DNA of 64,000 bases from Oceanobacter kriegii DSM 6294 (GTDB lineage: Bacteria; Pseudomonadota; Gammaproteobacteria; Pseudomonadales; Oceanobacteraceae). The translations under genes were made by a program, and so were the position numbers. Under the pieces are notes generated by a model. That model was not told where the DNA came from and did no database searches. It was given only the letters and a program-made list of their open reading frames with translations. Position 1 is the first letter of the stretch. Each line of letters starts with the position of its first letter. Below, one piece after another: positions 1-64,000 of the stretch. The DNA lies in the NCBI RefSeq assembly GCF_000422845.1, contig NZ_AUGV01000017.1, positions 1-64,000 of the forward strand, written 5' to 3'.

Positions 1-15
1 GTTGTAAAAAGTGTA

Positions 16-91
16 GGGGCCTTAGCTCAGCTGGGAGAGCGCAACACTGGCAGTGTTGAGGTCAGCGGTTCGATCCCGCTAGGCTCCACCA
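16..91 (+). tRNA. tRNA-Ala (GGC)
   Basis: The sequence folds as a standard 76-nt tRNA. A 7-bp acceptor stem (GGGGCCT with AGGCTCC) is followed by discriminator A and an encoded CCA. The anticodon stem CAACA/TGTTG holds the loop CTGGCAG, so the anticodon is GGC and the tRNA reads GCC/GCU alanine codons. The T loop is TTCGATC. It lies 66 bp upstream of tRNA-Gly and is probably co-transcribed with it; the promoter is outside the window. Confidence 0.97.
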
Positions 92-157
92 ATTTCAAGC
101 TTCTGGTTAGATGCCAGAGCTTAGTCTTGATAGGCGGGTGCCTGTTAAGCGCATAAA

Positions 158-233
158 GCGGGAATAGCTCAGTTGGTAGAGCACAACCTTGCCAAGGTTG
201 GGGTCGCGAGTTCGAATCTCGTTTCCCGCTCCA
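158..233 (+). tRNA. tRNA-Gly (GCC)
   Basis: A standard 76-nt tRNA with acceptor stem GCGGGAA/TTCCCGC, discriminator T and encoded CCA. The anticodon stem CAACC/GGTTG holds the loop TTGCCAA, giving anticodon GCC for glycine GGC/GGU codons. Its last ~20 nt (T arm to CCA) recur three times, degenerate, over the next 250 bp, which makes it a likely past target of integration or slippage. Confidence 0.97.
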
Positions 234-246
234 AATTTTGAAGTAG

Positions 247-490
247 GCGACAATGTCGCGAGCTGGAACGCCAGCCCGGTCGATCTCGTTTCCCGCTCCA
301 GATTTAACAAAAAGCCAGTGCAGTACGCATTGGCTTTTTTGTTTGTCTCGCGACCGTCGCTCGCGAGCTGGGATGCCAGTCCAATCGATCTCGTTTCACG
401 CTCCAGATTTTGCAGTAGGCGACAAGGTCGTGAGCTGGAACGCCAGTCCACGAGGCGCCGTCCGGGTCGATCTCGTTTCCCGCTCCAGAT
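247..490 (+). repeat. Three degenerate copies of the tRNA-Gly 3' tail
   Basis: Three units of roughly 60-70 bp follow tRNA-Gly. Each carries a GAGCTGG-(A/G)-(A/T)-GCCAG hairpin-like motif and ends in a near copy of the tRNA 3' end (CGATCTCGTTTCCCGCTCCA at 281-300 and 468-487; one base different at 386-405). All three lack one base of the intact T loop, so they share a common origin after the tRNA. None can form a full tRNA. The 470-bp stretch to kdsC contains these copies, two terminators and no gene I can support. Confidence 0.8.
311..341 (+). terminator. Rho-independent terminator within the tRNA-Gly tail repeats
   Basis: AAAGCCAGTGC pairs with GCATTGGCTTT across a 6-nt loop (11 bp with one G-T pair) and is followed by a T run. 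It lies between the first and second tRNA-tail copies and probably ends the tRNA transcript. Confidence 0.75.
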
Positions 491-500
491 TACTCAATTA

Positions 501-530
501 AGCCGAAGCAGTAATGTTTCGGCTTTTTTG
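501..530 (+). terminator. Rho-independent terminator after the tRNA-tail repeats
   Basis: AGCCGAA pairs with TTCGGCT and runs into TTTTTTG. It follows the third tRNA-tail copy and separates the repeats from the kdsC operon. Confidence 0.75.
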
Positions 531-703
531 TTTGTGTTGTCATATCCCGCCAAGCGGCTGCATTCAGCCAGTTCCTTTGTGGCTCATTGAAATTGGCAAT
601 TTTTGCTCCTTAGTTGCTGGCAAGGCTTAATGTCTGCTGAGGCAGAAGATACAATGCGGTTTCGTTGGCTTCGGCCTGACAGTTTTTTGAATGGATACCG
701 AGT

Positions 704-1273
704 ATGTCCTGGACCGATAGGATCTCTCCGAGCATTCGCTCACGCGCAGCCGACGTCAAGTTGGTGGTGTTTGATGTTGATGGTGTATTGACTGATGGCA
801 CGCTTACCTACGGTGGCAGTGGCGAACAAGTTAAGCACTTCAATGTAAAAGATGGCGTTGGTGTTAAATTGCTGCAGTGTTTTGATATTGCCACCGCGAT
901 CATCTCCGCCAAGCAGTCCGATGCGCTGGCGCGTCGGGCAAGTGATTTGGGCGTTCAGTACTTTTATCCGGGGGCGAAGGACAAGTGGCCTTGTCTGCAG
1001 GAGGTTCTGACCGATCTGGATATCACCCCTGAGCAGGTCTGTTACGTTGGCGATGATGTCATTGATCTGAAAGTCATGACTCGTGTGGGGTTGGCGATTG
1101 CACCTGACGATGGTTTCTGGATGGTGAAGGATCGCGCCCACTATGTCACTAGCGTGGGTGGTGGCAAGGGTGTCGCTCGAGAGGTGGCCGATCTGGTTCT
1201 GGGAAGTCGAATGTCGTTGGAAGACGCGTATATCAAGGCAATGTTGCCGGAGTTTGAGGGGCAAAAAAAGTGA
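704..1273 (+). CDS. kdsC: KdsC-type HAD phosphatase (KDO-8-phosphate phosphatase)
   Basis: Expected to remove phosphate from 3-deoxy-D-manno-octulosonate 8-phosphate, giving free KDO for activation by KdsB in the cytoplasm. The 189-residue protein is the usual length for this capless HAD family. It shows the nucleophile motif DVDGVLTDG (D24 and D26), S68 in motif II (ISAK, where ISGR/ITGR is commoner) and the acidic motif GDD at 116-118. The next gene starts inside its stop codon, and kdsB follows as the third gene, which supports a KDO role. Related phosphatases act on other sialic-acid-like sugars, so KDO-8-P is inferred from context. The Shine-Dalgarno is weak (CCGAG next to the ATG). Confidence 0.85.
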   Translation: MSWTDRISPSIRSRAADVKLVVFDVDGVLTDGTLTYGGSGEQVKHFNVKDGVGVKLLQCFDIATAIISAKQSDALARRASDLGVQYFYPGAKDKWPCLQEVLTDLDITPEQVCYVGDDVIDLKVMTRVGLAIAPDDGFWMVKDRAHYVTSVGGGKGVAREVADLVLGSRMSLEDAYIKAMLPEFEGQKK

Positions 1274-2277
1274 AAGCACTGGTTACTGGCGTAGCGGGTT
1301 TTATTGGTTCCTATGTCGCCCGCAGTTTGATTGATAAAGGGTATGAGGTTGTCGGGATTGATAACCTGAACGATTACTACGAAGTCAGCCTCAAGCACGC
1401 TCGTCTGGAGTGGGTGCGTGAAAAAGACGGCTTTGAATTTGTCGAGATGGACCTGGCAGACAAAGACGCCGTTACTCGCTTGTTTGCAGAGCACACCTTT
1501 GATCGCGTGATTAACCTCGCAGCACAGGCTGGGGTTCGATACTCCATCGAGAACCCGGATGTTTACGTTCAGAGCAATCTGGTGGGTTTTGTGAATATCC
1601 TCGAGGCATGCCGCCATCAGAAAACCGCCCATCTGGTGTTTGCCTCCTCCAGCTCGGTTTATGGCTTGAACACCAAATTGCCGTTTGCAACGGACGATAG
1701 TGTCGATCACCCGGTGTCCCTCTACGCGGCGACCAAAAAGTCCAATGAGCTGATGGCTCACACGTACGCTCATTTGTACGGTTTGCCTGTAACCGGATTA
1801 CGCTTCTTCACGGTTTACGGCCCATGGGGTCGTCCGGACATGGCAGCCTGGGGCTTCACCAAAAACATCATGGCCGGCAACACCATCAACGTATACAACT
1901 ACGGCAAGATGCAGCGTGACTTCACCTACATCGATGACATTGTTGAAGGTGTTGTTCGTATTACCGAGAAAATTCCAACGGGTGTAGAAGGTTGGACGCC
2001 AGAGTCTGGCGACAAGAGCCGTAGCAGTGCGCCTTACAAGATCTACAACATTGGCAATCACAACAGTGTCGAGCTGGGCGAGTTTATTTCTACGCTGGAA
2101 AGCGCCATTGGTAAAAAAGCCGATATCAATTACATGGAAATGCAGCCGGGTGATGTCGTAGCGACTCACGCCAATGTTGATGATCTGGTTGCTGATGTCG
2201 ACTTCGCCCCGAATACTCCTTTGTCAGAAGGCTTGAGCCGCTTTGTTGAGTGGTACAAGGCTTATCACAACCAATAA
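1270..2277 (+). CDS. NAD-dependent nucleotide-sugar epimerase, UDP-glucuronate 4-epimerase-like
   Basis: An extended short-chain dehydrogenase/reductase of 335 residues. The NAD-binding GxxGxxG is at 7-13 (TGVAGFIG), Ser residues of the SSS-VYG motif are at about 127-129, and the catalytic YxxxK is Y152/K156. The DNLNDYY segment after the second strand and overall length fit the UDP-glucuronate 4-epimerase (CapI/WbnF-like) group, which makes UDP-galacturonate for LPS or capsule. Substrate is inferred from family resemblance. It starts with GTG overlapping the kdsC stop by 4 nt, so the two are translationally coupled, and kdsB follows after 10 nt. The setting suggests a supply of acidic sugars for the LPS core or surface polysaccharide. 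Confidence 0.8.
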   Translation: MKALVTGVAGFIGSYVARSLIDKGYEVVGIDNLNDYYEVSLKHARLEWVREKDGFEFVEMDLADKDAVTRLFAEHTFDRVINLAAQAGVRYSIENPDVYVQSNLVGFVNILEACRHQKTAHLVFASSSSVYGLNTKLPFATDDSVDHPVSLYAATKKSNELMAHTYAHLYGLPVTGLRFFTVYGPWGRPDMAAWGFTKNIMAGNTINVYNYGKMQRDFTYIDDIVEGVVRITEKIPTGVEGWTPESGDKSRSSAPYKIYNIGNHNSVELGEFISTLESAIGKKADINYMEMQPGDVVATHANVDDLVADVDFAPNTPLSEGLSRFVEWYKAYHNQ

Positions 2278-2287
2278 ACGGATGTTT

Positions 2288-3061
2288 ATGAACGACTATA
2301 AAATTGTTATCCCGGCGCGCTACGGCTCCAGCCGTCTGCCGGGTAAGCCGCTGATTGAGTTGGCCGGAAAGCCAATGGTTCAGCACGTGTACGAGCGTGC
2401 CGTCGAAACGGGCGTGAAAGACATTGTTATTGCGACCGATGATGATCGTATTGCGGAAGCTGCTCGTGGCTTTGGTGCTGATGTGGTGATGACATCCGTT
2501 GACCATGAAAACGGCACAGAGCGCATTGCTGAAGTGGTCAAACTCAAGGGCTGGGCTGACGATGCCGTGGTGGTCAATCTGCAAGGTGACGAACCGCTGA
2601 TTCCCAAGGCGCTGGTCGAACAAACCGCTAGCGGCCTGTTGCAGCACCCGGAAGCGGGTATGAGCTCTCTGTGTACGCCGATTCATTCCGATGACGACGC
2701 TTTCGATCCGAACGTTGTGAAAGTCGTCACCGATAAAACCGGCTTTGCGATGTATTTCAGCCGCGCCTCGATTCCCTGGGATCGCGATGGCTACAAGGTA
2801 CAGCCTGGAGTCAAAACCAGCAAAATGCCGGTGTACCGCCATATTGGCATGTACGGTTATCGGGTTGGTTTCCTGAATCAATATGCTTCCATGGAAGTAT
2901 CGCCGGTTGAGCAGGTTGAATCGCTCGAGCAGCTGCGTGCTTTGTGGCACGGCGTGAAGATTCATATGTCGGTGATTGATGAGCCGCCGGGCCATGGTGT
3001 TGATACACCAGACGACGTTACCCGGGTAGAACAGCTGCTGGCGGAACTTGCGGGTCAGTAA
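2288..3061 (+). CDS. kdsB: 3-deoxy-manno-octulosonate cytidylyltransferase (CMP-KDO synthetase)
   Basis: Couples KDO to CTP to form CMP-KDO, the activated donor for KDO transfer onto lipid IVA. The 257-residue protein has the family N-terminus IPARYGSSRLPGKPL (CTP-binding loop), ATDDDRI and VNLQGDEP motifs, and SRASIPWDRD. The ATG at 2288 is chosen because GGA lies 5 nt upstream; an in-frame ATG two codons earlier is possible. In many relatives kdsB sits between the Trm112-like gene and the tyrosine phosphatase in the lpxK-murB operon. It is absent from that place here (49046), so the gene has been moved into this operon. Confidence 0.95.
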   Translation: MNDYKIVIPARYGSSRLPGKPLIELAGKPMVQHVYERAVETGVKDIVIATDDDRIAEAARGFGADVVMTSVDHENGTERIAEVVKLKGWADDAVVVNLQGDEPLIPKALVEQTASGLLQHPEAGMSSLCTPIHSDDDAFDPNVVKVVTDKTGFAMYFSRASIPWDRDGYKVQPGVKTSKMPVYRHIGMYGYRVGFLNQYASMEVSPVEQVESLEQLRALWHGVKIHMSVIDEPPGHGVDTPDDVTRVEQLLAELAGQ

Positions 3062-3084
3062 TCGTTCATACAGTGGTGGTAGTA

Positions 3085-3112
3085 ATAAGCGGGCATTGCC
3101 CGCTTATTTTTT
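3085..3112 (+). terminator. Terminator of the kdsC-kdsB operon
   Basis: ATAAGCGGGC and GCCCGCTTAT form a 10-bp GC-rich hairpin with a very short loop, followed by TTTTTTG, 23 bp after the kdsB stop. Confidence 0.85.
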
Positions 3113-3161
3113 GCCTGATATAAGCTTGTACAGGTTTTGGTTCGTATTTGTAGGAGATGTT

Positions 3162-3620
3162 ATGGCCATTAAGGAGTTTCTGAAGCGTTCTTCCTTCATC
3201 GAGCTGCTGGGCTACGCGGGTTTATTGCCATTTGCGCTGGCGTTGGTCATGGCAACTTTGGGGGTGCTGGAAGGCGTGCGCCTGTTCGAGGCCTATTCAG
3301 CCATGATTCTGGCCTTTATGGCTGGCAGTTGTTGGGGTGTTGCGCAGAGTCACCATGAGCGAGCGGGTTATGTGACACCGGCGGTGGCGATTGCGGTGTT
3401 TCTTTGGGCGTTGGCTGCCTGGTGGTTTATTGGTTGGCTGGGTCAGCAGGTGGCATTGATTGGATTGCTGACAGGTTACGTGGCGCTGTTTGTCTTGGAG
3501 CAAAGAGAGTTGTTCCGACAGGCTTATTCGGCCTCCTACAAACGCTTGCGCCGGAACCTGACGTTAATCGTTTCAGGATTCCACCTGGTGATGCTGCTTG
3601 TACTCGGAAATGGTGTATGA
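3162..3620 (+). CDS. DUF3429 family integral membrane protein
   Basis: Function unknown. The 152-residue product has four to five predicted hydrophobic spans, including YAGLLPFALALVMATLGVLE, the AYSAMILAFMAGSCWG segment typical of DUF3429, and a C-terminal helix (FHLVMLLVLGN). The open frame extends upstream, but the ATG at 3162 is chosen because a good Shine-Dalgarno (TAGGAG) lies just before it. It stands alone after the kdsB terminator, and the downstream gene converges on it. Confidence 0.75.
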   Translation: MAIKEFLKRSSFIELLGYAGLLPFALALVMATLGVLEGVRLFEAYSAMILAFMAGSCWGVAQSHHERAGYVTPAVAIAVFLWALAAWWFIGWLGQQVALIGLLTGYVALFVLEQRELFRQAYSASYKRLRRNLTLIVSGFHLVMLLVLGNGV

Positions 3621-3679
3621 GTCTTTATGCGCCAGTTGCGGTGCGAAAAAACACTCTCAGCCTGTAGTCGAGGCCAGCG

Positions 3680-4636
3680 TCACAAGTACACGCGTTTGAG
3701 CGCTTGGCTGCGTTGTCCTTCTTCAAGCAGCAAATGCAGCTGCCATTGGAGCTTGCTAACGGTGTCAACGTCGTATGGACAGCCATCATAGGGCGTGTTC
3801 AGCCCGGGCTTGATGGCAGGGCTGGCAAACCAGCCGTATTGACCAAACAACCAATACGACTGCTTCAGTTGTGGGTTGATTCGAACCTCGAAACGCGAAT
3901 CCAGACGCGCAGCCAGCTTCAGCAGCGGTAAGTCGTGGATGTCTTTATCGTGTTTTAACAGCAGACAAATCTTACGGGATTTGAAGCGTTTTGCGGCTAC
4001 TAGCAAGGCGTCCATCAGGCGTGGTTGATGCCAACGCAGCTGCTCTGGTGTGTCGAGGGCAATGGTCAGCGACGACATCGGCTGGCTTAACATGGAAATC
4101 AGAAAGCCTTCGGCCTGAATGCTTTCATGCAAAGGCCAGCTATTGCTGTCTTTGCCGAGCATCAAGTGGTGCTTGTGGCTTTCATCGATGTTGCCAGAGA
4201 GTGGCAGTTCGATCATCACGTGGGGGATGCCGGCGTCGTCAAACAATTCACCACTGGCATGGAAGCCCAGTCGCCAATAGAAGGGCAGGGCGTAGCACTG
4301 GGCGGTCGCTTTGAGTGATGTCATGTTTTTGGACTGTGCCAGCTGGATAACCGCTTTCACCAGTTTGGCGCCAATGCCGTACTGGCGATAATTGCGCAGT
4401 ACCGCCAGGCGTCCGAACTTGCCATTGGGCATCAGGCGAATGCAGCCAACGGTGCTGTCTTCTCCGGTTTCCGCATTCCTGACGGTGGCGATGATGTAGT
4501 CAGCGCCAATTTCTTCAGCAGCGATCCATTCATCGGCGGGATCAATGCCTTGCTCTTCGATATATACCAATTGGCGAACGTGACGAATCTCTGATTCGTA
4601 TTGATGCCACTGGGTTTGCTGCAAGGAAATGTTCAT
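3680..4636 (-). CDS. GNAT N-acetyltransferase with a C-terminal DUF7931-like domain
   Basis: The N-terminal ~150 residues are an acetyl-CoA-dependent acetyltransferase: the acyl-CoA pyrophosphate loop is R84-Q-Y-G-I-G89, and a CYALPFYWRLGF segment follows. The C-terminal ~165 residues form a second alpha/beta domain found fused to GNAT enzymes in marine gammaproteobacteria, with no known catalytic role. The substrate is unknown. It starts 19 nt after the roxA stop on the same strand, so it is probably the second gene of that operon. Total length is 318 residues. Confidence 0.8.
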   Translation of the reverse strand: MNISLQQTQWHQYESEIRHVRQLVYIEEQGIDPADEWIAAEEIGADYIIATVRNAETGEDSTVGCIRLMPNGKFGRLAVLRNYRQYGIGAKLVKAVIQLAQSKNMTSLKATAQCYALPFYWRLGFHASGELFDDAGIPHVMIELPLSGNIDESHKHHLMLGKDSNSWPLHESIQAEGFLISMLSQPMSSLTIALDTPEQLRWHQPRLMDALLVAAKRFKSRKICLLLKHDKDIHDLPLLKLAARLDSRFEVRINPQLKQSYWLFGQYGWFASPAIKPGLNTPYDGCPYDVDTVSKLQWQLHLLLEEGQRSQALKRVYL

Positions 4637-4655
4637 TTCAATCCCGCCGGTTGCC

Positions 4656-5813
4656 TTATTCCTGTTCGTAAATCAGCTGCGCCAGCCACAGTGACCTGAG
4701 CAGGTTATAGCCCTTTTCTGAACAGGATACAGTTGCGATGGTCGCAGCCGGGTATTGGTTGCTGGCTGACAGCAGGGCAGCCAGGTCGGCGTCTTCGGCA
4801 TCCAGCTCGTAGCTTTTGCCCTGAGCGTAGAAGCGAAGGCCGCTGTCCAGTTGCTGGAACGCAAAGCGCGCTTGTTCGGCGCGGCGCAAATCTGGCATGG
4901 AGCCATGCTGGGCACGCCACAGATCCCACTCTTCTTCGTCCAGTGCGTCAGCCTGATGTTCCGGGTATTTAGCTTCTGTCATCAGGTTGCCAAGAATGTC
5001 GCCCAGTAATTCGGGCTTCAGCATGGCGTCTTCAATCAGTTGTTTCAGACGAGCCTTGGCGGTGTCGGTGATTTCACCAACAGGGCCTTCGAACGGCTGA
5101 TAGTCCGGGTCAGCGTAGCGCTGGTCTTCGTTGCTGGTTTCCAGCACACGATCCAGAGCGGATTGTGCCAGTTCCGCCTGCGAAGGCGCGCGGAAGCCGA
5201 TGGAGTAGGTTTGGCATTCGCCCTGGGAAATACCGTAATGCGCCAGTTGTGGTGGCAGGTACAGCATATCGCCCGGGTTCAGCACCCAGCGGTTAGTTTC
5301 TTCGAAACTTTCCAGAATGCGGATTTTAGGGCCCTTCAGAATCGACGACTGTTCGTTGCACATTTGGCCAATGCGCCACTCGCGCTGACCTTCGGCTTGC
5401 AGCAGGAAGACGTCGTACTGATCGTAGTGAGGGCCAACGCTGCCGCCATCGACCGCGTAGGAGATCATCAGATCATCAATACGCCAGGTTGGCAGGAAGC
5501 GGAAGTGCTCCAACAGGTCGGCGGCTTCCGGAATCCAGTGGTCAACGCCCTGAACCAGCAGGGTCCATTTGTCTTCTGGCAGCTGGCCATAGGTTTCTTC
5601 GCTGAACGGTCCCTTCATGATGTCCCATGGGCCGTCTTGGCCTTCTTCAATCACGATGCGGGACTCGATTTCGTCTTCCAGAGACAGGCCGGCCAGTTCA
5701 TCGGCGGCCAGCAATGGTTCGAAATCAGGCCAGGCGTTGCGAATCAGAACCGGCTTCTTTTGCCAGTAGTCGCGCAAAAACTCTTCAATGCTCAAGTCGC
5801 CAAGAATATGCAT
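4656..5813 (-). CDS. roxA: Ribosomal protein uL16 arginine 3-hydroxylase (RoxA/YcfD), JmjC-type cupin
   Basis: A 2-oxoglutarate/Fe(II) oxygenase that in E. coli hydroxylates an arginine of ribosomal protein L16. The 385-residue length fits (E. coli protein 373). The Fe(II) triad is visible: H129 and D131 in GPHYDQYD, and H192 in PPQLAHYG. The C-terminal winged-helix part is also present. It is first in a minus-strand operon with the GNAT gene. The purB terminator lies upstream, and the 190 bp between the two should hold its promoter; I see no clear hexamers there. Confidence 0.92.
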   Translation of the reverse strand: MHILGDLSIEEFLRDYWQKKPVLIRNAWPDFEPLLAADELAGLSLEDEIESRIVIEEGQDGPWDIMKGPFSEETYGQLPEDKWTLLVQGVDHWIPEAADLLEHFRFLPTWRIDDLMISYAVDGGSVGPHYDQYDVFLLQAEGQREWRIGQMCNEQSSILKGPKIRILESFEETNRWVLNPGDMLYLPPQLAHYGISQGECQTYSIGFRAPSQAELAQSALDRVLETSNEDQRYADPDYQPFEGPVGEITDTAKARLKQLIEDAMLKPELLGDILGNLMTEAKYPEHQADALDEEEWDLWRAQHGSMPDLRRAEQARFAFQQLDSGLRFYAQGKSYELDAEDADLAALLSASNQYPAATIATVSCSEKGYNLLRSLWLAQLIYEQE

Positions 5814-5999
5814 GGGTCAGACTCATTCCAGTGATGGTGGCTTCCCGGTATCCGTTATTGGGCGGTACCAGGAGCCAGAAATTATGAAAATACAACTCAG
5901 TGTATGTGATGGCGAAGCAGGCTTTGGCTGCTCGCGCCAGTTTGACTGCAATGCTGTGCACGCTAACACGCTGGGCCATGTGTGCAATCTGCCAGGATC

Positions 6000-6028
6000 A
6001 AAAAAGCCCGGCTTAACCGGGCTTTTTT
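6000..6028 (-). terminator. purB terminator
   Basis: AAAAAGCCCGG and CCGGGCTTTTT form an almost perfect hairpin with a 5-nt loop, with T runs on both strands. It lies 25 bp past the purB stop in the direction of transcription. Confidence 0.88.
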
Positions 6029-6053
6029 ACAGGGCCAGCTTACTGGCTCAATA

Positions 6054-7436
<1,383 letters not shown>

Positions 7437-7680
7437 TCAAAAGATCAGTGAACGGGCGACGCTTGTGGTGCTTGTGCCGACGGTGTTCTGACCGCAGCTT
7501 TACAGACGCACAAGGATGAGCCCCGAAAAAGGCGCGCAAGTGTACCGGAATCTGAGTTTTTTCTCATCCGTTTCGTGAAAGGTCAGCGAACTTTTTGCAA
7601 CCCTGACCCTTTTCGGGTGGTCGATGATGGTATTATGCCGCCGCGTTTGCAGCGCTCCTTATTTTGATGGTTAGAAACTG

Positions 7681-8247
7681 ATGCCCGATTTTTTGTTGAA
7701 TTACTCTCATGATCCCATGTGGCTGGTGCTGGTGGTGATTGTGTCTACCTTTATGCTGGAAGACCTCGCCATCATCGGCTCTGGTATTCTGGCGGCCAGT
7801 GGACAGCTGCCTGCGGAAGTGGCGTTTGCAGCAACCTGTGTGGGTATGTTTATTGGCGACTCGGCTTTGTACTTGCTAGGTCGTGGGGCATTGATCTGGC
7901 CGTGGTTGAACAAACGTTTTGAACATCCGCTGATCCAGCGTCAGGTCGCGCCGTTGCAACAAGCGCCCTGGCACCAATTGGCGTTAATCCGCTGTATGCC
8001 GGGGTTGCGTACCTTCGGCTACATTGCCTGCGGCCTGGCTAAAGTGCCGGGCAGTACGTTTACCATTGCCAACGTGGTGTCCATCGTTGTGTGGGCAGCG
8101 GGATTGTTTGGCGTGGCGTTTTTTCTGGGGCGTCGTTATGCCGACCAGATGCACGAATGGCTGTGGTTCCTGTTACCGGTGGCTCTGGTTTTGTTCGTGC
8201 TTGGGCAGCGTAAGATCAAAAAGAATATGGAAGAAAGCCCGGCCTGA
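7681..8247 (+). CDS. DedA/VTT family membrane protein
   Basis: A 188-residue polytopic protein of the DedA (SNARE-associated/VTT) superfamily, linked to lipid scrambling and membrane homeostasis in other bacteria. Motifs are an E-x3-(I/L)-P-like region replaced here by MLEDLAIIGSG, the G-x3-G helix FAATCVGMFIGDSALYLLGRG, and RCMPGLRTFGYIACG, corresponding to the conserved R-x3-G of the family. It ends in a basic tail. It is a single gene with its own terminator; a TATTAT hexamer at 7630-7635 could be its -10. Confidence 0.8.
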   Translation: MPDFLLNYSHDPMWLVLVVIVSTFMLEDLAIIGSGILAASGQLPAEVAFAATCVGMFIGDSALYLLGRGALIWPWLNKRFEHPLIQRQVAPLQQAPWHQLALIRCMPGLRTFGYIACGLAKVPGSTFTIANVVSIVVWAAGLFGVAFFLGRRYADQMHEWLWFLLPVALVLFVLGQRKIKKNMEESPA

Positions 8248-8267
8248 TAGTCTGGCGTGGCGTAAAT

Positions 8268-8305
8268 AAAAAAGCGGCTGAGGATTACTCCTCAGCCGCT
8301 TTTTT
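8268..8305. terminator. Bidirectional terminator between the dedA-like and ridA-like genes
   Basis: A 17-bp perfect stem (AAAAAAGCGGCTGAGGA with its complement, 4-nt loop) flanked by A and T runs. It lies between two convergent genes, so it can serve both. Confidence 0.92.
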
Positions 8306-8326
8306 GTATCTTGCGTTTGGGTGCGC

Positions 8327-8683
8327 TTAGTAAGCCGCAGTCACGCTGAATTCCACCAGAATCTGTGGGCGTGCCATGCGCGCTTCAACACAAGCGCGGG
8401 CTGGCTTTTCTACGTTGGCAATCCAGGCGTCGTACACTTCGTTCATGGCGGCGAAGTCTTTCATGTCGCGCACGTAGATGGTGATCGACAGCAGGTTTTC
8501 ACGGCTGGTGCCGGCTTCTTCCAGCAGGGCGTCGATCTTGTCGAGGCAGCCCTGGGTTTGCTCCTTGATGCCCCAGTCTTTGTCAGTCGGGCACGCCGTT
8601 TGGCCGCACAGGTAAACGGTACCGTTGTGCTTGACGATGCGGCTCATGCGCTCGGTGCTCTGGATGCGTTCAATGGATGGCAT
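8327..8683 (-). CDS. RidA family protein (YjgF/YER057c/UK114)
   Basis: A 118-residue member of the Rid family, whose archetype RidA hydrolyses reactive enamine/imine intermediates from PLP enzymes. The conserved C-terminal segment [14 protein letters not shown] carries the family arginine, followed by ILVEFSVTA. The subfamily could be Rid2-Rid7 rather than RidA, since the loop GQTACPTDK differs from classical SGQIP. The ATG at 8683 is chosen because AAGGA lies 7 nt upstream. It lies 39 nt downstream of the QueD-like gene on the same strand and is probably co-transcribed. Confidence 0.82.
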
Positions 8684-8722
8684 TAGACATTCCTTGGTAA
8701 ACAATTCGTTCGGTGTTGTAAA

Positions 8723-9556
8723 TCAGGCAAACGCGACCGCGCCTTTGTGCAGGCCTTCAAAAGCTCGCACTTGAACTGCGTTGTCTGGCAGTTCACGCTT
8801 GATCACCTTGGCCAGGTGGGTCGCAATCAGCTCAACAGTAGTTTCTGTATCCATCAGATAACAGTGTTGTTTTTCAATCTTTAGTTTGAAATAGCCCTGT
8901 GGCGCGGTGTAGGCAAATTCGTAATGAGAGGCGGTTTCGCCAATCAGATCGGATTCAGTGCCAATGTAAATGTCGCGCCAGCGTTCTGCCCATTCGCTTT
9001 CCAGTGCGGCGGAACGGGCTTCGTCGACGGAAATCTCGATACGGGAGCGGTGACCGTGAGCAATGCGCTGGCAGTTGCCGTTGTGCTTCTTCAGGCCGTG
9101 GCTGTAATGATAGAACGCGGCGTCAATGGCTTCTGGCTCAAACGTCAGCTGTAGTTGTTCAACACTGATAGGGAAATGTTCTGCCAATTGGGCAATACAC
9201 CAGCGCGATACCGTGGCGTCGTTGATTACGTCAGCATCCACCAGTGCAACGGCTTCCAGTGGGCAGTCCAGCTCGATGCTGCCGCGTTGGGATTGCCATT
9301 GCAGTTGAACACGCTCGGCGTTGTATTCGATGGTCAAATTGGCGGACTGGGTTGGTACCAGCAAGCGGTGATCCAGCTCATCGTCCAGCCAGTTGCGCAG
9401 GGTTTTCTTGACCACGCCAAAGTCGCACACCATGCCTTGTTCATCCAGTGCGCCATTCAGCAGCGCGGACGCCAGCCAGGTTTCTCCGACCATGCCACGT
9501 TCGGCATCAAGAAAACTGAAATCTACATTGGTGAGCTGATTGACGAATAACTGCAT
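8723..9556 (-). CDS. Double-domain 6-carboxytetrahydropterin synthase (QueD)-like protein
   Basis: A 277-residue protein built from two tandem 6-pyruvoyl-tetrahydropterin-synthase folds. The first half keeps GMVCDFGVVKKTLRNWLDDELDH, the core following the active site in QueD, but has GETWLAS where the zinc-binding HGHNY-like segment should be. The second half supplies the histidines (YSHGLKKHNGNCQRIAHGH). Active-site parts therefore seem divided between halves. QueD makes a queuosine precursor; whether this protein does so is not shown. The ATG at 9556 (GAGG upstream) replaces a longer unsupported frame. Confidence 0.75.
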   Translation of the reverse strand: MQLFVNQLTNVDFSFLDAERGMVGETWLASALLNGALDEQGMVCDFGVVKKTLRNWLDDELDHRLLVPTQSANLTIEYNAERVQLQWQSQRGSIELDCPLEAVALVDADVINDATVSRWCIAQLAEHFPISVEQLQLTFEPEAIDAAFYHYSHGLKKHNGNCQRIAHGHRSRIEISVDEARSAALESEWAERWRDIYIGTESDLIGETASHYEFAYTAPQGYFKLKIEKQHCYLMDTETTVELIATHLAKVIKRELPDNAVQVRAFEGLHKGAVAFA

Positions 9557-9772
9557 GTTTGGATACCTCAAAGCGGGGCCGCATTCTAACCAAGGCATTT
9601 CCAATTGGCACGGGTGCAGCCAAACTTTCTGCCATTTGCTGACGCTTTTGAACTCTTGTTGCTCTGGTGGGTCGATCAAAGCCTGCTATTATGGCGCTCA
9701 TTTGTGTGCCCAAAAGTATGGTTTGTGCCTTTGGGCACATCAAAACCGAATCAAATCAGGATTGTTGTTCGT

Positions 9773-12685
9773 ATGCACAAGCGTTTTGGCGGGCTGGTGG
9801 CAGCCGCTTTTATTGCAACCGGCCTGGCTGGCTGTTCTTCCGGCAGTAGTGATTCCGATACCGTCACGGTGGATGTTCGGGCTGCTCAGGGTGGTCTTCA
9901 GGATGCCTATATCTGGTCTGTCGCGGTAACCGAAGGTGGCCAGGTCGATACCACCAGCTCCGGTACTCTGGATTACACCGAATACGATACCGACGATGAT
10001 AATTCCGTCGATATCACTATCTCGGCTGAAGAAGTCCAGCAGTTCACGCTGATTGGCAAAACCTACGATGAAGAACTGGACGATGACGGCACCAGCTGGC
10101 GTTGCCAGTGGGTTGACGGCTGTACCGACGAAGATGGCAATGGCGTCGCCTTTGGTGAACGTTATGAAATGACCGGTGAGCGCTGGCGTTCAGTGGCTTA
10201 CGATCTGGCCGAAGATGAAGTGATTCGGATTACGCCGTTCACGGATCTGGCAGCAACGCTGGGCTACGGTCTGCTGTACATCGAATCCACCTCTGAATGG
10301 TCGACCACGGGTTATTACTCGGCCTGGTCAGTGCTTCAGTCGGTCAATCAGGTATCCAAAATCATTGGTGTGGATGATGTACAGGTAACCCAGCCTGCGG
10401 ACCTGTCTCGCATCGACAACTACACCGGTGACCAAACCGCCATGCTCGACCGCATCCGTTACGGTGCTCTGGTTGCTGCCTGGATTAATCTGGAAGAATC
10501 CTGGACCGGAACTGACTCCCTGTTCGATACCGTTGGAGCAGAGCTGGTGGCTAACTCCGGTCAGTTGATGCAGGCGGCTGGTGATCAGACCCTGAATCTG
10601 AAAGACCTGTTCCAGTCTGCTCGTGACAATCTGGCAGCACTGGATGTGACCAACAGCACCGCGCAAACCTACGTTGATGCGGTTATTTCCGGTTTTGATG
10701 CTGACATTGCTTCACTGACGGATGAAACGCTGACCACTGCGGTACCGGATACCATCGAATCCATGATTGGCTCCGATGACTACGAAGACTTCACCGTTGG
10801 TCTGGCGCGCAGCAAGGCGTTTCTGGATGTGCTGCGTAACTACGGCGAGAACTTCTTCGAAGACGGCTACCGTGAACAGGTAGACGCCTACGTCGATATG
10901 ATCAAACAGGTTGGTGACGACAATGAAGAAGCCTTCAACACCATTCTGACGGCCTACATTCAGACCTACGAGTTCTACTCCGACTGTTACATCAATGTGG
11001 GTTGTCCAACCCCGGACTACAGCGAATACACCTGGTTGACGGATTACGACGACAGCCAGATTTCCAGCGGTCGTTTGTCTCTGAACGGCGGTGACATTGT
11101 GGTGACCCAGCGCGTTGCGGATACCAACACCACCGACGAAGAGGACGAACCCACCCAGTCTCACGCCATTGATGTTCTGATTGTTGGCTCTTACCAGTCG
11201 GGCAATCTGATTTTCAACGTCGATCATTACTACGAAGACGACGATGAAGACAACGACATCGAACTGCCGTCTGCTGTGCGCGTGTACTTCACCGACGAAG
11301 TGTCACTGCTGGATGATCCGGCAACCAACGAAGTGTTGGGTTACGAACTGCGTTGGGGTGACTTTGAGTTTTACGACCAGACGACTCTGGGTACCGCTGA
11401 TGAATTGCAGGTAGATGGCAGCTTCCGTCTGTTCTACCGTGGTGTGCGTGATCCACAGGACAGCACCTCTGAACTGCGCTTTAACATCGACACCGTGGCA
11501 CTGGACGGCCGTATCTCGGATGCGCGCACCGACGACGATGACGACGATGACGACTACACCAACATCGACATTACAGCCACCGCTGCCAATGCCTCCGAGT
11601 ACTACCCGGACAAAACCTGGGCATCGTTTAATGGCTTCTTTACGCCAAACTCCGGTACAGATAACCAGAGCGGCAGCGTAGAAACCGCACTGGTGACTTA
11701 CCGCACGGGTACTCAAACCGTATCCGGTTCTGACGTTCAGTATCTGGATCTGATCATCCCGATGGGTGAATCCGTGCGCTATCGCCTGTATCCAAACGTG
11801 CTGCGTGAAGACGAAGACGACCGCGATGACGATGACGACACCGACGAGCTGCTTTACACCTATGACACCGAAGAGTGCTACCTGGTTGAGGGTGATTCCG
11901 ACTGGGAAGTGTCCAGCTGTGAGCCAAAAGACCGCTACTACGGTGAAACCACGTTTGAAGAGTTCACCAACGACCTGTGGGCCGATGGTTTGCTGTCCCG
12001 CATTGAAGTGGACGGCCGCGGCACCTACTTTGTTGAATGGCCAGCGGTAACCGGTGACACCGGTTCTTGTCTGGTGTTGGATACACTGACCGAAGAAGGT
12101 GATAGCTTCGACGGCACCTTGTACGACGAGTTGGTACTGGGCCTGAATGGCTTGCGCTTCCGTACCATGATCAACCTGGACGGTGAGCCGGATACCTTGT
12201 TCGACTCCTACATCAGTGCCCCAACCAGCGATACCTACTCGGTGACGGCTGCGTTGTCTCACGACTACAGCAGCACCAGCAGCAGTGGCAACATCAACAT
12301 TGGCTATGGCTCTTACGTGGACCGTATCCGCCTGAGCTACAGCACCAGCTACGAGTTTGACACCGTAGGTTCCTTGTCTGTGTACAAGGACGGCGCCAGC
12401 CTGACTTGGGCTGATGGCACCACTGAAACTCACGATAGCACGCTGACGGCTTACGTAAGTCAGATCAAGGACATTGATCCGCTGCCGTACACTTACTACG
12501 TTGATAACGAAGGCAACTATCAGCGTTGTGTTACTTCGAACACTGCAGACGATAACGCGGCGTTTGATCTGGACACCGCGACCTTCTACCTCAACTACCG
12601 TGACGTGATTTACGGTTCTGTATCGAAAGAAAACGGTACCTGGATCGTGCGCTACATCGACGGCACCTTCGAAACCTTGCAGTAA
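9773..12685 (+). CDS. Very acidic secreted lipoprotein of unknown function
   Basis: A 970-residue protein with a clear lipoprotein signal: a basic start (MHKRFGG), a hydrophobic stretch and the lipobox LAGC with C21 as the lipidated cysteine, followed by a Ser/Gly/Asp tether. The mature part is rich in Asp, Glu, Tyr and Thr, with runs of eight Asp at about 587-594 and an Asp/Glu run at about 679-692, and repeated strand-like YDT, DDD and TDT segments. I recognise no catalytic domain. Acidic clusters could bind calcium or other cations (inference). It is a single gene with a strong terminator. An upstream in-frame start exists, but the lipobox spacing fixes the ATG at 9773. Confidence 0.8.
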   Translation: MHKRFGGLVAAAFIATGLAGCSSGSSDSDTVTVDVRAAQGGLQDAYIWSVAVTEGGQVDTTSSGTLDYTEYDTDDDNSVDITISAEEVQQFTLIGKTYDEELDDDGTSWRCQWVDGCTDEDGNGVAFGERYEMTGERWRSVAYDLAEDEVIRITPFTDLAATLGYGLLYIESTSEWSTTGYYSAWSVLQSVNQVSKIIGVDDVQVTQPADLSRIDNYTGDQTAMLDRIRYGALVAAWINLEESWTGTDSLFDTVGAELVANSGQLMQAAGDQTLNLKDLFQSARDNLAALDVTNSTAQTYVDAVISGFDADIASLTDETLTTAVPDTIESMIGSDDYEDFTVGLARSKAFLDVLRNYGENFFEDGYREQVDAYVDMIKQVGDDNEEAFNTILTAYIQTYEFYSDCYINVGCPTPDYSEYTWLTDYDDSQISSGRLSLNGGDIVVTQRVADTNTTDEEDEPTQSHAIDVLIVGSYQSGNLIFNVDHYYEDDDEDNDIELPSAVRVYFTDEVSLLDDPATNEVLGYELRWGDFEFYDQTTLGTADELQVDGSFRLFYRGVRDPQDSTSELRFNIDTVALDGRISDARTDDDDDDDDYTNIDITATAANASEYYPDKTWASFNGFFTPNSGTDNQSGSVETALVTYRTGTQTVSGSDVQYLDLIIPMGESVRYRLYPNVLREDEDDRDDDDDTDELLYTYDTEECYLVEGDSDWEVSSCEPKDRYYGETTFEEFTNDLWADGLLSRIEVDGRGTYFVEWPAVTGDTGSCLVLDTLTEEGDSFDGTLYDELVLGLNGLRFRTMINLDGEPDTLFDSYISAPTSDTYSVTAALSHDYSSTSSSGNINIGYGSYVDRIRLSYSTSYEFDTVGSLSVYKDGASLTWADGTTETHDSTLTAYVSQIKDIDPLPYTYYVDNEGNYQRCVTSNTADDNAAFDLDTATFYLNYRDVIYGSVSKENGTWIVRYIDGTFETLQ

Positions 12686-12715
12686 GCAATGCCTGCAATA
12701 AGGTTTCGGTAAAAC

Positions 12716-12745
12716 AAAAACGCCCGCTTTCACGCGGGCGTTTTT
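12716..12745. terminator. Bidirectional terminator between lipoprotein and nucleoside-gate genes
   Basis: CGCCCGC and GCGGGCG form a 7-bp GC stem flanked by AAAAA and TTTTT. It lies between convergent genes. Confidence 0.87.
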
Positions 12746-12769
12746 GTTTGGATCAGCAGCAGGGGAAGT

Positions 12770-13708
12770 TTATGCAAACAGCCAGGTATGCCAGCCAATG
12801 CGCCAGGCAACGCCAACCATAGCTCCCAGTACCGCCGGTTTAACGACGCCGCCAACACGTTTACCTGCGGCTGCCAGAATGGCCACACCCGCCACGTCCA
12901 GCGGACAAAGCAGCAGCCCCGCCAGCAGGTTGATTTGTTGCGATGACAGTGCACCAGCCTGAAATTGTTCAACCGCAATCCCCATCATGGCTGTGCCGCC
13001 AGCAATGTACTTGGTGATGGCCAGCAGCAGCGTTTGGGTTGGGTAGCCCAAATATTCAAACAAAAAGGCCAGGTTAACTTCCAACCAGCCAATCACCCCG
13101 GTCAGACGAATCAGGTTAACTGCCACAATCGATACCACCAGCAGTGGCAGCGCACCAATGGCAATGTTCCAGGCGTCTTTGCCTGCATGGCGGATCACAT
13201 CCAGCAAATTACCTTTGCCTTCCGCATCCAGCTCTATGGGCTCATCGGCTTCCGTTTCGGCACTGCTGAGCGTTCGTCCGGTGACGTAAAAAGTAACCGC
13301 GGCAGCCAATAGACCACCCGACAAGGCAATCAGCATGGTCGGCAAAATTTGCAGGCCCACAGCAGCCATGGGAAACACCACATTGGCCTGAGCCATAGCC
13401 AGTACCATCGCCAGGGTTGCTGCAATATGGCGCGAAGAGGTGCCGTTTCTGGCCATTAACGCCAAAGTGGCAATGGGAGCGGCGAAGCTCACCAGCATGA
13501 CCTGTAACAGCGCAAACACCCCGAGCCCGGTCAGGCCCAATGGACGCAGCAGCGGGGCAACCGCCGCAACAATTTTGGGCAGCCAACCAATCCACTCCAG
13601 CCAGCGCATGATGCTGAGCATGACGATCATGATGGGTAGAAGAACAAACAGGGCCAGGTCGACGGCGGCCCGGCCGGAAGAAAGCAGTGTGCTGGCAATA
13701 GCGTCCAT
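12770..13708 (-). CDS. Nucleoside recognition GATE-domain membrane protein
   Basis: A 312-residue polytopic protein with two related halves, each with GATE-like segments (WLPKIVAAVAPLLRPLGL; GVIGWLEVNLAFLFEYLG). The family is named for the nucleoside recognition region of concentrative transporters and spore maturation proteins; the substrate is not known. A charged cytoplasmic loop (ETEADEPIELDAEGKG) splits the halves, and the second half has the ITKYIAGGTAMMGIA motif. The start at 13708 follows AAGGA with 7-nt spacing. It appears to be monocistronic. Confidence 0.75.
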   Translation of the reverse strand: MDAIASTLLSSGRAAVDLALFVLLPIMIVMLSIMRWLEWIGWLPKIVAAVAPLLRPLGLTGLGVFALLQVMLVSFAAPIATLALMARNGTSSRHIAATLAMVLAMAQANVVFPMAAVGLQILPTMLIALSGGLLAAAVTFYVTGRTLSSAETEADEPIELDAEGKGNLLDVIRHAGKDAWNIAIGALPLLVVSIVAVNLIRLTGVIGWLEVNLAFLFEYLGYPTQTLLLAITKYIAGGTAMMGIAVEQFQAGALSSQQINLLAGLLLCPLDVAGVAILAAAGKRVGGVVKPAVLGAMVGVAWRIGWHTWLFA

Positions 13709-13901
13709 GGAAGGTTCCTTGTGTGACGCCACAGGGTAACAAAAATGGAAGGTCTACCGAATCAGCGTTAGGTAGGGGATGCAGTTACTGGCACTCGCAT
13801 AGGCCAAACGGTGGAATTGAATGGAATGGAATAAAAAGGGCGGCTTGCGCCAGGGCGAAGCAAACCGCCAAGGGGGTGAGGGTTCGCAGAGCGATAGGTG
13901 A

Positions 13902-14108
13902 TTATTGCAAAGTGAAACCGGGAGCGATTCGGTTGGCCAGTACTACCCGTGTACAGGGGTTGTGCTGGTTCTCCGGAATCCAGGGGTTTTCACCGCTACA
14001 GCCGATCTCTATCTGCTGAATCTTGCCGCCGCTGGCAAGGAAGGCAGCAATATCTTGTTCCAGCTGCTTTTGTCGAGCGTCGGCTTTGGGTTGCTGTTTA
14101 CGCGCCAT
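13902..14108 (-). CDS. Small conserved-looking cytoplasmic protein, function unknown
   Basis: A 68-residue protein with a basic, Gln/Lys-rich N-terminus, a predicted helix (KQLEQDIAAFLASGGKIQQIE) and a C-terminal part with two cysteines (C37 and C52). It has a very good Shine-Dalgarno (TAGGAG, 8-nt spacing) and a convincing sigma-70-type promoter just upstream, so it is likely real and expressed. I do not recognise a domain. The helix followed by GGKI-x-QI is reminiscent of small regulatory or nucleic-acid-associated proteins, but I assign no function. Confidence 0.65.
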   Translation of the reverse strand: MARKQQPKADARQKQLEQDIAAFLASGGKIQQIEIGCSGENPWIPENQHNPCTRVVLANRIAPGFTLQ

Positions 14109-14140
14109 AATTCGATCTCCTACTCAACTTACCTGTTCAA

Positions 14141-14168
14141 TGTATAGGTATTGTATAGGTATGGTCAA
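14141..14168 (-). promoter_or_regulatory. Promoter of the 68-residue protein gene, overlapping an 11-bp tandem repeat
   Basis: On the minus strand, TTGACC (complement of 14163-14168) and TATACA (complement of 14141-14146) are separated by 16 bp. The spacer and -10 lie in two perfect head-to-tail copies of TGTATAGGTAT (14141-14151 and 14152-14162), one helical turn apart. This suggests a regulator binding side by side over the core promoter. The rest of the 307-bp gap up to glcB shows nothing else I can name. Confidence 0.6.
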
Positions 14169-14416
14169 GCATATGGATTGAAATATTTAGTTGGGCGGAG
14201 TGAATGGCGAATACATGATGATCAGTACTTTGGTAGGCATTTATTTCCTGAATGGCAAGTATCGTTTGTATGCCGGTTACTTGGCGCTCTGAGTGGCGGC
14301 TATACTCGGTGCACCAAGAACAGGTTAGAGCTGTCAGAAACAGTGCTCCTGGAAGAGACAATTGGAGCGGCTGACCAATAAGTATTTTTACCGTTCCCAA
14401 CCACGAGAGGCCCAAG

Positions 14417-16594
14417 ATGACTGGATACGTTCAGAAGGGTGGCATTCAAATCGCCCAAGCCCTGTATGACTTCGTAAATGAAAAGGCAATTCCCGGCACT
14501 GGCGTAAACGCCGATGTCTTCTGGGCTGAATTCGACACCATCGTCAACGAGCTGGCCCCGAAAAACCGTGCCTTGCTGGAAAAACGCGATGACCTGCAAG
14601 CCAAAATCGACGCTTACCACACCGAGCGTAAAGGCACTGCGCACAACGCAGACGAGTACAAGGCGTTCTTGCAAGACATTGGTTACCTGTTGCCACAAGC
14701 CGACGATTTCCAGGCCACGACTGAAAACGTAGAGCCTGAAATCGGTACTATGGCCGGTCCACAGCTGGTGGTTCCGGTAATGAATGCACGCTTTGCATTG
14801 AACGCCGCCAATGCGCGCTGGGGTTCTTTGTACGACGCTCTGTATGGTACTAACGTACTGTCTGAAGACGGCGGTGCGGAAAAGACCAAAGAATACAACC
14901 CGGCCCGTGGTGCCAAGGTGATCGCCTACGCTCGCGACGTATTGGATCAGGCTGCTCCATTGGCTGCCGGCTCCCATGCTGATAGCACGGGCTACAGCAT
15001 TGCCAGCGGTGCATTGGTTGTCACCCTCAAAGACGGCTCGACCACCGGCCTGGCCAATCAGGAGCAACTGAAAGGCTACAACGGTGAAGCAGAAGCACCG
15101 ACGGCTATCTTGTTGCAAAACAACGGCTTGCACCTGGAAGTTCAGGTTGATGCCAGCTCACAAATTGGTGCAACCGACCCGGCAGGTATCAAAGACATTC
15201 TGGTTGAGTCGGCCCTGACCACCATTATGGACTGTGAAGACTCCGTTGCTGCCGTAGACGCTGAAGACAAGGTCATTACCTACAGCAACTGGCTGGGCCT
15301 GATGCGTGGCGACCTGCAAGAATCCGTAACCAAAGGCGGCCAAACCTTCACCCGTACCATGAACCCGGATCGTGAATACACCGGTCTGTACGGCGAAACC
15401 GTGAAGCTGAAAGGCCGCTCCATGCTGTTCATTCGTAATGTTGGTCACCTGATGACTAACCCGGCGATGCTGGACGCCAACGGCAATGAAGTACCGGAAG
15501 GCATCATGGACGCCATGGTGACCACGCTGTGTGCTATGCACGACCTGAAAGGCAACGCGCCATTCAAGAACAGCACCACCGGTTCTGTGAACATTGTTAA
15601 GCCAAAAATGCACGGTCCTGAAGAAGTGGCGTTCGCCAACGAACTGTTTGGCCGTGTAGAAGATGCACTGGGTCTGCCACGCTTCACCATGAAGATGGGT
15701 ATCATGGACGAAGAACGTCGTACCACCGTGAACCTGGGCCGTTGTATCGAAGCAGCAAAAGACCGCGTTGTGTTTATCAACACCGGCTTCCTGGATCGCA
15801 CGGGTGACGAAATTCATACCTCCATGCTGGCTGGTCCTTTCGTACCAAAAACCATCATGAAGCAGCAGCTGTGGATCAACAGCTATGAAAACTGGAACGT
15901 CGACACCGGTCTGAAATACGGCCTGCAAGGTCGCTCCCAGATCGGTAAGGGCATGTGGCCAATTCCGGATGAAATGGGCCAGATGATGGAGCAGAAAATC
16001 GGCCATCCAAAAGCCGGTGCCAACACGGCGTGGGTTCCATCACCAACCGCCGCTACCTTGCACGCACTGCATTACCATCAGGTAAACGTGTTTGCCGTAC
16101 AGGAAGAGCTGAAACAGCGTCAGTTTGCCTCTGTTGACGACATCCTGACCATCCCGCTGATGACTGAAGAGCAGAAAGCGGCGCTGACCGAAGAGCAAAT
16201 TCAACGTGAAATCGACAACAACTGTCAGGGCATCCTCGGTTACGTTGTGCGCTGGATTGACCAGGGCGTTGGTTGTTCCAAAGTGCCAGACATCAACAAC
16301 GTTGGCCTGATGGAAGACCGCGCGACCCTGCGTATTTCTTCCCAGCACGTGGCTAACTGGCTGGAGCACGGCATCTGTACCCGTGAACAGGTAGAAGATA
16401 GCCTCAAGCGCATGGCCGCTGTTGTAGATGGCCAGAACGCCGGTGATGCTGCGTACATCAACATGGCTCCAGGCTTTGACGGCATTGCTTTCAAAGCTGC
16501 CTCTGACCTGATCTTCAAGGGTAAAGAGCAGCCAAGTGGTTACACCGAGCCACTGCTGCACGCTTACCGCCTGAAGTTCAAAGCGGCTCAGTAA
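14417..16594 (+). CDS. glcB: Malate synthase G
   Basis: Condenses glyoxylate with acetyl-CoA to form malate, enabling growth on acetate, glycolate or fatty acids. The 725-residue length matches isoform G (E. coli 723). Typical segments are [31 protein letters not shown] and the C-terminal [14 protein letters not shown]. The glycolate oxidase genes often found beside glcB are not here. GAGAGG lies 7 nt before the ATG. It is monocistronic with a terminator. Confidence 0.97.
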
Positions 16595-16647
16595 GTCACT
16601 TCAAGTTGTTGCAGGGGCGGGTGATCTACCCGTACCCCTGAACACTC

Positions 16648-16683
16648 AAAAAACCCGATCAGTGAAAGCTGGTCGGGTTTTTT
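16648..16683 (+). terminator. glcB terminator
   Basis: AAAAAACCCGATCAG pairs with CTGGTCGGGTTTTTT (one G-T pair) across a 6-nt loop, followed by a T run. It lies 53 bp after the glcB stop. Confidence 0.9.
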
Positions 16684-16867
16684 AATGAACGCCATTTCAA
16701 ATCGAGATGTGGCAATGCGATGCATCAGTATTTGCGTGTTTTTGAGCCAAATTACATCAATGGCGAGTTTGTAATGGGCTGTTGAATTGCTGATCAGTAA
16801 CGACTTCTTTACTGTATAAGATTATCAGTGGAAACACGGGCATTTGTCCGAACAAGGAGGTTTTCCC

Positions 16868-18160
16868 GTGCTCAAGTCCCGAGATGAATGCAAACCCTGG
16901 CTAGCCGTATTCACCAGTAGCGTATTGGCGCTGGTTTTGGTGGGTTGCGGTGGTGAAACCCCTCATCGGGATTCCGCAGACGGCGACGGAAATGCGGCTG
17001 AACAGACGGGGTCTGATACCGACACTGAAACAGATACCGGTGGCGATACGGACAGCGGCTCGGACGCTGGTGATACCGACGCGTCTGATCCTGATACCGA
17101 TACTGGTACTGATACTGATACTGGTACTGATACTGATACTGATACTGATAACAGTGACTCAGATACGGACAGCGGCTCAGATAGCGATGTCGAGACAGAC
17201 CCCGTTACCGAACCCGAGCCAGACGTAAATCCGGCGCCGGGCAATTATCCTGAAATTACCGTTCTGGCGGGCTCCACCGCCACCGTTGAATCAAATTATC
17301 GCGTTTACCTGCAAGCCAACACCGCGGACGACAGCATTGCCTATCAATGGTTTTTAACGTCTGGCAGTCTGGTTGAAATATCGGGGGCGCAAACCGCATT
17401 GGCGTCGTTCATTAGCCCGCTGGTTGATGCCCGAACAGAATATCGCTTTACGCTCACGGAAACCTCTGACGGCGTGACATCTACTGTGACCACCATCTAC
17501 GTGGTGCCAGAAGCCGAAGCGGTGACAGCGGCCGAAGGCATATCGGCATCTGGCGTTACGCGTGGTGCTAACTACCCGACGGGCATCAACAGCGACTGCA
17601 CCGGCGAAACCATTGCCTATCAGGATTGTTATCGCGCCGGCGAAGGGTCGTCGGCCAGCTCACGTTTCACCAAACTGGACAATAACGGCAATGCATTGAC
17701 TGCCGGAGCCTCGGAGTGGGCGTGCGTAAAAGACGAATTGACCGGGCTGGTGTGGGAGAAGAAAACCCGCGATGGCAGCCTGCGGGACAAGGATTCCAAC
17801 TCTTATCAATGGGGCGGAGGCGCTGGCACTGACGTGGTTGGTTCCTCATGGGATGAGCTGCAGACCCTGCTCAATACCGATCAGGTGTGTGGCTTTGATA
17901 ACTGGCGAGTACCCAGTCGCCGGGAGCTGGTGGGCCTGGTCGACTATGGGGTTACCCGCCCTGTGATTAATGAGGATTACTTCCCCAATACGGCGTCCAA
18001 GCATTACTGGACCATGAATCGAGGTGTGTCTGGCATGCCTTGGGCGGTAGATTTCGACACCGGCGCACTGAGTCAGATTTCGTCTACCAGTGAGGAGCGA
18101 GTTCGCATGGTCGCGACGCCTGCGGTTGAATCAGGGGCGGAATCAGGGGAGACGCTCTAA
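16868..18160 (+). CDS. DUF1566 (Lcl C-terminal) lipoprotein with Asp-Thr-rich linker
   Basis: A 430-residue exported protein. The GTG at 16868 is preferred because AAGGAGG lies 7 nt upstream; it yields a signal peptide ending in the lipobox LVGC (C27). A long, low-complexity Asp/Thr/Ser/Gly linker (about 45-130, with Asp-Thr repeats at 76-95) projects the rest from the membrane. An Ig-like segment (about 135-220) follows, then a C-terminal DUF1566 domain (TGLVWEKKTRDG, FDNWRVPSRRELVGLVDYG, YWTMNRG). DUF1566 domains are common in surface or periplasmic proteins and their ligand is unknown. Its stop codon overlaps the start of a second DUF1566 gene. Confidence 0.8.
   Translation: MLKSRDECKPWLAVFTSSVLALVLVGCGGETPHRDSADGDGNAAEQTGSDTDTETDTGGDTDSGSDAGDTDASDPDTDTGTDTDTGTDTDTDTDNSDSDTDSGSDSDVETDPVTEPEPDVNPAPGNYPEITVLAGSTATVESNYRVYLQANTADDSIAYQWFLTSGSLVEISGAQTALASFISPLVDARTEYRFTLTETSDGVTSTVTTIYVVPEAEAVTAAEGISASGVTRGANYPTGINSDCTGETIAYQDCYRAGEGSSASSRFTKLDNNGNALTAGASEWACVKDELTGLVWEKKTRDGSLRDKDSNSYQWGGGAGTDVVGSSWDELQTLLNTDQVCGFDNWRVPSRRELVGLVDYGVTRPVINEDYFPNTASKHYWTMNRGVSGMPWAVDFDTGALSQISSTSEERVRMVATPAVESGAESGETL
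17093..17152 (+). repeat. Hexanucleotide microsatellite coding Asp-Thr repeats
   Basis: Ten head-to-tail hexamers, mostly GATACT with GGTACT variants, encode the (D/G)-T-rich linker of the DUF1566 lipoprotein. The 6-bp period keeps the frame, so slippage would change linker length without inactivating the gene. Confidence 0.85.
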
Positions 18161-18840
18161 TGGGCCATATCATGTCGTCATCACGCCACACTTCGATTTA
18201 TATACGTCGTGTACGCCTTCAGGCCAAACTGCTGCCAACCAGGCTTTCGAATACCTCGCTGATTGTGGCGTCGCTTTGTTTGCCATCAATTCCGGTACAA
18301 GCTGCCCAGCTATGCCTCGATGAGACAACCATGGTGCGTGTAACGGCTGAGCAGGAAAATCTGTGCAATGGCAATGTTGTGGATCAGCGTACCGGCTTGA
18401 TGTGGGCAGCATGTGACGCGGGCTTGGCAGGCAATGGTTGTGAAACTGGTAGCGTAGAGCTGAAGAACTGGCAGCAGGCACTGCAATACGTCGAGTCACT
18501 GAATGTGTCCGGGGGCTTGAACGGTTTTAGCGACTGGCGTCTGCCCTCCATCAAGGAATTGAACGCATTGACGGAGCCTGCCTGTATCAACCCGAGTTAT
18601 TCCTTGCAGGCCTTCACTGACCAAACCGACTTTACTCCCGAAAAGCGCTGGTGGACGGCAACCCCAGCGATGCTGACCAGCGAGCAGCTGGAAGAAGGCG
18701 TTACAACGTCTGCGGACGGTTTTAGCTGGGCCTTGGATTCGGCATCCGGGGCAATTGCCGCAGCGCCAAGAACGGATGCGCTAAGGGTGCGACTGGTTAG
18801 AACCACTTACAGCTACGACGCTGAAAGCTCGTGCCGGTAG
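18160..18840 (+). CDS. Exported DUF1566 (Lcl C-terminal) protein
   Basis: A 226-residue protein with a long Sec signal (basic residues to about 28, hydrophobic 33-45, probable AQA-type cleavage near 48) and a single DUF1566 domain: TGLMWAACDAG, NGFSDWRLPSIKELNAL, RWWTATPA and LRVRLVR at the end. Several cysteines (CLDE, CDAG, CETG, CINP, SSCR) suggest disulfides in the periplasm or outside. Its ATG overlaps the stop of the preceding DUF1566 gene (TAATG) and GGGGAG lies 8 nt upstream, so the pair is translationally coupled and probably acts together. The start at 18172 is an alternative. Confidence 0.78.
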   Translation: MGHIMSSSRHTSIYIRRVRLQAKLLPTRLSNTSLIVASLCLPSIPVQAAQLCLDETTMVRVTAEQENLCNGNVVDQRTGLMWAACDAGLAGNGCETGSVELKNWQQALQYVESLNVSGGLNGFSDWRLPSIKELNALTEPACINPSYSLQAFTDQTDFTPEKRWWTATPAMLTSEQLEEGVTTSADGFSWALDSASGAIAAAPRTDALRVRLVRTTYSYDAESSCR

Positions 18841-18845
18841 GACAC

Positions 18846-18873
18846 TTGATACTGTTTATTTATACAGTATCTT
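18846..18873 (+). promoter_or_regulatory. Candidate SOS-controlled promoter facing right
   Basis: TTGATA (18846-18851) and TATCTT (18868-18873) are spaced by 16 bp, and LexA box 1 fills the spacer exactly. A transcript from here would run antisense to the 21-codon ORF at 18923-18988. Confidence 0.45.
18851..18870. promoter_or_regulatory. LexA-type SOS box 1
   Basis: ACTGT and ACAGT half-sites in a CTG-N10-CAG palindrome with an A/T-rich core, the gammaproteobacterial LexA operator pattern. It is identical over 20 bp to box 2 at 19053. It lies 10 bp after a DUF1566 stop codon, so it cannot serve that gene and should control rightward transcription into 18874 onward. Confidence 0.65.
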
Positions 18874-18907
18874 GAGAGTTTTACGCCGCCAGTCATTTTT
18901 CCGAAGG

Positions 18908-18999
18908 TTGTTCAAAAGATGATCAGATGACGTAGCCACGCAGTAAATACAGTGCGTGAAGGTAGATTTTTATCGTTATAAAGAGCATTTTTTGAACAA
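18908..18999. repeat. 10-bp inverted repeat bracketing the small hydrophobic ORF
   Basis: TTGTTCAAAA at 18908-18917 is the exact reverse complement of TTTTGAACAA at 18990-18999. In a minus-strand RNA the arms would pair around the 22-codon frame and could close the translation start. Confidence 0.7.
18923..18988 (-). CDS. Candidate 21-residue hydrophobic peptide under SOS control
   Basis: On the minus strand an ATG opens a 22-codon frame whose product begins MLFITIKIYLHALYLLRG. It is almost entirely hydrophobic with Lys7, His11 and Arg17, as in membrane-inserting peptide toxins such as TisB or DinQ. LexA box 2 and a promoter-like pair lie 65-100 bp upstream. The inverted repeat TTGTTCAAAA/TTTTGAACAA brackets the frame, its arms one base before the start codon and five bases after the stop. 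There is no Shine-Dalgarno. The frame is open upstream to a GTG at 19054, so a 43-residue product is possible. Coding status is unproven. Confidence 0.35.
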   Translation of the reverse strand: MLFITIKIYLHALYLLRGYVI

Positions 19000-19052
19000 T
19001 TTTCAGGCGGGTCTTCTGAATATATGCCCAATTTCTCGGGGTGTCTAAAAGC

Positions 19053-19072
19053 ACTGTTTATTTATACAGTAT
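19053..19072. promoter_or_regulatory. LexA-type SOS box 2
   Basis: A second, identical copy of the CTG-N10-CAG palindrome, 202 bp from box 1. It overlaps the -10 of a leftward promoter-like pair. The gene to its right (ending at 19106) is transcribed toward it, so the box can only control leftward transcription or a very short rightward RNA. Confidence 0.65.
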
Positions 19073-19088
19073 TTAGATGCAGGGTAAA
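19061..19088 (-). promoter_or_regulatory. Candidate SOS-controlled promoter facing left
   Basis: On the minus strand TTTACC (complement of 19083-19088) and TATAAA (complement of 19061-19066) are 16 bp apart, with the -10 inside LexA box 2. The predicted start is near 19053, about 65 nt before the ATG of the small hydrophobic ORF. Confidence 0.5.
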
Positions 19089-19105
19089 GGCTGGGGGATT
19101 ACAGG

Positions 19106-19813
19106 TCAGCCGCCGTTATCGCGTCTTTCTATCTCGCCTCGTACTGCATCCATCTTAAGCAGGGCATCCTCTATCTCCTGCATCACCTCCGCAGCAATAG
19201 GTTTAATCCCTTCCAGTTGCGCTTTATCTTGTTCAATCATGGTCAGAGCGAACTTGCTGTACTCATCTGGAGTTAATCGGTAGTGGGCAAGGAAGTGACT
19301 CATGCTGGCGTTGACCGTGTTTACGTAGTCAGTAGTTTGGAGGTTCTCGTACTTGACCTGAAAGGATTGGTAGACAGAGGCTGAAAAAACAATAAACGCG
19401 CCATAACACGCCATTGTATTCCCGCTGAATCTGGCAGTGATTGATGGCGGGATGATTTGCCTGCTGAAAAAGTCATTCACCTTGGCTCCATGGATGGAAT
19501 ACATGTACAGGATCAATACGGCAGAAAATATAGCCAAAGAGAGCTCAGTTCCAACCACAAGAGAAGAAACCTCGAGTTTTGCGCTAACAACACCACCTGC
19601 CGGTGTGATCATTTCCAGAGTTGCGGAATATCCAAGCAACAGAACAAAAAAATGCCCCAATACTTTCAGTATGAATTGAGCCTCTTTGAGTCTGAATAGC
19701 ACACCTGCCAGCAGTCCGAGCGGCAGAAGGATGCTCATTAACCCATTGTCATTGCTGCCAAGTATCGCGTAGGCGATTAAAGCGATAACGGCGATGGACA
19801 GTTTTTTTGGCAT
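19106..19813 (-). CDS. Multi-spanning membrane protein of unknown function
   Basis: A 235-residue protein not recognised from any family. The first ~160 residues contain about five hydrophobic spans (for example 6-20, 23-41, 50-62, 84-105, 137-148), with a charged cytoplasmic tail rich in Lys/Glu that probably forms a helical or coiled region (PIAAEVMQEIEDALLKMDAVRGEIERR). The Shine-Dalgarno is weak. The region is visibly richer in A+T than flanking core genes, and this is the last of four minus-strand small genes between the SOS boxes and sseA, which suggests horizontally acquired or cassette DNA. Confidence 0.55.
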   Translation of the reverse strand: MPKKLSIAVIALIAYAILGSNDNGLMSILLPLGLLAGVLFRLKEAQFILKVLGHFFVLLLGYSATLEMITPAGGVVSAKLEVSSLVVGTELSLAIFSAVLILYMYSIHGAKVNDFFSRQIIPPSITARFSGNTMACYGAFIVFSASVYQSFQVKYENLQTTDYVNTVNASMSHFLAHYRLTPDEYSKFALTMIEQDKAQLEGIKPIAAEVMQEIEDALLKMDAVRGEIERRDNGG

Positions 19814-19881
19814 CCGTTAGCCCCGAAAAATAGTAGTGGCAATAGTGAAACTGAATCTGGTGAGCCCAGGGCTGAGAATTG

Positions 19882-19902
19882 GGCAGCCTTGTTATGGCTG
19901 CC
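19882..19902. repeat. Small hairpin between two accessory ORFs
   Basis: GGCAGCC and GGCTGCC pair perfectly around TTGTTAT. There is no T run, so it is not an evident terminator. It lies in the 150-bp gap between the ORFs at 19106-19813 and 19964-20266, where no further gene is seen. Confidence 0.5.
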
Positions 19903-19963
19903 ATGGGTAGACCCCGAAGGCTGCAACTAAAACAACGGCAACCATGACCATGACAGGCAACCC

Positions 19964-20266
19964 TCATTTCCGGCTTTTACTCTCTTCCATAAGATCGACA
20001 CTCTTCAATGGCTCAATTTTTAAGTCGATGAGATAAAGTACGAAGGTTATGGAGAGGAATGCTGCTGTGGCAATCGGGAGATATGCGAGCAACAGAAAAA
20101 ACAAAGCCAGGAAAAGGATTCCCACACGGTCGATGAACAAAACTTTCCACGGGAGCGCTGCTTTTGGGTGTTCCCGGTATACCTGAGCACCGCAGCATTC
20201 ACAGGCAAACTGAAAAGGCCCCGATACGAAAAACGACTTGATGCGGCTTAGTTTGTGTTGGCACAT
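19964..20266 (-). CDS. Small zinc-ribbon-like membrane protein, function unknown
   Basis: A 100-residue protein that starts MCQH and has a CECC cluster at about 23-26, suggesting a small metal-binding head. A hydrophobic hairpin follows (RVGILFLALFFLLLAYLP and a second span FLSITFVLYLIDL), with a charged tail ending KSRK. No family is recognised. There is no clear Shine-Dalgarno. It lies in the A+T-richer accessory block; the next upstream gene ends in an attC-like hairpin 15 bp before its start. Confidence 0.5.
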   Translation of the reverse strand: MCQHKLSRIKSFFVSGPFQFACECCGAQVYREHPKAALPWKVLFIDRVGILFLALFFLLLAYLPIATAAFLSITFVLYLIDLKIEPLKSVDLMEESKSRK

Positions 20267-20280
20267 GATCTAAAGCCACC

Positions 20281-20335
20281 ATAACGGCCTGGGCAATGGC
20301 GCTCTTTGCAGAGTGATGCTGCCTTTACTCGTTAT
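20281..20335. repeat. attC-like hairpin (55 bp)
   Basis: Outer arms ATAACG/CGTTAT are separated by unpaired 5- and 6-nt spacers from an inner imperfect 14-bp stem (GGCA...CTCT with AGAG...TGCC) and a TTGC loop. This outer box, unpaired spacer, inner box and terminal loop order is the architecture of integron attC sites, and AAC/GTT are present at the ends. The full GTTRRRY core is not matched, so identification is tentative. It includes the stop codon of the ORF at 20325-20645. Confidence 0.4.
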
Positions 20336-20645
20336 CACTTTGGATGCGCTCATAGTTACGTATGGCCTCTTCGCACTTCGGCAAATCGCAATGGTCTTGA
20401 AGAATGTATACCAGCGTCTCCACAGATTTAGAAATTTTCGAACTGGTCTGAGTGACTTCACCTGACGTTAATAGCATCTGAACTTCTGTAAGAACCTGAA
20501 GTTGATAGATGGTGTTGTCTGAAAGTGTTTCTTCGACGATAGCACCTGACTCTTGATCAATATGCCTGTTGATTTCAACTGAGCCCAAATATCCTATGGC
20601 TGAAATAATCAGAAAGCCTGCCACTACTAATGAGATTAATTTCAT
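20325..20645 (-). CDS. Small single-span or secreted protein, function unknown
   Basis: A 106-residue protein with an N-terminal hydrophobic segment (ISLVVAGFLIISAIGYLG, signal anchor or signal peptide) and a soluble helical remainder with two cysteines (DHCDLPKCEE) that could form a disulfide. No family recognised. AGGG lies 5 nt before the ATG. It sits between two attC-like hairpins and on the same strand as its neighbours, like an integron cassette gene. Confidence 0.5.
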   Translation of the reverse strand: MKLISLVVAGFLIISAIGYLGSVEINRHIDQESGAIVEETLSDNTIYQLQVLTEVQMLLTSGEVTQTSSKISKSVETLVYILQDHCDLPKCEEAIRNYERIQSDNE

Positions 20646-20666
20646 TTAGCCCTGTGGCCTCTGATG

Positions 20667-20731
20667 AATTAAGCGCCTCAACAACCGGCTACGCTTTGCT
20701 GTACCCGGTGCCAAAAGGCGCTTGGTTAATT
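20667..20731. repeat. attC-like extended hairpin (65 bp)
   Basis: A long imperfect palindrome: AATT/AATT outermost with a 4-nt bulge, AAGCGCCT/AGGCGCTT (8 bp perfect), ACCGG/CCGGT, TAC/GTA and an 8-nt loop. It lies between the stop of one small gene and the start of the next. In the gene-sense strand it begins TTAACCAAGCGCCT, which resembles the left arm of Vibrio-type attC repeats, but the expected GTT at the far end is CTT. It lacks a T run, so it is not a typical terminator. Confidence 0.4.
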
Positions 20732-20746
20732 GACTTGTTGAACCTA

Positions 20747-21037
20747 TCACTCGGTGCCTACTTGATTGAAGAAGTAGCCCCACTCTGGGTCGTATTCAGT
20801 CCCAACATCTATTAGGCATATGCCGGTCTCTTGAGGCGCGTTATGCAGTCTTTCTGCGAAGACTTCCGTTGATAAACAGTACCAGACCCATGCCCTATAT
20901 CCACCGGTTGTAATTGCTGCTTCCAATACACCTGACAAGTCAGATTCCAGTGCTTCTATAAAGGCAATTTTCGAAAATTCCCATGCTGAGGCTGTCGTGC
21001 TACATGGTCTGCTCTCACACGTTCTGCTTGTAGCCAC
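20747..21037 (-). pseudogene. N-terminally truncated DUF695-like gene
   Basis: The 96-residue frame contains, from about residue 25, a segment resembling the C-terminal half of DUF695 proteins (IEALESDLSGVLEAAITT, YRAWVWYC and DPEWGYFF near the end). The expected first half is missing. A stop codon lies directly before the first possible start (GTG at 21037) and only 70 bp remain before sseA. The gene was probably cut at the island boundary. Expression as a short domain cannot be excluded. An attC-like hairpin follows its stop. Confidence 0.45.
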
Positions 21038-21107
21038 TTAGCCGGTAATGTTGTCTCGCGCCAATTTTTGCAGGTATAACTTTCTATCCGCACTCCGAGG
21101 AGCTGTT

Positions 21108-21959
21108 ATGGAATCGCCACTTGTTTCTACCGCCTGGCTGGCGGCCAATCTTCAAAACGACAAGCTGATCTTGCTGGATGGCAGTATGGAGAGCGTGCTT
21201 GGCAAGGAGCCAATTGTTTACGACAGCCCTTGTTTTATTCCGGGTAGTCAAAAATTCGATCTGGAGGCTGTTTTTCTGGATGCTTCCGCGAGCCAGCCGC
21301 TGGCCTTTCCGACGGCCGAGATTTTTGCGGAGGCGATAAAGCCGTTTGGCATTCAGTCGGATTCAGTGGTGGTGATTTACGATAACCAGGGCATCTATTC
21401 AGCACCACGAGCCTGGTGGATATTCCGTACCATGGGCATCGAACAGGTGTTCGTGCTGGATGGTGGTTTGCCGCAGTGGCTGGAAGAAAAGCATGAGGTG
21501 TCGGATTCACTGGATGCTGTTGAGCCAAAAGCGCATTCCGGTGTGTCGGTCGTCTACAACGACCGTCAGGTGTGCAGTTGTGATCAATTGCTGGCTCAGT
21601 TAAACAACCCGGATGTCGCTATTCTGGATGCCCGCGGCAAGGCTCGTTTTCTGGGTGAAGTACCAGAACCGCGCCCGGGTGTACGGCCAGGCCATATTCC
21701 CGGTGCGGTGAACCTGCCGTTTGGTCAGTTACTCAATGGTCATAAGTTTAAAACCAAAGCTGAGCTGCAACCGTTGTTTGCTGATCTAATCTCCAATCCT
21801 GACCAGAAACTGGTGTTTTCCTGTGGCTCGGGTATCACGGCTTGTATTGCCTTGCTGGCAGCGGTCGTTTCGGGGGCGGTTGCGAGTTATTCAAATCTGG
21901 CGTTGTACGATGGCTCGTGGGCGGAGTGGGGCAGTAACCCGGGCTTGCCGATTGAGTAG
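21108..21959 (+). CDS. sseA: 3-mercaptopyruvate sulfurtransferase (two-domain rhodanese)
   Basis: Transfers sulfur from 3-mercaptopyruvate (or a related donor) to thiol acceptors or cyanide. The 283-residue protein has two rhodanese domains: an inactive N-terminal one (about 5-130) and a catalytic C-terminal one (about 150-283) with active-site C239 in CGSGITAC, the loop typical of mercaptopyruvate rather than thiosulfate sulfurtransferases. The ATG at 21108 follows GAGGAG with 5-nt spacing and replaces a longer frame. It is a single gene with a terminator. Confidence 0.9.
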   Translation: MESPLVSTAWLAANLQNDKLILLDGSMESVLGKEPIVYDSPCFIPGSQKFDLEAVFLDASASQPLAFPTAEIFAEAIKPFGIQSDSVVVIYDNQGIYSAPRAWWIFRTMGIEQVFVLDGGLPQWLEEKHEVSDSLDAVEPKAHSGVSVVYNDRQVCSCDQLLAQLNNPDVAILDARGKARFLGEVPEPRPGVRPGHIPGAVNLPFGQLLNGHKFKTKAELQPLFADLISNPDQKLVFSCGSGITACIALLAAVVSGAVASYSNLALYDGSWAEWGSNPGLPIE

Positions 21960-22009
21960 TGGCAGGTTCATTTAATACTACAGCGAAAGGCCGCTGTGTT
22001 TCAGGCATA

Positions 22010-22038
22010 AAAAAGGCGGACATCGTGTCCGCCTTTTT
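22010..22038. terminator. Bidirectional terminator between sseA and cyoE
   Basis: AAAAAGGCGGACA and TGTCCGCCTTTTT form a perfect 13-bp hairpin with a 3-nt loop. It lies between convergent genes and serves sseA and the cyo operon. Confidence 0.92.
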
Positions 22039-22050
22039 CGTTTTCACCGG

Positions 22051-22977
22051 TTAGCCCAGTGAAATCCATTGCTGTGCCGGACCGTGGAAGTCCAGGCTCA
22101 TGGCAATGCTCAGTGCAGTAATGGTCACAATAGAAACCATAAACACCTGCTTTGCCCAGCCAGTATCGTCCACTTCCAGACCCCAGCCTTTCAGGGCCAT
22201 GCCCAACCACCACAAGCTGGTGGCACAGGAAACGGCCAGGAAGCCATAGCCTGCGTAGCCGGTTGCTGTCAGCAGTACGGTCACCAGCGCAAAGGCGATG
22301 ATGTACAGCACAATGTGCAGCTTGGCTTTCGATACGCCCTTGGCAACTGGCAGAACCGGAATGCCGGCCGCTGCGTAGTCGTCGTAGCGGAAAATTGCGA
22401 TGGCGTAGGAGTGTGGCATTTGCCACAGGCAGAACATGGTCAGCAAGATGGCTGCACCGGTGTCAAAGCTGCCTGTCACTGCGACGTAACCCACTACTGG
22501 GGGAACGGCGCCAGACAAACTGCCCACCAGGGTGCCATAGACCGAGCTGCGCTTCAGCCAGAGGCTGTAAAACCCTACGTAAACCACAAATCCGAAAGCA
22601 GCGAACAGTACCGCCATCAGGTTGGTCTGCCAGGCCAGCAAAGCGAAGCCTGCGATTCCCAACACGATGCCGTGACTAACTGCGGCCAGTGGTGACATTT
22701 CGCCCGTTACCGTTACACGATTACGGGTGCGTTCCATGCGGCTGTCGATGTCACGGTCGATACCGTTGTTGATGGCACAGCCAGAGGCGACCACCAGAGA
22801 CAAGCCAATCACCGTGGCCAGGAACAGCGTGAAATCCACGCTGCCCTGGGACGCCAGGAAGAATCCCCCGGCAGTGGCGATCAGGTTGCCCATGATGATG
22901 CCCGGCTTGGTCACGCTCAGGTAGCGCTTGAAAGGGCGCTTGAGACGTTGTGACACAGAGGTTGCTTCGGAACTCAT
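22051..22977 (-). CDS. cyoE: Protoheme IX farnesyltransferase (heme O synthase)
   Basis: Adds a farnesyl group to heme B, giving the heme O needed by cytochrome bo3. The 308-residue UbiA-family membrane protein has the prenyl-diphosphate Asp motif [15 protein letters not shown] and the second Asp-rich loop around [14 protein letters not shown], with about nine membrane spans. The ATG at 22977 follows GGGAG; a TTG two codons upstream is less likely. It is last in cyoABCDE, 11 nt after cyoD. Confidence 0.95.
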
Positions 22978-22988
22978 GGGCAACTCCC

Positions 22989-23318
22989 TTACATCATCAT
23001 CATGTAGTTGGAGGCGTAGATAATCCAGATGGACAGGCCAACAACCAGGACAATGATCAGAGCAGAGAACAGGAAGGTCATCAGATTGATGGCGCCTTCT
23101 TCTGTTTTAAAGCTCAGGTGCAGGAAGTACTTCAGGTGTACCGCAATCTGAACGATGGCAAATACAACCACTGTGATCAGAGTGGTGCTCTTCTCCAGTG
23201 CGCCAGTCATTACCAGACCGAAAGGAATCACGGTCAGGATTACGGACAGTACGAAGCCAATGACGTAGTCAGAGTAGGAACCATGACCTTCTTCGTGGTG
23301 GTCGTGATGATTACTCAT
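22989..23318 (-). CDS. cyoD: Cytochrome bo3 ubiquinol oxidase subunit IV
   Basis: The small subunit of the terminal quinol oxidase, 109 residues with three membrane helices ([63 protein letters not shown]). It assists assembly of subunit I. The N-terminus is His-rich ([13 protein letters not shown]). The ATG at 23318, 2 nt after the cyoC stop, is chosen over a longer out-of-context frame. Confidence 0.95.
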
Positions 23319-23320
23319 AA

Positions 23321-23929
23321 TCAAACGCTCCCCATCAGATATACAACGGTGAATACACAGATCCAAACCACGTCCAGGAAGTGCCAGAACATGCTCAGGC
23401 AAGCCAGACGAGTCTGGGTACGCTTTTCCAGACCACGGTTTTTCACTTCCAGCATCAGGATGATCATCCAGATCAGACCGGCAGTTACGTGCAGGCCGTG
23501 CATACCAACCAGTGCGAAGAACGCGGACAGGAAGGCGCTGCGATCAGGACCGAAGTCATGGGTGATCAGGTGATGGAATTCGTAAATCTCCATGGAGATA
23601 AACGCAACACCCATCAGGAAGGTCACACCCAGCCATTTCAGCGTGGAGCCCTTGTTACCCTTGTAGGCTGCCAGCATGGCGAAGCCGTAGGTAATACTGG
23701 AAACCAGCAGAGCCGCGGTTTCCCAGGCCACCAGTTCCAGTTCAAAAATGTCTGCGCCGCTTGGGCCGCCGGCCGTGTTCATGAACAACACGGCGTAAGT
23801 GGCGAATACCGATGCGAACAACAGACAGTCGGTCATCAGGTAGATCCAGAAACCGAACAGCGTGGTTTTACTGGTATCGTGGTGGTGATGCTCGTCGTGA
23901 GCATCGTGAGAGTTAGTCATAGCAGTCAT
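23321..23929 (-). CDS. cyoC: Cytochrome bo3 ubiquinol oxidase subunit III
   Basis: A 202-residue heme-copper oxidase subunit III with five membrane helices ([21 protein letters not shown] is the first, then [32 protein letters not shown] around helix III-IV). It has no cofactors and stabilises subunit I. The N-terminus is His-rich ([11 protein letters not shown]). Its ATG is one base after the cyoB stop, with GAGGG upstream; an ATG three codons later is possible. Confidence 0.96.
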
Positions 23930-23930
23930 C

Positions 23931-25916
23931 TCAAGCCCTCATTTCCGCTTGCTTCTGCAAGGCAGCGTGGTGCTCGCCCTCGATTTTCTCGATTTCTTCT
24001 GGCTGTACGTAGTAGTCAACATCGTTGTCGTAGCAACGCTTGATGCCCACTGCGATGGTGGCGATGAAGGTCACAATAACCAGCCACCAGATGTGCCAGA
24101 TCAGACCGAAACCGCAAGCAGTCAGCAACATACCGATGAGGAAACCATCTGGCGTGTTCTTAGGCATGTGGATCGGAGCGTATTTCTCAGGACGCTGGTA
24201 CGCGGTGCCGTTTTGCTTGGCAGCGTGGAAGCAGTCAACGCCTTTACCATCTGGCTCTACAGCGAAGTTGTAGAACTGTGGAGGAGACATGGTGGACCAT
24301 TCCAGAGTACGGCCGCCCCATGGGTCGCCAGTGGTGTCTTTCAGTTGCTCGCGGTTCTTGAAGCTGACGAACAGTTGGATCAGCTGAGACAGGATACCGA
24401 AAGCAATGATGAAGGCACCGAACGCAGCAATGTACAGCCAGATATTCCAATCCGGGTTGTCAGTGTGGTTCAGACGACGGGTCATGCCCAGGAAGCCCAG
24501 TACGTAAAGCGGCATAAAGGCGAAGAAGAAACCAATCTGCCAGCCCCAGAAAGCGCGCTTGCCCCATTTAACGTCCAGCTTGAAGCCCATGGCTTTCGGG
24601 AACCAGAAGCTGAAGCCAGCCAGGTAGCCGAATACCGCACCACCAATAATGGTGTTGTGGAAGTGAGCAATCAGGAACAGGGAGTTGTGCAGGATGTAGT
24701 CGGCACCCGGGATTGCCAGCAGAACGCCGGTCATACCACCGATAGAGAAGGTCACCATAAAGCCCAGGGTCCACATAACCGGAACACTGAACTCAACACG
24801 ACCACGGTACATGGTGAACAACCAGTTGAACAACTTAACCCCGGTCGGTACCGCGATGATCATGGTCATCACACCGAAGAAGGCGTTTACGTTGGCACTG
24901 GAGCCCATGGTGAAGAAGTGGTGCAGCCAAACGATAAAGCCCAGGATCGAGATGGCGCCGGAGGCAACAATCATCGACTTGTGGCCGAACAATGGCTTGC
25001 GAGAGAAGGTAGAAATAATTTCAGAGAAAATACCGAACGCCGGTAGCACCAGAATATACACCTCGGGGTGACCCCAGGCCCAGAACAGGTTGATGTACAT
25101 CATGGAGTTGCCGCCCAGATCATTGGTGAAGAAATGGAAGTCGGCGTAGCGGTCCAGAGTCAGCAGACCCAGAGCAGCAGTCAGGATAGGGAAAGAAGCA
25201 ACGATCAGTACGTTGGCCCAGGTACAGGTCCAGGTGAAGATCGGCATATCCCACAGGCTCATGCCTGGAGCACGCATCTTGATAACGGTAGCCAGGAAGT
25301 TAACACCGGTCAGGGTGGTACCAATACCGGAAATCTGCAGTGCCCAAATATAGTAGTCGACCCCGACTCCCGGACTGTACTGAAGCCCCGATAGCGGCGG
25401 ATAAGCTACCCAACCGGTCTTGGCGAATTCGCCCAGGCCCAGGGATACGTTCATCAGAATCGCACCGGAAGCGGCCAGCCAGAAGCTCAGGTTGTTCAGG
25501 AATGGGAAGGCAACGTCACGTGCACCAATTTGCAGTGGCAGCACGATGTTCATCAGACCGATCATGAATGGCATTGCCATGAAGATGATCATGATCACAC
25601 CGTGAGCGGTGAAGATCTGGTCGTAGTGTTCAGGAGGCAGGTAACCCGCGGCACCGTTTGTGGCGGCAGCCAATTGGGTACGCATCATGATCGCGTCGGC
25701 AAAGCCACGCATCATCATGATCAGGGCCAGAATGATGTACATAACGCCAAGGCGTTTGTGGTCAACAGAAGTGATCCACTCTTTCCAGAGGTACATCCAC
25801 TTCTGGTATTTGGTTAGGGCGACAGCCAGTGCCAGACCACCAATTGCTACGACAATCAGAGTCGCGATAACAATAGGATCGTGCGGGATGGCGTCGAGGG
25901 AAAGCTTACCCAGCAT
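23931..25916 (-). CDS. cyoB: Cytochrome bo3 ubiquinol oxidase subunit I
   Basis: The catalytic subunit, 661 residues (E. coli 663), holding low-spin heme b, heme O3 and CuB. It reduces O2 to water with electrons from ubiquinol and pumps protons. Visible signatures are [19 protein letters not shown] (heme b ligand His), [17 protein letters not shown] (CuB His and the His-Tyr crosslink), HHFFTMG and HFHNTIIGG. It has the extra helices and extended C-terminus of the cyo type. It is flanked by cyoA (2-nt gap) and cyoC. Confidence 0.98.
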
Positions 25917-25918
25917 GC

Positions 25919-26902
25919 TTACTCTCCTGACACATCGTGGTTGTTGTGGGAATCAGTCGCGTGCTTGTCGCCGTGACCGTCTGTGTGCTCTGCACCGTGG
26001 CTCATGTGAGACATGTGGCCATCTTCAGCGCTGTGGTAGAACGGAGTTGCACCGTGGTGTTTCATGAACTTCATAACGACGTCATCAAACAAGCCAGGCT
26101 TAACTGCGCTGTACAGAGTGACAGGGTGGTATTCGGATGCTTCGGTCAGCGCCTCGTATTCCGCACCGCTCAGTACGTTTGGAGACTGTTTAACCTGTTC
26201 AATCCACTGCTCGAACGCGGCATCGTCTTCCAGAGCGATGGCGTCAAACTTCATACCGGTGAAACCCGCGCCGCTGTAGTTGGATGAGAAGCCCATGAAG
26301 GTGCCTGGCTCATCAGCAATCAGGTGCAGCTTGGTTTTCATCGCCGCCATGGTGTAGATCTGGCTACCCAATTGAGGAATGAAGAAGGAGTTCATGGTTG
26401 AGTCGGAAGTCAACGTGAACGCCAGTGGGGTGTGAGCAGGGAAAACCAGTTCATTTACAGAAGCAATGTTGTACTCAGGGTAAATGAACAGCCATTTCCA
26501 GTTCAGAGAAACAACCTGAACTTCCAGGTGGTCTTTCTCGTGATCCAGTGGCTTGTATGGGTCCAGCTCGTGAGTTGAGATCCAGGTAATGGTGCCCAGG
26601 ATCAAAATGATGATGCATGGAATGATCCATACAACGGCTTCGATCTTGGTGGAGTGGGACCACTCAGGAGCATACTCAGCTTCGGTTGCTTTGTTGGAAG
26701 CACGGTACTTCCAGGCAAAGTAGAGCGTCAGGAAGATGACTGGTATTACTACCAGCAACATCAGTCCGGTAGCGATCAGGATCAGATTCTTCTCGTCAAC
26801 ACCAACTTGTCCTTTTGGATCGAGGATGCCCCCCGAACAGCCGGACAAAGCGGCGGTGGCAAGAAGACCCAATGCGTATCGGGATACCTTCTTGGCTGTC
26901 AT
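25919..26902 (-). CDS. cyoA: Cytochrome bo3 ubiquinol oxidase subunit II
   Basis: A 327-residue lipoprotein subunit. The signal ends in the lipobox LSGC (C22), two membrane helices follow, then the periplasmic cupredoxin-fold domain ([22 protein letters not shown]), which has lost the CuA ligands as in other quinol oxidases, and the COX-aromatic region. The tail from about residue 295 is rich in His, Asp and Met ([19 protein letters not shown]), an unusual extension that could bind metal. It is first in cyoABCDE. AAGGG lies 8 nt before the ATG. Confidence 0.95.
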
Positions 26903-27059
26903 GGTTTTACCCTTATAAGGATTGATAGTTATTTGCATTTAGTCTTAATGTTAGACCAATGACTTGGTTGCGGAAAACCGCTGGCCTCGTGTGCTCGCCG
27001 GCCTGCTAACGCTGCAAACTGGTGGGCTGAAGCCTGAAATGTGGCCAGACAGAAACCTG

Positions 27060-27407
27060 TCAGACCGAAACGGGTGGGGGCCCTCTGGACCAGAGCGAGG
27101 CCAGGAACACATCGTTGGCAATGGCGGGAGCGCGATAAAAACGGCGCTTGCGGCCAACGGCCTTGGCTTGGGCCTTGAGATAAATAAAGCAGTACCAGAG
27201 CACAAAGCCCACCAGCAGGATACACATGGCAGTAATGCTCAGGCCGATCAGGAATTCGTTGTTTTCAGCGTGGGGGAAATCCGCCAAATGTGCGGTGTCG
27301 GCGAGGATTTCAGATGTCGCGCCCAACATACCAGCAATAATAGACACAAGAGCGGAAAGCGCCCTTATGGCCAAATGCCTGGTTTTCTGTTGGATGCTTG
27401 GTGCCAA
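27060..27407 (-). CDS. Possible small membrane protein upstream of cyoA
   Basis: A 115-residue frame with a weak N-terminal hydrophobic stretch (LAIRALSALVSIIAGMLG) and one strong membrane span (LIGLSITAMCILLVGFVLWYCFIYL) followed by a basic segment (KAQAKAVGRKRRFYR). It starts with TTG at 27407, with GGAG 8 nt upstream. It precedes cyoA by 157 bp on the same strand and could be the first gene of the operon. No family recognised; it may instead be part of the cyo leader. Confidence 0.4.
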   Translation of the reverse strand: MAPSIQQKTRHLAIRALSALVSIIAGMLGATSEILADTAHLADFPHAENNEFLIGLSITAMCILLVGFVLWYCFIYLKAQAKAVGRKRRFYRAPAIANDVFLASLWSRGPPPVSV

Positions 27408-28039
27408 ACGCCTTTCTCCATCAAACTACAACTTAGGTCAATTAATGATCAGAGTAGTCATGTTTAAATGCAACTTTTTCTGCTCTTGGAGTTGTTATTT
27501 TGCAGTCACGCGAGTGTAACCAAATATTTCAGTAGCGCAATAAAACTCTCATTTGCGGGTCGTTTACAGGCAGTACTTATTGTAAAGATATGTATAGATG
27601 ATCAAAATACGATCGATATTTGCTTGTTTGCCCCAAAACCCTCCTTTTATCCCCGTTTTTAATCAACTGCTCAATTTCTATCCGTTGTGAGCTGTCATGC
27701 GAGGCTAGTGTCCATTTGGCGGCCATTAATCCATGTTTAAGTGCTACGGACTCCGGGCCATTCAGGCTGGTGCTTGTCGGGATTTCTTGAGAATTGCCGG
27801 GGTAAACATGGTCTTGCGGCCGACTCCATTTTCGTGTTTGAAACATGCCGTTGTGCGTTGAGTCGTCCGAGCAGCACACCAGTAGCTGCCAGAAAAGACA
27901 CAATCGACAGTAAATGGCGGGCAGGCAGTCTTGAACGGTGTGAAGTGTTCTGTGGTGGGTGTTTTTTCTATTGTGGACGTTCGAGAGCGGTTGGTGGATA
28001 CACCCTTGGGCCGTTAAACCCGCTAACGGTTAAGTCAGA
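27408..28039. other. Gene-free stretch upstream of the cyo region
   Basis: About 630 bp with no frame I can support on either strand; the longest (27577-27903 minus and 27741-28199 plus) have no Shine-Dalgarno, no hydrophobic or domain pattern and odd composition. The part near 27430-27660 is A+T-rich and probably holds the cyo promoter, but I could not pick reliable hexamers or a known operator. Confidence 0.5.
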
Positions 28040-28119
28040 GATCAGTCAAATAATCGAGCAGTTAAACAAGCGAGCAGTTGAACCAAAGAGCAGTTTAAAA
28101 AGAGAGCAGTTAAATAGAA
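28040..28119. repeat. 16-bp iteron-like tandem array, five units
   Basis: The motif GAGCAGTTAAA or a close variant starts at 28056, 28072, 28088 and 28104, exactly 16 bp apart. A more diverged unit (GATCAGTCAAA) starts at 28040. The remaining 5 bp of each unit vary. The array lies downstream of the antiporter gene and upstream of the cyo region. Confidence 0.8.
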
Positions 28120-28124
28120 CAAAG

Positions 28125-28151
28125 AAGCCCGCGCCTTATCGGCCACGGGCT
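28125..28151 (-). terminator. Terminator of the antiporter gene
   Basis: Read on the minus strand, AAGCCCGTGGCC and GGCGCGGGCTT pair (one mismatch or bulge) around GATAA, followed by CTTTGTTCT. It lies 45 bp past the antiporter stop. Confidence 0.7.
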
Positions 28152-28195
28152 TCTCGATCAGATCAAAGCCTAAGTTTAAACCTAAACCCAGGCCC

Positions 28196-30040
28196 TTAAT
28201 CAGGAAGCTTGGGGCTGTCGTCCGCTTTTAATACTTCATTCGCCGGGGTTTCCAATCCTTCTGCTTTATACAAACTGATAACCACGCTGTGGTCGTCGGG
28301 GCTAAAGGGCTCGTCAGCAATACGAACTCGCGGTTTGCCATCGGCCGAAATCGACATCAAAGGCATGGCGTAGTCTCCGTGCTGCTTTAAATAGTCGTCA
28401 TAGCCATATTCATCGCTCAGTCGAGTGGCCTTGATGACGTCGCCTTGCTGCAGACGATACATAATATCTGTCCAGCTGGTTGTCAGGTCGAACAACGGCC
28501 CGGAGTGATGTTTGCCCACATGACGGTGGCGCCCTGCTTTGCTGTTGTCTTCGCTGGTTTGCAGGGCGTAGACCTTATCGGCGCCAAATTCCTGCGCGTA
28601 ATACACGGCCGCAAGACTGTTCATGTGTGAGTCGGCGGAAACCGCCAGCATGCGACCGATACCAGTCAGGTCGATGCGCTCAGCGGCGTATTCCGATGCA
28701 GCGTTACCATAAAAGGTAGCAATGCCTGCCATACGCACTTTCTGGATTTCGGCATGTTCGGTGTCGGTCACCAACACTTTCAGCCCTTGTTTGTTCAATG
28801 CTTCTGCCAACGCCAGGCTGATCGGGTTGGCACCGACCAGCAGGAAACCGTTGTTGGCGGGTTCATTCACGCCCAACAGCTTTGCCCAGAGTTTGGCGGT
28901 CGCACTCTGGAAAATAACCGTGCCGAAAATGATGCAAAAGCACAGTGGCACCAGAAGCGAGGCAGATTCGTAACCCTGCTGCTCCAGCTTGATGGCAAAC
29001 AGTGCCGATACCGCGGCGGCTACAATGCCTCGAGGCGCTATCCAGCCCAAAAACGCTTTGTCTTTCCACGTTAAAGAGCTGCCAATGGCAGAAATCCATA
29101 CCGACAGCGGCCGTGCAACAAACTGAACGACCACCAGCAAGATCAATGGTGCCCATCCCAGTCCGAGAATATCTTCTGGCTGAAGGCGGGCAGCCAACAG
29201 AATGAACAGGCCGGAAATCAGTACCAGACTAAGCTGCTCCTTGAATTCCAGAATCTCACTGATCTCAATGTTCTTCTGGTTAGCCAGCCAGGCACCCATC
29301 AGGGTGACGGCCAGCAGGCCCGATTCGTGGGCCAATAGATTCGACACACTGAACACCAGCATCACACACGCCAGCATGGCCAGGTTTTGCAGATACTGCG
29401 GCAACCAGTTGCGTGAAAGTAACTGCGTGAGTGCCCAGCCCGCTGCGACACCGGCGAGCGTGCCAATACCAATAATCTTCAAAAACGCGATGGCGCCGTG
29501 GGCAATGCCTTCGGCCTGACCGTGGGCAACAATAAATTCGTACACCACAACCACCAGCAGTGCGCCAATGGGATCAATCAGAATGCCTTCCCAGCGCAAA
29601 ATATTGCCGAGGTCTGCCCGAGGACGAATGGTTCTAAGCATGGGGGCAATCACGGTCGGTCCGGTCACCACGGTGAGGGCGCCAAACAGTATCGACATGG
29701 CCCAACCAAGATCGAACAGCCATTGGCAAGTCACTGCAATCACCGCCCAGGTTACCAATGCGCCGACGGTAACCAGGCCTTTCACCATGCCCTGGCGATT
29801 GCGGATTTCTTGCAGGTCCAGCGTCAGGCTACCTTCAAACAGAATCACTGCAACACACAGCGACACCAGCGGGAATAGCAAATCACCAAACAGGGCGTCC
29901 GGGTGTAATACGCCACTGATCGGCCCAGCTATCAGACCTGCGATCAACAAAAACAGAATGGCAGGGAAGCGCACTCGCCAGGCCAGCCACTGGCACAGCA
30001 AGGCAACGGTTGCGATCAGAGATATGTAAATGGCGGTCAT
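28196..30040 (-). CDS. CPA1-type Na+/H+ antiporter with C-terminal TrkA-N-like domain
   Basis: A 614-residue secondary transporter. The first ~390 residues are a polytopic Na_H_Exchanger domain (LLIAGLIAGPISG, VILFEGSLTL, FGALTVVTGPTVIAPML, WEGILIDPIGALL with the membrane Asp, WIAPRGIVAAAVSALFA). Next is a Rossmann-like regulatory region (NNGFLLVGANPISLALAEALNKQGLKVLVTD) and a C-terminal extension. It exchanges Na+ or another cation for protons, controlling cytoplasmic pH and salt, as expected of a marine cell. It is monocistronic. Confidence 0.88.
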   Translation of the reverse strand: MTAIYISLIATVALLCQWLAWRVRFPAILFLLIAGLIAGPISGVLHPDALFGDLLFPLVSLCVAVILFEGSLTLDLQEIRNRQGMVKGLVTVGALVTWAVIAVTCQWLFDLGWAMSILFGALTVVTGPTVIAPMLRTIRPRADLGNILRWEGILIDPIGALLVVVVYEFIVAHGQAEGIAHGAIAFLKIIGIGTLAGVAAGWALTQLLSRNWLPQYLQNLAMLACVMLVFSVSNLLAHESGLLAVTLMGAWLANQKNIEISEILEFKEQLSLVLISGLFILLAARLQPEDILGLGWAPLILLVVVQFVARPLSVWISAIGSSLTWKDKAFLGWIAPRGIVAAAVSALFAIKLEQQGYESASLLVPLCFCIIFGTVIFQSATAKLWAKLLGVNEPANNGFLLVGANPISLALAEALNKQGLKVLVTDTEHAEIQKVRMAGIATFYGNAASEYAAERIDLTGIGRMLAVSADSHMNSLAAVYYAQEFGADKVYALQTSEDNSKAGRHRHVGKHHSGPLFDLTTSWTDIMYRLQQGDVIKATRLSDEYGYDDYLKQHGDYAMPLMSISADGKPRVRIADEPFSPDDHSVVISLYKAEGLETPANEVLKADDSPKLPD

Positions 30041-30276
30041 AGCGGATGGGGTTCCATAAAAGGGGACCGAATAAGGCTAAACATCAGTATAACGCCTGTT
30101 GTAGATAGGCAGATGCTACTTGTGTTCAGTTGTCGTTATTGGCCCATCCCTCGTTTGGCCAAATTTCATTGGGCTTCTGATGAGAAGAAGGAAGATGAAG
30201 AACAAAAAGAAGGTAAAGGGTGCCAAGAAGGTGTGAGGTGCAAAAAAGTGAGCGATGCAAAGTTAGGTTGTCTGGC

Positions 30277-30304
30277 TTGGGTTCTGCCGTCAGGCTGGTA
30301 TAAC
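30277..30304 (+). promoter_or_regulatory. Candidate promoter of the outer-membrane protein gene
   Basis: TTGGGT (30277-30282) and TATAAC (30299-30304) are 16 bp apart. The predicted start would be about 30311, almost at the first ATG (30313), which argues for a downstream translation start. The 270-bp gap to the antiporter shows nothing else. Confidence 0.4.
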
Positions 30305-30312
30305 AGCGGCAA

Positions 30313-31578
30313 ATGTTTACAGGTTTTACACACGTGCAATCAAGAGCGGTTGGAGGCAAGACACTGTCTTCTTTAATAAGAACAGCAGCAACGACAGCAG
30401 CGACAGAAAGAGCTGCAGCAATAGCAAAGGTACGGCAACGAACGCCATCTCCAAAACGAGTATTGGCGAAGACGACGCTCGTCGTGGTGCCGGCGCTGGC
30501 TGCTCTCATGACATCGGTAGTGGTATCGGAAACGGCTTACGCAGGCAGTATTGGGCCCTCCGAAACCGATGTTTCCCACCATGTGGTGTTTGCCAATATG
30601 GCAATGGAAGCCAGCAGTGAGCCAGTGTCCATTCGGGATATGGTGAAGGGTTGGGATGGCAGTGTGGAAAGCGGCCGATACGCCTGGGCGGATGTGCGAC
30701 TGCAAGCCGGTATTGCCGCCGTTGATCAGTTTGGTTCACGCTGGATGATCGGTTGGCAAAAACGTTGGCACTATGACCTGACCTTTTCCGACGGCATGGT
30801 GCGTTACTATGACGCCCTGGAAAACGGCACAGCGTTGTCCGGGTCTGAAACATTGAAGCTCAAAGCCAGAACCTTGCAGGCTGAGGGGCCGATGGCGAGC
30901 TGGCGTTTTTCGCTGATGGAAAACCGCTTGATGCTTACGCCGACCGTCAGCCTGTATCAGGTGAGCAAATGGCAGTTTGGTGAGTTGAATGGTCTTGCCA
31001 GTAGCGGCGACACCGAATCTGCTTCTGCGGTGCTGGACTACCAGTTCAACGAAGACAAAATTCTCGAGTATCAGCCGGACGATTCACCGGGCTATGGCGT
31101 TAGCCTCGATGTGAATGCCCGTTGGCAATTGCGTCCGACGACGGTATTGGATCTGGCGGTTGCCGACCTCTGGAACCTGTTTCGAACGGAGTCGTCCGGC
31201 TACACCAGCGCTTGTGTGAATTTCAATGACCCGGCCGAAACCGTGTGTGACTCGGATGTGACGGCGTCGGGAAAATCCGGCGACAAGGTGTTCTATGGCC
31301 GTTTGCGTCCAACCATCACGGCGTCGTTAAGCGAATCCGAATATCAGGCCCGACTGACGCTGCTGAGTCACGGAGACTATCTGCGTGTTGGAGTTGAAAA
31401 GGACTTCCAGCTAAACGAACACTGGCGATTGACGACGGCTGGCTACAGTTCGCGCCAGCTGGGATTGGGCGTGGCGAGTGACTGGTTCTCGCTGGCGGTC
31501 AAGTCAGATGACTTAAGAGCCGCGTCGGCCCGCGATGCGTCGGTTAACGTATCGATCAATATACCGCTGGGCTTCTGA
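30313..31578 (+). CDS. Putative outer-membrane beta-barrel protein, function unknown
   Basis: The frame codes 421 residues. A Sec signal lies deep in it (KRVLAKTTLVVVPALAALMTSVVVSETAYA, ending near 77), and the mature part has alternating amphipathic strands and a C-terminal Phe (NIPLGF), the usual mark of a barrel recognised by BamA. Strands such as SGRYAWADVRLQAGIAAV and HWRLTTAGYSSRQLGL fit. The first ATG has no Shine-Dalgarno; a GGAGG at 30353-30357 lies 7 nt before an in-frame CTG (30364), so the true start is uncertain. I recognise no specific porin family. Confidence 0.65.
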   Translation: MFTGFTHVQSRAVGGKTLSSLIRTAATTAATERAAAIAKVRQRTPSPKRVLAKTTLVVVPALAALMTSVVVSETAYAGSIGPSETDVSHHVVFANMAMEASSEPVSIRDMVKGWDGSVESGRYAWADVRLQAGIAAVDQFGSRWMIGWQKRWHYDLTFSDGMVRYYDALENGTALSGSETLKLKARTLQAEGPMASWRFSLMENRLMLTPTVSLYQVSKWQFGELNGLASSGDTESASAVLDYQFNEDKILEYQPDDSPGYGVSLDVNARWQLRPTTVLDLAVADLWNLFRTESSGYTSACVNFNDPAETVCDSDVTASGKSGDKVFYGRLRPTITASLSESEYQARLTLLSHGDYLRVGVEKDFQLNEHWRLTTAGYSSRQLGLGVASDWFSLAVKSDDLRAASARDASVNVSINIPLGF

Positions 31579-31779
31579 TCAGTTTTCAGACTGACCGGTT
31601 TGGCGGGATTCAGACAACGAACTGCTGCGCTTGCTGGTGGCGACCTGAAGGGTGGTTTCTCCAGCTTGCTGTGCAGGGGCTGTGTTGTTGGTTACCGCTG
31701 CTTGAGCCGGAACGGCAAGGTAAGCCGCGGATACCAGCAGGAAGGATTGAACGGATTTTTTCAGGGATGGCGTCTTCAT
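31579..31779 (-). CDS. Small exported protein, function unknown
   Basis: A 66-residue precursor with a clean Sec signal (KK, then SFLLVSAAYLAVPAQA, cleavage after AQA near 27), leaving a short, Ser/Thr/Gln-rich peptide (ends RQTGQSEN). Its ATG shares a base with the stop codon of the upstream small membrane gene (TAATG), and GAGAG lies upstream, so the pair is translationally coupled. No family recognised. Confidence 0.6.
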   Translation of the reverse strand: MKTPSLKKSVQSFLLVSAAYLAVPAQAAVTNNTAPAQQAGETTLQVATSKRSSSLSESRQTGQSEN

Positions 31780-32003
31780 TATTCTCTCGTTGGTTGATGT
31801 GCGTTTTGTGAAACGTGTGCTCGCTGCATGGCATGCTGGCGGGCAATGGCGCGTTTTCGCTTGTAAAGCATGAAGGCAAACGCTGCCAGAACAGCGACGG
31901 AAAACAGGCCTTTCAATGCCACTGAAAATACCGGGTTGATGATCCCCAGTGCTGCCAGTAACACGATGGAGGCGACCAGCACCAGAACAAGTGTCCAGGA
32001 CAT
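31779..32003 (-). CDS. Small two-span membrane protein, function unknown
   Basis: A 74-residue protein with two hydrophobic spans (LVLVLVASIVLLAALGIINP and LKGLFSVAVLAAFAFMLY) and a basic His/Gln-rich cytoplasmic tail (KRKRAIARQHAMQRAH). GGAG lies 8 nt before the ATG. It is the first gene of a two-gene unit with the exported peptide. The convergent outer-membrane protein gene ends at 31578, directly next to the pair. Confidence 0.6.
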   Translation of the reverse strand: MSWTLVLVLVASIVLLAALGIINPVFSVALKGLFSVAVLAAFAFMLYKRKRAIARQHAMQRAHVSQNAHQPTRE

Positions 32004-32331
32004 AAGCTAACTCCATGAATGTAAGTGTTGGTGAATGAGATGGGGTTAATTTACTAAAGTTCAAACAATTTCGTGATTTATTTGATTAATCGGGTTGATT
32101 TTTATCTCGGTGTTCTTTGGGTGGAACAAAGGTCGTCGATTGTATCTATATGGGCCAGCAGCAAATGAGTTGGCGTGGTGGGTTTCGTTTTCAATATGTC
32201 CGGCTGCTGACAGATGCGTGTGCAGTTGACCACGAATGTTTCATCAAATCCGGTATGATGGGCGGCCACACGTTGCGGCCAATGGAAAGAGGGCGCAGCC
32301 CCTTGCTTGTTGGTGATCGTTAGAGAGTTTC
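32004..32331. other. Divergent intergenic region between the small membrane gene and gspA
   Basis: 328 bp without a supportable gene. The left half is A+T-rich and should hold the leftward promoter. On the right, TATGAT at about 32255 is a possible -10 for gspA but has no good -35 at normal spacing. No recognised operator. Confidence 0.4.
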
Positions 32332-34131
32332 ATGTACCTGAGTCATTTCGGCCTTGAGCGGTTTCCGTTCTCGATTGCCCCGGACCCATCCCTGCTGTTT
32401 CCATCGAGAGGCCATCAGGAAGCATTGGCGCACTTGCACTACGCACTGACCGGCCACGGTGGGCTTGTGTGCCTGACCGGGGAGGTGGGTACGGGTAAAA
32501 CCACCCTGTGCCGGGCGTTTCTTGAGACCGCACCCGACAACATTCGTACGGCCTATCTGTTTAACCCGCAGCTCAATCCGCTGGAGCTGCTGCAGGCGTT
32601 GTGCGATGAACTGGAAATTCCGTATCAGGATGATGACCAGCAGCAGGCGCTCTATAAAAAGCTCAATGCGTTCTTGCTCGACTGTTATGGCAAGGGGCAG
32701 CGGGTTATTTGTCTGGTGGATGAAGCTCAGGCGATGCCTGCGCCGACATTGGAGCAAATTCGACTGCTGACCAATCTGGAAACATCGGAAGAAAAGCTGA
32801 TGACCCTGATTTTGGTCGGCCAGCCAGAGTTGCGTGAGTTGCTGCTGCGTCACGAACATCGGCAGTTGAATCAACGCATCACCGCGCGTTACCACCTGGA
32901 CACACTGGCTCAGACAGATATCGAAGGATATTTGCGGTTTCGATTGGAAAACGCCGGTGGCCCGGGCTTTGTATTTGAACAAGCCGCGGCCCATCGTATT
33001 TGGCAGGGCTGTAAAGGTATTCCTCGGTTGATCAATAGCGTTGCAGACCGCTGCCTGTTGGGGGCATTTGCCCAAAGCCGCATGCAGGTAGATGAACAAA
33101 CCGCCATACAGGCCATGGCCGAAGTGTTGGCCGCGCCGGATTCAAACGCTCCTGTATCTAATCAAGTTAACTCTCAGCTAAGCACCTCTTCACCAGTGAT
33201 GGCTTCTGCCGGGGATACTGGCCAGCTGCACGTCAAACGCCTGACCCGTGCGGTTTGGGCATTAACGGCTGTCTTGGTTATCGCCATTGCACTGGTGCTG
33301 CTTCCTGGCCAGTCGACGGTTTCCCAGTGGCGTCAAACGTTGGCAGGTTGGATTGCGCCAGAAACTGATCGCGCTGACTCCGTAGCTTTGTCGGCCACAG
33401 CATCTCCAGAAGGTGCAACAGGCTCAGGAGAAGGCCATTCCGGGTCTGGGCTTTCAGAGGCTCGGCCTTCAGGGTTGCGGCACGACGACCACCTGGCAGC
33501 AAATGACCAGGACGCACAAAAAACAAACAGCATTCAGACCGCAGCGGTTTCAAACCGTCAGGATGCGATTACTCGTCGATTGAGCGAGCAAATGGGACTT
33601 GGTCAGCTGGATTGCGCGGAATTGTCCCAATTCGGCTGGCAATGCTTGTGGGTTCAGTGGCCGTTATCGCAACTGCAGCCGCTGCAACAGCAAACGGCGG
33701 TGAATGTGTCCGGTCAGTGGAAACTGTTCGACGATGGTGTGCCACAGCTGCCCGGTGAGTACCCGGCTCTGGTCATTTGGCAACCGTTGCAGGAATACGA
33801 ACGTGCGATTCAGCCAGGTCAGCGTTCGCCAGTGGTGCAGTGGGTGCGTCGTGCGTTGGGTATCGATTGGCATGGTGATTGGCAGGTTGTCAGCCCGGAC
33901 GGGCAGGCAGCCACTGGATTAGACCCACAACTGTACGATCCGCTGCTGGCGATTGAAGTGGCCAAATTTCAGGTGGCCAACGGACTGGATGCCGACCGCA
34001 TTATTGGGCCGCAAACATTGGTGTACTTGCAGCGTCAGCTGTATCTGGACCAACAGGCAGATGAAGCCGCGGGCAATAATCCGAATCCGGACTTTGACGC
34101 CAACATCATTGCAGACGAGGACAACGGCTGA
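32332..34131 (+). CDS. gspA: GspA/ExeA-type ATPase with peptidoglycan-binding domain
   Basis: A 599-residue inner-membrane protein that, with GspB, helps pass the type II secretion secretin through the murein in Aeromonas and Vibrio. Domains in order: AAA ATPase (Walker A GEVGTGKT at 50-57, Walker B ICLVDEAQ), a single membrane span at about 309-330, a low-complexity periplasmic linker, and a C-terminal peptidoglycan-binding domain (SPVVQWVRRALGI ... FQVANGLDADRIIGPQT). It overlaps gspB by one base (TGATG). No other type II secretion genes are in the window. Confidence 0.88.
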   Translation: MYLSHFGLERFPFSIAPDPSLLFPSRGHQEALAHLHYALTGHGGLVCLTGEVGTGKTTLCRAFLETAPDNIRTAYLFNPQLNPLELLQALCDELEIPYQDDDQQQALYKKLNAFLLDCYGKGQRVICLVDEAQAMPAPTLEQIRLLTNLETSEEKLMTLILVGQPELRELLLRHEHRQLNQRITARYHLDTLAQTDIEGYLRFRLENAGGPGFVFEQAAAHRIWQGCKGIPRLINSVADRCLLGAFAQSRMQVDEQTAIQAMAEVLAAPDSNAPVSNQVNSQLSTSSPVMASAGDTGQLHVKRLTRAVWALTAVLVIAIALVLLPGQSTVSQWRQTLAGWIAPETDRADSVALSATASPEGATGSGEGHSGSGLSEARPSGLRHDDHLAANDQDAQKTNSIQTAAVSNRQDAITRRLSEQMGLGQLDCAELSQFGWQCLWVQWPLSQLQPLQQQTAVNVSGQWKLFDDGVPQLPGEYPALVIWQPLQEYERAIQPGQRSPVVQWVRRALGIDWHGDWQVVSPDGQAATGLDPQLYDPLLAIEVAKFQVANGLDADRIIGPQTLVYLQRQLYLDQQADEAAGNNPNPDFDANIIADEDNG

Positions 34132-35006
34132 TGTCTTACGTTCTTGATGCATTGAAGAAAGCCCAGTCCCAACGCCAGCAGGATGCCACGCAGCACCCGG
34201 CGTTGGCGGCTTTGAACGATAATTCTCAGCCAGGTGATGACCAGCAAACCAACGCTCCTGCGGCGGATATTGTGGTTGCTCGATTGCCATACGGGCTGGT
34301 GTTACTGGCTGTTGTGGTATTGGTGCTGCTGGTGGGCTTTACCTGGTGGATGAACTCGCAATCAGGCGTGCAAAATTCTGCTGCAATGGACGTTAACGCT
34401 ACGCTTGGTGAGCCTGTTGAATCATCAGTCACCGCACCTGCGCCGATACCTCAAGCCGCTTCCACTAATGTGCCGCCTTCGATACCAACAGCTCCGGCAG
34501 CAGTCCCTGCTGAGCCTGTACCTGTCGAACTTGATGCCGAACCGGATACAGCTCCAGCTGCAAAAACGGTAAAAGGTGTTATCGGAGCCATTGCATTGGC
34601 CGAGCCAGTCAGTAGCCGTCCGTCGCAGCCTCCGCGCGCTGAAGGTGTTGGTGAAGAGACTGTTGGTGAAAAGACGGTTGTTTCTGATGCAGGTTCCCGC
34701 ACTGCGGCTGAGACAGATTCTTTGGCAGCCCCTGAAACAGTAAAAACGACTGCAAAAATAGAAACTCGTCGTTTGCCACCTTACAGCTCGTTGCAGAAAA
34801 TACCGACACTCACCATTACCGGACATTTGTACGCCAGCGATCCCGCATCGCGTAGCGTCACCATGAACGGTCGGGAATGGTTTGAAGGCGAGCCCGTCAA
34901 TCGGGACGTCACACTAGAAGAAATCACCCGCGACGGCATTGTACTTGCCGTTGACGGTTACCACCTCAATGTCAGTCGTCGACGCGGCTGGCAAGCCATT
35001 GAGTAA
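34131..35006 (+). CDS. gspB: GspB-type general secretion accessory protein
   Basis: The partner of GspA, 291 residues. The N-terminus MSYVLDALKKAQSQRQ is the family signature, a membrane span follows (LPYGLVLLAVVVLVLLVGFTWWM), then a Pro/Ala/Val-rich periplasmic linker and the C-terminal GspB domain (LTITGHLYASDPASRSVTMNGREW) to the end. The start overlaps the gspA stop, so the two are translationally coupled. dinG follows within 5 nt. Confidence 0.87.
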   Translation: MSYVLDALKKAQSQRQQDATQHPALAALNDNSQPGDDQQTNAPAADIVVARLPYGLVLLAVVVLVLLVGFTWWMNSQSGVQNSAAMDVNATLGEPVESSVTAPAPIPQAASTNVPPSIPTAPAAVPAEPVPVELDAEPDTAPAAKTVKGVIGAIALAEPVSSRPSQPPRAEGVGEETVGEKTVVSDAGSRTAAETDSLAAPETVKTTAKIETRRLPPYSSLQKIPTLTITGHLYASDPASRSVTMNGREWFEGEPVNRDVTLEEITRDGIVLAVDGYHLNVSRRRGWQAIE

Positions 35007-35010
35007 CTCC

Positions 35011-37101
35011 GTGCTAAGCAAAGAATCAAAAGAAAGAATTCAGGCGCTCTACCGAGAATTGATCAAAGCGCTCGACCTCAAACCGCGTTATGGCCAGCGA
35101 ATGATGATCGCTGAAATCGCCAAGGCGCTGGGCTCGGTTTCGGCCGACGAAAAGGGCGAACGCACCAACGATGCGGGCATCGTGGTGGTGGAAGCGGGTA
35201 CCGGTACTGGTAAAACGCTGGCGTACTTGCTGGCGTCGTTGCCATTGGCCATCGAGCAGGAAAAGAAGCTGCTGATCAGCACTGCCACCGTGGCGCTGCA
35301 AGAGCAGATTCTGGACAAAGACCTGCCGAACCTGAAAAAAAATATCTCGCTGCCGTTCAATTTTGCGCTGGCCAAAGGCCGTGGTCGTTATTTGTGTCTG
35401 ACCAAGCTTGATAAATCCTTGCAGCAGCTGTCCGGCATTCTCTCGACCGTCGATCTGTTCGAGCAGACGCCAGAAGAGCAGGATCGCGAGTTGTACGAAA
35501 ACATGCTGATGAAATACGCCAGCGGAAAGTGGGATGGAGACCGCGACCGCTGGCCGGAAGAGATTGAGCAGAGCCAGTGGAGTCACCTGACGGCGACTCA
35601 TCGGGAATGTTCCAACCGCCGCTGCCCGGAATTCGATAACTGTGCGTTCTTCAAGGCCCGCCAAGCCATGGAAGATGCAGATATTATTGTGGCCAACCAC
35701 GACCTGGTGCTGTCGGATTTGAGCCTCGGCGGTGGCGCAGTATTGCCCGCGCCCGAGAAAACCATCTATGTGTTCGACGAAGGCCATCACCTGGCCGACA
35801 AGGCGTTGAACCACTTTCGGCTGGAGTTCGGCGTGCGCGCCCAGCGCCAGTGGCTGAAACAGCTGGAAACCGGTATCGAGCAATTTGTGGCCGCTACCGG
35901 CTTGCCGCCAGCGCTGATGCATTCCTTGCAGGAAGCACCGGGTCATTGCCGCGAACTGCAAAGTCATTTCTCGCTGATGTGGCCACTGGTGTTTGATCTT
36001 CTGGGTGAAGGCGACCGCATGCGGTTTGAATTCGGCCGCACGCCGGAGAATCTGCGCGACCTGCTGAACAACATCAAGGCGCCACTGCAACCTCTGCTGC
36101 AAGGGCTCGACAAGCTGGTGGACATGCTGCAACAGTCGCTGGATGCCAAAGGCGAAGGGGAATTCAGCCGCGATATTGCTGAAAGTTGGCAAGCACCTAT
36201 GGGCATGATGCTGGCGCGAGCCGAAACCCTTTGGGAAGCCGTTACCTGGCTGGCCGCAGAAGAAAAAGAAGGCGAACTGCCGGTTGCCCGCTGGATTGCC
36301 AAAACGCCGTTTGGTGAAGATTGGGACATCAAACTCAGTGCTTCACCCATTGCCGTGGCCGACCAGTTACGCAAAAACCTCTGGTGGCGTTGCCATGGGG
36401 CGGTTGTGACTTCGGCGACGCTGACAGCGTTGAACAGCTTCTCGAATCTTGCGTGGGAAACCGGCTTGCCGGATTGGGCCGGTTTTCACCGGGTAGCCAG
36501 CCCGTTCGATTACCCGAACCGCGGCACACTGGAAGTGGTGCAGCTGGCCTCTGACCCTAAAAGTGACCAGTTCCAGTCCGACGTTGAAGACTGGATGCGC
36601 AACAACATCGACAAAACCCAGGGGACGCTGGTGCTGTTCAGCTCCCGTGCCCAGCTGGAAGCCACCCGCGACACTTTTATCCGCGACTGGTACGAATATC
36701 TGCTGTGTCAGAATTTTATGCCGAAAAGCGAAATCGTCCGGAAGCACAAGGAACGTATCGACGGTAGCAAGGGCAACGTGATTTTTGGCCTGGCGAGTTT
36801 CGCCGAAGGCATCGACTTGCCGGGGGAATACCTTACCCACGTCGTGATTGTGAAAATCCCGTTTGCCGTGCCCGACGACCCGATTCAGGCGGCGACCAGT
36901 GAATGGCTCGAAACCCGTGGCCGCAATCCGTTTATGGACCTGACACTGCCCGCTGCATCCATTCGCTTGGTACAGGCCACCGGCCGTTTGATTCGTAAGG
37001 AATCTGATACCGGCAAAGTCAGTATCCTCGATAAACGCCTGCTATCCAGCCGCTACGGCAAACTGCTACTCGACGCACTACCGCCGCTGCGAAGGATCTG
37101 A
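35011..37101 (+). CDS. dinG: ATP-dependent DNA helicase DinG
   Basis: A 5'-3' superfamily 2 iron-sulfur helicase that unwinds R-loops and replication-transcription conflicts. About 696 residues from a GTG at 35011 (E. coli 716). Walker A EAGTGTGKT is at 61-69, four cysteines for a 4Fe-4S cluster lie at YLCLTK, RECSNRRCPEFDNC, DEGH is the box II variant, and motif VI is VQATGRLIRKE. The start is uncertain: no good Shine-Dalgarno precedes the GTG, and an ATG inside gspB (34969) is in frame. There is no LexA box upstream here although dinG is SOS-induced in E. coli. Confidence 0.9.
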   Translation: MLSKESKERIQALYRELIKALDLKPRYGQRMMIAEIAKALGSVSADEKGERTNDAGIVVVEAGTGTGKTLAYLLASLPLAIEQEKKLLISTATVALQEQILDKDLPNLKKNISLPFNFALAKGRGRYLCLTKLDKSLQQLSGILSTVDLFEQTPEEQDRELYENMLMKYASGKWDGDRDRWPEEIEQSQWSHLTATHRECSNRRCPEFDNCAFFKARQAMEDADIIVANHDLVLSDLSLGGGAVLPAPEKTIYVFDEGHHLADKALNHFRLEFGVRAQRQWLKQLETGIEQFVAATGLPPALMHSLQEAPGHCRELQSHFSLMWPLVFDLLGEGDRMRFEFGRTPENLRDLLNNIKAPLQPLLQGLDKLVDMLQQSLDAKGEGEFSRDIAESWQAPMGMMLARAETLWEAVTWLAAEEKEGELPVARWIAKTPFGEDWDIKLSASPIAVADQLRKNLWWRCHGAVVTSATLTALNSFSNLAWETGLPDWAGFHRVASPFDYPNRGTLEVVQLASDPKSDQFQSDVEDWMRNNIDKTQGTLVLFSSRAQLEATRDTFIRDWYEYLLCQNFMPKSEIVRKHKERIDGSKGNVIFGLASFAEGIDLPGEYLTHVVIVKIPFAVPDDPIQAATSEWLETRGRNPFMDLTLPAASIRLVQATGRLIRKESDTGKVSILDKRLLSSRYGKLLLDALPPLRRI

Positions 37102-37110
37102 TTTGATTTT

Positions 37111-37166
37111 GTAGGAGGGATTTCAATCCCGATCCGTAATAGATTCGCGATTGAAATCGCTCCTAC
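37111..37166. repeat. REP-like palindrome 1
   Basis: GTAGGAGGGATTTCAAT (37111-37127) faces its imperfect complement ATTGAAATCGCTCCTAC (37150-37166). GTAGGAG/CTCCTAC ends with an ATTTCAAT core are typical of intergenic REP elements in Pseudomonas-like genomes. It lies directly after dinG and may also act as a transcript-end structure. Confidence 0.7.
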
Positions 37167-37179
37167 AGGCATGGGGATA

Positions 37180-37223
37180 GTAGGGCGCTTTGATGTATTA
37201 CGCGTTCCGCTAATACATCCTAC
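37180..37223. repeat. REP-like palindrome 2
   Basis: GATGTATTA and TAATACATC (37192-37219) pair around CGCGTTCCGC, inside GTAGGG...CCTAC ends. A different repeat family from palindrome 1. Confidence 0.6.
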
Positions 37224-37244
37224 GTTACAGCGTAAGCTGACCCC

Positions 37245-37300
37245 GTAGGAGCTGGCTTGCCTGCGAATCGTTGGGCGTGGCCCAACAGGCTTTCGCCGGC
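37245..37300. repeat. REP-like palindrome 3
   Basis: Starts GTAGGAGCTGGCTTGCCTGC, the head of a very common Pseudomonas-type REP. GCCTGCGAA pairs imperfectly with TTTCGCCGGC and TTGGGC pairs perfectly with GCCCAA around a GTGG loop. Confidence 0.7.
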
Positions 37301-37331
37301 ATAGGATGGTGCGCTTGCTCCCATAAAAGCC

Positions 37332-37362
37332 AAAAGCCGAATTCTCTCGAATTCGGCTTTTT
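37332..37362. terminator. Bidirectional terminator between dinG and aguB
   Basis: AAAAGCCGAATTC and GAATTCGGCTTTT form a perfect 13-bp stem with a TCTC loop and T runs on both strands. It lies between convergent units. Confidence 0.9.
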
Positions 37363-37414
37363 AATTTTTGTCTAATCGCGAGCCAGCTCTCACCAGCCTC
37401 AAATCAACAAGTAC

Positions 37415-38311
37415 TCAGCGGCGGTATCGCTTGGTGATATCGCCATAGGCGTCGATACGGCGGTCGCGGAAGTATGGCCAGATACGGCGCAGTTGTTCGG
37501 TGCGGTCCATGTCGATGGTAGCCAGTAACACCTGTTCGGTTTCGCGGTCGGCCAATGCCAGGTACTCGCCCTGTCCGCCGGTGATGAAGCTGTTACCCCA
37601 GAACAGGATGCCGTCGCTGGCACCGCTTGGGTCGACTTCGTGGCCAACGCGGTTGATGGATACCACTGGCAGGTTGTTAGCCACAGAGTGGCCACGCTGC
37701 ACGGTAACCCAGGCATCGGTTTGACGTTCGTTTTCGTCTTTTTCTTCAGCCGGTTCCCAACCAATGGCGGTTGGGTAAATAAGGATGTCGGCATCGGCCA
37801 GTGCCATCAGGCGGGCGGCTTCCGGATACCATTGATCCCAGCACACCAGTACGCCCAGTTTGCCGACGGAGGTTTCAATAGGCTCGAAACCCGGTTCGTC
37901 GGCGTCGCCTGGAATAAAGTAGTACTTCTCGTAGAAGCCCGGGTCTTCCGGGATGTGCATCTTGCGGTAGAAACCACACAGCTCGGCAGAGCGGTCAAAC
38001 ACAATGGCGGTGTTGTGGTACACGCCTTTGGCACGACGCTCAAAGATAGAGCCCACCAATACGATGTTCAGTTCGGCGGCCAGTGCGCCTAACCGTTGGG
38101 CGGTGGGGCCGTCGAGTGCTTCGGCGAGGTCAAAAATATCGGCGGCTTCGTGCTGGCAGAAGTACGGGCCAGCATGAAGCTCTTGCAAGCACACCAGTTC
38201 AGCACCGGCTGCTGCGGCTTCGCGCACCAGTGCTTCGGTTTTTTCCAGGGTGGCTTCTTTGCTGCCATGAAACGCCTGTTGCACGGCGGCGACGGTGAGG
38301 TGTTTGCTCAT
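37415..38311 (-). CDS. aguB: N-carbamoylputrescine amidase
   Basis: Hydrolyses N-carbamoylputrescine to putrescine, CO2 and ammonia. The 298-residue nitrilase-family protein shows the Glu-Lys-Cys triad in QELHAGPYF, YRKMHIPEDPGF and VLVCWDQWYPE, and the RGHSVANN and NRVG segments of this branch. It begins 15 nt after aguA on the same strand; the ATG at 38311 fits family N-termini (MSKHLTVAAVQ). Together the two convert agmatine to putrescine. Confidence 0.95.
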   Translation of the reverse strand: MSKHLTVAAVQQAFHGSKEATLEKTEALVREAAAAGAELVCLQELHAGPYFCQHEAADIFDLAEALDGPTAQRLGALAAELNIVLVGSIFERRAKGVYHNTAIVFDRSAELCGFYRKMHIPEDPGFYEKYYFIPGDADEPGFEPIETSVGKLGVLVCWDQWYPEAARLMALADADILIYPTAIGWEPAEEKDENERQTDAWVTVQRGHSVANNLPVVSINRVGHEVDPSGASDGILFWGNSFITGGQGEYLALADRETEQVLLATIDMDRTEQLRRIWPYFRDRRIDAYGDITKRYRR

Positions 38312-38326
38312 GTGGGCTTCTCGCAA

Positions 38327-39355
38327 TCAGGCTTTTACAGTGGATTCAGGCGTATGGATCTGCATAGTCAGGCAATGCAGAGAGCCATATTGCTCAACGA
38401 CCGGGCGACAGTTGATCGGGTGCACCCAATGGTTCGGGAAGGCTTGCATGATGCGTTCTACCGCGACGGTATCTTCCGCTACACCATATACCGGCAGCAA
38501 CACGGCGTTGTTGATGATCAGGAAGTTGGCGTAGGTGGCTGGCAGGCGATCGCCGTCGTCGCTGTATACCGGCGAAGGCAGTGGTAGTGGCACCAGAACA
38601 TACGGGCTGCCGTCGGCCTGACGCAGCTGTTGCAGCTCTTGCTCCATGGCATGCAAGGATTCGTAGTGGTCGTCTGACTGGCGCGCTTGACAGTAGGCAA
38701 TGGTGGTCGGGTTGCAGAAACGCGCCAGTGTGTCGATGTGGGCGTCGGTGTCATCACCTTCCAGGTGGCCATGCTTCAGCCATAACACCCGTTCGATGCC
38801 CAAAGACTCTTGCAAGCGGCTTTCAATGTCTGCACGTGACAGCGATGGATTGCGGTTCGGGTTCAGCAAGCAATGCTCGGTCGTCAGCAGTGTGCCTTTG
38901 CCGTCGGTCTCCAGACTGCCACCTTCCAGCACCATGTTGCGCGGTTCCATTGGCAATGGACCTTTGCCGAAACTGTATGCCTGTAGGGCATTCAGCCGGT
39001 TGCTGATCTGGTTGTCGAGATCGTGTTCGTATTTGCCGCCCCAGCCATTGAACTGAAAATCAACAAAGCTCAGCTTGCCGTCCAGATAGACGCTGATTGG
39101 GCCATGGTCGCGGGCCCAGGTATCGTTGTTTTCAACCGGGAAAATTTCGACCTGCTTGTGGTTCTGGTACAGGTGTGACAAACGATTGCAGTCCTGCGGG
39201 TTACCACAGCTGATAATGACATTCTGGTGCTGGCTGATGGCCGCAACCAGAGCATGAAATACCGGCTCAATACGTGGCAGGAATGGTGCCCAGTCGCTGG
39301 TACGGGTAGGCCAGGTGAGTTGGACGGCGGTTTGGGCTTCCCATTCCGCGGGCAT
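38327..39355 (-). CDS. aguA: Agmatine deiminase
   Basis: Converts agmatine to N-carbamoylputrescine and ammonia. The 342-residue porphyromonas-type peptidyl-arginine-deiminase-fold protein has NNDTWARDHGPI, the LEGGSLETDGKGTLLTTEHCLLNPNRN segment, GHLEGDDTDAHID and the C-terminal catalytic cysteine region (YGSLHCLTMQ). The frame runs far upstream without similarity; MPAEWE at 39355 is the family start, though a TTG four codons earlier has a better-placed GAGA. It is the first gene of aguAB. Confidence 0.93.
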   Translation of the reverse strand: MPAEWEAQTAVQLTWPTRTSDWAPFLPRIEPVFHALVAAISQHQNVIISCGNPQDCNRLSHLYQNHKQVEIFPVENNDTWARDHGPISVYLDGKLSFVDFQFNGWGGKYEHDLDNQISNRLNALQAYSFGKGPLPMEPRNMVLEGGSLETDGKGTLLTTEHCLLNPNRNPSLSRADIESRLQESLGIERVLWLKHGHLEGDDTDAHIDTLARFCNPTTIAYCQARQSDDHYESLHAMEQELQQLRQADGSPYVLVPLPLPSPVYSDDGDRLPATYANFLIINNAVLLPVYGVAEDTVAVERIMQAFPNHWVHPINCRPVVEQYGSLHCLTMQIHTPESTVKA

Positions 39356-39698
39356 GCGTTTGTTCAATAGACCGATCTCTTTCTTACGGTTTTTGTGGCT
39401 TTGCCGGAACCCTCGTGAGGTGGGCAAATCTGAAAGCGCGATTATGGCAAGTTTTGTCGTCAGGTACAGATGCGGACAGGTAAAAATCCCTGATCGGTGG
39501 GCGTGGGCCGATAATTGGTTGCAGCGGCACCGGCTTTGGCTTTTTGACTGGCTTGGGGCACACTTGCGCAGCGTTTCAGGCTTGGTCGGCAACCAATACT
39601 CGGAACCTGCTTTGATAGCAGGTTTCGGCAGCTGATTGCTGGCTTGGCGAATGGGTTTATGTGATTGGATTTTCGTAGGGACAGGAGCAGTACACTTT
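39356..39698. other. Divergent region between aguA and lolC
   Basis: 343 bp without a supportable gene; it should contain the promoters of aguAB (leftward) and the lolC operon (rightward). I found no convincing -35/-10 pair, repeat or known operator. Confidence 0.4.
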
Positions 39699-40949
39699 AT
39701 GGCATTGTCACCGGGCAAGTTGCCGCTTGGGATTGGTCTCAGGTATTTGGCGGCCAAGCGCCGCAATCATTTTATTTCGTTTATTTCGGCGTCTTCCATG
39801 GTGGGGATGACGCTGGGCGTGGCGGTGCTGATCATTGTGTTGTCGGTAATGAACGGCTTTGACCGCGAATTGCGCCAGCGCATTTTGGGCATGGTACCTC
39901 ACGGTGTGATCTATCAGCCGGGTGGTATCGCCGATTGGCAGGCGCTGGCCGATGAGGTGAATCAGTTCGATGGCGTCGAAGCCGTTGCGCCGCTGACCCG
40001 GTTGCAAGGCATGCTGGGCGTGAACGGTCGCGTCAAAGGCGTGATGCTAACTGGCATTGAGCCTGCGGCGGAGCGCGATGTATCGATCTTGCCAGACCAT
40101 ATCAAATCCGGTGCTTTGGAAGATTTGCAGCCGGGCAGTTACAAGGTGCTGCTGGGGGATTTGCTGGCTCGTAATCTGGGAGTTGCCAAGGGCGACAAGA
40201 TTACGCTGATGCTGCCTGAGGCGACGATGAGCCCGGCCGGTGTGATCCCACGAGTGCGTCGTCTGACTGTCGCGGGTACGTTCTCGGTTGGTGCCGAGCT
40301 GGATGCGAACCTGGCGGTAATCAATATTGTTGATGCCGGCAAGCTGGGTCGTATTGGTGGTGAGGCTGAATCCTTGCGGGTGAAGCTGGACGACTTGTTC
40401 AAGGCGCCGGAAACCGTTTGGCGCATCGTCAACAACCTGAATGGTTACGCCTGGGGCAGTGACTGGACTCGTACGCACGGCAATCTGTTTGCGGCCATTC
40501 ATATGGAAAAGCGCATGATTGGCTTGCTGCTGTTGATGATTGTCGCCGTGGCTGCCTTCAACATTATTTCCACTCTGGTCATGGTGGTGACCGACAAGCA
40601 GGCAGATATTGCCATTCTGCGTACCATGGGCGCGCGCCCTCGAACCATTATGGCCATTTTTATGGTGCAGGGTTTGTCGATCGGGCTGGTGGGCGTTGTA
40701 CTGGGAACCGCATTGGGTGTTCTGGGCGCTTTGACCATTTCTGATTTGGTGGCCTGGGCTGAGAATGCCTTTGGCTTCAAGATACTGAGCGCCGATGTGT
40801 ACTTTATTTCTTACTTGCCTTCGGAGCTTCTACTGAGCGATGTCGCCGTTATTACCGGCTCGGGGTTGCTGTTGAGCTTCCTGGCGACTCTTTATCCATC
40901 TTACCGGGCGTCCCGGGTTCAACCTGCGGAGGCGCTGCGTTATGAGTAA
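39699..40949 (+). CDS. lolC: Lipoprotein-releasing ABC transporter permease, LolC/LolE family
   Basis: The membrane subunit of the Lol exporter, which extracts outer-membrane lipoproteins from the inner membrane and hands them to LolA. The 416-residue protein has the family topology: a first helix (SASSMVGMTLGVAVLIIVLSVMNGF), a large periplasmic domain (about 60-270) and three C-terminal helices with the FtsX-like segment DIAILRTMGA. Only one LolC/E-type gene is next to lolD, so it may act as a homodimer (LolF-like) or with a LolE elsewhere. The ATG at 39699 follows AGGAG with rather long spacing. Confidence 0.93.
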   Translation: MALSPGKLPLGIGLRYLAAKRRNHFISFISASSMVGMTLGVAVLIIVLSVMNGFDRELRQRILGMVPHGVIYQPGGIADWQALADEVNQFDGVEAVAPLTRLQGMLGVNGRVKGVMLTGIEPAAERDVSILPDHIKSGALEDLQPGSYKVLLGDLLARNLGVAKGDKITLMLPEATMSPAGVIPRVRRLTVAGTFSVGAELDANLAVINIVDAGKLGRIGGEAESLRVKLDDLFKAPETVWRIVNNLNGYAWGSDWTRTHGNLFAAIHMEKRMIGLLLLMIVAVAAFNIISTLVMVVTDKQADIAILRTMGARPRTIMAIFMVQGLSIGLVGVVLGTALGVLGALTISDLVAWAENAFGFKILSADVYFISYLPSELLLSDVAVITGSGLLLSFLATLYPSYRASRVQPAEALRYE

Positions 40950-41637
40950 TCCGGTATTGCAAGCGAATGGCTTGCTGAAAACCTACACCAGTGGCCCGCA
41001 GTCGGTCACGGTATGGAAGGACGTTAGTTTCGATCTGAATGCCGGTGAGACCCTCGCGATCGTGGGCTCGTCCGGTTCTGGTAAAACCACCTTGCTGAAC
41101 GTGTTGGGTGGGCTGGATACTGTCGACGCCGGAGAAGTAGTCATTGGCGGACAGTCTATTCAAGGGTTGAACGAAACCCAGCGCACCTTGCTGCGTAACC
41201 AGCAGCTCGGGTTTGTGTACCAGTTTCATCATCTGTTGCCGGAATTCACGGCCTTGGAAAACGTGATGATGCCGCTGCTGTTGGGTGGTCTGTCTCGCAA
41301 GCAGTCCGAAGCGCGTGCACTGGAGTGCTTGTCGGCACTGGGCATGGCCGAGCGGGGACAGCATAAGCCCGCGGAACTGTCTGGTGGTGAACGTCAGCGT
41401 GTGGCGATTGCCCGCGCCTTGGTGAATCGTCCCAAGCTGGTGTTGATGGATGAACCTACGGGAAACCTGGATCAGCAAACCGCAGCACAGGTAGAAAGCC
41501 TTATGTTGGAGCTGATTCGCACCAGTGACACTGCCTTTGTGCTGGTAACCCACGATGAAGCGTTGGCCTCACGAATGGATCGCTGCATGCGCTTGAAAGA
41601 CCAGACGCTGATTCTGGATGCCAGTGAAGTGAGTTGA
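40942..41637 (+). CDS. lolD: Lipoprotein-releasing ABC transporter ATP-binding subunit
   Basis: Powers lipoprotein release. The 231-residue ABC ATPase has Walker A GSSGSGKTT (42-50), Q-loop FVYQFHHLLPEFTALENV (the LolD-type segment), signature ELSGGERQRVAIARAL, Walker B LVLMDEPTGNLD and switch His in LVTHDE. It overlaps lolC by 8 nt. Its last codons and stop lie in a 14-bp tandem array. Confidence 0.96.
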   Translation: MSNPVLQANGLLKTYTSGPQSVTVWKDVSFDLNAGETLAIVGSSGSGKTTLLNVLGGLDTVDAGEVVIGGQSIQGLNETQRTLLRNQQLGFVYQFHHLLPEFTALENVMMPLLLGGLSRKQSEARALECLSALGMAERGQHKPAELSGGERQRVAIARALVNRPKLVLMDEPTGNLDQQTAAQVESLMLELIRTSDTAFVLVTHDEALASRMDRCMRLKDQTLILDASEVS

Positions 41638-41698
41638 GGGAAGTGACTTGAAGGAAGTCAGCTGAAAGGCGTGAGCTGAAAAAAGCGAACTGAATAAA
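41629..41698 (+). repeat. 14-bp tandem array, five units, across the lolD stop
   Basis: Units begin at 41629, 41643, 41657, 41671 and 41685, each a variant of GTGAGTTGAAGGAA (GTGAGTTGAGGGAA, GTGACTTGAAGGAA, GTCAGCTGAAAGGC, GTGAGCTGAAAAAA, GCGAACTGAATAAA). The first includes the lolD stop codon TGA. It ends at the terminator. Confidence 0.85.
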
Positions 41699-41733
41699 AA
41701 AGCCCGCTGGTGACATTCATCAGCGGGCTTTTT
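41696..41733. terminator. Bidirectional terminator between lolD and the DUF2062 gene
   Basis: AAAAAAGCCCGCTG and CAGCGGGCTTTTT pair, extended by TG/CA, between convergent genes. Confidence 0.9.
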
Positions 41734-41737
41734 GTTG

Positions 41738-41792
41738 TTTGGACTGTCGCGTTTTGGACTGTCGTGCTCGGTGAACGGGCTTATTTGGACTG
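41738..41792. repeat. Three copies of TTTGGACTG around the DUF2062 gene end
   Basis: TTTGGACTGTCG occurs at 41738-41749 and 41753-41764 (15-bp period), and TTTGGACTG again at 41784-41792, where it codes the last residues QSK of the DUF2062 protein on the minus strand. The two outer copies look like tandem duplicates of the gene end. Confidence 0.7.
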
Positions 41793-42323
41793 GTTTTGCG
41801 AGTTGGTCCGGCCAAACCGATGCTTACGCTTCTTCCAGCTATCCCATACGTGCTTGCGCCAGAACCAATCAACAATGAAATAACCCAGTACCCCGGCAAT
41901 AATGCCTGCGGCAAGTGAACCAACCAACAAGGGTTCCCATACCTGCGACAGCTCCGAGAGCACCCAGTCGACGGTCAATTCAATGTGAAACTCGCGGTGC
42001 GGCGAGTTCAGAATCCAGGTGCCAAACAGATAGGTGCCGTAAAACAGCGGTGGTATCGTAACCGGGTTGCTTACCCAAACGAGTCCAACGGAAATGGGCA
42101 CGTTGGCGTTGGCCCAAAAGGCGAACAGGGCGGCAATGGCCATTTGGAACGGCATCGGCAAAAAGGCGGCGAACAAGCCAACCATAAAGGCACGGGATAC
42201 CGAACGGCGATTCAGATGCCACAGGTTGGGATTGGCAAACAAGGGCGCCAAAAAGCTCAGGGACTTATTGCCCTGAATGTCTTCCGGGCTTGGAAAGACG
42301 CGTTTGAAAAATTTCTTGGGCAT
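41781..42323 (-). CDS. DUF2062 family membrane protein
   Basis: A 180-residue protein of a family often encoded beside comEC in gammaproteobacteria; no molecular function is known. The conserved core is visible: RRSVSRAFMVGLFAAFLPMPFQM, VSNPVTIPPLFYGTYLFGTWIL and a C-terminal span (LLVGSLAAGIIAGVLGYFIVDWFW), followed by a very basic tail. It is divergent from comEC, starting 57 bp before it. Confidence 0.85.
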   Translation of the reverse strand: MPKKFFKRVFPSPEDIQGNKSLSFLAPLFANPNLWHLNRRSVSRAFMVGLFAAFLPMPFQMAIAALFAFWANANVPISVGLVWVSNPVTIPPLFYGTYLFGTWILNSPHREFHIELTVDWVLSELSQVWEPLLVGSLAAGIIAGVLGYFIVDWFWRKHVWDSWKKRKHRFGRTNSQNQSK

Positions 42324-42380
42324 GAAACCGGCCGTTAATGCAATGCGGCGCGATTATGCCGACTCTGCCATGGAGTGGCA

Positions 42381-44930
42381 ATGGAATACCTGTTTCTGAC
42401 TGCTGCGTTGGGTGTCATTGTTGGCGTCCTCCTCTCCGAGCTATTGGCCCAATGGCTATGGCTGCCGCTGTTGGGTGTGTTTACTGCGGTTTTGTTCGCA
42501 CTTTTTGTGGCTTTGCGACCTGGACGGACTGTTCATGCGCCGGGCTTTTTACATCACTGCTTAACTCGTTTCCTGAACCGTCCTTGGCTGATTCTTGCCG
42601 TGTTGCTGATTCTGGTTGTTTCTGTGGCTCGGGGACACCTGTGGCTACAGCAACAATTGCAGCATCGTCTGCCGCCTTCGCTGGATCGCATTCAATGCCA
42701 GGGTGTGTTCTGGATTGAATCGGTAGAGCCTCAGCTCAAAAGTACTTCTCCCTACCAAAATACCGATATTCACCTCGCTTCCGGTAACGGCTATACGCCC
42801 TTCATTCTTGCCCGGCAGAAAGCTCGCGTGGTGGTCGATCACTGGATTGATTGTCCGGAAGTCTCTGTTCGTAAGCTGGACCTGTCGTTGTATCGCTCGG
42901 CCTTTAGGATGCAGGCTGGTGATCACATCACGGCTACCGTCAGGCTTCGCGCGCCGTTTGCGATGCTGAATGGCTTGTTCTTCGACTATGAGGCCTGGGC
43001 GATTCAGAAAGGTCTGGATGCGCGGGGTTATGTCGTTGCCAGGGAGGGCGGGATTCGCTTGTCAGAGCAAATCATTAAGCCGTCGCTGTATCAGCAATGG
43101 GTTGGGCTGGTGGAAGCTGTTCGTTCTCAGGCTAAGACGGTTTTGATTGATCCGCTACCAGATAATGCCCAGCGCTGGGTAAAAGGTTTGGTGCTTGGTC
43201 AGCAAGAGGCCTTCGATAGCCAACACTGGCACCTGGCCAAGCAAACCGGAACCGTGCACTTGCTGGTGGTCAGCGGTCTGCATATGGGCATGGTTGTGCT
43301 GGCCGTTGCCGGGCTGGTTTCAATTCTGCTTCGAATAGTTGGGCTGTTTGTTCCTTTGACGGTCGGTTGGCGGCACTGGCTTCAAATTGTGCTGGTGGTC
43401 ATGCTGTCGGCGGCGTTTGTGTTGCTGGCTGGTGCAGGAATCGCCTTGATACGATCCTGGTTGATGGTGTTGGTCGGGTTGTTTGTATGGCAACGCGGAC
43501 TGCGAGTGCCGGTGCCTCTGGCGATCTCTGTGGCCGTGGCGGTGGTCCTGTGGGTCAATCCCATGATGTTCATGGCTGCAGGGTTCTGGTTGTCGTTTGG
43601 TGCGGTTGCTCTTTTGCTGATGTTGTTACGAGGACGGCGTTTAACGGTATTGGGTACTGCATTGGTGCCCCAATGGCTGGTGTTTGTGGGCCTGGTGCCG
43701 CTGTTACTGCTCGTTAATACCGGTCAGCCCAGTGTGTCGGTGGTTGCCAATCTGATTTGTATCCCCTTGATGACTCTGGTGATGTTGCCCGCGGCGCTGC
43801 TGACGGCCTTGCTTGCTGTACTGTCTAAAGTGCTGTGCGGAGCGCTTTTGGGCGGCGTTATTGGAAGCGCGCCAGGTGCGGAGAAAATCATAGGTTGGCT
43901 CGATGTTAGCTGGGGATTTCTGGATGGGCTTTGGTGGCAGCTGCTGCAATGGTTCGCCAGCTTGCAGTGGCCGGTGCTGTATCAACTGCCTTGGTCAGGT
44001 GTGCTCGGCTGGCTGTTATTGGTTGTGTTGGCTTCAAGGCTGGTGTCGCCGGTTTGGCTGGCTCTGATGCAAGTGGTGGCGCTGGCCGTGTTGGTGTTGG
44101 CGCCAAGGCAGAACCTCGTTGGGGTGTATTTTATGGATGTCGGCCAGGGGTTGGCGGTGATTGCCAGTGGCCGTGAAGGCTCGTTGGTTTACGATCTGGG
44201 TTACGGCAATCGCGATGGGTTTTCGATCGCTGAGCGTGTATTGATTCCACGTCTGGGCAGTCATCCGCACGCGGAGGTAAATACCTTGGTGCTCAGTCAC
44301 GCCGACAAAGATCACGCCGGCGGTCTGTCGGCCTGGCTGCAACGTTACCAGAATGATGTTCAGCGCGGACGGCAGCAGCTTGTGGGTGGTGAGCCCGCCA
44401 CTGAGTATTTGCCACTACTGCCACCCCGGCAGCATTCACTGGTGGAATCTCGCATGATGTCTTGTCATACGCAGGAGCCGACGCTGTGGCATTCGTTGGG
44501 TGGGTTGGACTATCGGTTCTTTCCGGTTGCTGAGCACAAGCGACAGAATGGCAATGACAGTTCGTGTGTCATGCAGCTAAGGTTTGGTGAGGTTCGTGTG
44601 CTGTTGCCGGGGGATATTTCAGCGTCGGTGGAGCTCCATCTGATGGATGTGTACGGCGATGAACTGGCGTCCGACGTGCTGGTGGCAGGCCATCACGGCA
44701 GTGGGTCCAGTTCGCACAAGAAGTTCATTGCGATGGTGAATCCGGTGCAGGTCATTGTCTCCGCGGGCTTTGGCAATCCCTACAAACATCCTCATCCAAA
44801 GGTTATCGAACGCTTGTCAGAGAGTGTTGTCTGTGTCAGCTGGAAAACGGGGCTGATTTCTCTAGCAGCCGACGGCAAATTGCACACCTTTTCATCAGTT
44901 TGGCAGCCGCCCTGGCGGCAGAGCCGATAA
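42381..44930 (+). CDS. comEC: DNA internalization competence protein ComEC/Rec2
   Basis: Forms the inner-membrane channel for single-stranded DNA during natural transformation. The 849-residue protein contains an N-terminal DUF4131 region with an OB-like fold, the central Competence domain with many helices (DNAQRWVKGLVLGQQ, HLLVVSGLHMGMV), and a C-terminal metallo-beta-lactamase domain with the metal motif LSHADKDHAGG and a later AGHHGSGSSS. GGAG lies 5 nt before ATG 42381; a GTG two codons upstream is possible. It suggests the organism can take up DNA, though no other competence genes are in the window. Confidence 0.94.
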   Translation: MEYLFLTAALGVIVGVLLSELLAQWLWLPLLGVFTAVLFALFVALRPGRTVHAPGFLHHCLTRFLNRPWLILAVLLILVVSVARGHLWLQQQLQHRLPPSLDRIQCQGVFWIESVEPQLKSTSPYQNTDIHLASGNGYTPFILARQKARVVVDHWIDCPEVSVRKLDLSLYRSAFRMQAGDHITATVRLRAPFAMLNGLFFDYEAWAIQKGLDARGYVVAREGGIRLSEQIIKPSLYQQWVGLVEAVRSQAKTVLIDPLPDNAQRWVKGLVLGQQEAFDSQHWHLAKQTGTVHLLVVSGLHMGMVVLAVAGLVSILLRIVGLFVPLTVGWRHWLQIVLVVMLSAAFVLLAGAGIALIRSWLMVLVGLFVWQRGLRVPVPLAISVAVAVVLWVNPMMFMAAGFWLSFGAVALLLMLLRGRRLTVLGTALVPQWLVFVGLVPLLLLVNTGQPSVSVVANLICIPLMTLVMLPAALLTALLAVLSKVLCGALLGGVIGSAPGAEKIIGWLDVSWGFLDGLWWQLLQWFASLQWPVLYQLPWSGVLGWLLLVVLASRLVSPVWLALMQVVALAVLVLAPRQNLVGVYFMDVGQGLAVIASGREGSLVYDLGYGNRDGFSIAERVLIPRLGSHPHAEVNTLVLSHADKDHAGGLSAWLQRYQNDVQRGRQQLVGGEPATEYLPLLPPRQHSLVESRMMSCHTQEPTLWHSLGGLDYRFFPVAEHKRQNGNDSSCVMQLRFGEVRVLLPGDISASVELHLMDVYGDELASDVLVAGHHGSGSSSHKKFIAMVNPVQVIVSAGFGNPYKHPHPKVIERLSESVVCVSWKTGLISLAADGKLHTFSSVWQPPWRQSR

Positions 44931-45029
44931 ACTGCCGGGCGCAGTTCTATTGAGCTTGCGCTCAGTCTTACTTGTTCGAATTGGCTTGTGCTAGAGTAGC
45001 GCGCAAATTGACTTACGGAGAGCGTTTCC

Positions 45030-45668
45030 ATGTTCGAGATCATCCAGAGTGGTGGTTGGATGATGGTGCCGATCATTATCTGTTCGGTACTGGCACTGGC
45101 AATCAGCGTTGAGCGTTTCTGGACCCTGCGTCCGTCCAAAATTGCACCGGCCGATCTGTTGGCTCAGGTGTGGGGCTGGATGAAGGGCAAACAGTTGAAT
45201 GCGGAACGCATTAAAGAGCTGCAGGACAGCAGTTCGCTTGGACGTGTTTTGGCGGCGGGTCTGGTGAATTCCCGTCACGGCCGCGACATCATGAAAGAAA
45301 GCATCGAGGAAGTGGCGTCTCAGGAAATCCACGAAATGGAACGCTACCTGAACGCATTGGGCACCATTGCTGCCATCGCGCCGCTGCTGGGCTTGTTGGG
45401 TACTGTGATCGGCATGATCAAGGTATTCAACGAAATCATGATTCAGGGTACGGGGAATGCTGGCTTGTTTGCTGGTGGTATTTCCGAGGCACTGGTGACC
45501 ACCGCTGCGGGTTTGATTATTGCGATTCCAGCGCTGGCGTGTCACCGCACTCTGCAACGTCGGGTTGATGAAATTGTCGTGTTTATGGAACAGGAAGCCC
45601 TCAAGCTGGTGGACGTTCTGCACGGTGATCGTGAAGTGGTTGATGGTAGCGCTGAGGTTAAAAAGTGA
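45030..45668 (+). CDS. exbB: ExbB/TolQ-family proton channel protein
   Basis: A proton-motive-force motor subunit, 212 residues. Three membrane helices are visible: one near the N-terminus (GGWMMVPIIICSVLALAISVERF) and the conserved pair LGTIAAIAPLLGLLGTVIGMIKVF and LVTTAAGLIIAIPALACHRTLQRRV. With ExbD it energises TonB or a similar transperiplasmic protein; no tonB gene follows, and this exbB-exbD-lpxK linkage is conserved in Pseudomonas. It overlaps exbD by 4 nt. Confidence 0.92.
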   Translation: MFEIIQSGGWMMVPIIICSVLALAISVERFWTLRPSKIAPADLLAQVWGWMKGKQLNAERIKELQDSSSLGRVLAAGLVNSRHGRDIMKESIEEVASQEIHEMERYLNALGTIAAIAPLLGLLGTVIGMIKVFNEIMIQGTGNAGLFAGGISEALVTTAAGLIIAIPALACHRTLQRRVDEIVVFMEQEALKLVDVLHGDREVVDGSAEVKK

Positions 45669-46087
45669 ACTTCAAACGCCAGCGGCGAGAGGAGGTCACG
45701 GTTAACCTCACGCCATTGATCGACATTGTTTTTTTGCTGCTGATCTTTTTCATGGTTTCTACCACCTTCAAGGAAGAAAGCCATCTGAACATCGATCTGC
45801 CGGAGGCCAGTGCTGAGCCTTCCAATGCGCCAGCAGAAGCTATCGAAATTGTGGTTTCGGCCGAGGGAACGTATCAGGTAAATGCCCAGTCGCTGGTGAA
45901 CCAGCAGCTGGATACCTTGCGTCGTGCGATTCACAAGACCCTGAATGGTCGTGAATCAGCCCCCGTCGTGATTACCGCTGATACCAAAGCACCGCACGGT
46001 GCCGTGGTAAAAGCCATGGATGCGGCAGGCCAGCTTGGGCTGGTTAACTTGAGCATCACCACACAGCAGGACCCGGATGAGCGCTAA
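45665..46087 (+). CDS. exbD: ExbD/TolR-family protein
   Basis: The partner of ExbB, 140 residues with one N-terminal membrane helix (VNLTPLIDIVFLLLIFFMVSTTF) containing the essential proton-carrying Asp (LIDIVFL) and a periplasmic domain. It starts with GTG, overlapping the exbB stop (GTGA) by 4 nt and the msbA start by 11 nt, so the three are translationally linked. Confidence 0.92.
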   Translation: MNFKRQRREEVTVNLTPLIDIVFLLLIFFMVSTTFKEESHLNIDLPEASAEPSNAPAEAIEIVVSAEGTYQVNAQSLVNQQLDTLRRAIHKTLNGRESAPVVITADTKAPHGAVVKAMDAAGQLGLVNLSITTQQDPDER

Positions 46088-47861
46088 AAAAGACCGCAAA
46101 CCTTCCCCGGACGCAAATACCCGCGAACTGTATGGCCGACTACTGAAGTATGTTTGGCCACACAAGGCGGCGTTTTTTGTGTCCATCATCGGCCTGGCGT
46201 TGTTTGCTTCGGCCCAGCCGGTATTGGCCCATTTGATGGGCATGGTTGACGATACGCTGAGTAATCCGACCGATGCCAAGGTTTATACCGTTATCTTTTT
46301 CCTGATGGGTACTTTCTTCTATCGAGGCATTGGTACCTTTCTTGGTAAGTACTTCATTGCGATTGTTGGACGTAACGTCGTGCACTCACTGCGCGTTGAT
46401 CTGTTCAATAAAATGAGCAGGCTGCCGAGCAGTTACTACGACTCTGAATCCAGTGGCCGCTTGATTTCCCGCGTCACGTTTGATGTCGACCAGGTCACGG
46501 GGGCGTCCACTCGCGCTCTGACTACTGTGGTGCAGGAAGGTCTGACAGTTATTTTCCTGATGGGCTATCTGATTTACCTGGATGCCACGCTAACGCTGGT
46601 ATTTTTGGTGTTGGTGCCGTTTATCGTTGCCGTGGTGGCCATGGCTAGCCGGTTCTTTCGTCGTTACAGCCGTCGGGTACAAAACTCGGTTGGCAATGTG
46701 ACTCAGGTTACCAACGATTCCATCAAGGGTTACCGCGACGTTCGCGCTTTTGGTGCGATCGACTACGAACAAAGCCGCTTCGAGAAGGCCAGTGCATACA
46801 ACAAGAAGCAGGCGCTGAAGTTCGATTTTACCAGTGCGGTGAGCGTGCCTCTGACGCAGCAAATTGTGTCGATTGGCCTGGGTGTGATGGTATTCATCAT
46901 GTTCCAGCGGGTGGTGTCTGGTTCGATGGGCAGTGCGGATTTCTTCCAGTTCATTACTGCAGCCTCCCTGATTGCCAAGCCGCTACGCTCCTTGAGTGAC
47001 GTCAATGCGGTTATTCAGCGTGGTATGGCGGCGGCTGAGTCCATTTTTAATGTGATGGACGCCAAGGAAGAAAACGACAACGGCACCAAGGAGCTTGGTC
47101 GCGTTGCCGGGCATGTGGAATTCCGTGATGTGTCGCTGGTGTATGGCAACTCCGATGTGCCGTCGGTGGATCGCGTCAGTGTCGATATTCAGCCGGGCAC
47201 TTCGGTGGCTCTGGTGGGCAAATCAGGCAGTGGCAAGACCAGTCTGGTGAGCATGCTGCCGCGCTTTTACGATGTGACGTCGGGTGAAATTCGTTTCGAC
47301 GGTGAAAACATCAATGAGCTGACGCTGGAAAACCTGCGCTCTCAAATTGCGCTGGTCAGTCAGCAGGTCACGCTGTTTGATGGCACGGTGAAAGAAAACA
47401 TTGCCTACGGCGCACTGCGCCATTGCTCTGATGAAGAAATTCGCGCAGCGGCCAAAGCGGCTCATGCCGATGAATTTATTGATCAGCTGGCCCACGGCTA
47501 CGACACCCAGTTGGGTGACAATGGTGTGTTGTTGTCTGGTGGTCAGCGTCAGCGCATTGCCATCGCTCGGGCGATCCTCAAAAACGCCCCGGTGCTGGTG
47601 CTGGATGAGGCAACGTCGGCGTTAGATACCGGTTCGGAGCGCTACATTCAGGCCGCGATGGAAGAGGTGATGAAAGGTCGAACCACCTTCGTGATTGCAC
47701 ACCGTCTGTCCACTATTGAAAGCGTTGATCGTATTCTGGTGATGGACAGTGGTCGTGTGGTAGAGGACGGCACGCACGATGAATTGCTGGCTCGCCAGGG
47801 TGTTTACTATCAATTGCACCAAATGCAGTTCAGTGCCGAAGCATCGGGTGATGCCGGATGA
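46077..47861 (+). CDS. msbA: Lipid A export ATP-binding/permease protein MsbA
   Basis: Flips core-lipid A across the inner membrane. The 594-residue half-transporter has six N-terminal membrane helices (about 20-320; the SGRLISRVTFDVDQV coupling region is typical) and an ABC ATPase with Walker A VGKSGSGKTS, signature VLLSGGQRQRIAIARAI, Walker B LVLDEATSALD and H-loop VIAHRLST. It directly precedes lpxK with a 4-nt overlap, as in E. coli, which supports MsbA over a general multidrug exporter. Confidence 0.95.
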   Translation: MSAKKDRKPSPDANTRELYGRLLKYVWPHKAAFFVSIIGLALFASAQPVLAHLMGMVDDTLSNPTDAKVYTVIFFLMGTFFYRGIGTFLGKYFIAIVGRNVVHSLRVDLFNKMSRLPSSYYDSESSGRLISRVTFDVDQVTGASTRALTTVVQEGLTVIFLMGYLIYLDATLTLVFLVLVPFIVAVVAMASRFFRRYSRRVQNSVGNVTQVTNDSIKGYRDVRAFGAIDYEQSRFEKASAYNKKQALKFDFTSAVSVPLTQQIVSIGLGVMVFIMFQRVVSGSMGSADFFQFITAASLIAKPLRSLSDVNAVIQRGMAAAESIFNVMDAKEENDNGTKELGRVAGHVEFRDVSLVYGNSDVPSVDRVSVDIQPGTSVALVGKSGSGKTSLVSMLPRFYDVTSGEIRFDGENINELTLENLRSQIALVSQQVTLFDGTVKENIAYGALRHCSDEEIRAAAKAAHADEFIDQLAHGYDTQLGDNGVLLSGGQRQRIAIARAILKNAPVLVLDEATSALDTGSERYIQAAMEEVMKGRTTFVIAHRLSTIESVDRILVMDSGRVVEDGTHDELLARQGVYYQLHQMQFSAEASGDAG

Positions 47862-48838
47862 GTTTGCTGGACCGTGTTAAATCATCGATAGAGCAGGGTT
47901 GGTACAAGTCTGCCTGGCATAACATCTGGCTGTTGCCGTTGCATTGGCTGTTCTGGGTGGTGGTGCTGGTTCGCCAGGTGGTTTATGCCTTGTTCCCACC
48001 TAAAGCGGTGAACGCACCTGTGATTGTGGTCGGTAATGTCAGCGTTGGCGGTACGGGTAAAACCCCGTTGATTACCTGGTTGGTCGAGCGCGCCCATGCC
48101 CAACGACTGACGGTGGGCATTGTCAGCCGGGGTTACGGCGGCAAGTCAGACAAATATCCACTATGGGTGGGGCAGGATACGCCTATCTCCCAGTGTGGCG
48201 ATGAACCCTGGTTGCTGCACAACCGGCTTGGCTGCCCTGTTGTGGTTGATCCGGTTCGTCGTCGGGCGGTTGAAGCATTGACCGGTAAGGTCGATATCAT
48301 TCTCAGTGATGATGGATTGCAGCATTACTCCATGCCTCGTGTTGCTGAGATAGTAGTGGTGGATGCCAAGCGTGGGCTGGGCAATGGCTGGTTGCTGCCG
48401 GTTGGCCCGCTGCGTGAGCCTGCTGCCCGTCTGCAAAACGTGGATTGCGTGATTCGTAACGGCGAAGATTTTGTGCTGGAGCCTCAGGGGCTGAAAAATG
48501 CCAAAACCCTGAGTGAGATGGAGCCTTCGGCGTTGCAAGGACAGAAAGTGCATGCGGTTGCCGGTATTGGCAATCCAGGCCGGTTTTTCCAAACCCTGCG
48601 TGATATGGGGATGGAGCCAATCGAACATGCGTTCGGGGATCATCACCCCTTTGTGGCTGATGACCTGAAATTTGAAGATGAACACCCAATTGTGATGACT
48701 GAAAAGGATTGGGTGAAATGTCGGGATCTGGTGGAGGATAATGCCTGGTTTGTGCCGGTTGATCCGGTGTTCAACAAGGCTACCCGCCGTAAACTCGACA
48801 AGCTACTGACTACCTGGGGAGAAAAAAGAAATGGATAA
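47858..48838 (+). CDS. lpxK: Tetraacyldisaccharide 4'-kinase
   Basis: Phosphorylates the 4' position of the lipid A precursor disaccharide to give lipid IVA at the inner membrane. The 326-residue protein has an N-terminal membrane anchor ([22 protein letters not shown]), the P-loop [13 protein letters not shown], the GIVSRGYGG motif, DDGLQHY and [20 protein letters not shown]. It overlaps msbA by 4 nt and the Trm112-like gene by 8 nt. Confidence 0.96.
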
Positions 48839-49046
48839 GCAATTGCTGGCCATGTTGGTGTGTCCTGTATGCAAGGGCAAACTGAAGTATGAAAAAGAAG
48901 CCCAGGAACTGATTTGTACCTTTGATGGCATCGCATTTCCTGTACGCGATGGTGTGCCTGTGATGCTGGAAGGGGAAGCGCGTCGTCTGTCTGCTGAAGA
49001 AAAGATCGAGCGTTCTGATAGCGCCAAAGCGGGTGTGGGCGAGTAA
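48831..49046 (+). CDS. Trm112 family protein (YcaR-like)
   Basis: A 71-residue protein with the Trm112 fold: a [16 protein letters not shown] start with C11 and C14, then [20 protein letters not shown]. In other systems Trm112 proteins activate methyltransferases; the bacterial role is not established. It overlaps lpxK by 8 nt and shares one base with the next start (TAATG). In relatives kdsB follows here, and it does not in this genome. Confidence 0.9.
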
Positions 49047-49546
49047 TGGATCGTCCTGTTCGGGTGCTGTTTGTTTGTCTGGGTAATATCTGTCGGTCGC
49101 CCACCGCTCATGGCGTGTTTCTCAAACGCGTTGCGGACGCCGGTCTGGCCGACCAGATTGAAGTCGATTCTTGCGGCACCGGTGGTTGGCACGTTGGTGA
49201 AAGGCCGGATCGTCGTGCCACGGCGGCAGCAGCGAGCAGGGGCTATCAGCTGGACTCCTTGCGGGCGCGCCAGCTGACTCTCGAAGACTTTGGTTTTTAC
49301 GACTACATACTGCCGATGGATCGCAGCAATATGGCTGATATTCATGGGCTAGCGTCCGGATTGTCGGAGTCGGATATCAAACAGGATCAGGTTGTGCGGC
49401 TGTTTCTGAGCTTTGCTGCTGATGAGTTTGATGAAGTTGAAGTGCCAGATCCATATTACGGTGGCGATCAGGGCTTTGAGCATGTGCTGGATTTGATTGA
49501 GTCTGCGGCAACCGGTTTGCTGGCAGATATTCAGGCGCGGATGTAA
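49046..49546 (+). CDS. Low-molecular-weight protein-tyrosine-phosphatase
   Basis: A 166-residue phosphatase with the P-loop VCLGNICRSP (nucleophile C11, R17, S18) and the general-acid loop EVPDPYYGG. In polysaccharide operons such enzymes dephosphorylate BY-kinases; here the linkage to lpxK-murB is conserved, but its substrate is unknown. It lies between the Trm112-like gene and murB (4-nt gap). Confidence 0.92.
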   Translation: MDRPVRVLFVCLGNICRSPTAHGVFLKRVADAGLADQIEVDSCGTGGWHVGERPDRRATAAAASRGYQLDSLRARQLTLEDFGFYDYILPMDRSNMADIHGLASGLSESDIKQDQVVRLFLSFAADEFDEVEVPDPYYGGDQGFEHVLDLIESAATGLLADIQARM

Positions 49547-49550
49547 CCCT

Positions 49551-50621
49551 GTGCAATCTACTTTTACGTCTTCATCGTTCGATGAATCAGGAATTCAGAG
49601 TCTTGGTTTTCAGAGAGACGTTTATCTGACGGCTCAATGCACGCTGAAACTTCCTTCTCGTGCGGCCTATTTCAGCCGCTTCCAATCAATACAGCAGTTA
49701 GCTGATTTGCACCGTTGGGCTGAGCGTCAATCGTTGTCATTCTTCGTATTGGGTGGCGGGAGCAATGTGCTGCCGGTGCCTTATATTGAGGGGCTGGTTG
49801 TCCAATCGGGAATGACCGCCATTACAGTGCTGGAGCAAGACGCTGATTCGGTGCTTGTTGTGGTGGATGCGGGGGTTGTCTGGCATGACTGGGTGTTGGC
49901 CAGTCTTGAATATGGTCATGGGCTCGAAAATCTGGCCTTGATTCCCGGCTCGGTGGGCGCAGCCCCGGTTCAGAACATTGGCGCGTATGGCGTTGAGGTG
50001 GCTGAGCTTATTGAATTTGTCGATGTTTATCAGCTTTCCACGGGCACTCAGCGGCGCATGACGGCGGCTGAATGCCAGTTTGGCTATCGGGATTCGGTCT
50101 TCAAGCAAGCTCTGCTGGGTGATGCGGTGATCTGCCGGGTGGCGTTTCGGTTAAAAAAGCAGTTTCAGCCGAACATTGAATATGCGCCGTTGAAAGCTCA
50201 ATTCACTGAGAAGCTGCCGACGCCAAGTGCCTTAATTGATGCCGTGGTGTCTATTCGGCAGTCGAAATTGCCCGATCCGGCGGTGATTGCCAATGTAGGG
50301 TCGTTTTTCAAGAATCCTGTGGTTGATCAAGAAGTTTATACCGTTATCTTAAATCGGTTTGAGTCTGTGCCGGGTTACCCCGTTGATGAGCCGGGCAAGA
50401 TCAAGATGGCAGCTGGCTGGTTGATTGAAAAAGCCGGTTGGAAAGGGCGTGTATCAGGTCATGTCGGCATGCACGACCAGCAGGCCTTGGTGTTGGTTGC
50501 CCAACAGGGTGCCACTTTGGATGAAGTGTTGGATGTCAGTGATCAGATCATCGCTGATGTGCAGACGATGTTCGGTGTGACGCTGGAGCGTGAGCCGCAA
50601 TTGTTTGGCTCGTCAAGCTAA
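49551..50621 (+). CDS. murB: UDP-N-acetylenolpyruvoylglucosamine reductase
   Basis: A flavoenzyme of murein precursor synthesis that reduces UDP-GlcNAc-enolpyruvate with NADPH to UDP-MurNAc. About 356 residues, type I (E. coli 342): FAD-binding FVLGGGSNVLP, PGSVGAAPVQNIGAYGVE, the YRDSVFK segment with the type I Tyr, the catalytic SFFKNPVV Ser, and the C-terminal EREPQLFG Glu. The GTG at 49551, 4 nt after the phosphatase stop, is the likeliest start, though its Shine-Dalgarno is poor. It is last in the operon. Confidence 0.95.
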   Translation: MQSTFTSSSFDESGIQSLGFQRDVYLTAQCTLKLPSRAAYFSRFQSIQQLADLHRWAERQSLSFFVLGGGSNVLPVPYIEGLVVQSGMTAITVLEQDADSVLVVVDAGVVWHDWVLASLEYGHGLENLALIPGSVGAAPVQNIGAYGVEVAELIEFVDVYQLSTGTQRRMTAAECQFGYRDSVFKQALLGDAVICRVAFRLKKQFQPNIEYAPLKAQFTEKLPTPSALIDAVVSIRQSKLPDPAVIANVGSFFKNPVVDQEVYTVILNRFESVPGYPVDEPGKIKMAAGWLIEKAGWKGRVSGHVGMHDQQALVLVAQQGATLDEVLDVSDQIIADVQTMFGVTLEREPQLFGSSS

Positions 50622-50637
50622 CGTTTGCCGCTGAATC

Positions 50638-50673
50638 AAAAAAGCCCCGATCGTTTTGCGACCGGGGCTTTTT
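50638..50673. terminator. Bidirectional terminator between murB and lpxH
   Basis: AAAAAAGCCCCG(A)TCG and CGACCGGGGCTTTTT pair around TTTTG, between convergent operons. Confidence 0.9.
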
Positions 50674-50718
50674 CTTTGCTGCTGTTCTGGCGCTGTTTCG
50701 GCGTATCCGAAGTGAGCG

Positions 50719-51450
50719 TTAGTGGCTCAGATCAAACTGGCTCAGTTGCAAACCATCAGACTCGGTCCAACGAATTTGCCAGCCCTGGCTTTCAGACCAG
50801 TCGCCCAATACCCAGCGCTGACGTTGCTGGCCGTCCAATTCCCATTCGTGAACCTTGGGGCGGTGGGTGTGGCCATGAATCATGATCCGGGTGTCGGATT
50901 GACTCAATGCATCGTCCACTGCGCTTTGGGTAACATCCATGATGTCATCGGCTTTCATCTGGCCGCTGGCCTTGCTTTGGTCACGGGCCTGTTTGGCAAA
51001 TTCAATTCGCTCGGGAATCGTTTTTGACAAAAAGTCCGCTTGCCAGGCCGGATTACGCAGCATCAGGCGTACTTTCTGGTACTCGACATCGTCAAGGCAG
51101 AGGTGGTCGCCGTGCAGCAATAGCACTTGCTGGTCGCCCAACTGAATGACTGTGTTTTCGTCAATCAGTGTGGCGCCTGTGCGCTGGCAGAAGGCATTAC
51201 CAATCAGAAAGTCGCGATTGCCATGCATGATGAACAGCTCGCAGCCACTGTCGGACAGGGCTTTCAGGCCCTGTTCGACGGCGTCGTTCAATGGAGTGGA
51301 TACATCATCGCCGATCCAGGCCTCAAAGAAATCGCCCAGAATGTACAGTCGCTCTGCATCGTTCAGGGATTTCAGATAGTTCAGAAAACCGGCTGTCATG
51401 GCCGGTTGCTGAAGATTCAGGTGCAGATCAGAAATGAAGTAAACAGCCAT
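50719..51450 (-). CDS. lpxH: UDP-2,3-diacylglucosamine diphosphatase
   Basis: Cleaves UDP-2,3-diacylglucosamine to lipid X and UMP in lipid A synthesis. The 243-residue metallophosphoesterase has FISDLHL (D8, H10), YILGDFFEAWIGDD, MHGNRDFLIG, LLHGDHLC and HGHTHRP metal-binding motifs. It follows ppiB by 2 nt on the same strand, the order also known in Pseudomonas. Confidence 0.96.
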   Translation of the reverse strand: MAVYFISDLHLNLQQPAMTAGFLNYLKSLNDAERLYILGDFFEAWIGDDVSTPLNDAVEQGLKALSDSGCELFIMHGNRDFLIGNAFCQRTGATLIDENTVIQLGDQQVLLLHGDHLCLDDVEYQKVRLMLRNPAWQADFLSKTIPERIEFAKQARDQSKASGQMKADDIMDVTQSAVDDALSQSDTRIMIHGHTHRPKVHEWELDGQQRQRWVLGDWSESQGWQIRWTESDGLQLSQFDLSH

Positions 51451-51452
51451 GA

Positions 51453-51947
51453 TTAAACGATTTCCGCTTTCTCGATGATCACGTCTTCGGCAGGAACGTC
51501 CTGGTGGCCCATTTTGGACGTGGTCTTAACGGCTTTGATGCGGTTAACCACATCCATGCCTTCAACCACTTCACCGAATACGCAGTAACCCCATCCTTGC
51601 ATGTTCTTGGCAGTGTGGTTCAGGAAGTCGTTGTCAGACACGTTGATGAAGAACTGGGAGCTGGCAGAGTGTGGGTCCATGGTGCGAGCCATGGCGATGG
51701 TACCCGCTTTGTTGGCCAGACCGTTGTCGGCTTCGTTTTCGATTGGTGCTTTGCCTTCCGGCTTTTCGCCCATGTCTGGAGTGAAACCGCCACCCTGGAT
51801 CATGAAGCCGTCGATAACGCGGTGAAAAATCAGGCCGTCATAAAAACCATCTTTGACGTAGCTTTCGAAGTTGGCGGCTGTGTTAGGCGCTTTCTCGTGG
51901 TTCAGTTCAATCTTGATGTCGCCGAAGTTGGTTTTTAACAGAATCAT
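51453..51947 (-). CDS. ppiB: Peptidyl-prolyl cis-trans isomerase B (cyclophilin)
   Basis: A 164-residue cytoplasmic cyclophilin with no signal peptide. Active-site segments are [30 protein letters not shown] and [14 protein letters not shown]. It is divergent from glnS and is the first gene of ppiB-lpxH. Confidence 0.96.
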
Positions 51948-52039
51948 ACTGGTTATATCCGGTGCAGGGCATTGGCCAAAACCAATGCGAGTTGTGGAAT
52001 TCGTTCAATAATCAGGTAACGCTATTACCTGCGGGCGGG

Positions 52040-52045
52040 TATAAT
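52040..52045 (+). promoter_or_regulatory. Candidate -10 element of glnS
   Basis: A perfect TATAAT in a G-rich context, about 93 bp before the glnS ATG. No good -35 lies 16-18 bp upstream, so only the -10 is proposed. Confidence 0.45.
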
Positions 52046-52137
52046 AGCGCCTTTTTTACGGGCTTACAGCGCCATTGGCTGCATCCAGTCATCCGTTCGT
52101 ATGTGAGCCTGTCCGGATACATGTTGTTAGGGTGTTT

Positions 52138-53808
52138 ATGACCGACGTTCCAGCACGTGGTAACAATTTTGTTGCCAAAATCATCGAAGAAGATCTGGCT
52201 TCTGGCAAAGTTGAGCGGGTAGTGACCCGATTCCCGCCAGAGCCGAATGGCTACCTGCATGTTGGCCATGCCAAATCCATTTGTCTGAACTTCGGCGTGG
52301 CCGAGCAGTTCGGCGGTGGCTGCAACCTGCGTTTCGATGACACCAATCCGGAAAAAGAAAGCCAGGAATACATCAACGCCATCAAGGAAGACGTGCAGTG
52401 GCTGGGTTTCCAGTGGCAGGGCGATATTCGCTTTGCATCGGATTATTTCGACCAGTTGCATCAGTGGGCTGTTGAACTGATCAAGGCCGGCAAGGCTTAT
52501 GTGTGTGATCTGAGCCCGGAAGATGCCCGTACCTATCGTGGCACTCTGACCGAGCCTGGCAAAAACAGCCCGTTCCGTGATCGTTCCGTTGATGAGAACC
52601 TGGAGCTGTTTGAAAAAATGCGTCTGGGCGAATTTGACGAAGGCGCTTGTGTTCTGCGAGCCAAAATCGACATGGCGTCCAGCAACATGAACCTGCGTGA
52701 CCCGATCATTTATCGTATTCGTAAGGTTCATCATCACCAGACGGGTGACAAGTGGTGCATCTATCCGACTTACGACTTCACCCACGGTCAGTCAGATGCC
52801 ATCGAGGGCGTGACTCACTCTGTGTGTACGCTGGAGTTTGAAGACCACCGTCCGCTGTACGAGTGGTTTATTGAAAGCCTGCCAGTGCCTGCACAGCCAA
52901 AACAGTACGAGTTTGGCCGTTTGAATTTGGATTATACAGTTACCTCCAAGCGTAAGCTGAAAGCCCTGGTGGATGACGAAGTGGTTACCGGCTGGAACGA
53001 TCCGCGTATGCCTACCATTTCCGGTATGCGTCGTCGTGGTTTTACCCCGCGTTCCGTGCGCAACTTCTGCGAAATGATCGGTGTGACCCGCAGCGACGGT
53101 ATGGTTGATGTGGCCATGCTGGAGCACGCTGTGCGCGATGACCTGAACAAGAACGCGCCGCGCGCCATGTGTGTGATCAACCCGCTGAAAGTGGTTATCG
53201 AGAATCTGCCAGAAGATCACCTGGAGCAGCTGACCGCGCCTTATCATCCGGAGCTGGATTTGGGTACGCGCGAGATGCCGTTCACGCGTGAAATCCTGAT
53301 CGATGCTGGTGACTTCAAGGAAGAGTACAGCAAGAAATTCAAGAAAAAGCTGACGCCGGGTAACCGTATTCGCTTGCGTCAGGGCTACGTGTTGGAAGCT
53401 CTGGATTACGACAAGAACGACGCTGGCGAAGTCACGCTGGTTCGCGCCAAACTGATTGAGAATACTCTGGGCGTTGATCCGGAAGACGGCATCAAGCCAA
53501 AAGGTGTGGTGCACTGGGTGTCGGCTTCTCACGCAGTTGAAGCAGAGCTGCGCTTGTATCAGCGCCTGTTTAACAACCCGACGCCAGACAAGGGTGATGC
53601 TGACTACAAAGAGCACATCAATCCGGAATCTCTGGTGATTGCCAAGGGCTGGGTAGAGCCTGCTCTGGCGAACGTTACTCCGGAAAGTAATTTCCAGTTC
53701 GAGCGTGAAGGCTACTACGTGGCTGACCGTTTCGATCACACTTCCGAGCAGCCGGTGTTCAACCTGACCATTGGTTTGCGTGAAGATAAAGCACTTCAAA
53801 AGGCATAA
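52138..53808 (+). CDS. glnS: Glutaminyl-tRNA synthetase
   Basis: Charges tRNA-Gln with glutamine. The 556-residue class I enzyme (E. coli 554) has the HIGH motif as HVGH at 41-44 ([14 protein letters not shown]), [10 protein letters not shown], and a KMSKS equivalent near VTSKRKL, followed by the two beta-barrel anticodon-binding domains. The ATG at 52138 follows AGGG. cysS begins 8 nt after its stop. Confidence 0.98.
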
Positions 53809-53816
53809 GTAAGTCC

Positions 53817-55187
53817 ATGACTTTAAAGATTTTTAATACGCTGTCCCGACAGAAAGAAGAGTTCAAACCCCTGGTTGCTGGCAAAGTAGGTATGTACGTT
53901 TGCGGCATGACGGTTTACGACTTCTGTCACCTGGGCCATGCGCGAGTCATGGTGGCCTTTGACGTCATTGCCCGCTATCTGCGTCACCGTGGCTACGATG
54001 TGAATTACATTCGTAACATCACGGATATCGATGACAAGATCATCAAGCGCGCCAACGAAAATGGCGAAGCGTTTGATGTGCTGACTGAGCGTTTCATTAC
54101 TGAAATGCACAAGGACTCCGAATTGCTGGGCATTGAAGCCCCTGATGCCGAGCCGCGTGCTACAGCTCACATTGGCGACATCATTGCGCTGGTTGAAAGC
54201 CTGATTGAAAAAGGCTTTGCCTACGCGGCGGATAACGGTGATGTGTATTACTCGGTTCGCAAGTTTGAAGGCTATGGTCAGCTGTCTGGCAAGATTCTGG
54301 ATGAGCTGGAAGCGGGTGCTCGTGTTGATGTTGAACAGCACAAGCAAGATCCGCTGGATTTTGTGCTTTGGAAAGCAGCCAAGCCGGAAGAGCCGCATTG
54401 GGACTCCCCTTGGGGTATTGGCCGCCCGGGCTGGCACATTGAATGCTCCGCTATGTCCAAGTGCTGCCTGGGTGATACTTTCGATATTCATGGCGGCGGC
54501 CCGGACCTGAAGTTCCCGCACCATGAAAACGAAATTGCCCAGTCAGAAGCGGCTAACGGCTGTAAGTTTGTAAACACCTGGATGCACGCCGGTGCCGTTC
54601 GCGTTGATGGCGAGAAGATGTCCAAGTCATTGGGTAACTTCTTCACTATTCGTGAAATTCTGGACAAATATCCGGCCGAGGTTGTGCGTTTCTTGTTGTT
54701 GTCTTCCCAGTATCGCAGCGCGATTAACTACAGCGAAGACAGCCTGAAAGAAGCTCAGGTTCGCCTGGAGCGCTTCTACAATGCACTCGACGGCGTGGAA
54801 GTGGGCGAAGTGGCTGATCTGGATAACGAGTTTTCAACTCGTTTCCATGAAGCGATGGACGACGACTTCAACACTCCTGAAGCCATCGCGGCGCTGTTCG
54901 AGCTGGCTCGCGAAACCAATAAGGCGAGTGGTGATGAGCAAGCGGCTTTGGCTGGTCAGCTGCGTTATTTGGGTGGCGTGCTGGGTTGTCTGCAATCTGA
55001 TCCGAAAGCTTTTTTCCAGGCAGGTGCAGGTGACGAAGCTGAATGGATTGAAGAAATGATCCAGAAGCGTGCTGATGCCAAGAAGGCCAAGGATTTCGCG
55101 ACGGCGGACGCTGTTCGTGATGAACTGGCTGCCAAGGGCATTACCCTGAAAGACGGTCCGGAAGGAACCACCTGGATCAAGCAGTAA
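53817..55187 (+). CDS. cysS: Cysteinyl-tRNA synthetase
   Basis: Charges tRNA-Cys. The 456-residue class I enzyme has the zinc-ligand C29 (YVCGMTVYD), HLGH at 38-41, the second zinc region WHIECSAM and [11 protein letters not shown], and KMSKSLGN. It is in an operon with glnS; the terminator follows. Confidence 0.98.
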
Positions 55188-55217
55188 GCAGGCTTTGCCT
55201 CTTCTCTTCCATAAAAC

Positions 55218-55244
55218 AAAAAACCGGCTTCGTGCCGGTTTTTT
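55218..55244 (+). terminator. glnS-cysS operon terminator
   Basis: AAAAAACCGGC and GCCGGTTTTTT around TTCGT, 30 bp past the cysS stop. Confidence 0.9.
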
Positions 55245-55339
55245 GTATTTTTGGTGTGTCAAAAGCCAGTATCGGAGAGGGGTTTTGAGTCTGTGGGTTT
55301 GTGAGTGATTTGTGGTGTTTGGCTCGCAAGCACTAAAAA

Positions 55340-55957
55340 TCAAACCCCGAGGTCTTCCTCGTCAATACTGATGCCTGCCTCACGTAGTTCTACCGCCAGG
55401 GTGTTCACGTCGTTGGCGAGCTTTGGCAGTACGTCGTTTTCAATATGGTCGAGTTGCTCGGTCATTAGCTTGCCCGCATGGCTTGCCCCATACACCCGGG
55501 CTACTCCCAGCTCAATCAGGGCATCGGTCTCCGCATAGAAATCCTGAACCTCGGTTAGAAAGTAGCTTGGCGTTTCCAGTGTGGCGGGGGAGTTTTCCAT
55601 GGCTCGCCAAACGAACTGCCGCAAAGTCGGCGTGTGTTGTTTGAGCTGGGACTTTGGAATCGCGCGGCTGAAATACTCCTTGTTGTAGCTGCGCAGCATG
55701 GTGACATTGGACGACACTTCCTGATACAGCGAGCGGCGTAAGTAATAGTTGGATTGCTTGCTGGTGATGTCATCAAAGGCGATGGCTTGTTCAAGACCGG
55801 CTTGGGCGGCCAGATAAACGCCGATAATAGTGGCTGCGATCATCAGCATTTGGCTGATCCAAAAACCGGAAGTTTTCAGGTCGGAGTGATCTGCGTTGGC
55901 GACCTTGTCCTTTAAAACGCTGGTTGCTTTGGAGCTGCTGACAGGAGTGGTAGGCAT
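55340..55957 (-). CDS. Single-span membrane protein of unknown function
   Basis: A 205-residue protein with a hydrophilic N-terminus, one membrane span (FWISQMLMIAATIIGVYLAAQAG, about 32-54) and a long helical soluble domain containing YYLRRSLYQEVSSNVTMLRSYNKEYF. I recognise no family. The ATG at 55957 has AAGGA 8 nt upstream and is preferred to a longer frame. It lies between the conserved cysS and folD blocks, where Pseudomonas has no such gene, so it may be a lineage-specific insertion. Confidence 0.65.
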   Translation of the reverse strand: MPTTPVSSSKATSVLKDKVANADHSDLKTSGFWISQMLMIAATIIGVYLAAQAGLEQAIAFDDITSKQSNYYLRRSLYQEVSSNVTMLRSYNKEYFSRAIPKSQLKQHTPTLRQFVWRAMENSPATLETPSYFLTEVQDFYAETDALIELGVARVYGASHAGKLMTEQLDHIENDVLPKLANDVNTLAVELREAGISIDEEDLGV

Positions 55958-56100
55958 TGGGTGCGTCCTTACTGCTAAAAGACGCAGAATATCCCAGCTG
56001 TGCCGCTGCATTGCTGATATTTATCGCTTTGTAAGGATTTCCTGGGTCAGGGAATGCAGTTTTGTGATCAGGGCCGCGTTTTGGTGGATTTTAGCCATAA

Positions 56101-56126
56101 AAAAAACCGGCAGTCGCCGGTTTTTT
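56101..56126 (-). terminator. folD terminator
   Basis: AAAAAACCGGC and GCCGGTTTTTT around AGTC, about 30 bp past the folD stop. Confidence 0.88.
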
Positions 56127-56157
56127 ATTTGTTACCTATAGATAGTGCAAGGCTGGC

Positions 56158-57012
56158 TTAGCTGTGCAGTTTCTCGCAGGCAAACAGGGTGTTTTCCAGC
56201 AGCTTGGCGCGGGTCATTGGGCCAACACCGCCCGGGACTGGAGTAATGAAAGAAGCTTTCTCAGCCGCAACATCAAAATCGATATCACCCACCAGCTTGC
56301 CGTCATCGGTGCGGTTGATACCCACATCAACAACGACAGTGCCTTCTTCAATCCACTCGCTGTTTACGATGCCAGGCTTGCCTACCGCAACAACCAGAAT
56401 TTCAGCCTGACGTACGTGGTATTCCAGATCGGCAGTGAAACGGTGGCAAGTGGTTACCGTGGCGCCAGCCAGCATCAGTTCCAATGTCATAGGGCGGCCA
56501 ACAATGTTGGATGCACCAACAACAACGGCACGCTTGCCTTTGGCGTCAATGTTGTAGGTATTCAGCAAATCCATAACGCCGTAAGGGGTGCAAGGGCGCA
56601 GCAGCGGGATGCGCTGAGCCAGACGGCCCATGTTGAATGGGTGGAAGCCGTCAACGTCTTTGTCTGGGGCGATGCGTTCCAGAATCTCGTCGGCTTTCAG
56701 ACCTTCTGGTAGTGGCAGCTGCACCAGAATGCCGTCGACGGTGTCGTCCTGGTTCAGTGTATCAATAAGCTCAATCAATTCTTGCTGGCTGGTTGTGGCT
56801 GGCAGGTCGTAGGCTTTGCTGATGATGCCTACTTGCTCGCAGTCGCGGCGCTTATGAGAAACGTATACCTGTGACGCCGGGTCTTCACCTACCAGAACAA
56901 CGGCCAGGCCAGGTGCACGCTGTCCGGCTTCAACACGCTCGGAAACGCGTTGGCGAATAGTGGTGCGAATGGATTCGGCCTTGGCCTTGCCGTCAATCAG
57001 TTGTGCTGTCAT
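56158..57012 (-). CDS. folD: Methylenetetrahydrofolate dehydrogenase/cyclohydrolase
   Basis: A bifunctional enzyme of one-carbon metabolism, 284 residues. Motifs: [14 protein letters not shown] with the catalytic Lys, [12 protein letters not shown], the NADP-binding [10 protein letters not shown] and the C-terminal [10 protein letters not shown]. It is transcribed away from the tRNA cluster; folD next to this tRNA-tig region is conserved in Pseudomonas. Confidence 0.97.
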
Positions 57013-57352
57013 TCGAATAACTCGTGGGGAGGAATAAAAAGATGCGCGGATTTTCTCATGTTGGCGCTGGAAAACAAAGCGAGCCTATAAATAAGGTATA
57101 GAAAGCAGAAGGAAAGGGTGAGGCTCATGGATGGGTGGGCCGATGGTAGATAAATGACGGGCGGATGAATAAATGAAGGCTGACTAAAGCAGGATGTTGG
57201 TCTTTTGGGTGTTGGTTGCGCAAAACCCTACTGCTGAGTGACTGGTTTAATAGATAATTGCACAGTGTTTGCACAGGCTGATTGTTAATTGTTCTGAAAA
57301 ACCAAAAATGCGCCAAAGTGATGATTTTTTTAAAGTTTTTTGAAACTTATGG

Positions 57353-57381
57353 TTGACGGCCTTGGGAGGTCTATATAATAT
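57353..57381 (+). promoter_or_regulatory. Stable-RNA promoter of the tRNA cluster
   Basis: TTGACG (57353-57358) and TATAATAT (57374-57381) with 15-17 bp spacing depending on the -10 register, followed by a G/C-rich discriminator (GCGCGGC) as in stringently controlled stable-RNA promoters. A long A/T tract lies upstream like an UP element. The 340-bp gap to folD shows no gene. Confidence 0.65.
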
Positions 57382-57435
57382 GCGCGGCACTTGAGGGGCA
57401 GTCAGCAACGACAGCAAATCAAGTCTGCAAAACAG

Positions 57436-57512
57436 CGGGGTATAGCGCAGTCTGGTAGCGCGCCTGGTTTGGGACCAGGATGTCGGGAGTTCGAATCTCT
57501 CTACCCCGACCA
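57436..57512 (+). tRNA. tRNA-Pro (TGG)
   Basis: A 77-nt tRNA. Acceptor CGGGGTA/TACCCCG, anticodon stem CCTGG/CCAGG with loop TTTGGGA (anticodon TGG), encoded CCA. Confidence 0.97.
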
Positions 57513-57538
57513 CTTTTCTTTAAAGACAAGTGGCCCGT

Positions 57539-57615
57539 GCGCCCGTAGCTCAACTGGATAGAGCATCGGCCTTCTAAGCCGAGGGTTGCAGGTTCAAGCC
57601 CTGCCGGGCGTGCCA
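57539..57615 (+). tRNA. tRNA-Arg (TCT)
   Basis: A 77-nt tRNA. Acceptor GCGCCCG/CGGGCGT (the first pair is G-T), anticodon stem TCGGC/GCCGA with loop CTTCTAA (anticodon TCT, reads AGA/AGG), discriminator G and CCA. Confidence 0.95.
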
Positions 57616-57641
57616 TTCAGGCATCCTGCAGTGCACAATGT

Positions 57642-57718
57642 GGTGACCGTAGCTCAGTTGGTAGAGTCCAGGATTGTGATTCCTGTTGTCGCGGGTTCGA
57701 TCCCCGTCGGTCACCCCA
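57642..57718 (+). tRNA. tRNA-His (GTG), copy 1
   Basis: Begins with the extra 5' G typical of tRNA-His. Acceptor GGTGACCG with its complement, anticodon stem CAGGA/TCCTG with loop TTGTGAT (anticodon GTG), encoded CCA. Identical to the next tRNA. Confidence 0.96.
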
Positions 57719-57768
57719 CTTCTTTATGTTAAGTTCCTGTTCGGTAAATCTGTCCTCTTGCAGAATAT

Positions 57769-57845
57769 GGTGACCGTAGCTCAGTTGGTAGAGTCCAGGA
57801 TTGTGATTCCTGTTGTCGCGGGTTCGATCCCCGTCGGTCACCCCA
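57769..57845 (+). tRNA. tRNA-His (GTG), copy 2
   Basis: An exact duplicate of the tRNA at 57642-57718, including a few bases downstream (CTTCTTT), 127 bp away. A recent tandem duplication, as histidine usually needs few tRNA genes. Confidence 0.96.
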
Positions 57846-58029
57846 CTTCTTTCTAGCTCCTCTGTTTCCTTTCCCATTTTTATTTTTTCTCCTGCTTTCG
57901 TTTCGCCTCAATAACCGCTTCATTTCGTCCTTTTATTCGTTTACAGGCTTGCGCTATACTCCGCGGCTTTGTTATTTGACGGCGGTTATCCGCCGGTGAC
58001 TGTACTAACACGTTATCTGAGAGGCATCT

Positions 58030-59337
58030 ATGCAAGTGTCCATCGAGACAACCACTGGTCTTCAGCGTTGCATGACTATTGGCATTCCAGCAGCAGAAGT
58101 AGAAGAGAAAGTAACTGCGGAACTGAAGCAGCTGGCAAAAGGCCGTCGTATCGATGGTTTCCGTCCTGGCAAAGTACCACCTGCTGTTATCAAGCGTATG
58201 TTCGGCAAGCAGGCTCGTTACGAAGCTCTGAACCAGCAAATGCAGCAATCTTTCTTCAAAGCTGTACAGGATCAGGAAGTTAAGCTGGCGGGTATGCCTA
58301 GCTTTGAGCCGACTGTTGACGAAGAAGGCAAGGATTTCGAATTCAAGGCGACTTTTGAAGTTTACCCGGAAGTTTCCCTGAAAGATTTCTCCGAACTGAC
58401 CATCGAACAGAAAACTGCTTCTGTTTCCGATGAAGACCTGGAGAAAATGGTTGACACCCTGCGCAAGCAGAACACCGTTTGGAACGAAGTTGACGCTGCC
58501 GCTGAATCTGGCGATCGCGTAACCATCGATTTCGAAGGTTTCATCGACGGTGAAGCGTTTGAAGGTGGCAAGGCTGAAGGTCACTCTCTGGAACTGGGCT
58601 CCGGCTCCATGATCCCGGGCTTTGAAGATGCCATCGTTGGTTTCGCCAAAGGCGATGAGAAGACCATCGACGTAACCTTCCCTGAGGATTACCACAAGGA
58701 AGAACTGAAGGCCAAGCCAGCCCAGTTCAAGATTGCTGTTCACAAAGTAGAAAAAGGTGAACTGCCAGAAATGAACGAAGGCTTCTTCAGCAGCTTTGGT
58801 GTTGAATCTAAAACTGAAGAAGAATTCCGCGCTGAAATCCGTACCAACATGGAACGCGAACTGACTCGCGCTCTGCGTACTCTGACCAAGAACACTGTTA
58901 TCCAGCAGCTGACCGAAGCCAACGAAGTTGACGTTCCGGCTGCTCTGGTTGACCAGGAAATCGATCGTCTGCGTCAGCAAGCGGTTCAGCAGTTCGGTGG
59001 TCAGATGGACGCTTCCCAGCTGCCAGCTGAAATCTTCAAAGGCCAGGCTGAAAGCCGCGTTAAAGTAGGTCTGCTGCTGAACGCTGCAATCGAAGCTGAA
59101 GACATGAAACCTTCTGAAGAAAAGGTTGCCGAACTGATTGAAGAGATCGCTCAGACTTACCAGGAGCCAGAGCAAGTGCGTGAATTCTACGCCAGCAACG
59201 CTCAGCAGAAGTCTCAGATCGAATCTCTGGCGCTGGAAGATCAGCTGATTGAGAAGATTCTGGCAGCGGCCACTGTTGAAGTAGCTGACACCAGCTACGA
59301 AGAAGTGATTCGCGCAGCAAATTCCAATCAGATGTAA
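58030..59337 (+). CDS. tig: Trigger factor
   Basis: A ribosome-bound chaperone and prolyl isomerase, 435 residues. The N-terminal ribosome-binding domain holds the signature GFRPGKVPP (about 43-51), the FKBP-type isomerase domain spans about 150-245 (SGDRVTIDFEGFIDGEAFEGG), and the helical chaperone domain ends the protein. GAGAGG lies before the ATG. tig-clpP-clpX-lon is a classic gammaproteobacterial order. A 502-residue minus-strand frame over it is a codon shadow. Confidence 0.97.
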   Translation: MQVSIETTTGLQRCMTIGIPAAEVEEKVTAELKQLAKGRRIDGFRPGKVPPAVIKRMFGKQARYEALNQQMQQSFFKAVQDQEVKLAGMPSFEPTVDEEGKDFEFKATFEVYPEVSLKDFSELTIEQKTASVSDEDLEKMVDTLRKQNTVWNEVDAAAESGDRVTIDFEGFIDGEAFEGGKAEGHSLELGSGSMIPGFEDAIVGFAKGDEKTIDVTFPEDYHKEELKAKPAQFKIAVHKVEKGELPEMNEGFFSSFGVESKTEEEFRAEIRTNMERELTRALRTLTKNTVIQQLTEANEVDVPAALVDQEIDRLRQQAVQQFGGQMDASQLPAEIFKGQAESRVKVGLLLNAAIEAEDMKPSEEKVAELIEEIAQTYQEPEQVREFYASNAQQKSQIESLALEDQLIEKILAAATVEVADTSYEEVIRAANSNQM

Positions 59338-59386
59338 CAAAGATTGGTTTTGGGGACTGACAACGTCGTCCCCAGTGACTAAACTC

Positions 59387-59417
59387 AAAAACAGCCGCCC
59401 TAATTGCGGCTGTTTTT
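59387..59417 (+). terminator. tig terminator
   Basis: AAAAACAGCCGC and GCGGCTGTTTTT around a 7-nt loop, between tig and clpP, so clpP probably has its own promoter or relies on partial read-through. Confidence 0.88.
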
Positions 59418-59456
59418 GTTAGAGAGTCATGTGTATTTGAAACGGGAGCAGGAATT

Positions 59457-60083
59457 ATGAGTGGGATTTTTACTCAGGGCGCAGGTGACATTCAGGACGC
59501 TCTGGTCCCTATGGTTGTTGAGCAGTCAGCTCGCGGCGAACGGTCGTACGACATTTATTCCCGCTTGTTGAAGGAACGCGTTATCTTTTTGGTTGGCCCT
59601 GTTGAAGATCACATGGCAAACCTGGTAGTGGCTCAGTTGTTGTTCCTTGAGTCTGAAAACCCAGACAAGGATATTCATCTGTACATCAACTCTCCGGGTG
59701 GTTCTGTTAGTGCTGGTATGTCCATTTATGACACCATGCAGTTTATCAAGCCCGATGTGAGTACCATGGTGATTGGCCAGGCGTGCAGCATGGGTGCCTT
59801 CCTGCTGGCAGCGGGTGCTGAAGGCAAGCGTTACAGCGTGCCTAACTCTCGTGTGATGATCCACCAGCCAAGCGGTGGTGCGCAGGGGCAGGCGACTGAC
59901 ATTCAGATTCATGCCAAAAATATCCAGCACACCAAGGATCGCCTGAATGCCATTCTGGCGCATCACACTGGCAAGGATGTGGAGCAGGTTGCTGCTGATA
60001 CCGAACGAGATAATTTCATGACCGCTGATGAGGCGATGGCCTACGGTCTGGTGGATAAGGTTCTTTCCCGTCGCGGGGAGTGA
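59457..60083 (+). CDS. clpP: ATP-dependent Clp protease proteolytic subunit
   Basis: The serine peptidase of the ClpXP/ClpAP barrels, 208 residues. The catalytic triad is S111 (GQACSMGAF), H136 (VMIHQPSGG) and D185 (TERDNFM), with the oxyanion segment [11 protein letters not shown]. The N-terminal ~14 residues are the likely propeptide. Start ATG with AGGA close upstream. clpX follows after 88 bp. Confidence 0.98.
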
Positions 60084-60171
60084 AATTTGTCCCATGTGTA
60101 ACGCTCTGCCCTTGAATCGGCAGGGCGTAGCACCTATATATGAAAGCTAAGATCAAGAATGAGGCAGTCGA

Positions 60172-61461
60172 ATGACCGACGAGACTAAAGGCAAAGGCGA
60201 AGACGGCGGTAAGCTGCTCTACTGCTCTTTTTGCGGTAAGAGTCAGCATGAAGTGCGCAAGCTGATTGCCGGGCCTTCGGTGTTTATTTGTGATGAGTGC
60301 GTTGATCTGTGCAACGACATTATTCGCGAAGAAGTACAGGAAGCTGAAAACAAAGGTGGCTCGGATCAGCTGCCAACACCGAAAGAAATTCGCCAGACTC
60401 TGGACGAATACGTAATCGGTCAGGACAAGGCAAAGATTGTTCTGTCTGTTGCGGTGTACAACCACTACAAGCGTCTGCGCTTTGGTGAGGGTAAAGGTAA
60501 TGATGTTGAACTCTCCAAGAGTAACATCCTGCTGATTGGCCCAACCGGTAGCGGTAAGACCCTGCTGGCAGAAACTCTGGCTCGACTGCTGAACGTTCCT
60601 TTCACCATTGCAGATGCAACGACGCTGACCGAAGCGGGTTATGTGGGTGAAGACGTTGAAAACATCATCCAGAAGTTGCTGCAAAAATGTGATTACGACG
60701 TCGAACGTGCTCAGCGTGGCATTGTTTACGTCGATGAAATCGACAAGATTTCCCGTAAGTCTGACAACCCGTCCATCACTCGTGATGTGTCCGGCGAGGG
60801 CGTACAGCAAGCACTGTTGAAACTGGTAGAGGGTACGGTTGCGTCGGTTCCGCCTCAGGGTGGCCGTAAACATCCACAGCAGGAGTTCCTGCAGGTCGAT
60901 ACCAGTAACATCCTGTTTATTTGTGGCGGTGCATTTGCGGGTCTGGATCAGATCATTCGTGATCGTTCCGAGAAGAGCTCTATTGGCTTCTCTGCCACGG
61001 TAAAAGGCAAGAACGAAGAGAAATCCGTTGGTCAGGCGCTGCGTGAAGTGGAGCCAAACGACCTGGTGAAATTCGGATTGATCCCTGAGTTCATTGGTCG
61101 TTTGCCAGTGGTTGCTACTCTGGATGAGCTGGACAATGAAGCACTGATTCGCATCTTGACTGAACCTAAAAACTCTCTGGTGCGTCAGTTCCAGAAGCTG
61201 TTTGAAATGGAAGATGTTGAACTGGAAATTCGTGAGTCGGCGCTTGAGGCCATTGCCAATTTGGCGATGGAGCGCAAGACCGGTGCTCGTGGCCTGCGGT
61301 CTATTCTGGAAAACGCCTTGTTGGAAACAATGTATAAGGTGCCTTCCGAAGATCACATTGCCAAGGTCGTGATCGAGGATTCAGTGATTCGCGGAACTGC
61401 TGAACCTATCATGATCTACGAAGGGGCGGACGTTCAGAAAGCCTCATCTGAAAACGACTGA
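60172..61461 (+). CDS. clpX: ATP-dependent Clp protease ATPase subunit ClpX
   Basis: The AAA+ unfoldase that feeds ClpP, 429 residues. An N-terminal C4 zinc finger (C18, C21, C40, C43), Walker A GPTGSGKT (123-130), Walker [11 protein letters not shown], the GYVGED pore loop and the IGF tripeptide (SSIGFSATV) that docks on ClpP. It is downstream of clpP and has a terminator before lon. Confidence 0.98.
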
Positions 61462-61481
61462 ACAACAGGTCGTTCCAGCAT

Positions 61482-61506
61482 AAAAAGGAGCCAATGGCTC
61501 CTTTTT
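61482..61506 (+). terminator. clpX terminator
   Basis: AAAAAGGAGCC and GGCTCCTTTTT, an 11-bp perfect stem with a 3-nt loop. Confidence 0.88.
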
Positions 61507-61518
61507 CTTTATGCGCCC

Positions 61519-61546
61519 CTTGTATTTCTCAATATTAGCCCCCACT
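61519..61546 (+). promoter_or_regulatory. Candidate sigma-32 (heat-shock) promoter of lon
   Basis: CTTGTAT (61519-61525) and CCCCACT (61540-61546) are 14 bp apart, close to the RpoH consensus CTTGAAA and CCCCAT-T. It lies 36 bp before the lon start, right after the clpX terminator, where the E. coli lon heat-shock promoter is also placed. Confidence 0.6.
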
Positions 61547-61581
61547 CTGACTTTATACGTTAGAGCCGAGAAAGTTATCTG

Positions 61582-63972
61582 ATGAATCAAGAAGTTTTAC
61601 CATTACTGCCGTTGCGCGATGTTGTTGTTTTCCCTGCAATGGTGATCCCGCTTTTTGTCGGCCGTGAGAAGTCTATCAATGCGCTGGAAGAGGCGATGGC
61701 CGGCGACAAGCGTATTATGCTGGTAGCTCAAAAAGACGCGTCGGTTGATGAGCCGGGCGCTGAAGAGCTGCACTCCATTGGTACCATCGCGACCATCCTG
61801 CAATTGCTGCGTCTCCCGGACGGTACTGTCAAAGTGCTGGTTGAAGGTGAAGAGCGCGCCATTCTCGATCGTCTGATCGACGAAAATGATTTGTTCCGCG
61901 GTCAGGTTCAACAAGCAGGCATTCGCGAAATTGGTGAGCGTGAAGACGAAGTCTTGACCCGCTCTTTGACCGGCCACTTCGAGCAATACGTTCAGCTTTC
62001 CAAAAAAGTGCCAAGCGAAGTGCTGTCGACCATCTCTGGTGTTGAAACCATTGGCCGTTTGAGCGACACCATCGCTGCCCACATCTCCCTGAAGCTCGAG
62101 GAAAAGCAGGAAGTTCTGGAAATGTTCGACCCGAAAGATCGGGTGGAGCACTTGATGGAGCTGATGGAATCCGAAATCGATTTGCTGAAGGTCGAGAAGC
62201 GTATTCGCGGCCGCGTTAAAAAGCAGATGGAAAAGAGCCAGCGTGAGTACTACCTGAATGAGCAAATGAAAGCTATTCAGAAAGAGCTTGGCGATCTTGA
62301 AGACGGCGGCAACGAATTTGATGAGCTGGCCGACAAGATTGAGTCCGTTGGTCTGACCAAGGAAGCCCAGGAAAAAGCCGAAAGCGAGCTGCGTAAACTA
62401 CGCATGATGTCGCCGATGTCTGCTGAAGCCTCCGTTGTTCGTGGTTACCTGGACTGGTTGCTGAACCTGCCTTGGAAAAAACGCTCCCGTTTGAATCACG
62501 ACCTGACTCGTGCTCAGGAAATTCTCGATGCCGATCACTACGGTCTTGAAGAAGTGAAAGAACGCATCCTTGAATACCTGGCGGTTCAAAACCGGGTTAA
62601 GAAGGTCAAAGGTGCAGTGCTGTGTCTGGTAGGGCCTCCAGGTGTGGGTAAAACCTCACTGGGTAAGTCCATTGCTCGTGCCACCAATCGTCAGTTTGTT
62701 CGCATGGCCTTGGGTGGTGTGCGTGACGAATCCGAAATCCGTGGTCACCGTCGTACCTACATTGGCTCCATGCCGGGCAAACTGGTTCAACGCATGACCA
62801 AAGTCGGTGTTCGCAACCCGCTGTTCTTGTTGGATGAAATCGACAAGATGGGAATGGATCATCGTGGTGATCCGGCATCTGCCTTGCTGGAAGTGCTGGA
62901 CCCAGAGCAGAACTCAACGTTCGCGGATCACTATCTGGAAGTGGATTACGATCTGTCCGATATCATGTTCGTGTGTACCTCCAACAGTATGAATATTCCG
63001 GGTCCTCTGCTGGATCGTATGGAAGTTATTCGTATCCCGGGTTACACCGAAGATGAAAAGGTAAACATTGCTCAGCGTTACCTGTTGCCAAAACAGGTGA
63101 AGCAGAACGGCCTGAAAGACAATGAGCTGAATCTGCCAGAAGAACAGCTGCGCAACATTATCCGTCACTACACCCGCGAAGCCGGTGTTCGTGGCCTGGA
63201 GCGCGAAATCGCCAAGGTGTGCCGCCGAGTGGTGAAAGCCAACATGCTCGACAAAACCACGTCTGAGCGAGTAATCGACGATGCACTGCTGGAAGAGTAT
63301 CTGGGTGTTTCCAAGTTCCGCTACGGCCTGGCTGGTGTAACCAACGAAGTGGGGCAGGTAACTGGCCTGGCGTGGACCAGCGTGGGTGGTGAGCTGCTGG
63401 ATCTGGAAGCCACTGCAACGCCGGGTAAGGGCCGCATCATCAAAACCGGATCTCTGGGTGATGTGATGCAGGAATCCATCCAGGCGGCGCTGACTGTGGT
63501 TCGTAGCCGCGCTGCTGGCATGGGTATCAGTACTGAGTTCTTTGAAAAGAACGACCTGCACGTACACGTACCTGAGGGTGCCACACCAAAAGACGGCCCG
63601 AGTGCGGGTATTGGTATGGCTACGGCACTGGTGTCTGTGATTACCGGCATTCCGGTGAAATCCGAAGTCGCCATGACTGGTGAAATCACTTTGCGAGGCA
63701 AAGTGCTTGCCATCGGTGGCCTGAAAGAAAAATTATTGGCTGCACACCGTGGTGGTATCAAGACTGTCATTATTCCGAAGGAAAATGAGAAGGATCTGCG
63801 TGATATTCCTGACAACATCAAGCAGGATCTCGTGGTGATTGCGGTTGATTGGATTGATGAAGTTCTGGATCTGGCGCTGGAAAGCAAGCCGGAAGCCGTG
63901 TCCGAACAAATCATGGGTGCTGACGAGTCTGCGACCGCCAAGGATGAGCCAAGTCGTCCAAAGACGCACTGA
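61582..63972 (+). CDS. lon: ATP-dependent protease La (Lon)
   Basis: An AAA+ serine protease that removes misfolded and regulatory proteins. 796 residues, type A: N-terminal substrate-binding domain (about 1-300), Walker A GPPGVGKT (351-358), Walker B FLLDEIDKMG, and C-terminal protease domain with the Ser674/Lys717 dyad (PKDGPSAGI and GLKEK). It probably has a heat-shock promoter. hupB is the expected next gene, just past the window. Confidence 0.98.
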   Translation: MNQEVLPLLPLRDVVVFPAMVIPLFVGREKSINALEEAMAGDKRIMLVAQKDASVDEPGAEELHSIGTIATILQLLRLPDGTVKVLVEGEERAILDRLIDENDLFRGQVQQAGIREIGEREDEVLTRSLTGHFEQYVQLSKKVPSEVLSTISGVETIGRLSDTIAAHISLKLEEKQEVLEMFDPKDRVEHLMELMESEIDLLKVEKRIRGRVKKQMEKSQREYYLNEQMKAIQKELGDLEDGGNEFDELADKIESVGLTKEAQEKAESELRKLRMMSPMSAEASVVRGYLDWLLNLPWKKRSRLNHDLTRAQEILDADHYGLEEVKERILEYLAVQNRVKKVKGAVLCLVGPPGVGKTSLGKSIARATNRQFVRMALGGVRDESEIRGHRRTYIGSMPGKLVQRMTKVGVRNPLFLLDEIDKMGMDHRGDPASALLEVLDPEQNSTFADHYLEVDYDLSDIMFVCTSNSMNIPGPLLDRMEVIRIPGYTEDEKVNIAQRYLLPKQVKQNGLKDNELNLPEEQLRNIIRHYTREAGVRGLEREIAKVCRRVVKANMLDKTTSERVIDDALLEEYLGVSKFRYGLAGVTNEVGQVTGLAWTSVGGELLDLEATATPGKGRIIKTGSLGDVMQESIQAALTVVRSRAAGMGISTEFFEKNDLHVHVPEGATPKDGPSAGIGMATALVSVITGIPVKSEVAMTGEITLRGKVLAIGGLKEKLLAAHRGGIKTVIIPKENEKDLRDIPDNIKQDLVVIAVDWIDEVLDLALESKPEAVSEQIMGADESATAKDEPSRPKTH

Positions 63973-63978
63973 GGCTGC

Positions 63979-63984
63979 TTGACG
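63979..63984 (+). promoter_or_regulatory. Possible -35 of the next gene (expected hupB)
   Basis: TTGACG lies 7 bp after the lon stop codon; the matching -10 would be near or beyond the end of the window, so it cannot be confirmed. Based on the conserved lon-hupB order. Confidence 0.3.
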
Positions 63985-64000
63985 GTGTAAAACCCGCTTG

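What the first reader, a model, noticed from the sequence alone, without database searches (positions are those of the whole stretch)
18846..19088. Two convergent LexA-type boxes around a 21-codon hydrophobic ORF: possible SOS toxin/antisense locus
Identical CTG-N10-CAG palindromes at 18851 and 19053 overlap promoter-like elements pointing at each other. The leftward transcript would carry a 22-codon frame for a hydrophobic peptide (MLFITIKIYLHALYLLRG...). A 10-bp inverted repeat brackets the frame, as if to hide its start. The rightward transcript would be fully antisense. Known SOS type I loci (tisB/istR, dinQ/agr) share the LexA control, tiny membrane peptide and antisense RNA, but I know of none with two identical boxes facing inward. 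No annotated neighbour explains either box.
Basis: partly seen in the sequence, partly recalled or inferred. Interest (0 to 1): 0.78.

Follow-up and report, generated by a model that had tools for sequence, protein, structure and literature searches.

The report
Paired LexA boxes around hairpin RNA

Summary
In detail: identical LexA boxes (18850-18869, 19052-19071) lie in a 265-bp gap between two convergent genes. With up to 2 mismatches to a strong-box pattern the genome has 4 sites: these two, dinB and imuA. Promoter-like elements face inward; the 21-codon frame and its 10-bp inverted repeat are real.

The toxin reading is weak. The frame has no Shine-Dalgarno, and frames as long and hydrophobic appear in 33 of 2000 shuffles. 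A genus-mate, G005, has a box pair 182 bp apart in the matching ubiA-glcB interval but no such frame.

What stands out is the other strand. The rightward RNA forms a 19-bp uninterrupted helix (0 of 1000 shuffles reach it), whereas the leftward RNA reaches 10 bp (186 of 1000). The predicted rightward RNA folds at z -3.02.

Best reading, about 45%: a LexA-repressed, SOS-induced structured small RNA starting near 18880, perhaps opposed by a second LexA-linked promoter. Main rival: operators left behind by, or serving, a gene no longer there. No terminator was found, the interior is not conserved, and nothing was measured.

The parts
18850..18869 (.). LexA box 1, TACTGTTTATTTATACAGTA, 0 mismatches to TACTGTWTWNWNAWACAGTA
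   Evidence: same 20-mer upstream of imuA (C15:90250)
19052..19071 (.). LexA box 2, CACTGTTTATTTATACAGTA, 1 mismatch
18846..18873 (+). Rightward promoter-like element TTGATA-16-TATCTT with LexA box 1 in its spacer
   Evidence: 17 of 1000 flank shuffles score as high
18880..19050 (+). Predicted SOS-induced structured RNA (5' end inferred from the promoter, 3' end unknown; no terminator found)
   Evidence: -47.0 kcal/mol, z -3.02, 0 of 200 shuffles as stable; no terminator-like site in 18600-19400
18903..18921 (+). 5' arm of the 19-bp uninterrupted helix (G-U pairs allowed)
18986..19004 (+). 3' arm of the 19-bp helix
19019..19047 (-). Leftward promoter-like element TAGACA-17-TATATT, 4 nt inside box 2
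   Evidence: (10 of 12 matches)
19061..19088 (-). Alternative leftward promoter-like element TTTACC-16-TATAAA overlapping box 2
   Evidence: 73 of 1000 flank shuffles score as high
18923..18988 (-). 21-codon frame plus stop, MLFITIKIYLHALYLLRGYVI; probably not a gene
   Evidence: no Shine-Dalgarno
18160..18840 (+). Left neighbour, 226-aa Lcl_C domain protein, ends 9 bp before box 1
19106..19813 (-). Right neighbour, 235-aa orphan protein, hydrophobic by eye, convergent

Best explanation
The gap encodes an SOS-induced small structured RNA rather than a toxin peptide. LexA on box 1 covers the spacer of a rightward promoter. When DNA damage inactivates LexA, RNA starts near 18880 and folds into a hairpin of about 100 nt with a 19-bp stem. 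Box 2 lies beside an opposing promoter, so SOS would also release a leftward RNA complementary to it, or LexA on box 2 would block read-through in undamaged cells. Shown: the boxes, their match to the pattern, their position, the strand-specific helix. Inferred: LexA binding, transcription, the ends, and any base-pairing function.
For: Two of the 4 sites that match the strong-box pattern within 2 mismatches lie here; the other two precede dinB and imuA (genes). The genome has a LexA with the LexA_DNA_bind domain. Of the best promoters overlapping the four boxes of the window and G005 pairs, the box 1 rightward one scores highest: 9.47, 17 of 1000 flank shuffles as good. The + RNA has a 19-bp helix, 0 of 1000 shuffles as long; of 1404 readings of 182-nt window tiles (both strands) 2 reach 19, this one and one that looks like an intrinsic terminator. 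The - RNA has 10 bp (186 of 1000). Predicted + RNA z -3.02. G005 has a box pair in the matching interval with its best box-overlapping promoters pointing the same way, at 61 and 111 of 1000 shuffles.
Against: No terminator-like site was found. The interior has no convincing match in 390 genomes of the order, and does not align with the G005 interior beyond shuffles: same orientation local 59 of 500 and global 30 of 500, opposite orientation 356 and 17 of 500. The G005 interior has no exceptional helix: 11 pairs, 35 of 100 shuffles, on the matching strand. The - RNA also folds better than shuffles (z -2.24, 1 of 200). The inner leftward promoter scores 11.02, above the rightward one. Rfam gives only a chance-level match, E 0.63.
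Confidence: 0.45

Rival explanations
1. The boxes are operators left behind by, or belonging to, a variable SOS gene that stood beside them. In G005 a box of the pair lies upstream of a 407-aa orphan gene that reads away from the pair; in the window the matching place has no such gene.
For: Flanking genes differ: none of the window genes between glcB and ubiA was found in the 7.7-8 kb fetched downstream of glcB in 5 genus-mates, and of 7 genus genomes only the own one and G005 have this ubiA. In G005 box A lies about 20-70 bp upstream of the 407-aa gene, depending on its start codon (the alternative start picked by eye). Interior sequence is not conserved.
Against: Nothing identifies the 407-aa protein as an SOS gene: no Pfam, NCBIfam, PHROG, PDB or plasmid match. 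Box 1 and box 2 are near-perfect rather than decayed. A strand-specific 19-bp helix is not expected in a relic. Whether the own genome holds a homologue of the 407-aa gene elsewhere was not tested.
Confidence: 0.28
2. SOS type I toxin-antitoxin locus: the leftward RNA encodes the 21-aa membrane peptide and the rightward RNA is its antisense antitoxin.
For: Inward promoters; GRAVY 1.48, and a frame as long and hydrophobic in only 33 of 2000 ATG shuffles; the inner leftward promoter scores 11.02 and would leave a leader of about 24 nt (inferred).
Against: No Shine-Dalgarno; no NCBIfam or Pfam match; no comparable frame in G005; both RNAs would be SOS-induced, unlike tisB/istR-1; the long helix is specific to the antisense strand.
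Confidence: 0.12
3. Relic of a chromosomal integron: LexA boxes of a lost integrase promoter and its attachment region.
For: A box pair lies upstream of a gene that reads like an integron integrase in L088 (by eye, no family search), and a genus-mate has a LexA box near a phage-integrase-family gene; window neighbours are variable.
Against: My simple scan for attC-like R''/R' pairs was empty in window 16000-22000 and in the G005 stretch; no integrase among the 8 neighbouring proteins scanned.
Confidence: 0.05

Closest known systems
IstR-2 / tisAB-istR locus (E. coli)
   Same: A LexA-controlled small RNA beside a second LexA-controlled transcript (PMC2826370, passages).
   Different: The Rfam scan gave no such family here (that Rfam holds an IstR family is recalled); no LexA-independent antitoxin promoter was identified; no supported peptide; two identical boxes flank the unit.
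dinQ / agrAB (E. coli)
   Same: SOS control, small membrane peptide and RNAs with antisense complementarity (PMC3567139, start of abstract in search listing).
   Different: The peptide candidate here lacks a Shine-Dalgarno and is not kept in the genus-mate locus; the antisense RNA would itself be under a LexA box.
DinR (Klebsiella), SOS small RNA
   Same: Lineage-restricted RNA produced under LexA control (PMC10907235, passages).
   Different: DinR is cut from the dinI mRNA 3' end; here there is no parent gene.
Predicted LexA-box-associated intergenic RNAs (113 candidate loci, PMC2527527)
   Same: Same kind of prediction: an RNA candidate with a putative LexA box (passages).
   Different: That survey reports association only; a paired inward arrangement is not mentioned in the passages seen.

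Membership tests
LexA-controlled small RNA locus | LexA box overlapping the promoter of the RNA | tested here: met
   Box 1 fills the spacer of TTGATA-16-TATCTT; sequence evidence only
LexA-controlled small RNA locus | RNA structure beyond chance | tested here: met
   19-bp + strand helix, 0 of 1000 shuffles; z -3.02
LexA-controlled small RNA locus | Defined 3' end or terminator | tested here: not met
   No terminator-like site in 18600-19400; Rho-dependent ends cannot be tested
LexA-controlled small RNA locus | SOS-induced transcript | not testable with these tools
   No RNA data available
LexA-controlled small RNA locus | Conservation of the RNA in relatives | tested here: not met
   No convincing interior match in 390 order genomes; G005 interior does not align beyond shuffles. 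Lineage-restricted RNAs exist, so this does not exclude the kind
SOS type I toxin-antitoxin (tisB/istR, dinQ/agr) | Small hydrophobic peptide frame | tested here: inconclusive
   GRAVY 1.48; 33 of 2000 ATG shuffles do as well; no Pfam or NCBIfam match
SOS type I toxin-antitoxin (tisB/istR, dinQ/agr) | Ribosome-binding site for the peptide | tested here: not met
   Upstream CTGAAAATTGTTCAAAAA has no Shine-Dalgarno; standby-type initiation cannot be excluded
SOS type I toxin-antitoxin (tisB/istR, dinQ/agr) | Frame kept in relatives that keep the boxes | tested here: not met
   G005 pair has no hydrophobic frame of this kind; one relative only, and orthology of the pair is inferred
SOS type I toxin-antitoxin (tisB/istR, dinQ/agr) | Antitoxin RNA present before SOS, independent of LexA | tested here: inconclusive
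   The best rightward promoter contains a LexA box; other promoters not excluded
Integron platform | attC sites or integrase gene | tested here: not met
   Simple attC scan empty; no integrase among 8 neighbouring proteins

The most novel reading that the evidence does not exclude
A damage-gated double-stranded RNA unit: two identical LexA operators release two converging promoters at once, so that SOS produces a pair of fully complementary RNAs of about 150 nt, one with a long hairpin. The product would be the duplex or its processed fragments, not a peptide, and the two-operator layout would be kept in the genus while the RNA sequence changes quickly.
Probability: 0.12. Interest if true: 0.65.

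Novelty: new variant of a known kind. Interest (0 to 1): 0.4.

Why it matters
[quoted passage not shown] Two of the four sites of this genome that fit a strong LexA box guard a stretch with no supported protein gene, so RNA sequencing after DNA damage would settle quickly whether SOS here makes a regulatory RNA.

Tried and rejected
Homologues of the interior: BLAST of 18876-19046 against 390 order genomes gave, besides the own genome, 14 genomes with weak hits of at most 46 bp, E 7.6e-4 or worse. Of their 14 loci, 12 have no LexA-like box within 4 mismatches; L073 has one about 1.2 kb from the hit and L078 a weak one about 170 bp away. With the boxes included (18840-19106) the best non-self hit in 35 relatives was the imuA promoter box of G005, 92% over 36-37 nt. 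Plasmids gave 133 records, none with a place covering 80% of the query, the best listed covering 15%; phages none; Rfam only a chance match.

Box pairs elsewhere: with a 165-195 gap only the own genome of 390 matched, but that sample lists only one of the six genus-mates, G004. With a 121-181 gap 0 of 390 matched; that range does not reach the window's own spacing, a planning slip. In the GTDB contig collection a stricter pattern gave 6 stretches, judged by eye: L084 looks like terminators, L088 lies upstream of an integrase-like gene, L087 and L089 lie between divergent genes, L085 and L086 were not resolved; no alignment to the window was run on them. Viral contigs gave 2, by eye one beside a DinI-like gene and one an assembly repeat; the hairpin-arm pattern gave 0. 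A looser pair pattern hit 11 of 113 relatives, with reversed-pattern control hits in 3. Own and G005 are two of the 11; of the other nine I read only G057, whose second site is not AT-rich, and judged the remaining eight from the listing alone.

Integron remnant: attC scan empty. Terminator mimicry: LexA-like palindromes can be terminators, as in L084, but neither window box is followed by a T run. imuAB leftover: imuA is present elsewhere with its own box. Interior alignment with G005: not significant. Promoter scores are a hand-made test: hexamer frequencies were recalled, not fetched, and known SOS genes score only 2.5-7.6 with it, so it ranks weakly.

Full report
What is there. Two LexA boxes with an identical 20-nt core lie 202 bp apart at 18850-18869 and 19052-19071. 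They sit in the gap between two convergent genes: an Lcl_C-domain protein ending at 18840 and a 235-aa protein without family ending at 19106. A search of the whole genome with up to 2 mismatches to TACTGTWTWNWNAWACAGTA gave 4 forward places, these two plus dinB and imuA, against 1 in the reversed-pattern control (genes). The 16-mer core with any centre is much less specific: 44 places against 29 control places in the genome, and in the window the one-mismatch pattern is no more frequent than in shuffles. The strength of the boxes, not the bare CTG-N10-CAG, is therefore the evidence. The genome encodes a LexA with the usual DNA-binding domain.

Promoters. A rightward element TTGATA-16-TATCTT holds box 1 in its spacer; a leftward element TAGACA-17-TATATT starts 4 nt inside box 2. 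In my own scoring the rightward one reaches 9.47 (17 of 1000 flank shuffles as good), a leftward one overlapping box 2 reaches 7.63 (73 of 1000), and the inner leftward one 11.02. Outward promoters score 2.21 and 5.16. Facing-inward promoters are thus plausible on both sides. Known SOS genes score poorly in the same test (2.5-7.6), so this is weak evidence.

The peptide. The frame at 18988-18923 has no Shine-Dalgarno and no NCBIfam or Pfam match. Shuffles of the 182-nt interior contain a frame of at least 21 codons with an equally hydrophobic segment in 33 of 2000 cases with ATG and 83 of 2000 with any start. It is mildly unusual but not persuasive.

The RNA. The + strand contains a helix of 19 consecutive pairs, 18903-18921 with 18986-19004, counting G-U pairs. 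None of 1000 dinucleotide shuffles reaches it (maximum 17). Of 1404 readings of window tiles (both strands) one other reaches 19, which by its sequence is a terminator. On the - strand the same place gives 10 consecutive pairs, reached by 186 of 1000 shuffles. The G-U pairs work only in the + strand RNA, so the structure points to the rightward transcript. The predicted RNA 18880-19050 folds at -47.0 kcal/mol, z -3.02, 0 of 200 shuffles; the opposite 171-nt RNA at -35.7, z -2.24, 1 of 200. The longer stretches gave z -2.23 (4 of 200) and -2.06 (6 of 200), so the energy difference between strands is modest and the helix length is the sharper sign.

Relatives. With the boxes included, the best non-self match in 35 relatives is only the box of the G005 imuA promoter; the interior alone has no convincing match in 390 genomes of the order. 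In five genus-mates glcB is present, but none of the window's genes up to ubiA was found in the 7.7-8 kb fetched downstream of it. One genus-mate, G005, has two LexA-like boxes (2 mismatches each) 182 bp apart. They lie on the contig that carries its glcB and its ubiA, about 3.5 kb from ubiA, against about 3.0 kb in the window. Since such boxes number 3 to 6 per genome, chance ones included, a pair in this interval is unlikely by chance, but I noticed the match after the fact and it rests on one genome. The G005 interior does not align with the window's (same orientation local 59 and global 30 of 500 shuffles; opposite orientation 356 and 17 of 500), has no exceptional helix (11 pairs, 35 of 100 shuffles; 7 pairs, 97 of 100) and no comparable hydrophobic frame. 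Its fold energies are z -1.61 and -2.17 on the two strands and -1.94 for a trimmed stretch, so there the strand preference is absent or reversed. Its two best box-overlapping promoters point in the window's + direction (61 and 111 of 1000 shuffles), and one box lies upstream of a 407-aa orphan gene. This supports the boxes and, weakly, the direction, removes support from the peptide, and also feeds the rival that the boxes belong to a neighbouring gene that differs between genomes.

Judgement. I rate an SOS-induced structured RNA most likely (0.45), leftover or neighbour-gene operators next (0.28), the toxin-antitoxin reading 0.12, an integron relic 0.05. The most novel reading not excluded is a LexA-gated pair of complementary RNAs.

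Literature. Full-text searches for six phrasings of a LexA- or SOS-dependent sRNA found 1 paper, and 'two LexA boxes' with 'small RNA' found none, in a library that lacks most subscription journals; broader searches are. PMC2527527 (passages) predicted 113 loci with LexA boxes; PMC10907235 (passages) describes DinR; PMC5963079 (passages) reports 28 non-coding RNAs raised by mitomycin C in Vibrio cholerae; PMC2826370 (passages) describes IstR-1 and IstR-2. For PMC3567139 (dinQ) I saw only the start of the abstract and a find without hits.

Noticed in passing
L107:5482-5683 (genus-mate G005): A second paired LexA-box locus, 182 bp apart, between a fatty-acid-hydroxylase-family gene and a 407-aa orphan gene.
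   Followed up: partly
L111:708-1535 (genus-mate G006): Phage-integrase-family gene, integron-integrase-like by eye, with a LexA-like box upstream: an SOS-controlled integron may exist in the genus.
   Followed up: no
L115 and L117 (genus-mates G004, G001): LexA-like boxes near the start of a gene that reads like a topoisomerase (by eye, MRLFIAEKPSLGRAIA), an unusual SOS candidate.
   Followed up: no
window 16844-18840: Two adjacent Lcl_C-domain proteins, the first with a long Asp-Thr/Ser-rich low-complexity stretch.
   Followed up: no
window 19106-20645: Three consecutive leftward genes without Pfam family; the 235-aa one has no match in the other genomes of a 35-genome set, in plasmids or in viral contigs.
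   Followed up: partly
L087:5638-5892 and L089:6292-6570: Two Shewanella contigs carry a similar small Cys-containing protein (by eye) next to LexA-box pairs between divergent genes.
   Followed up: no
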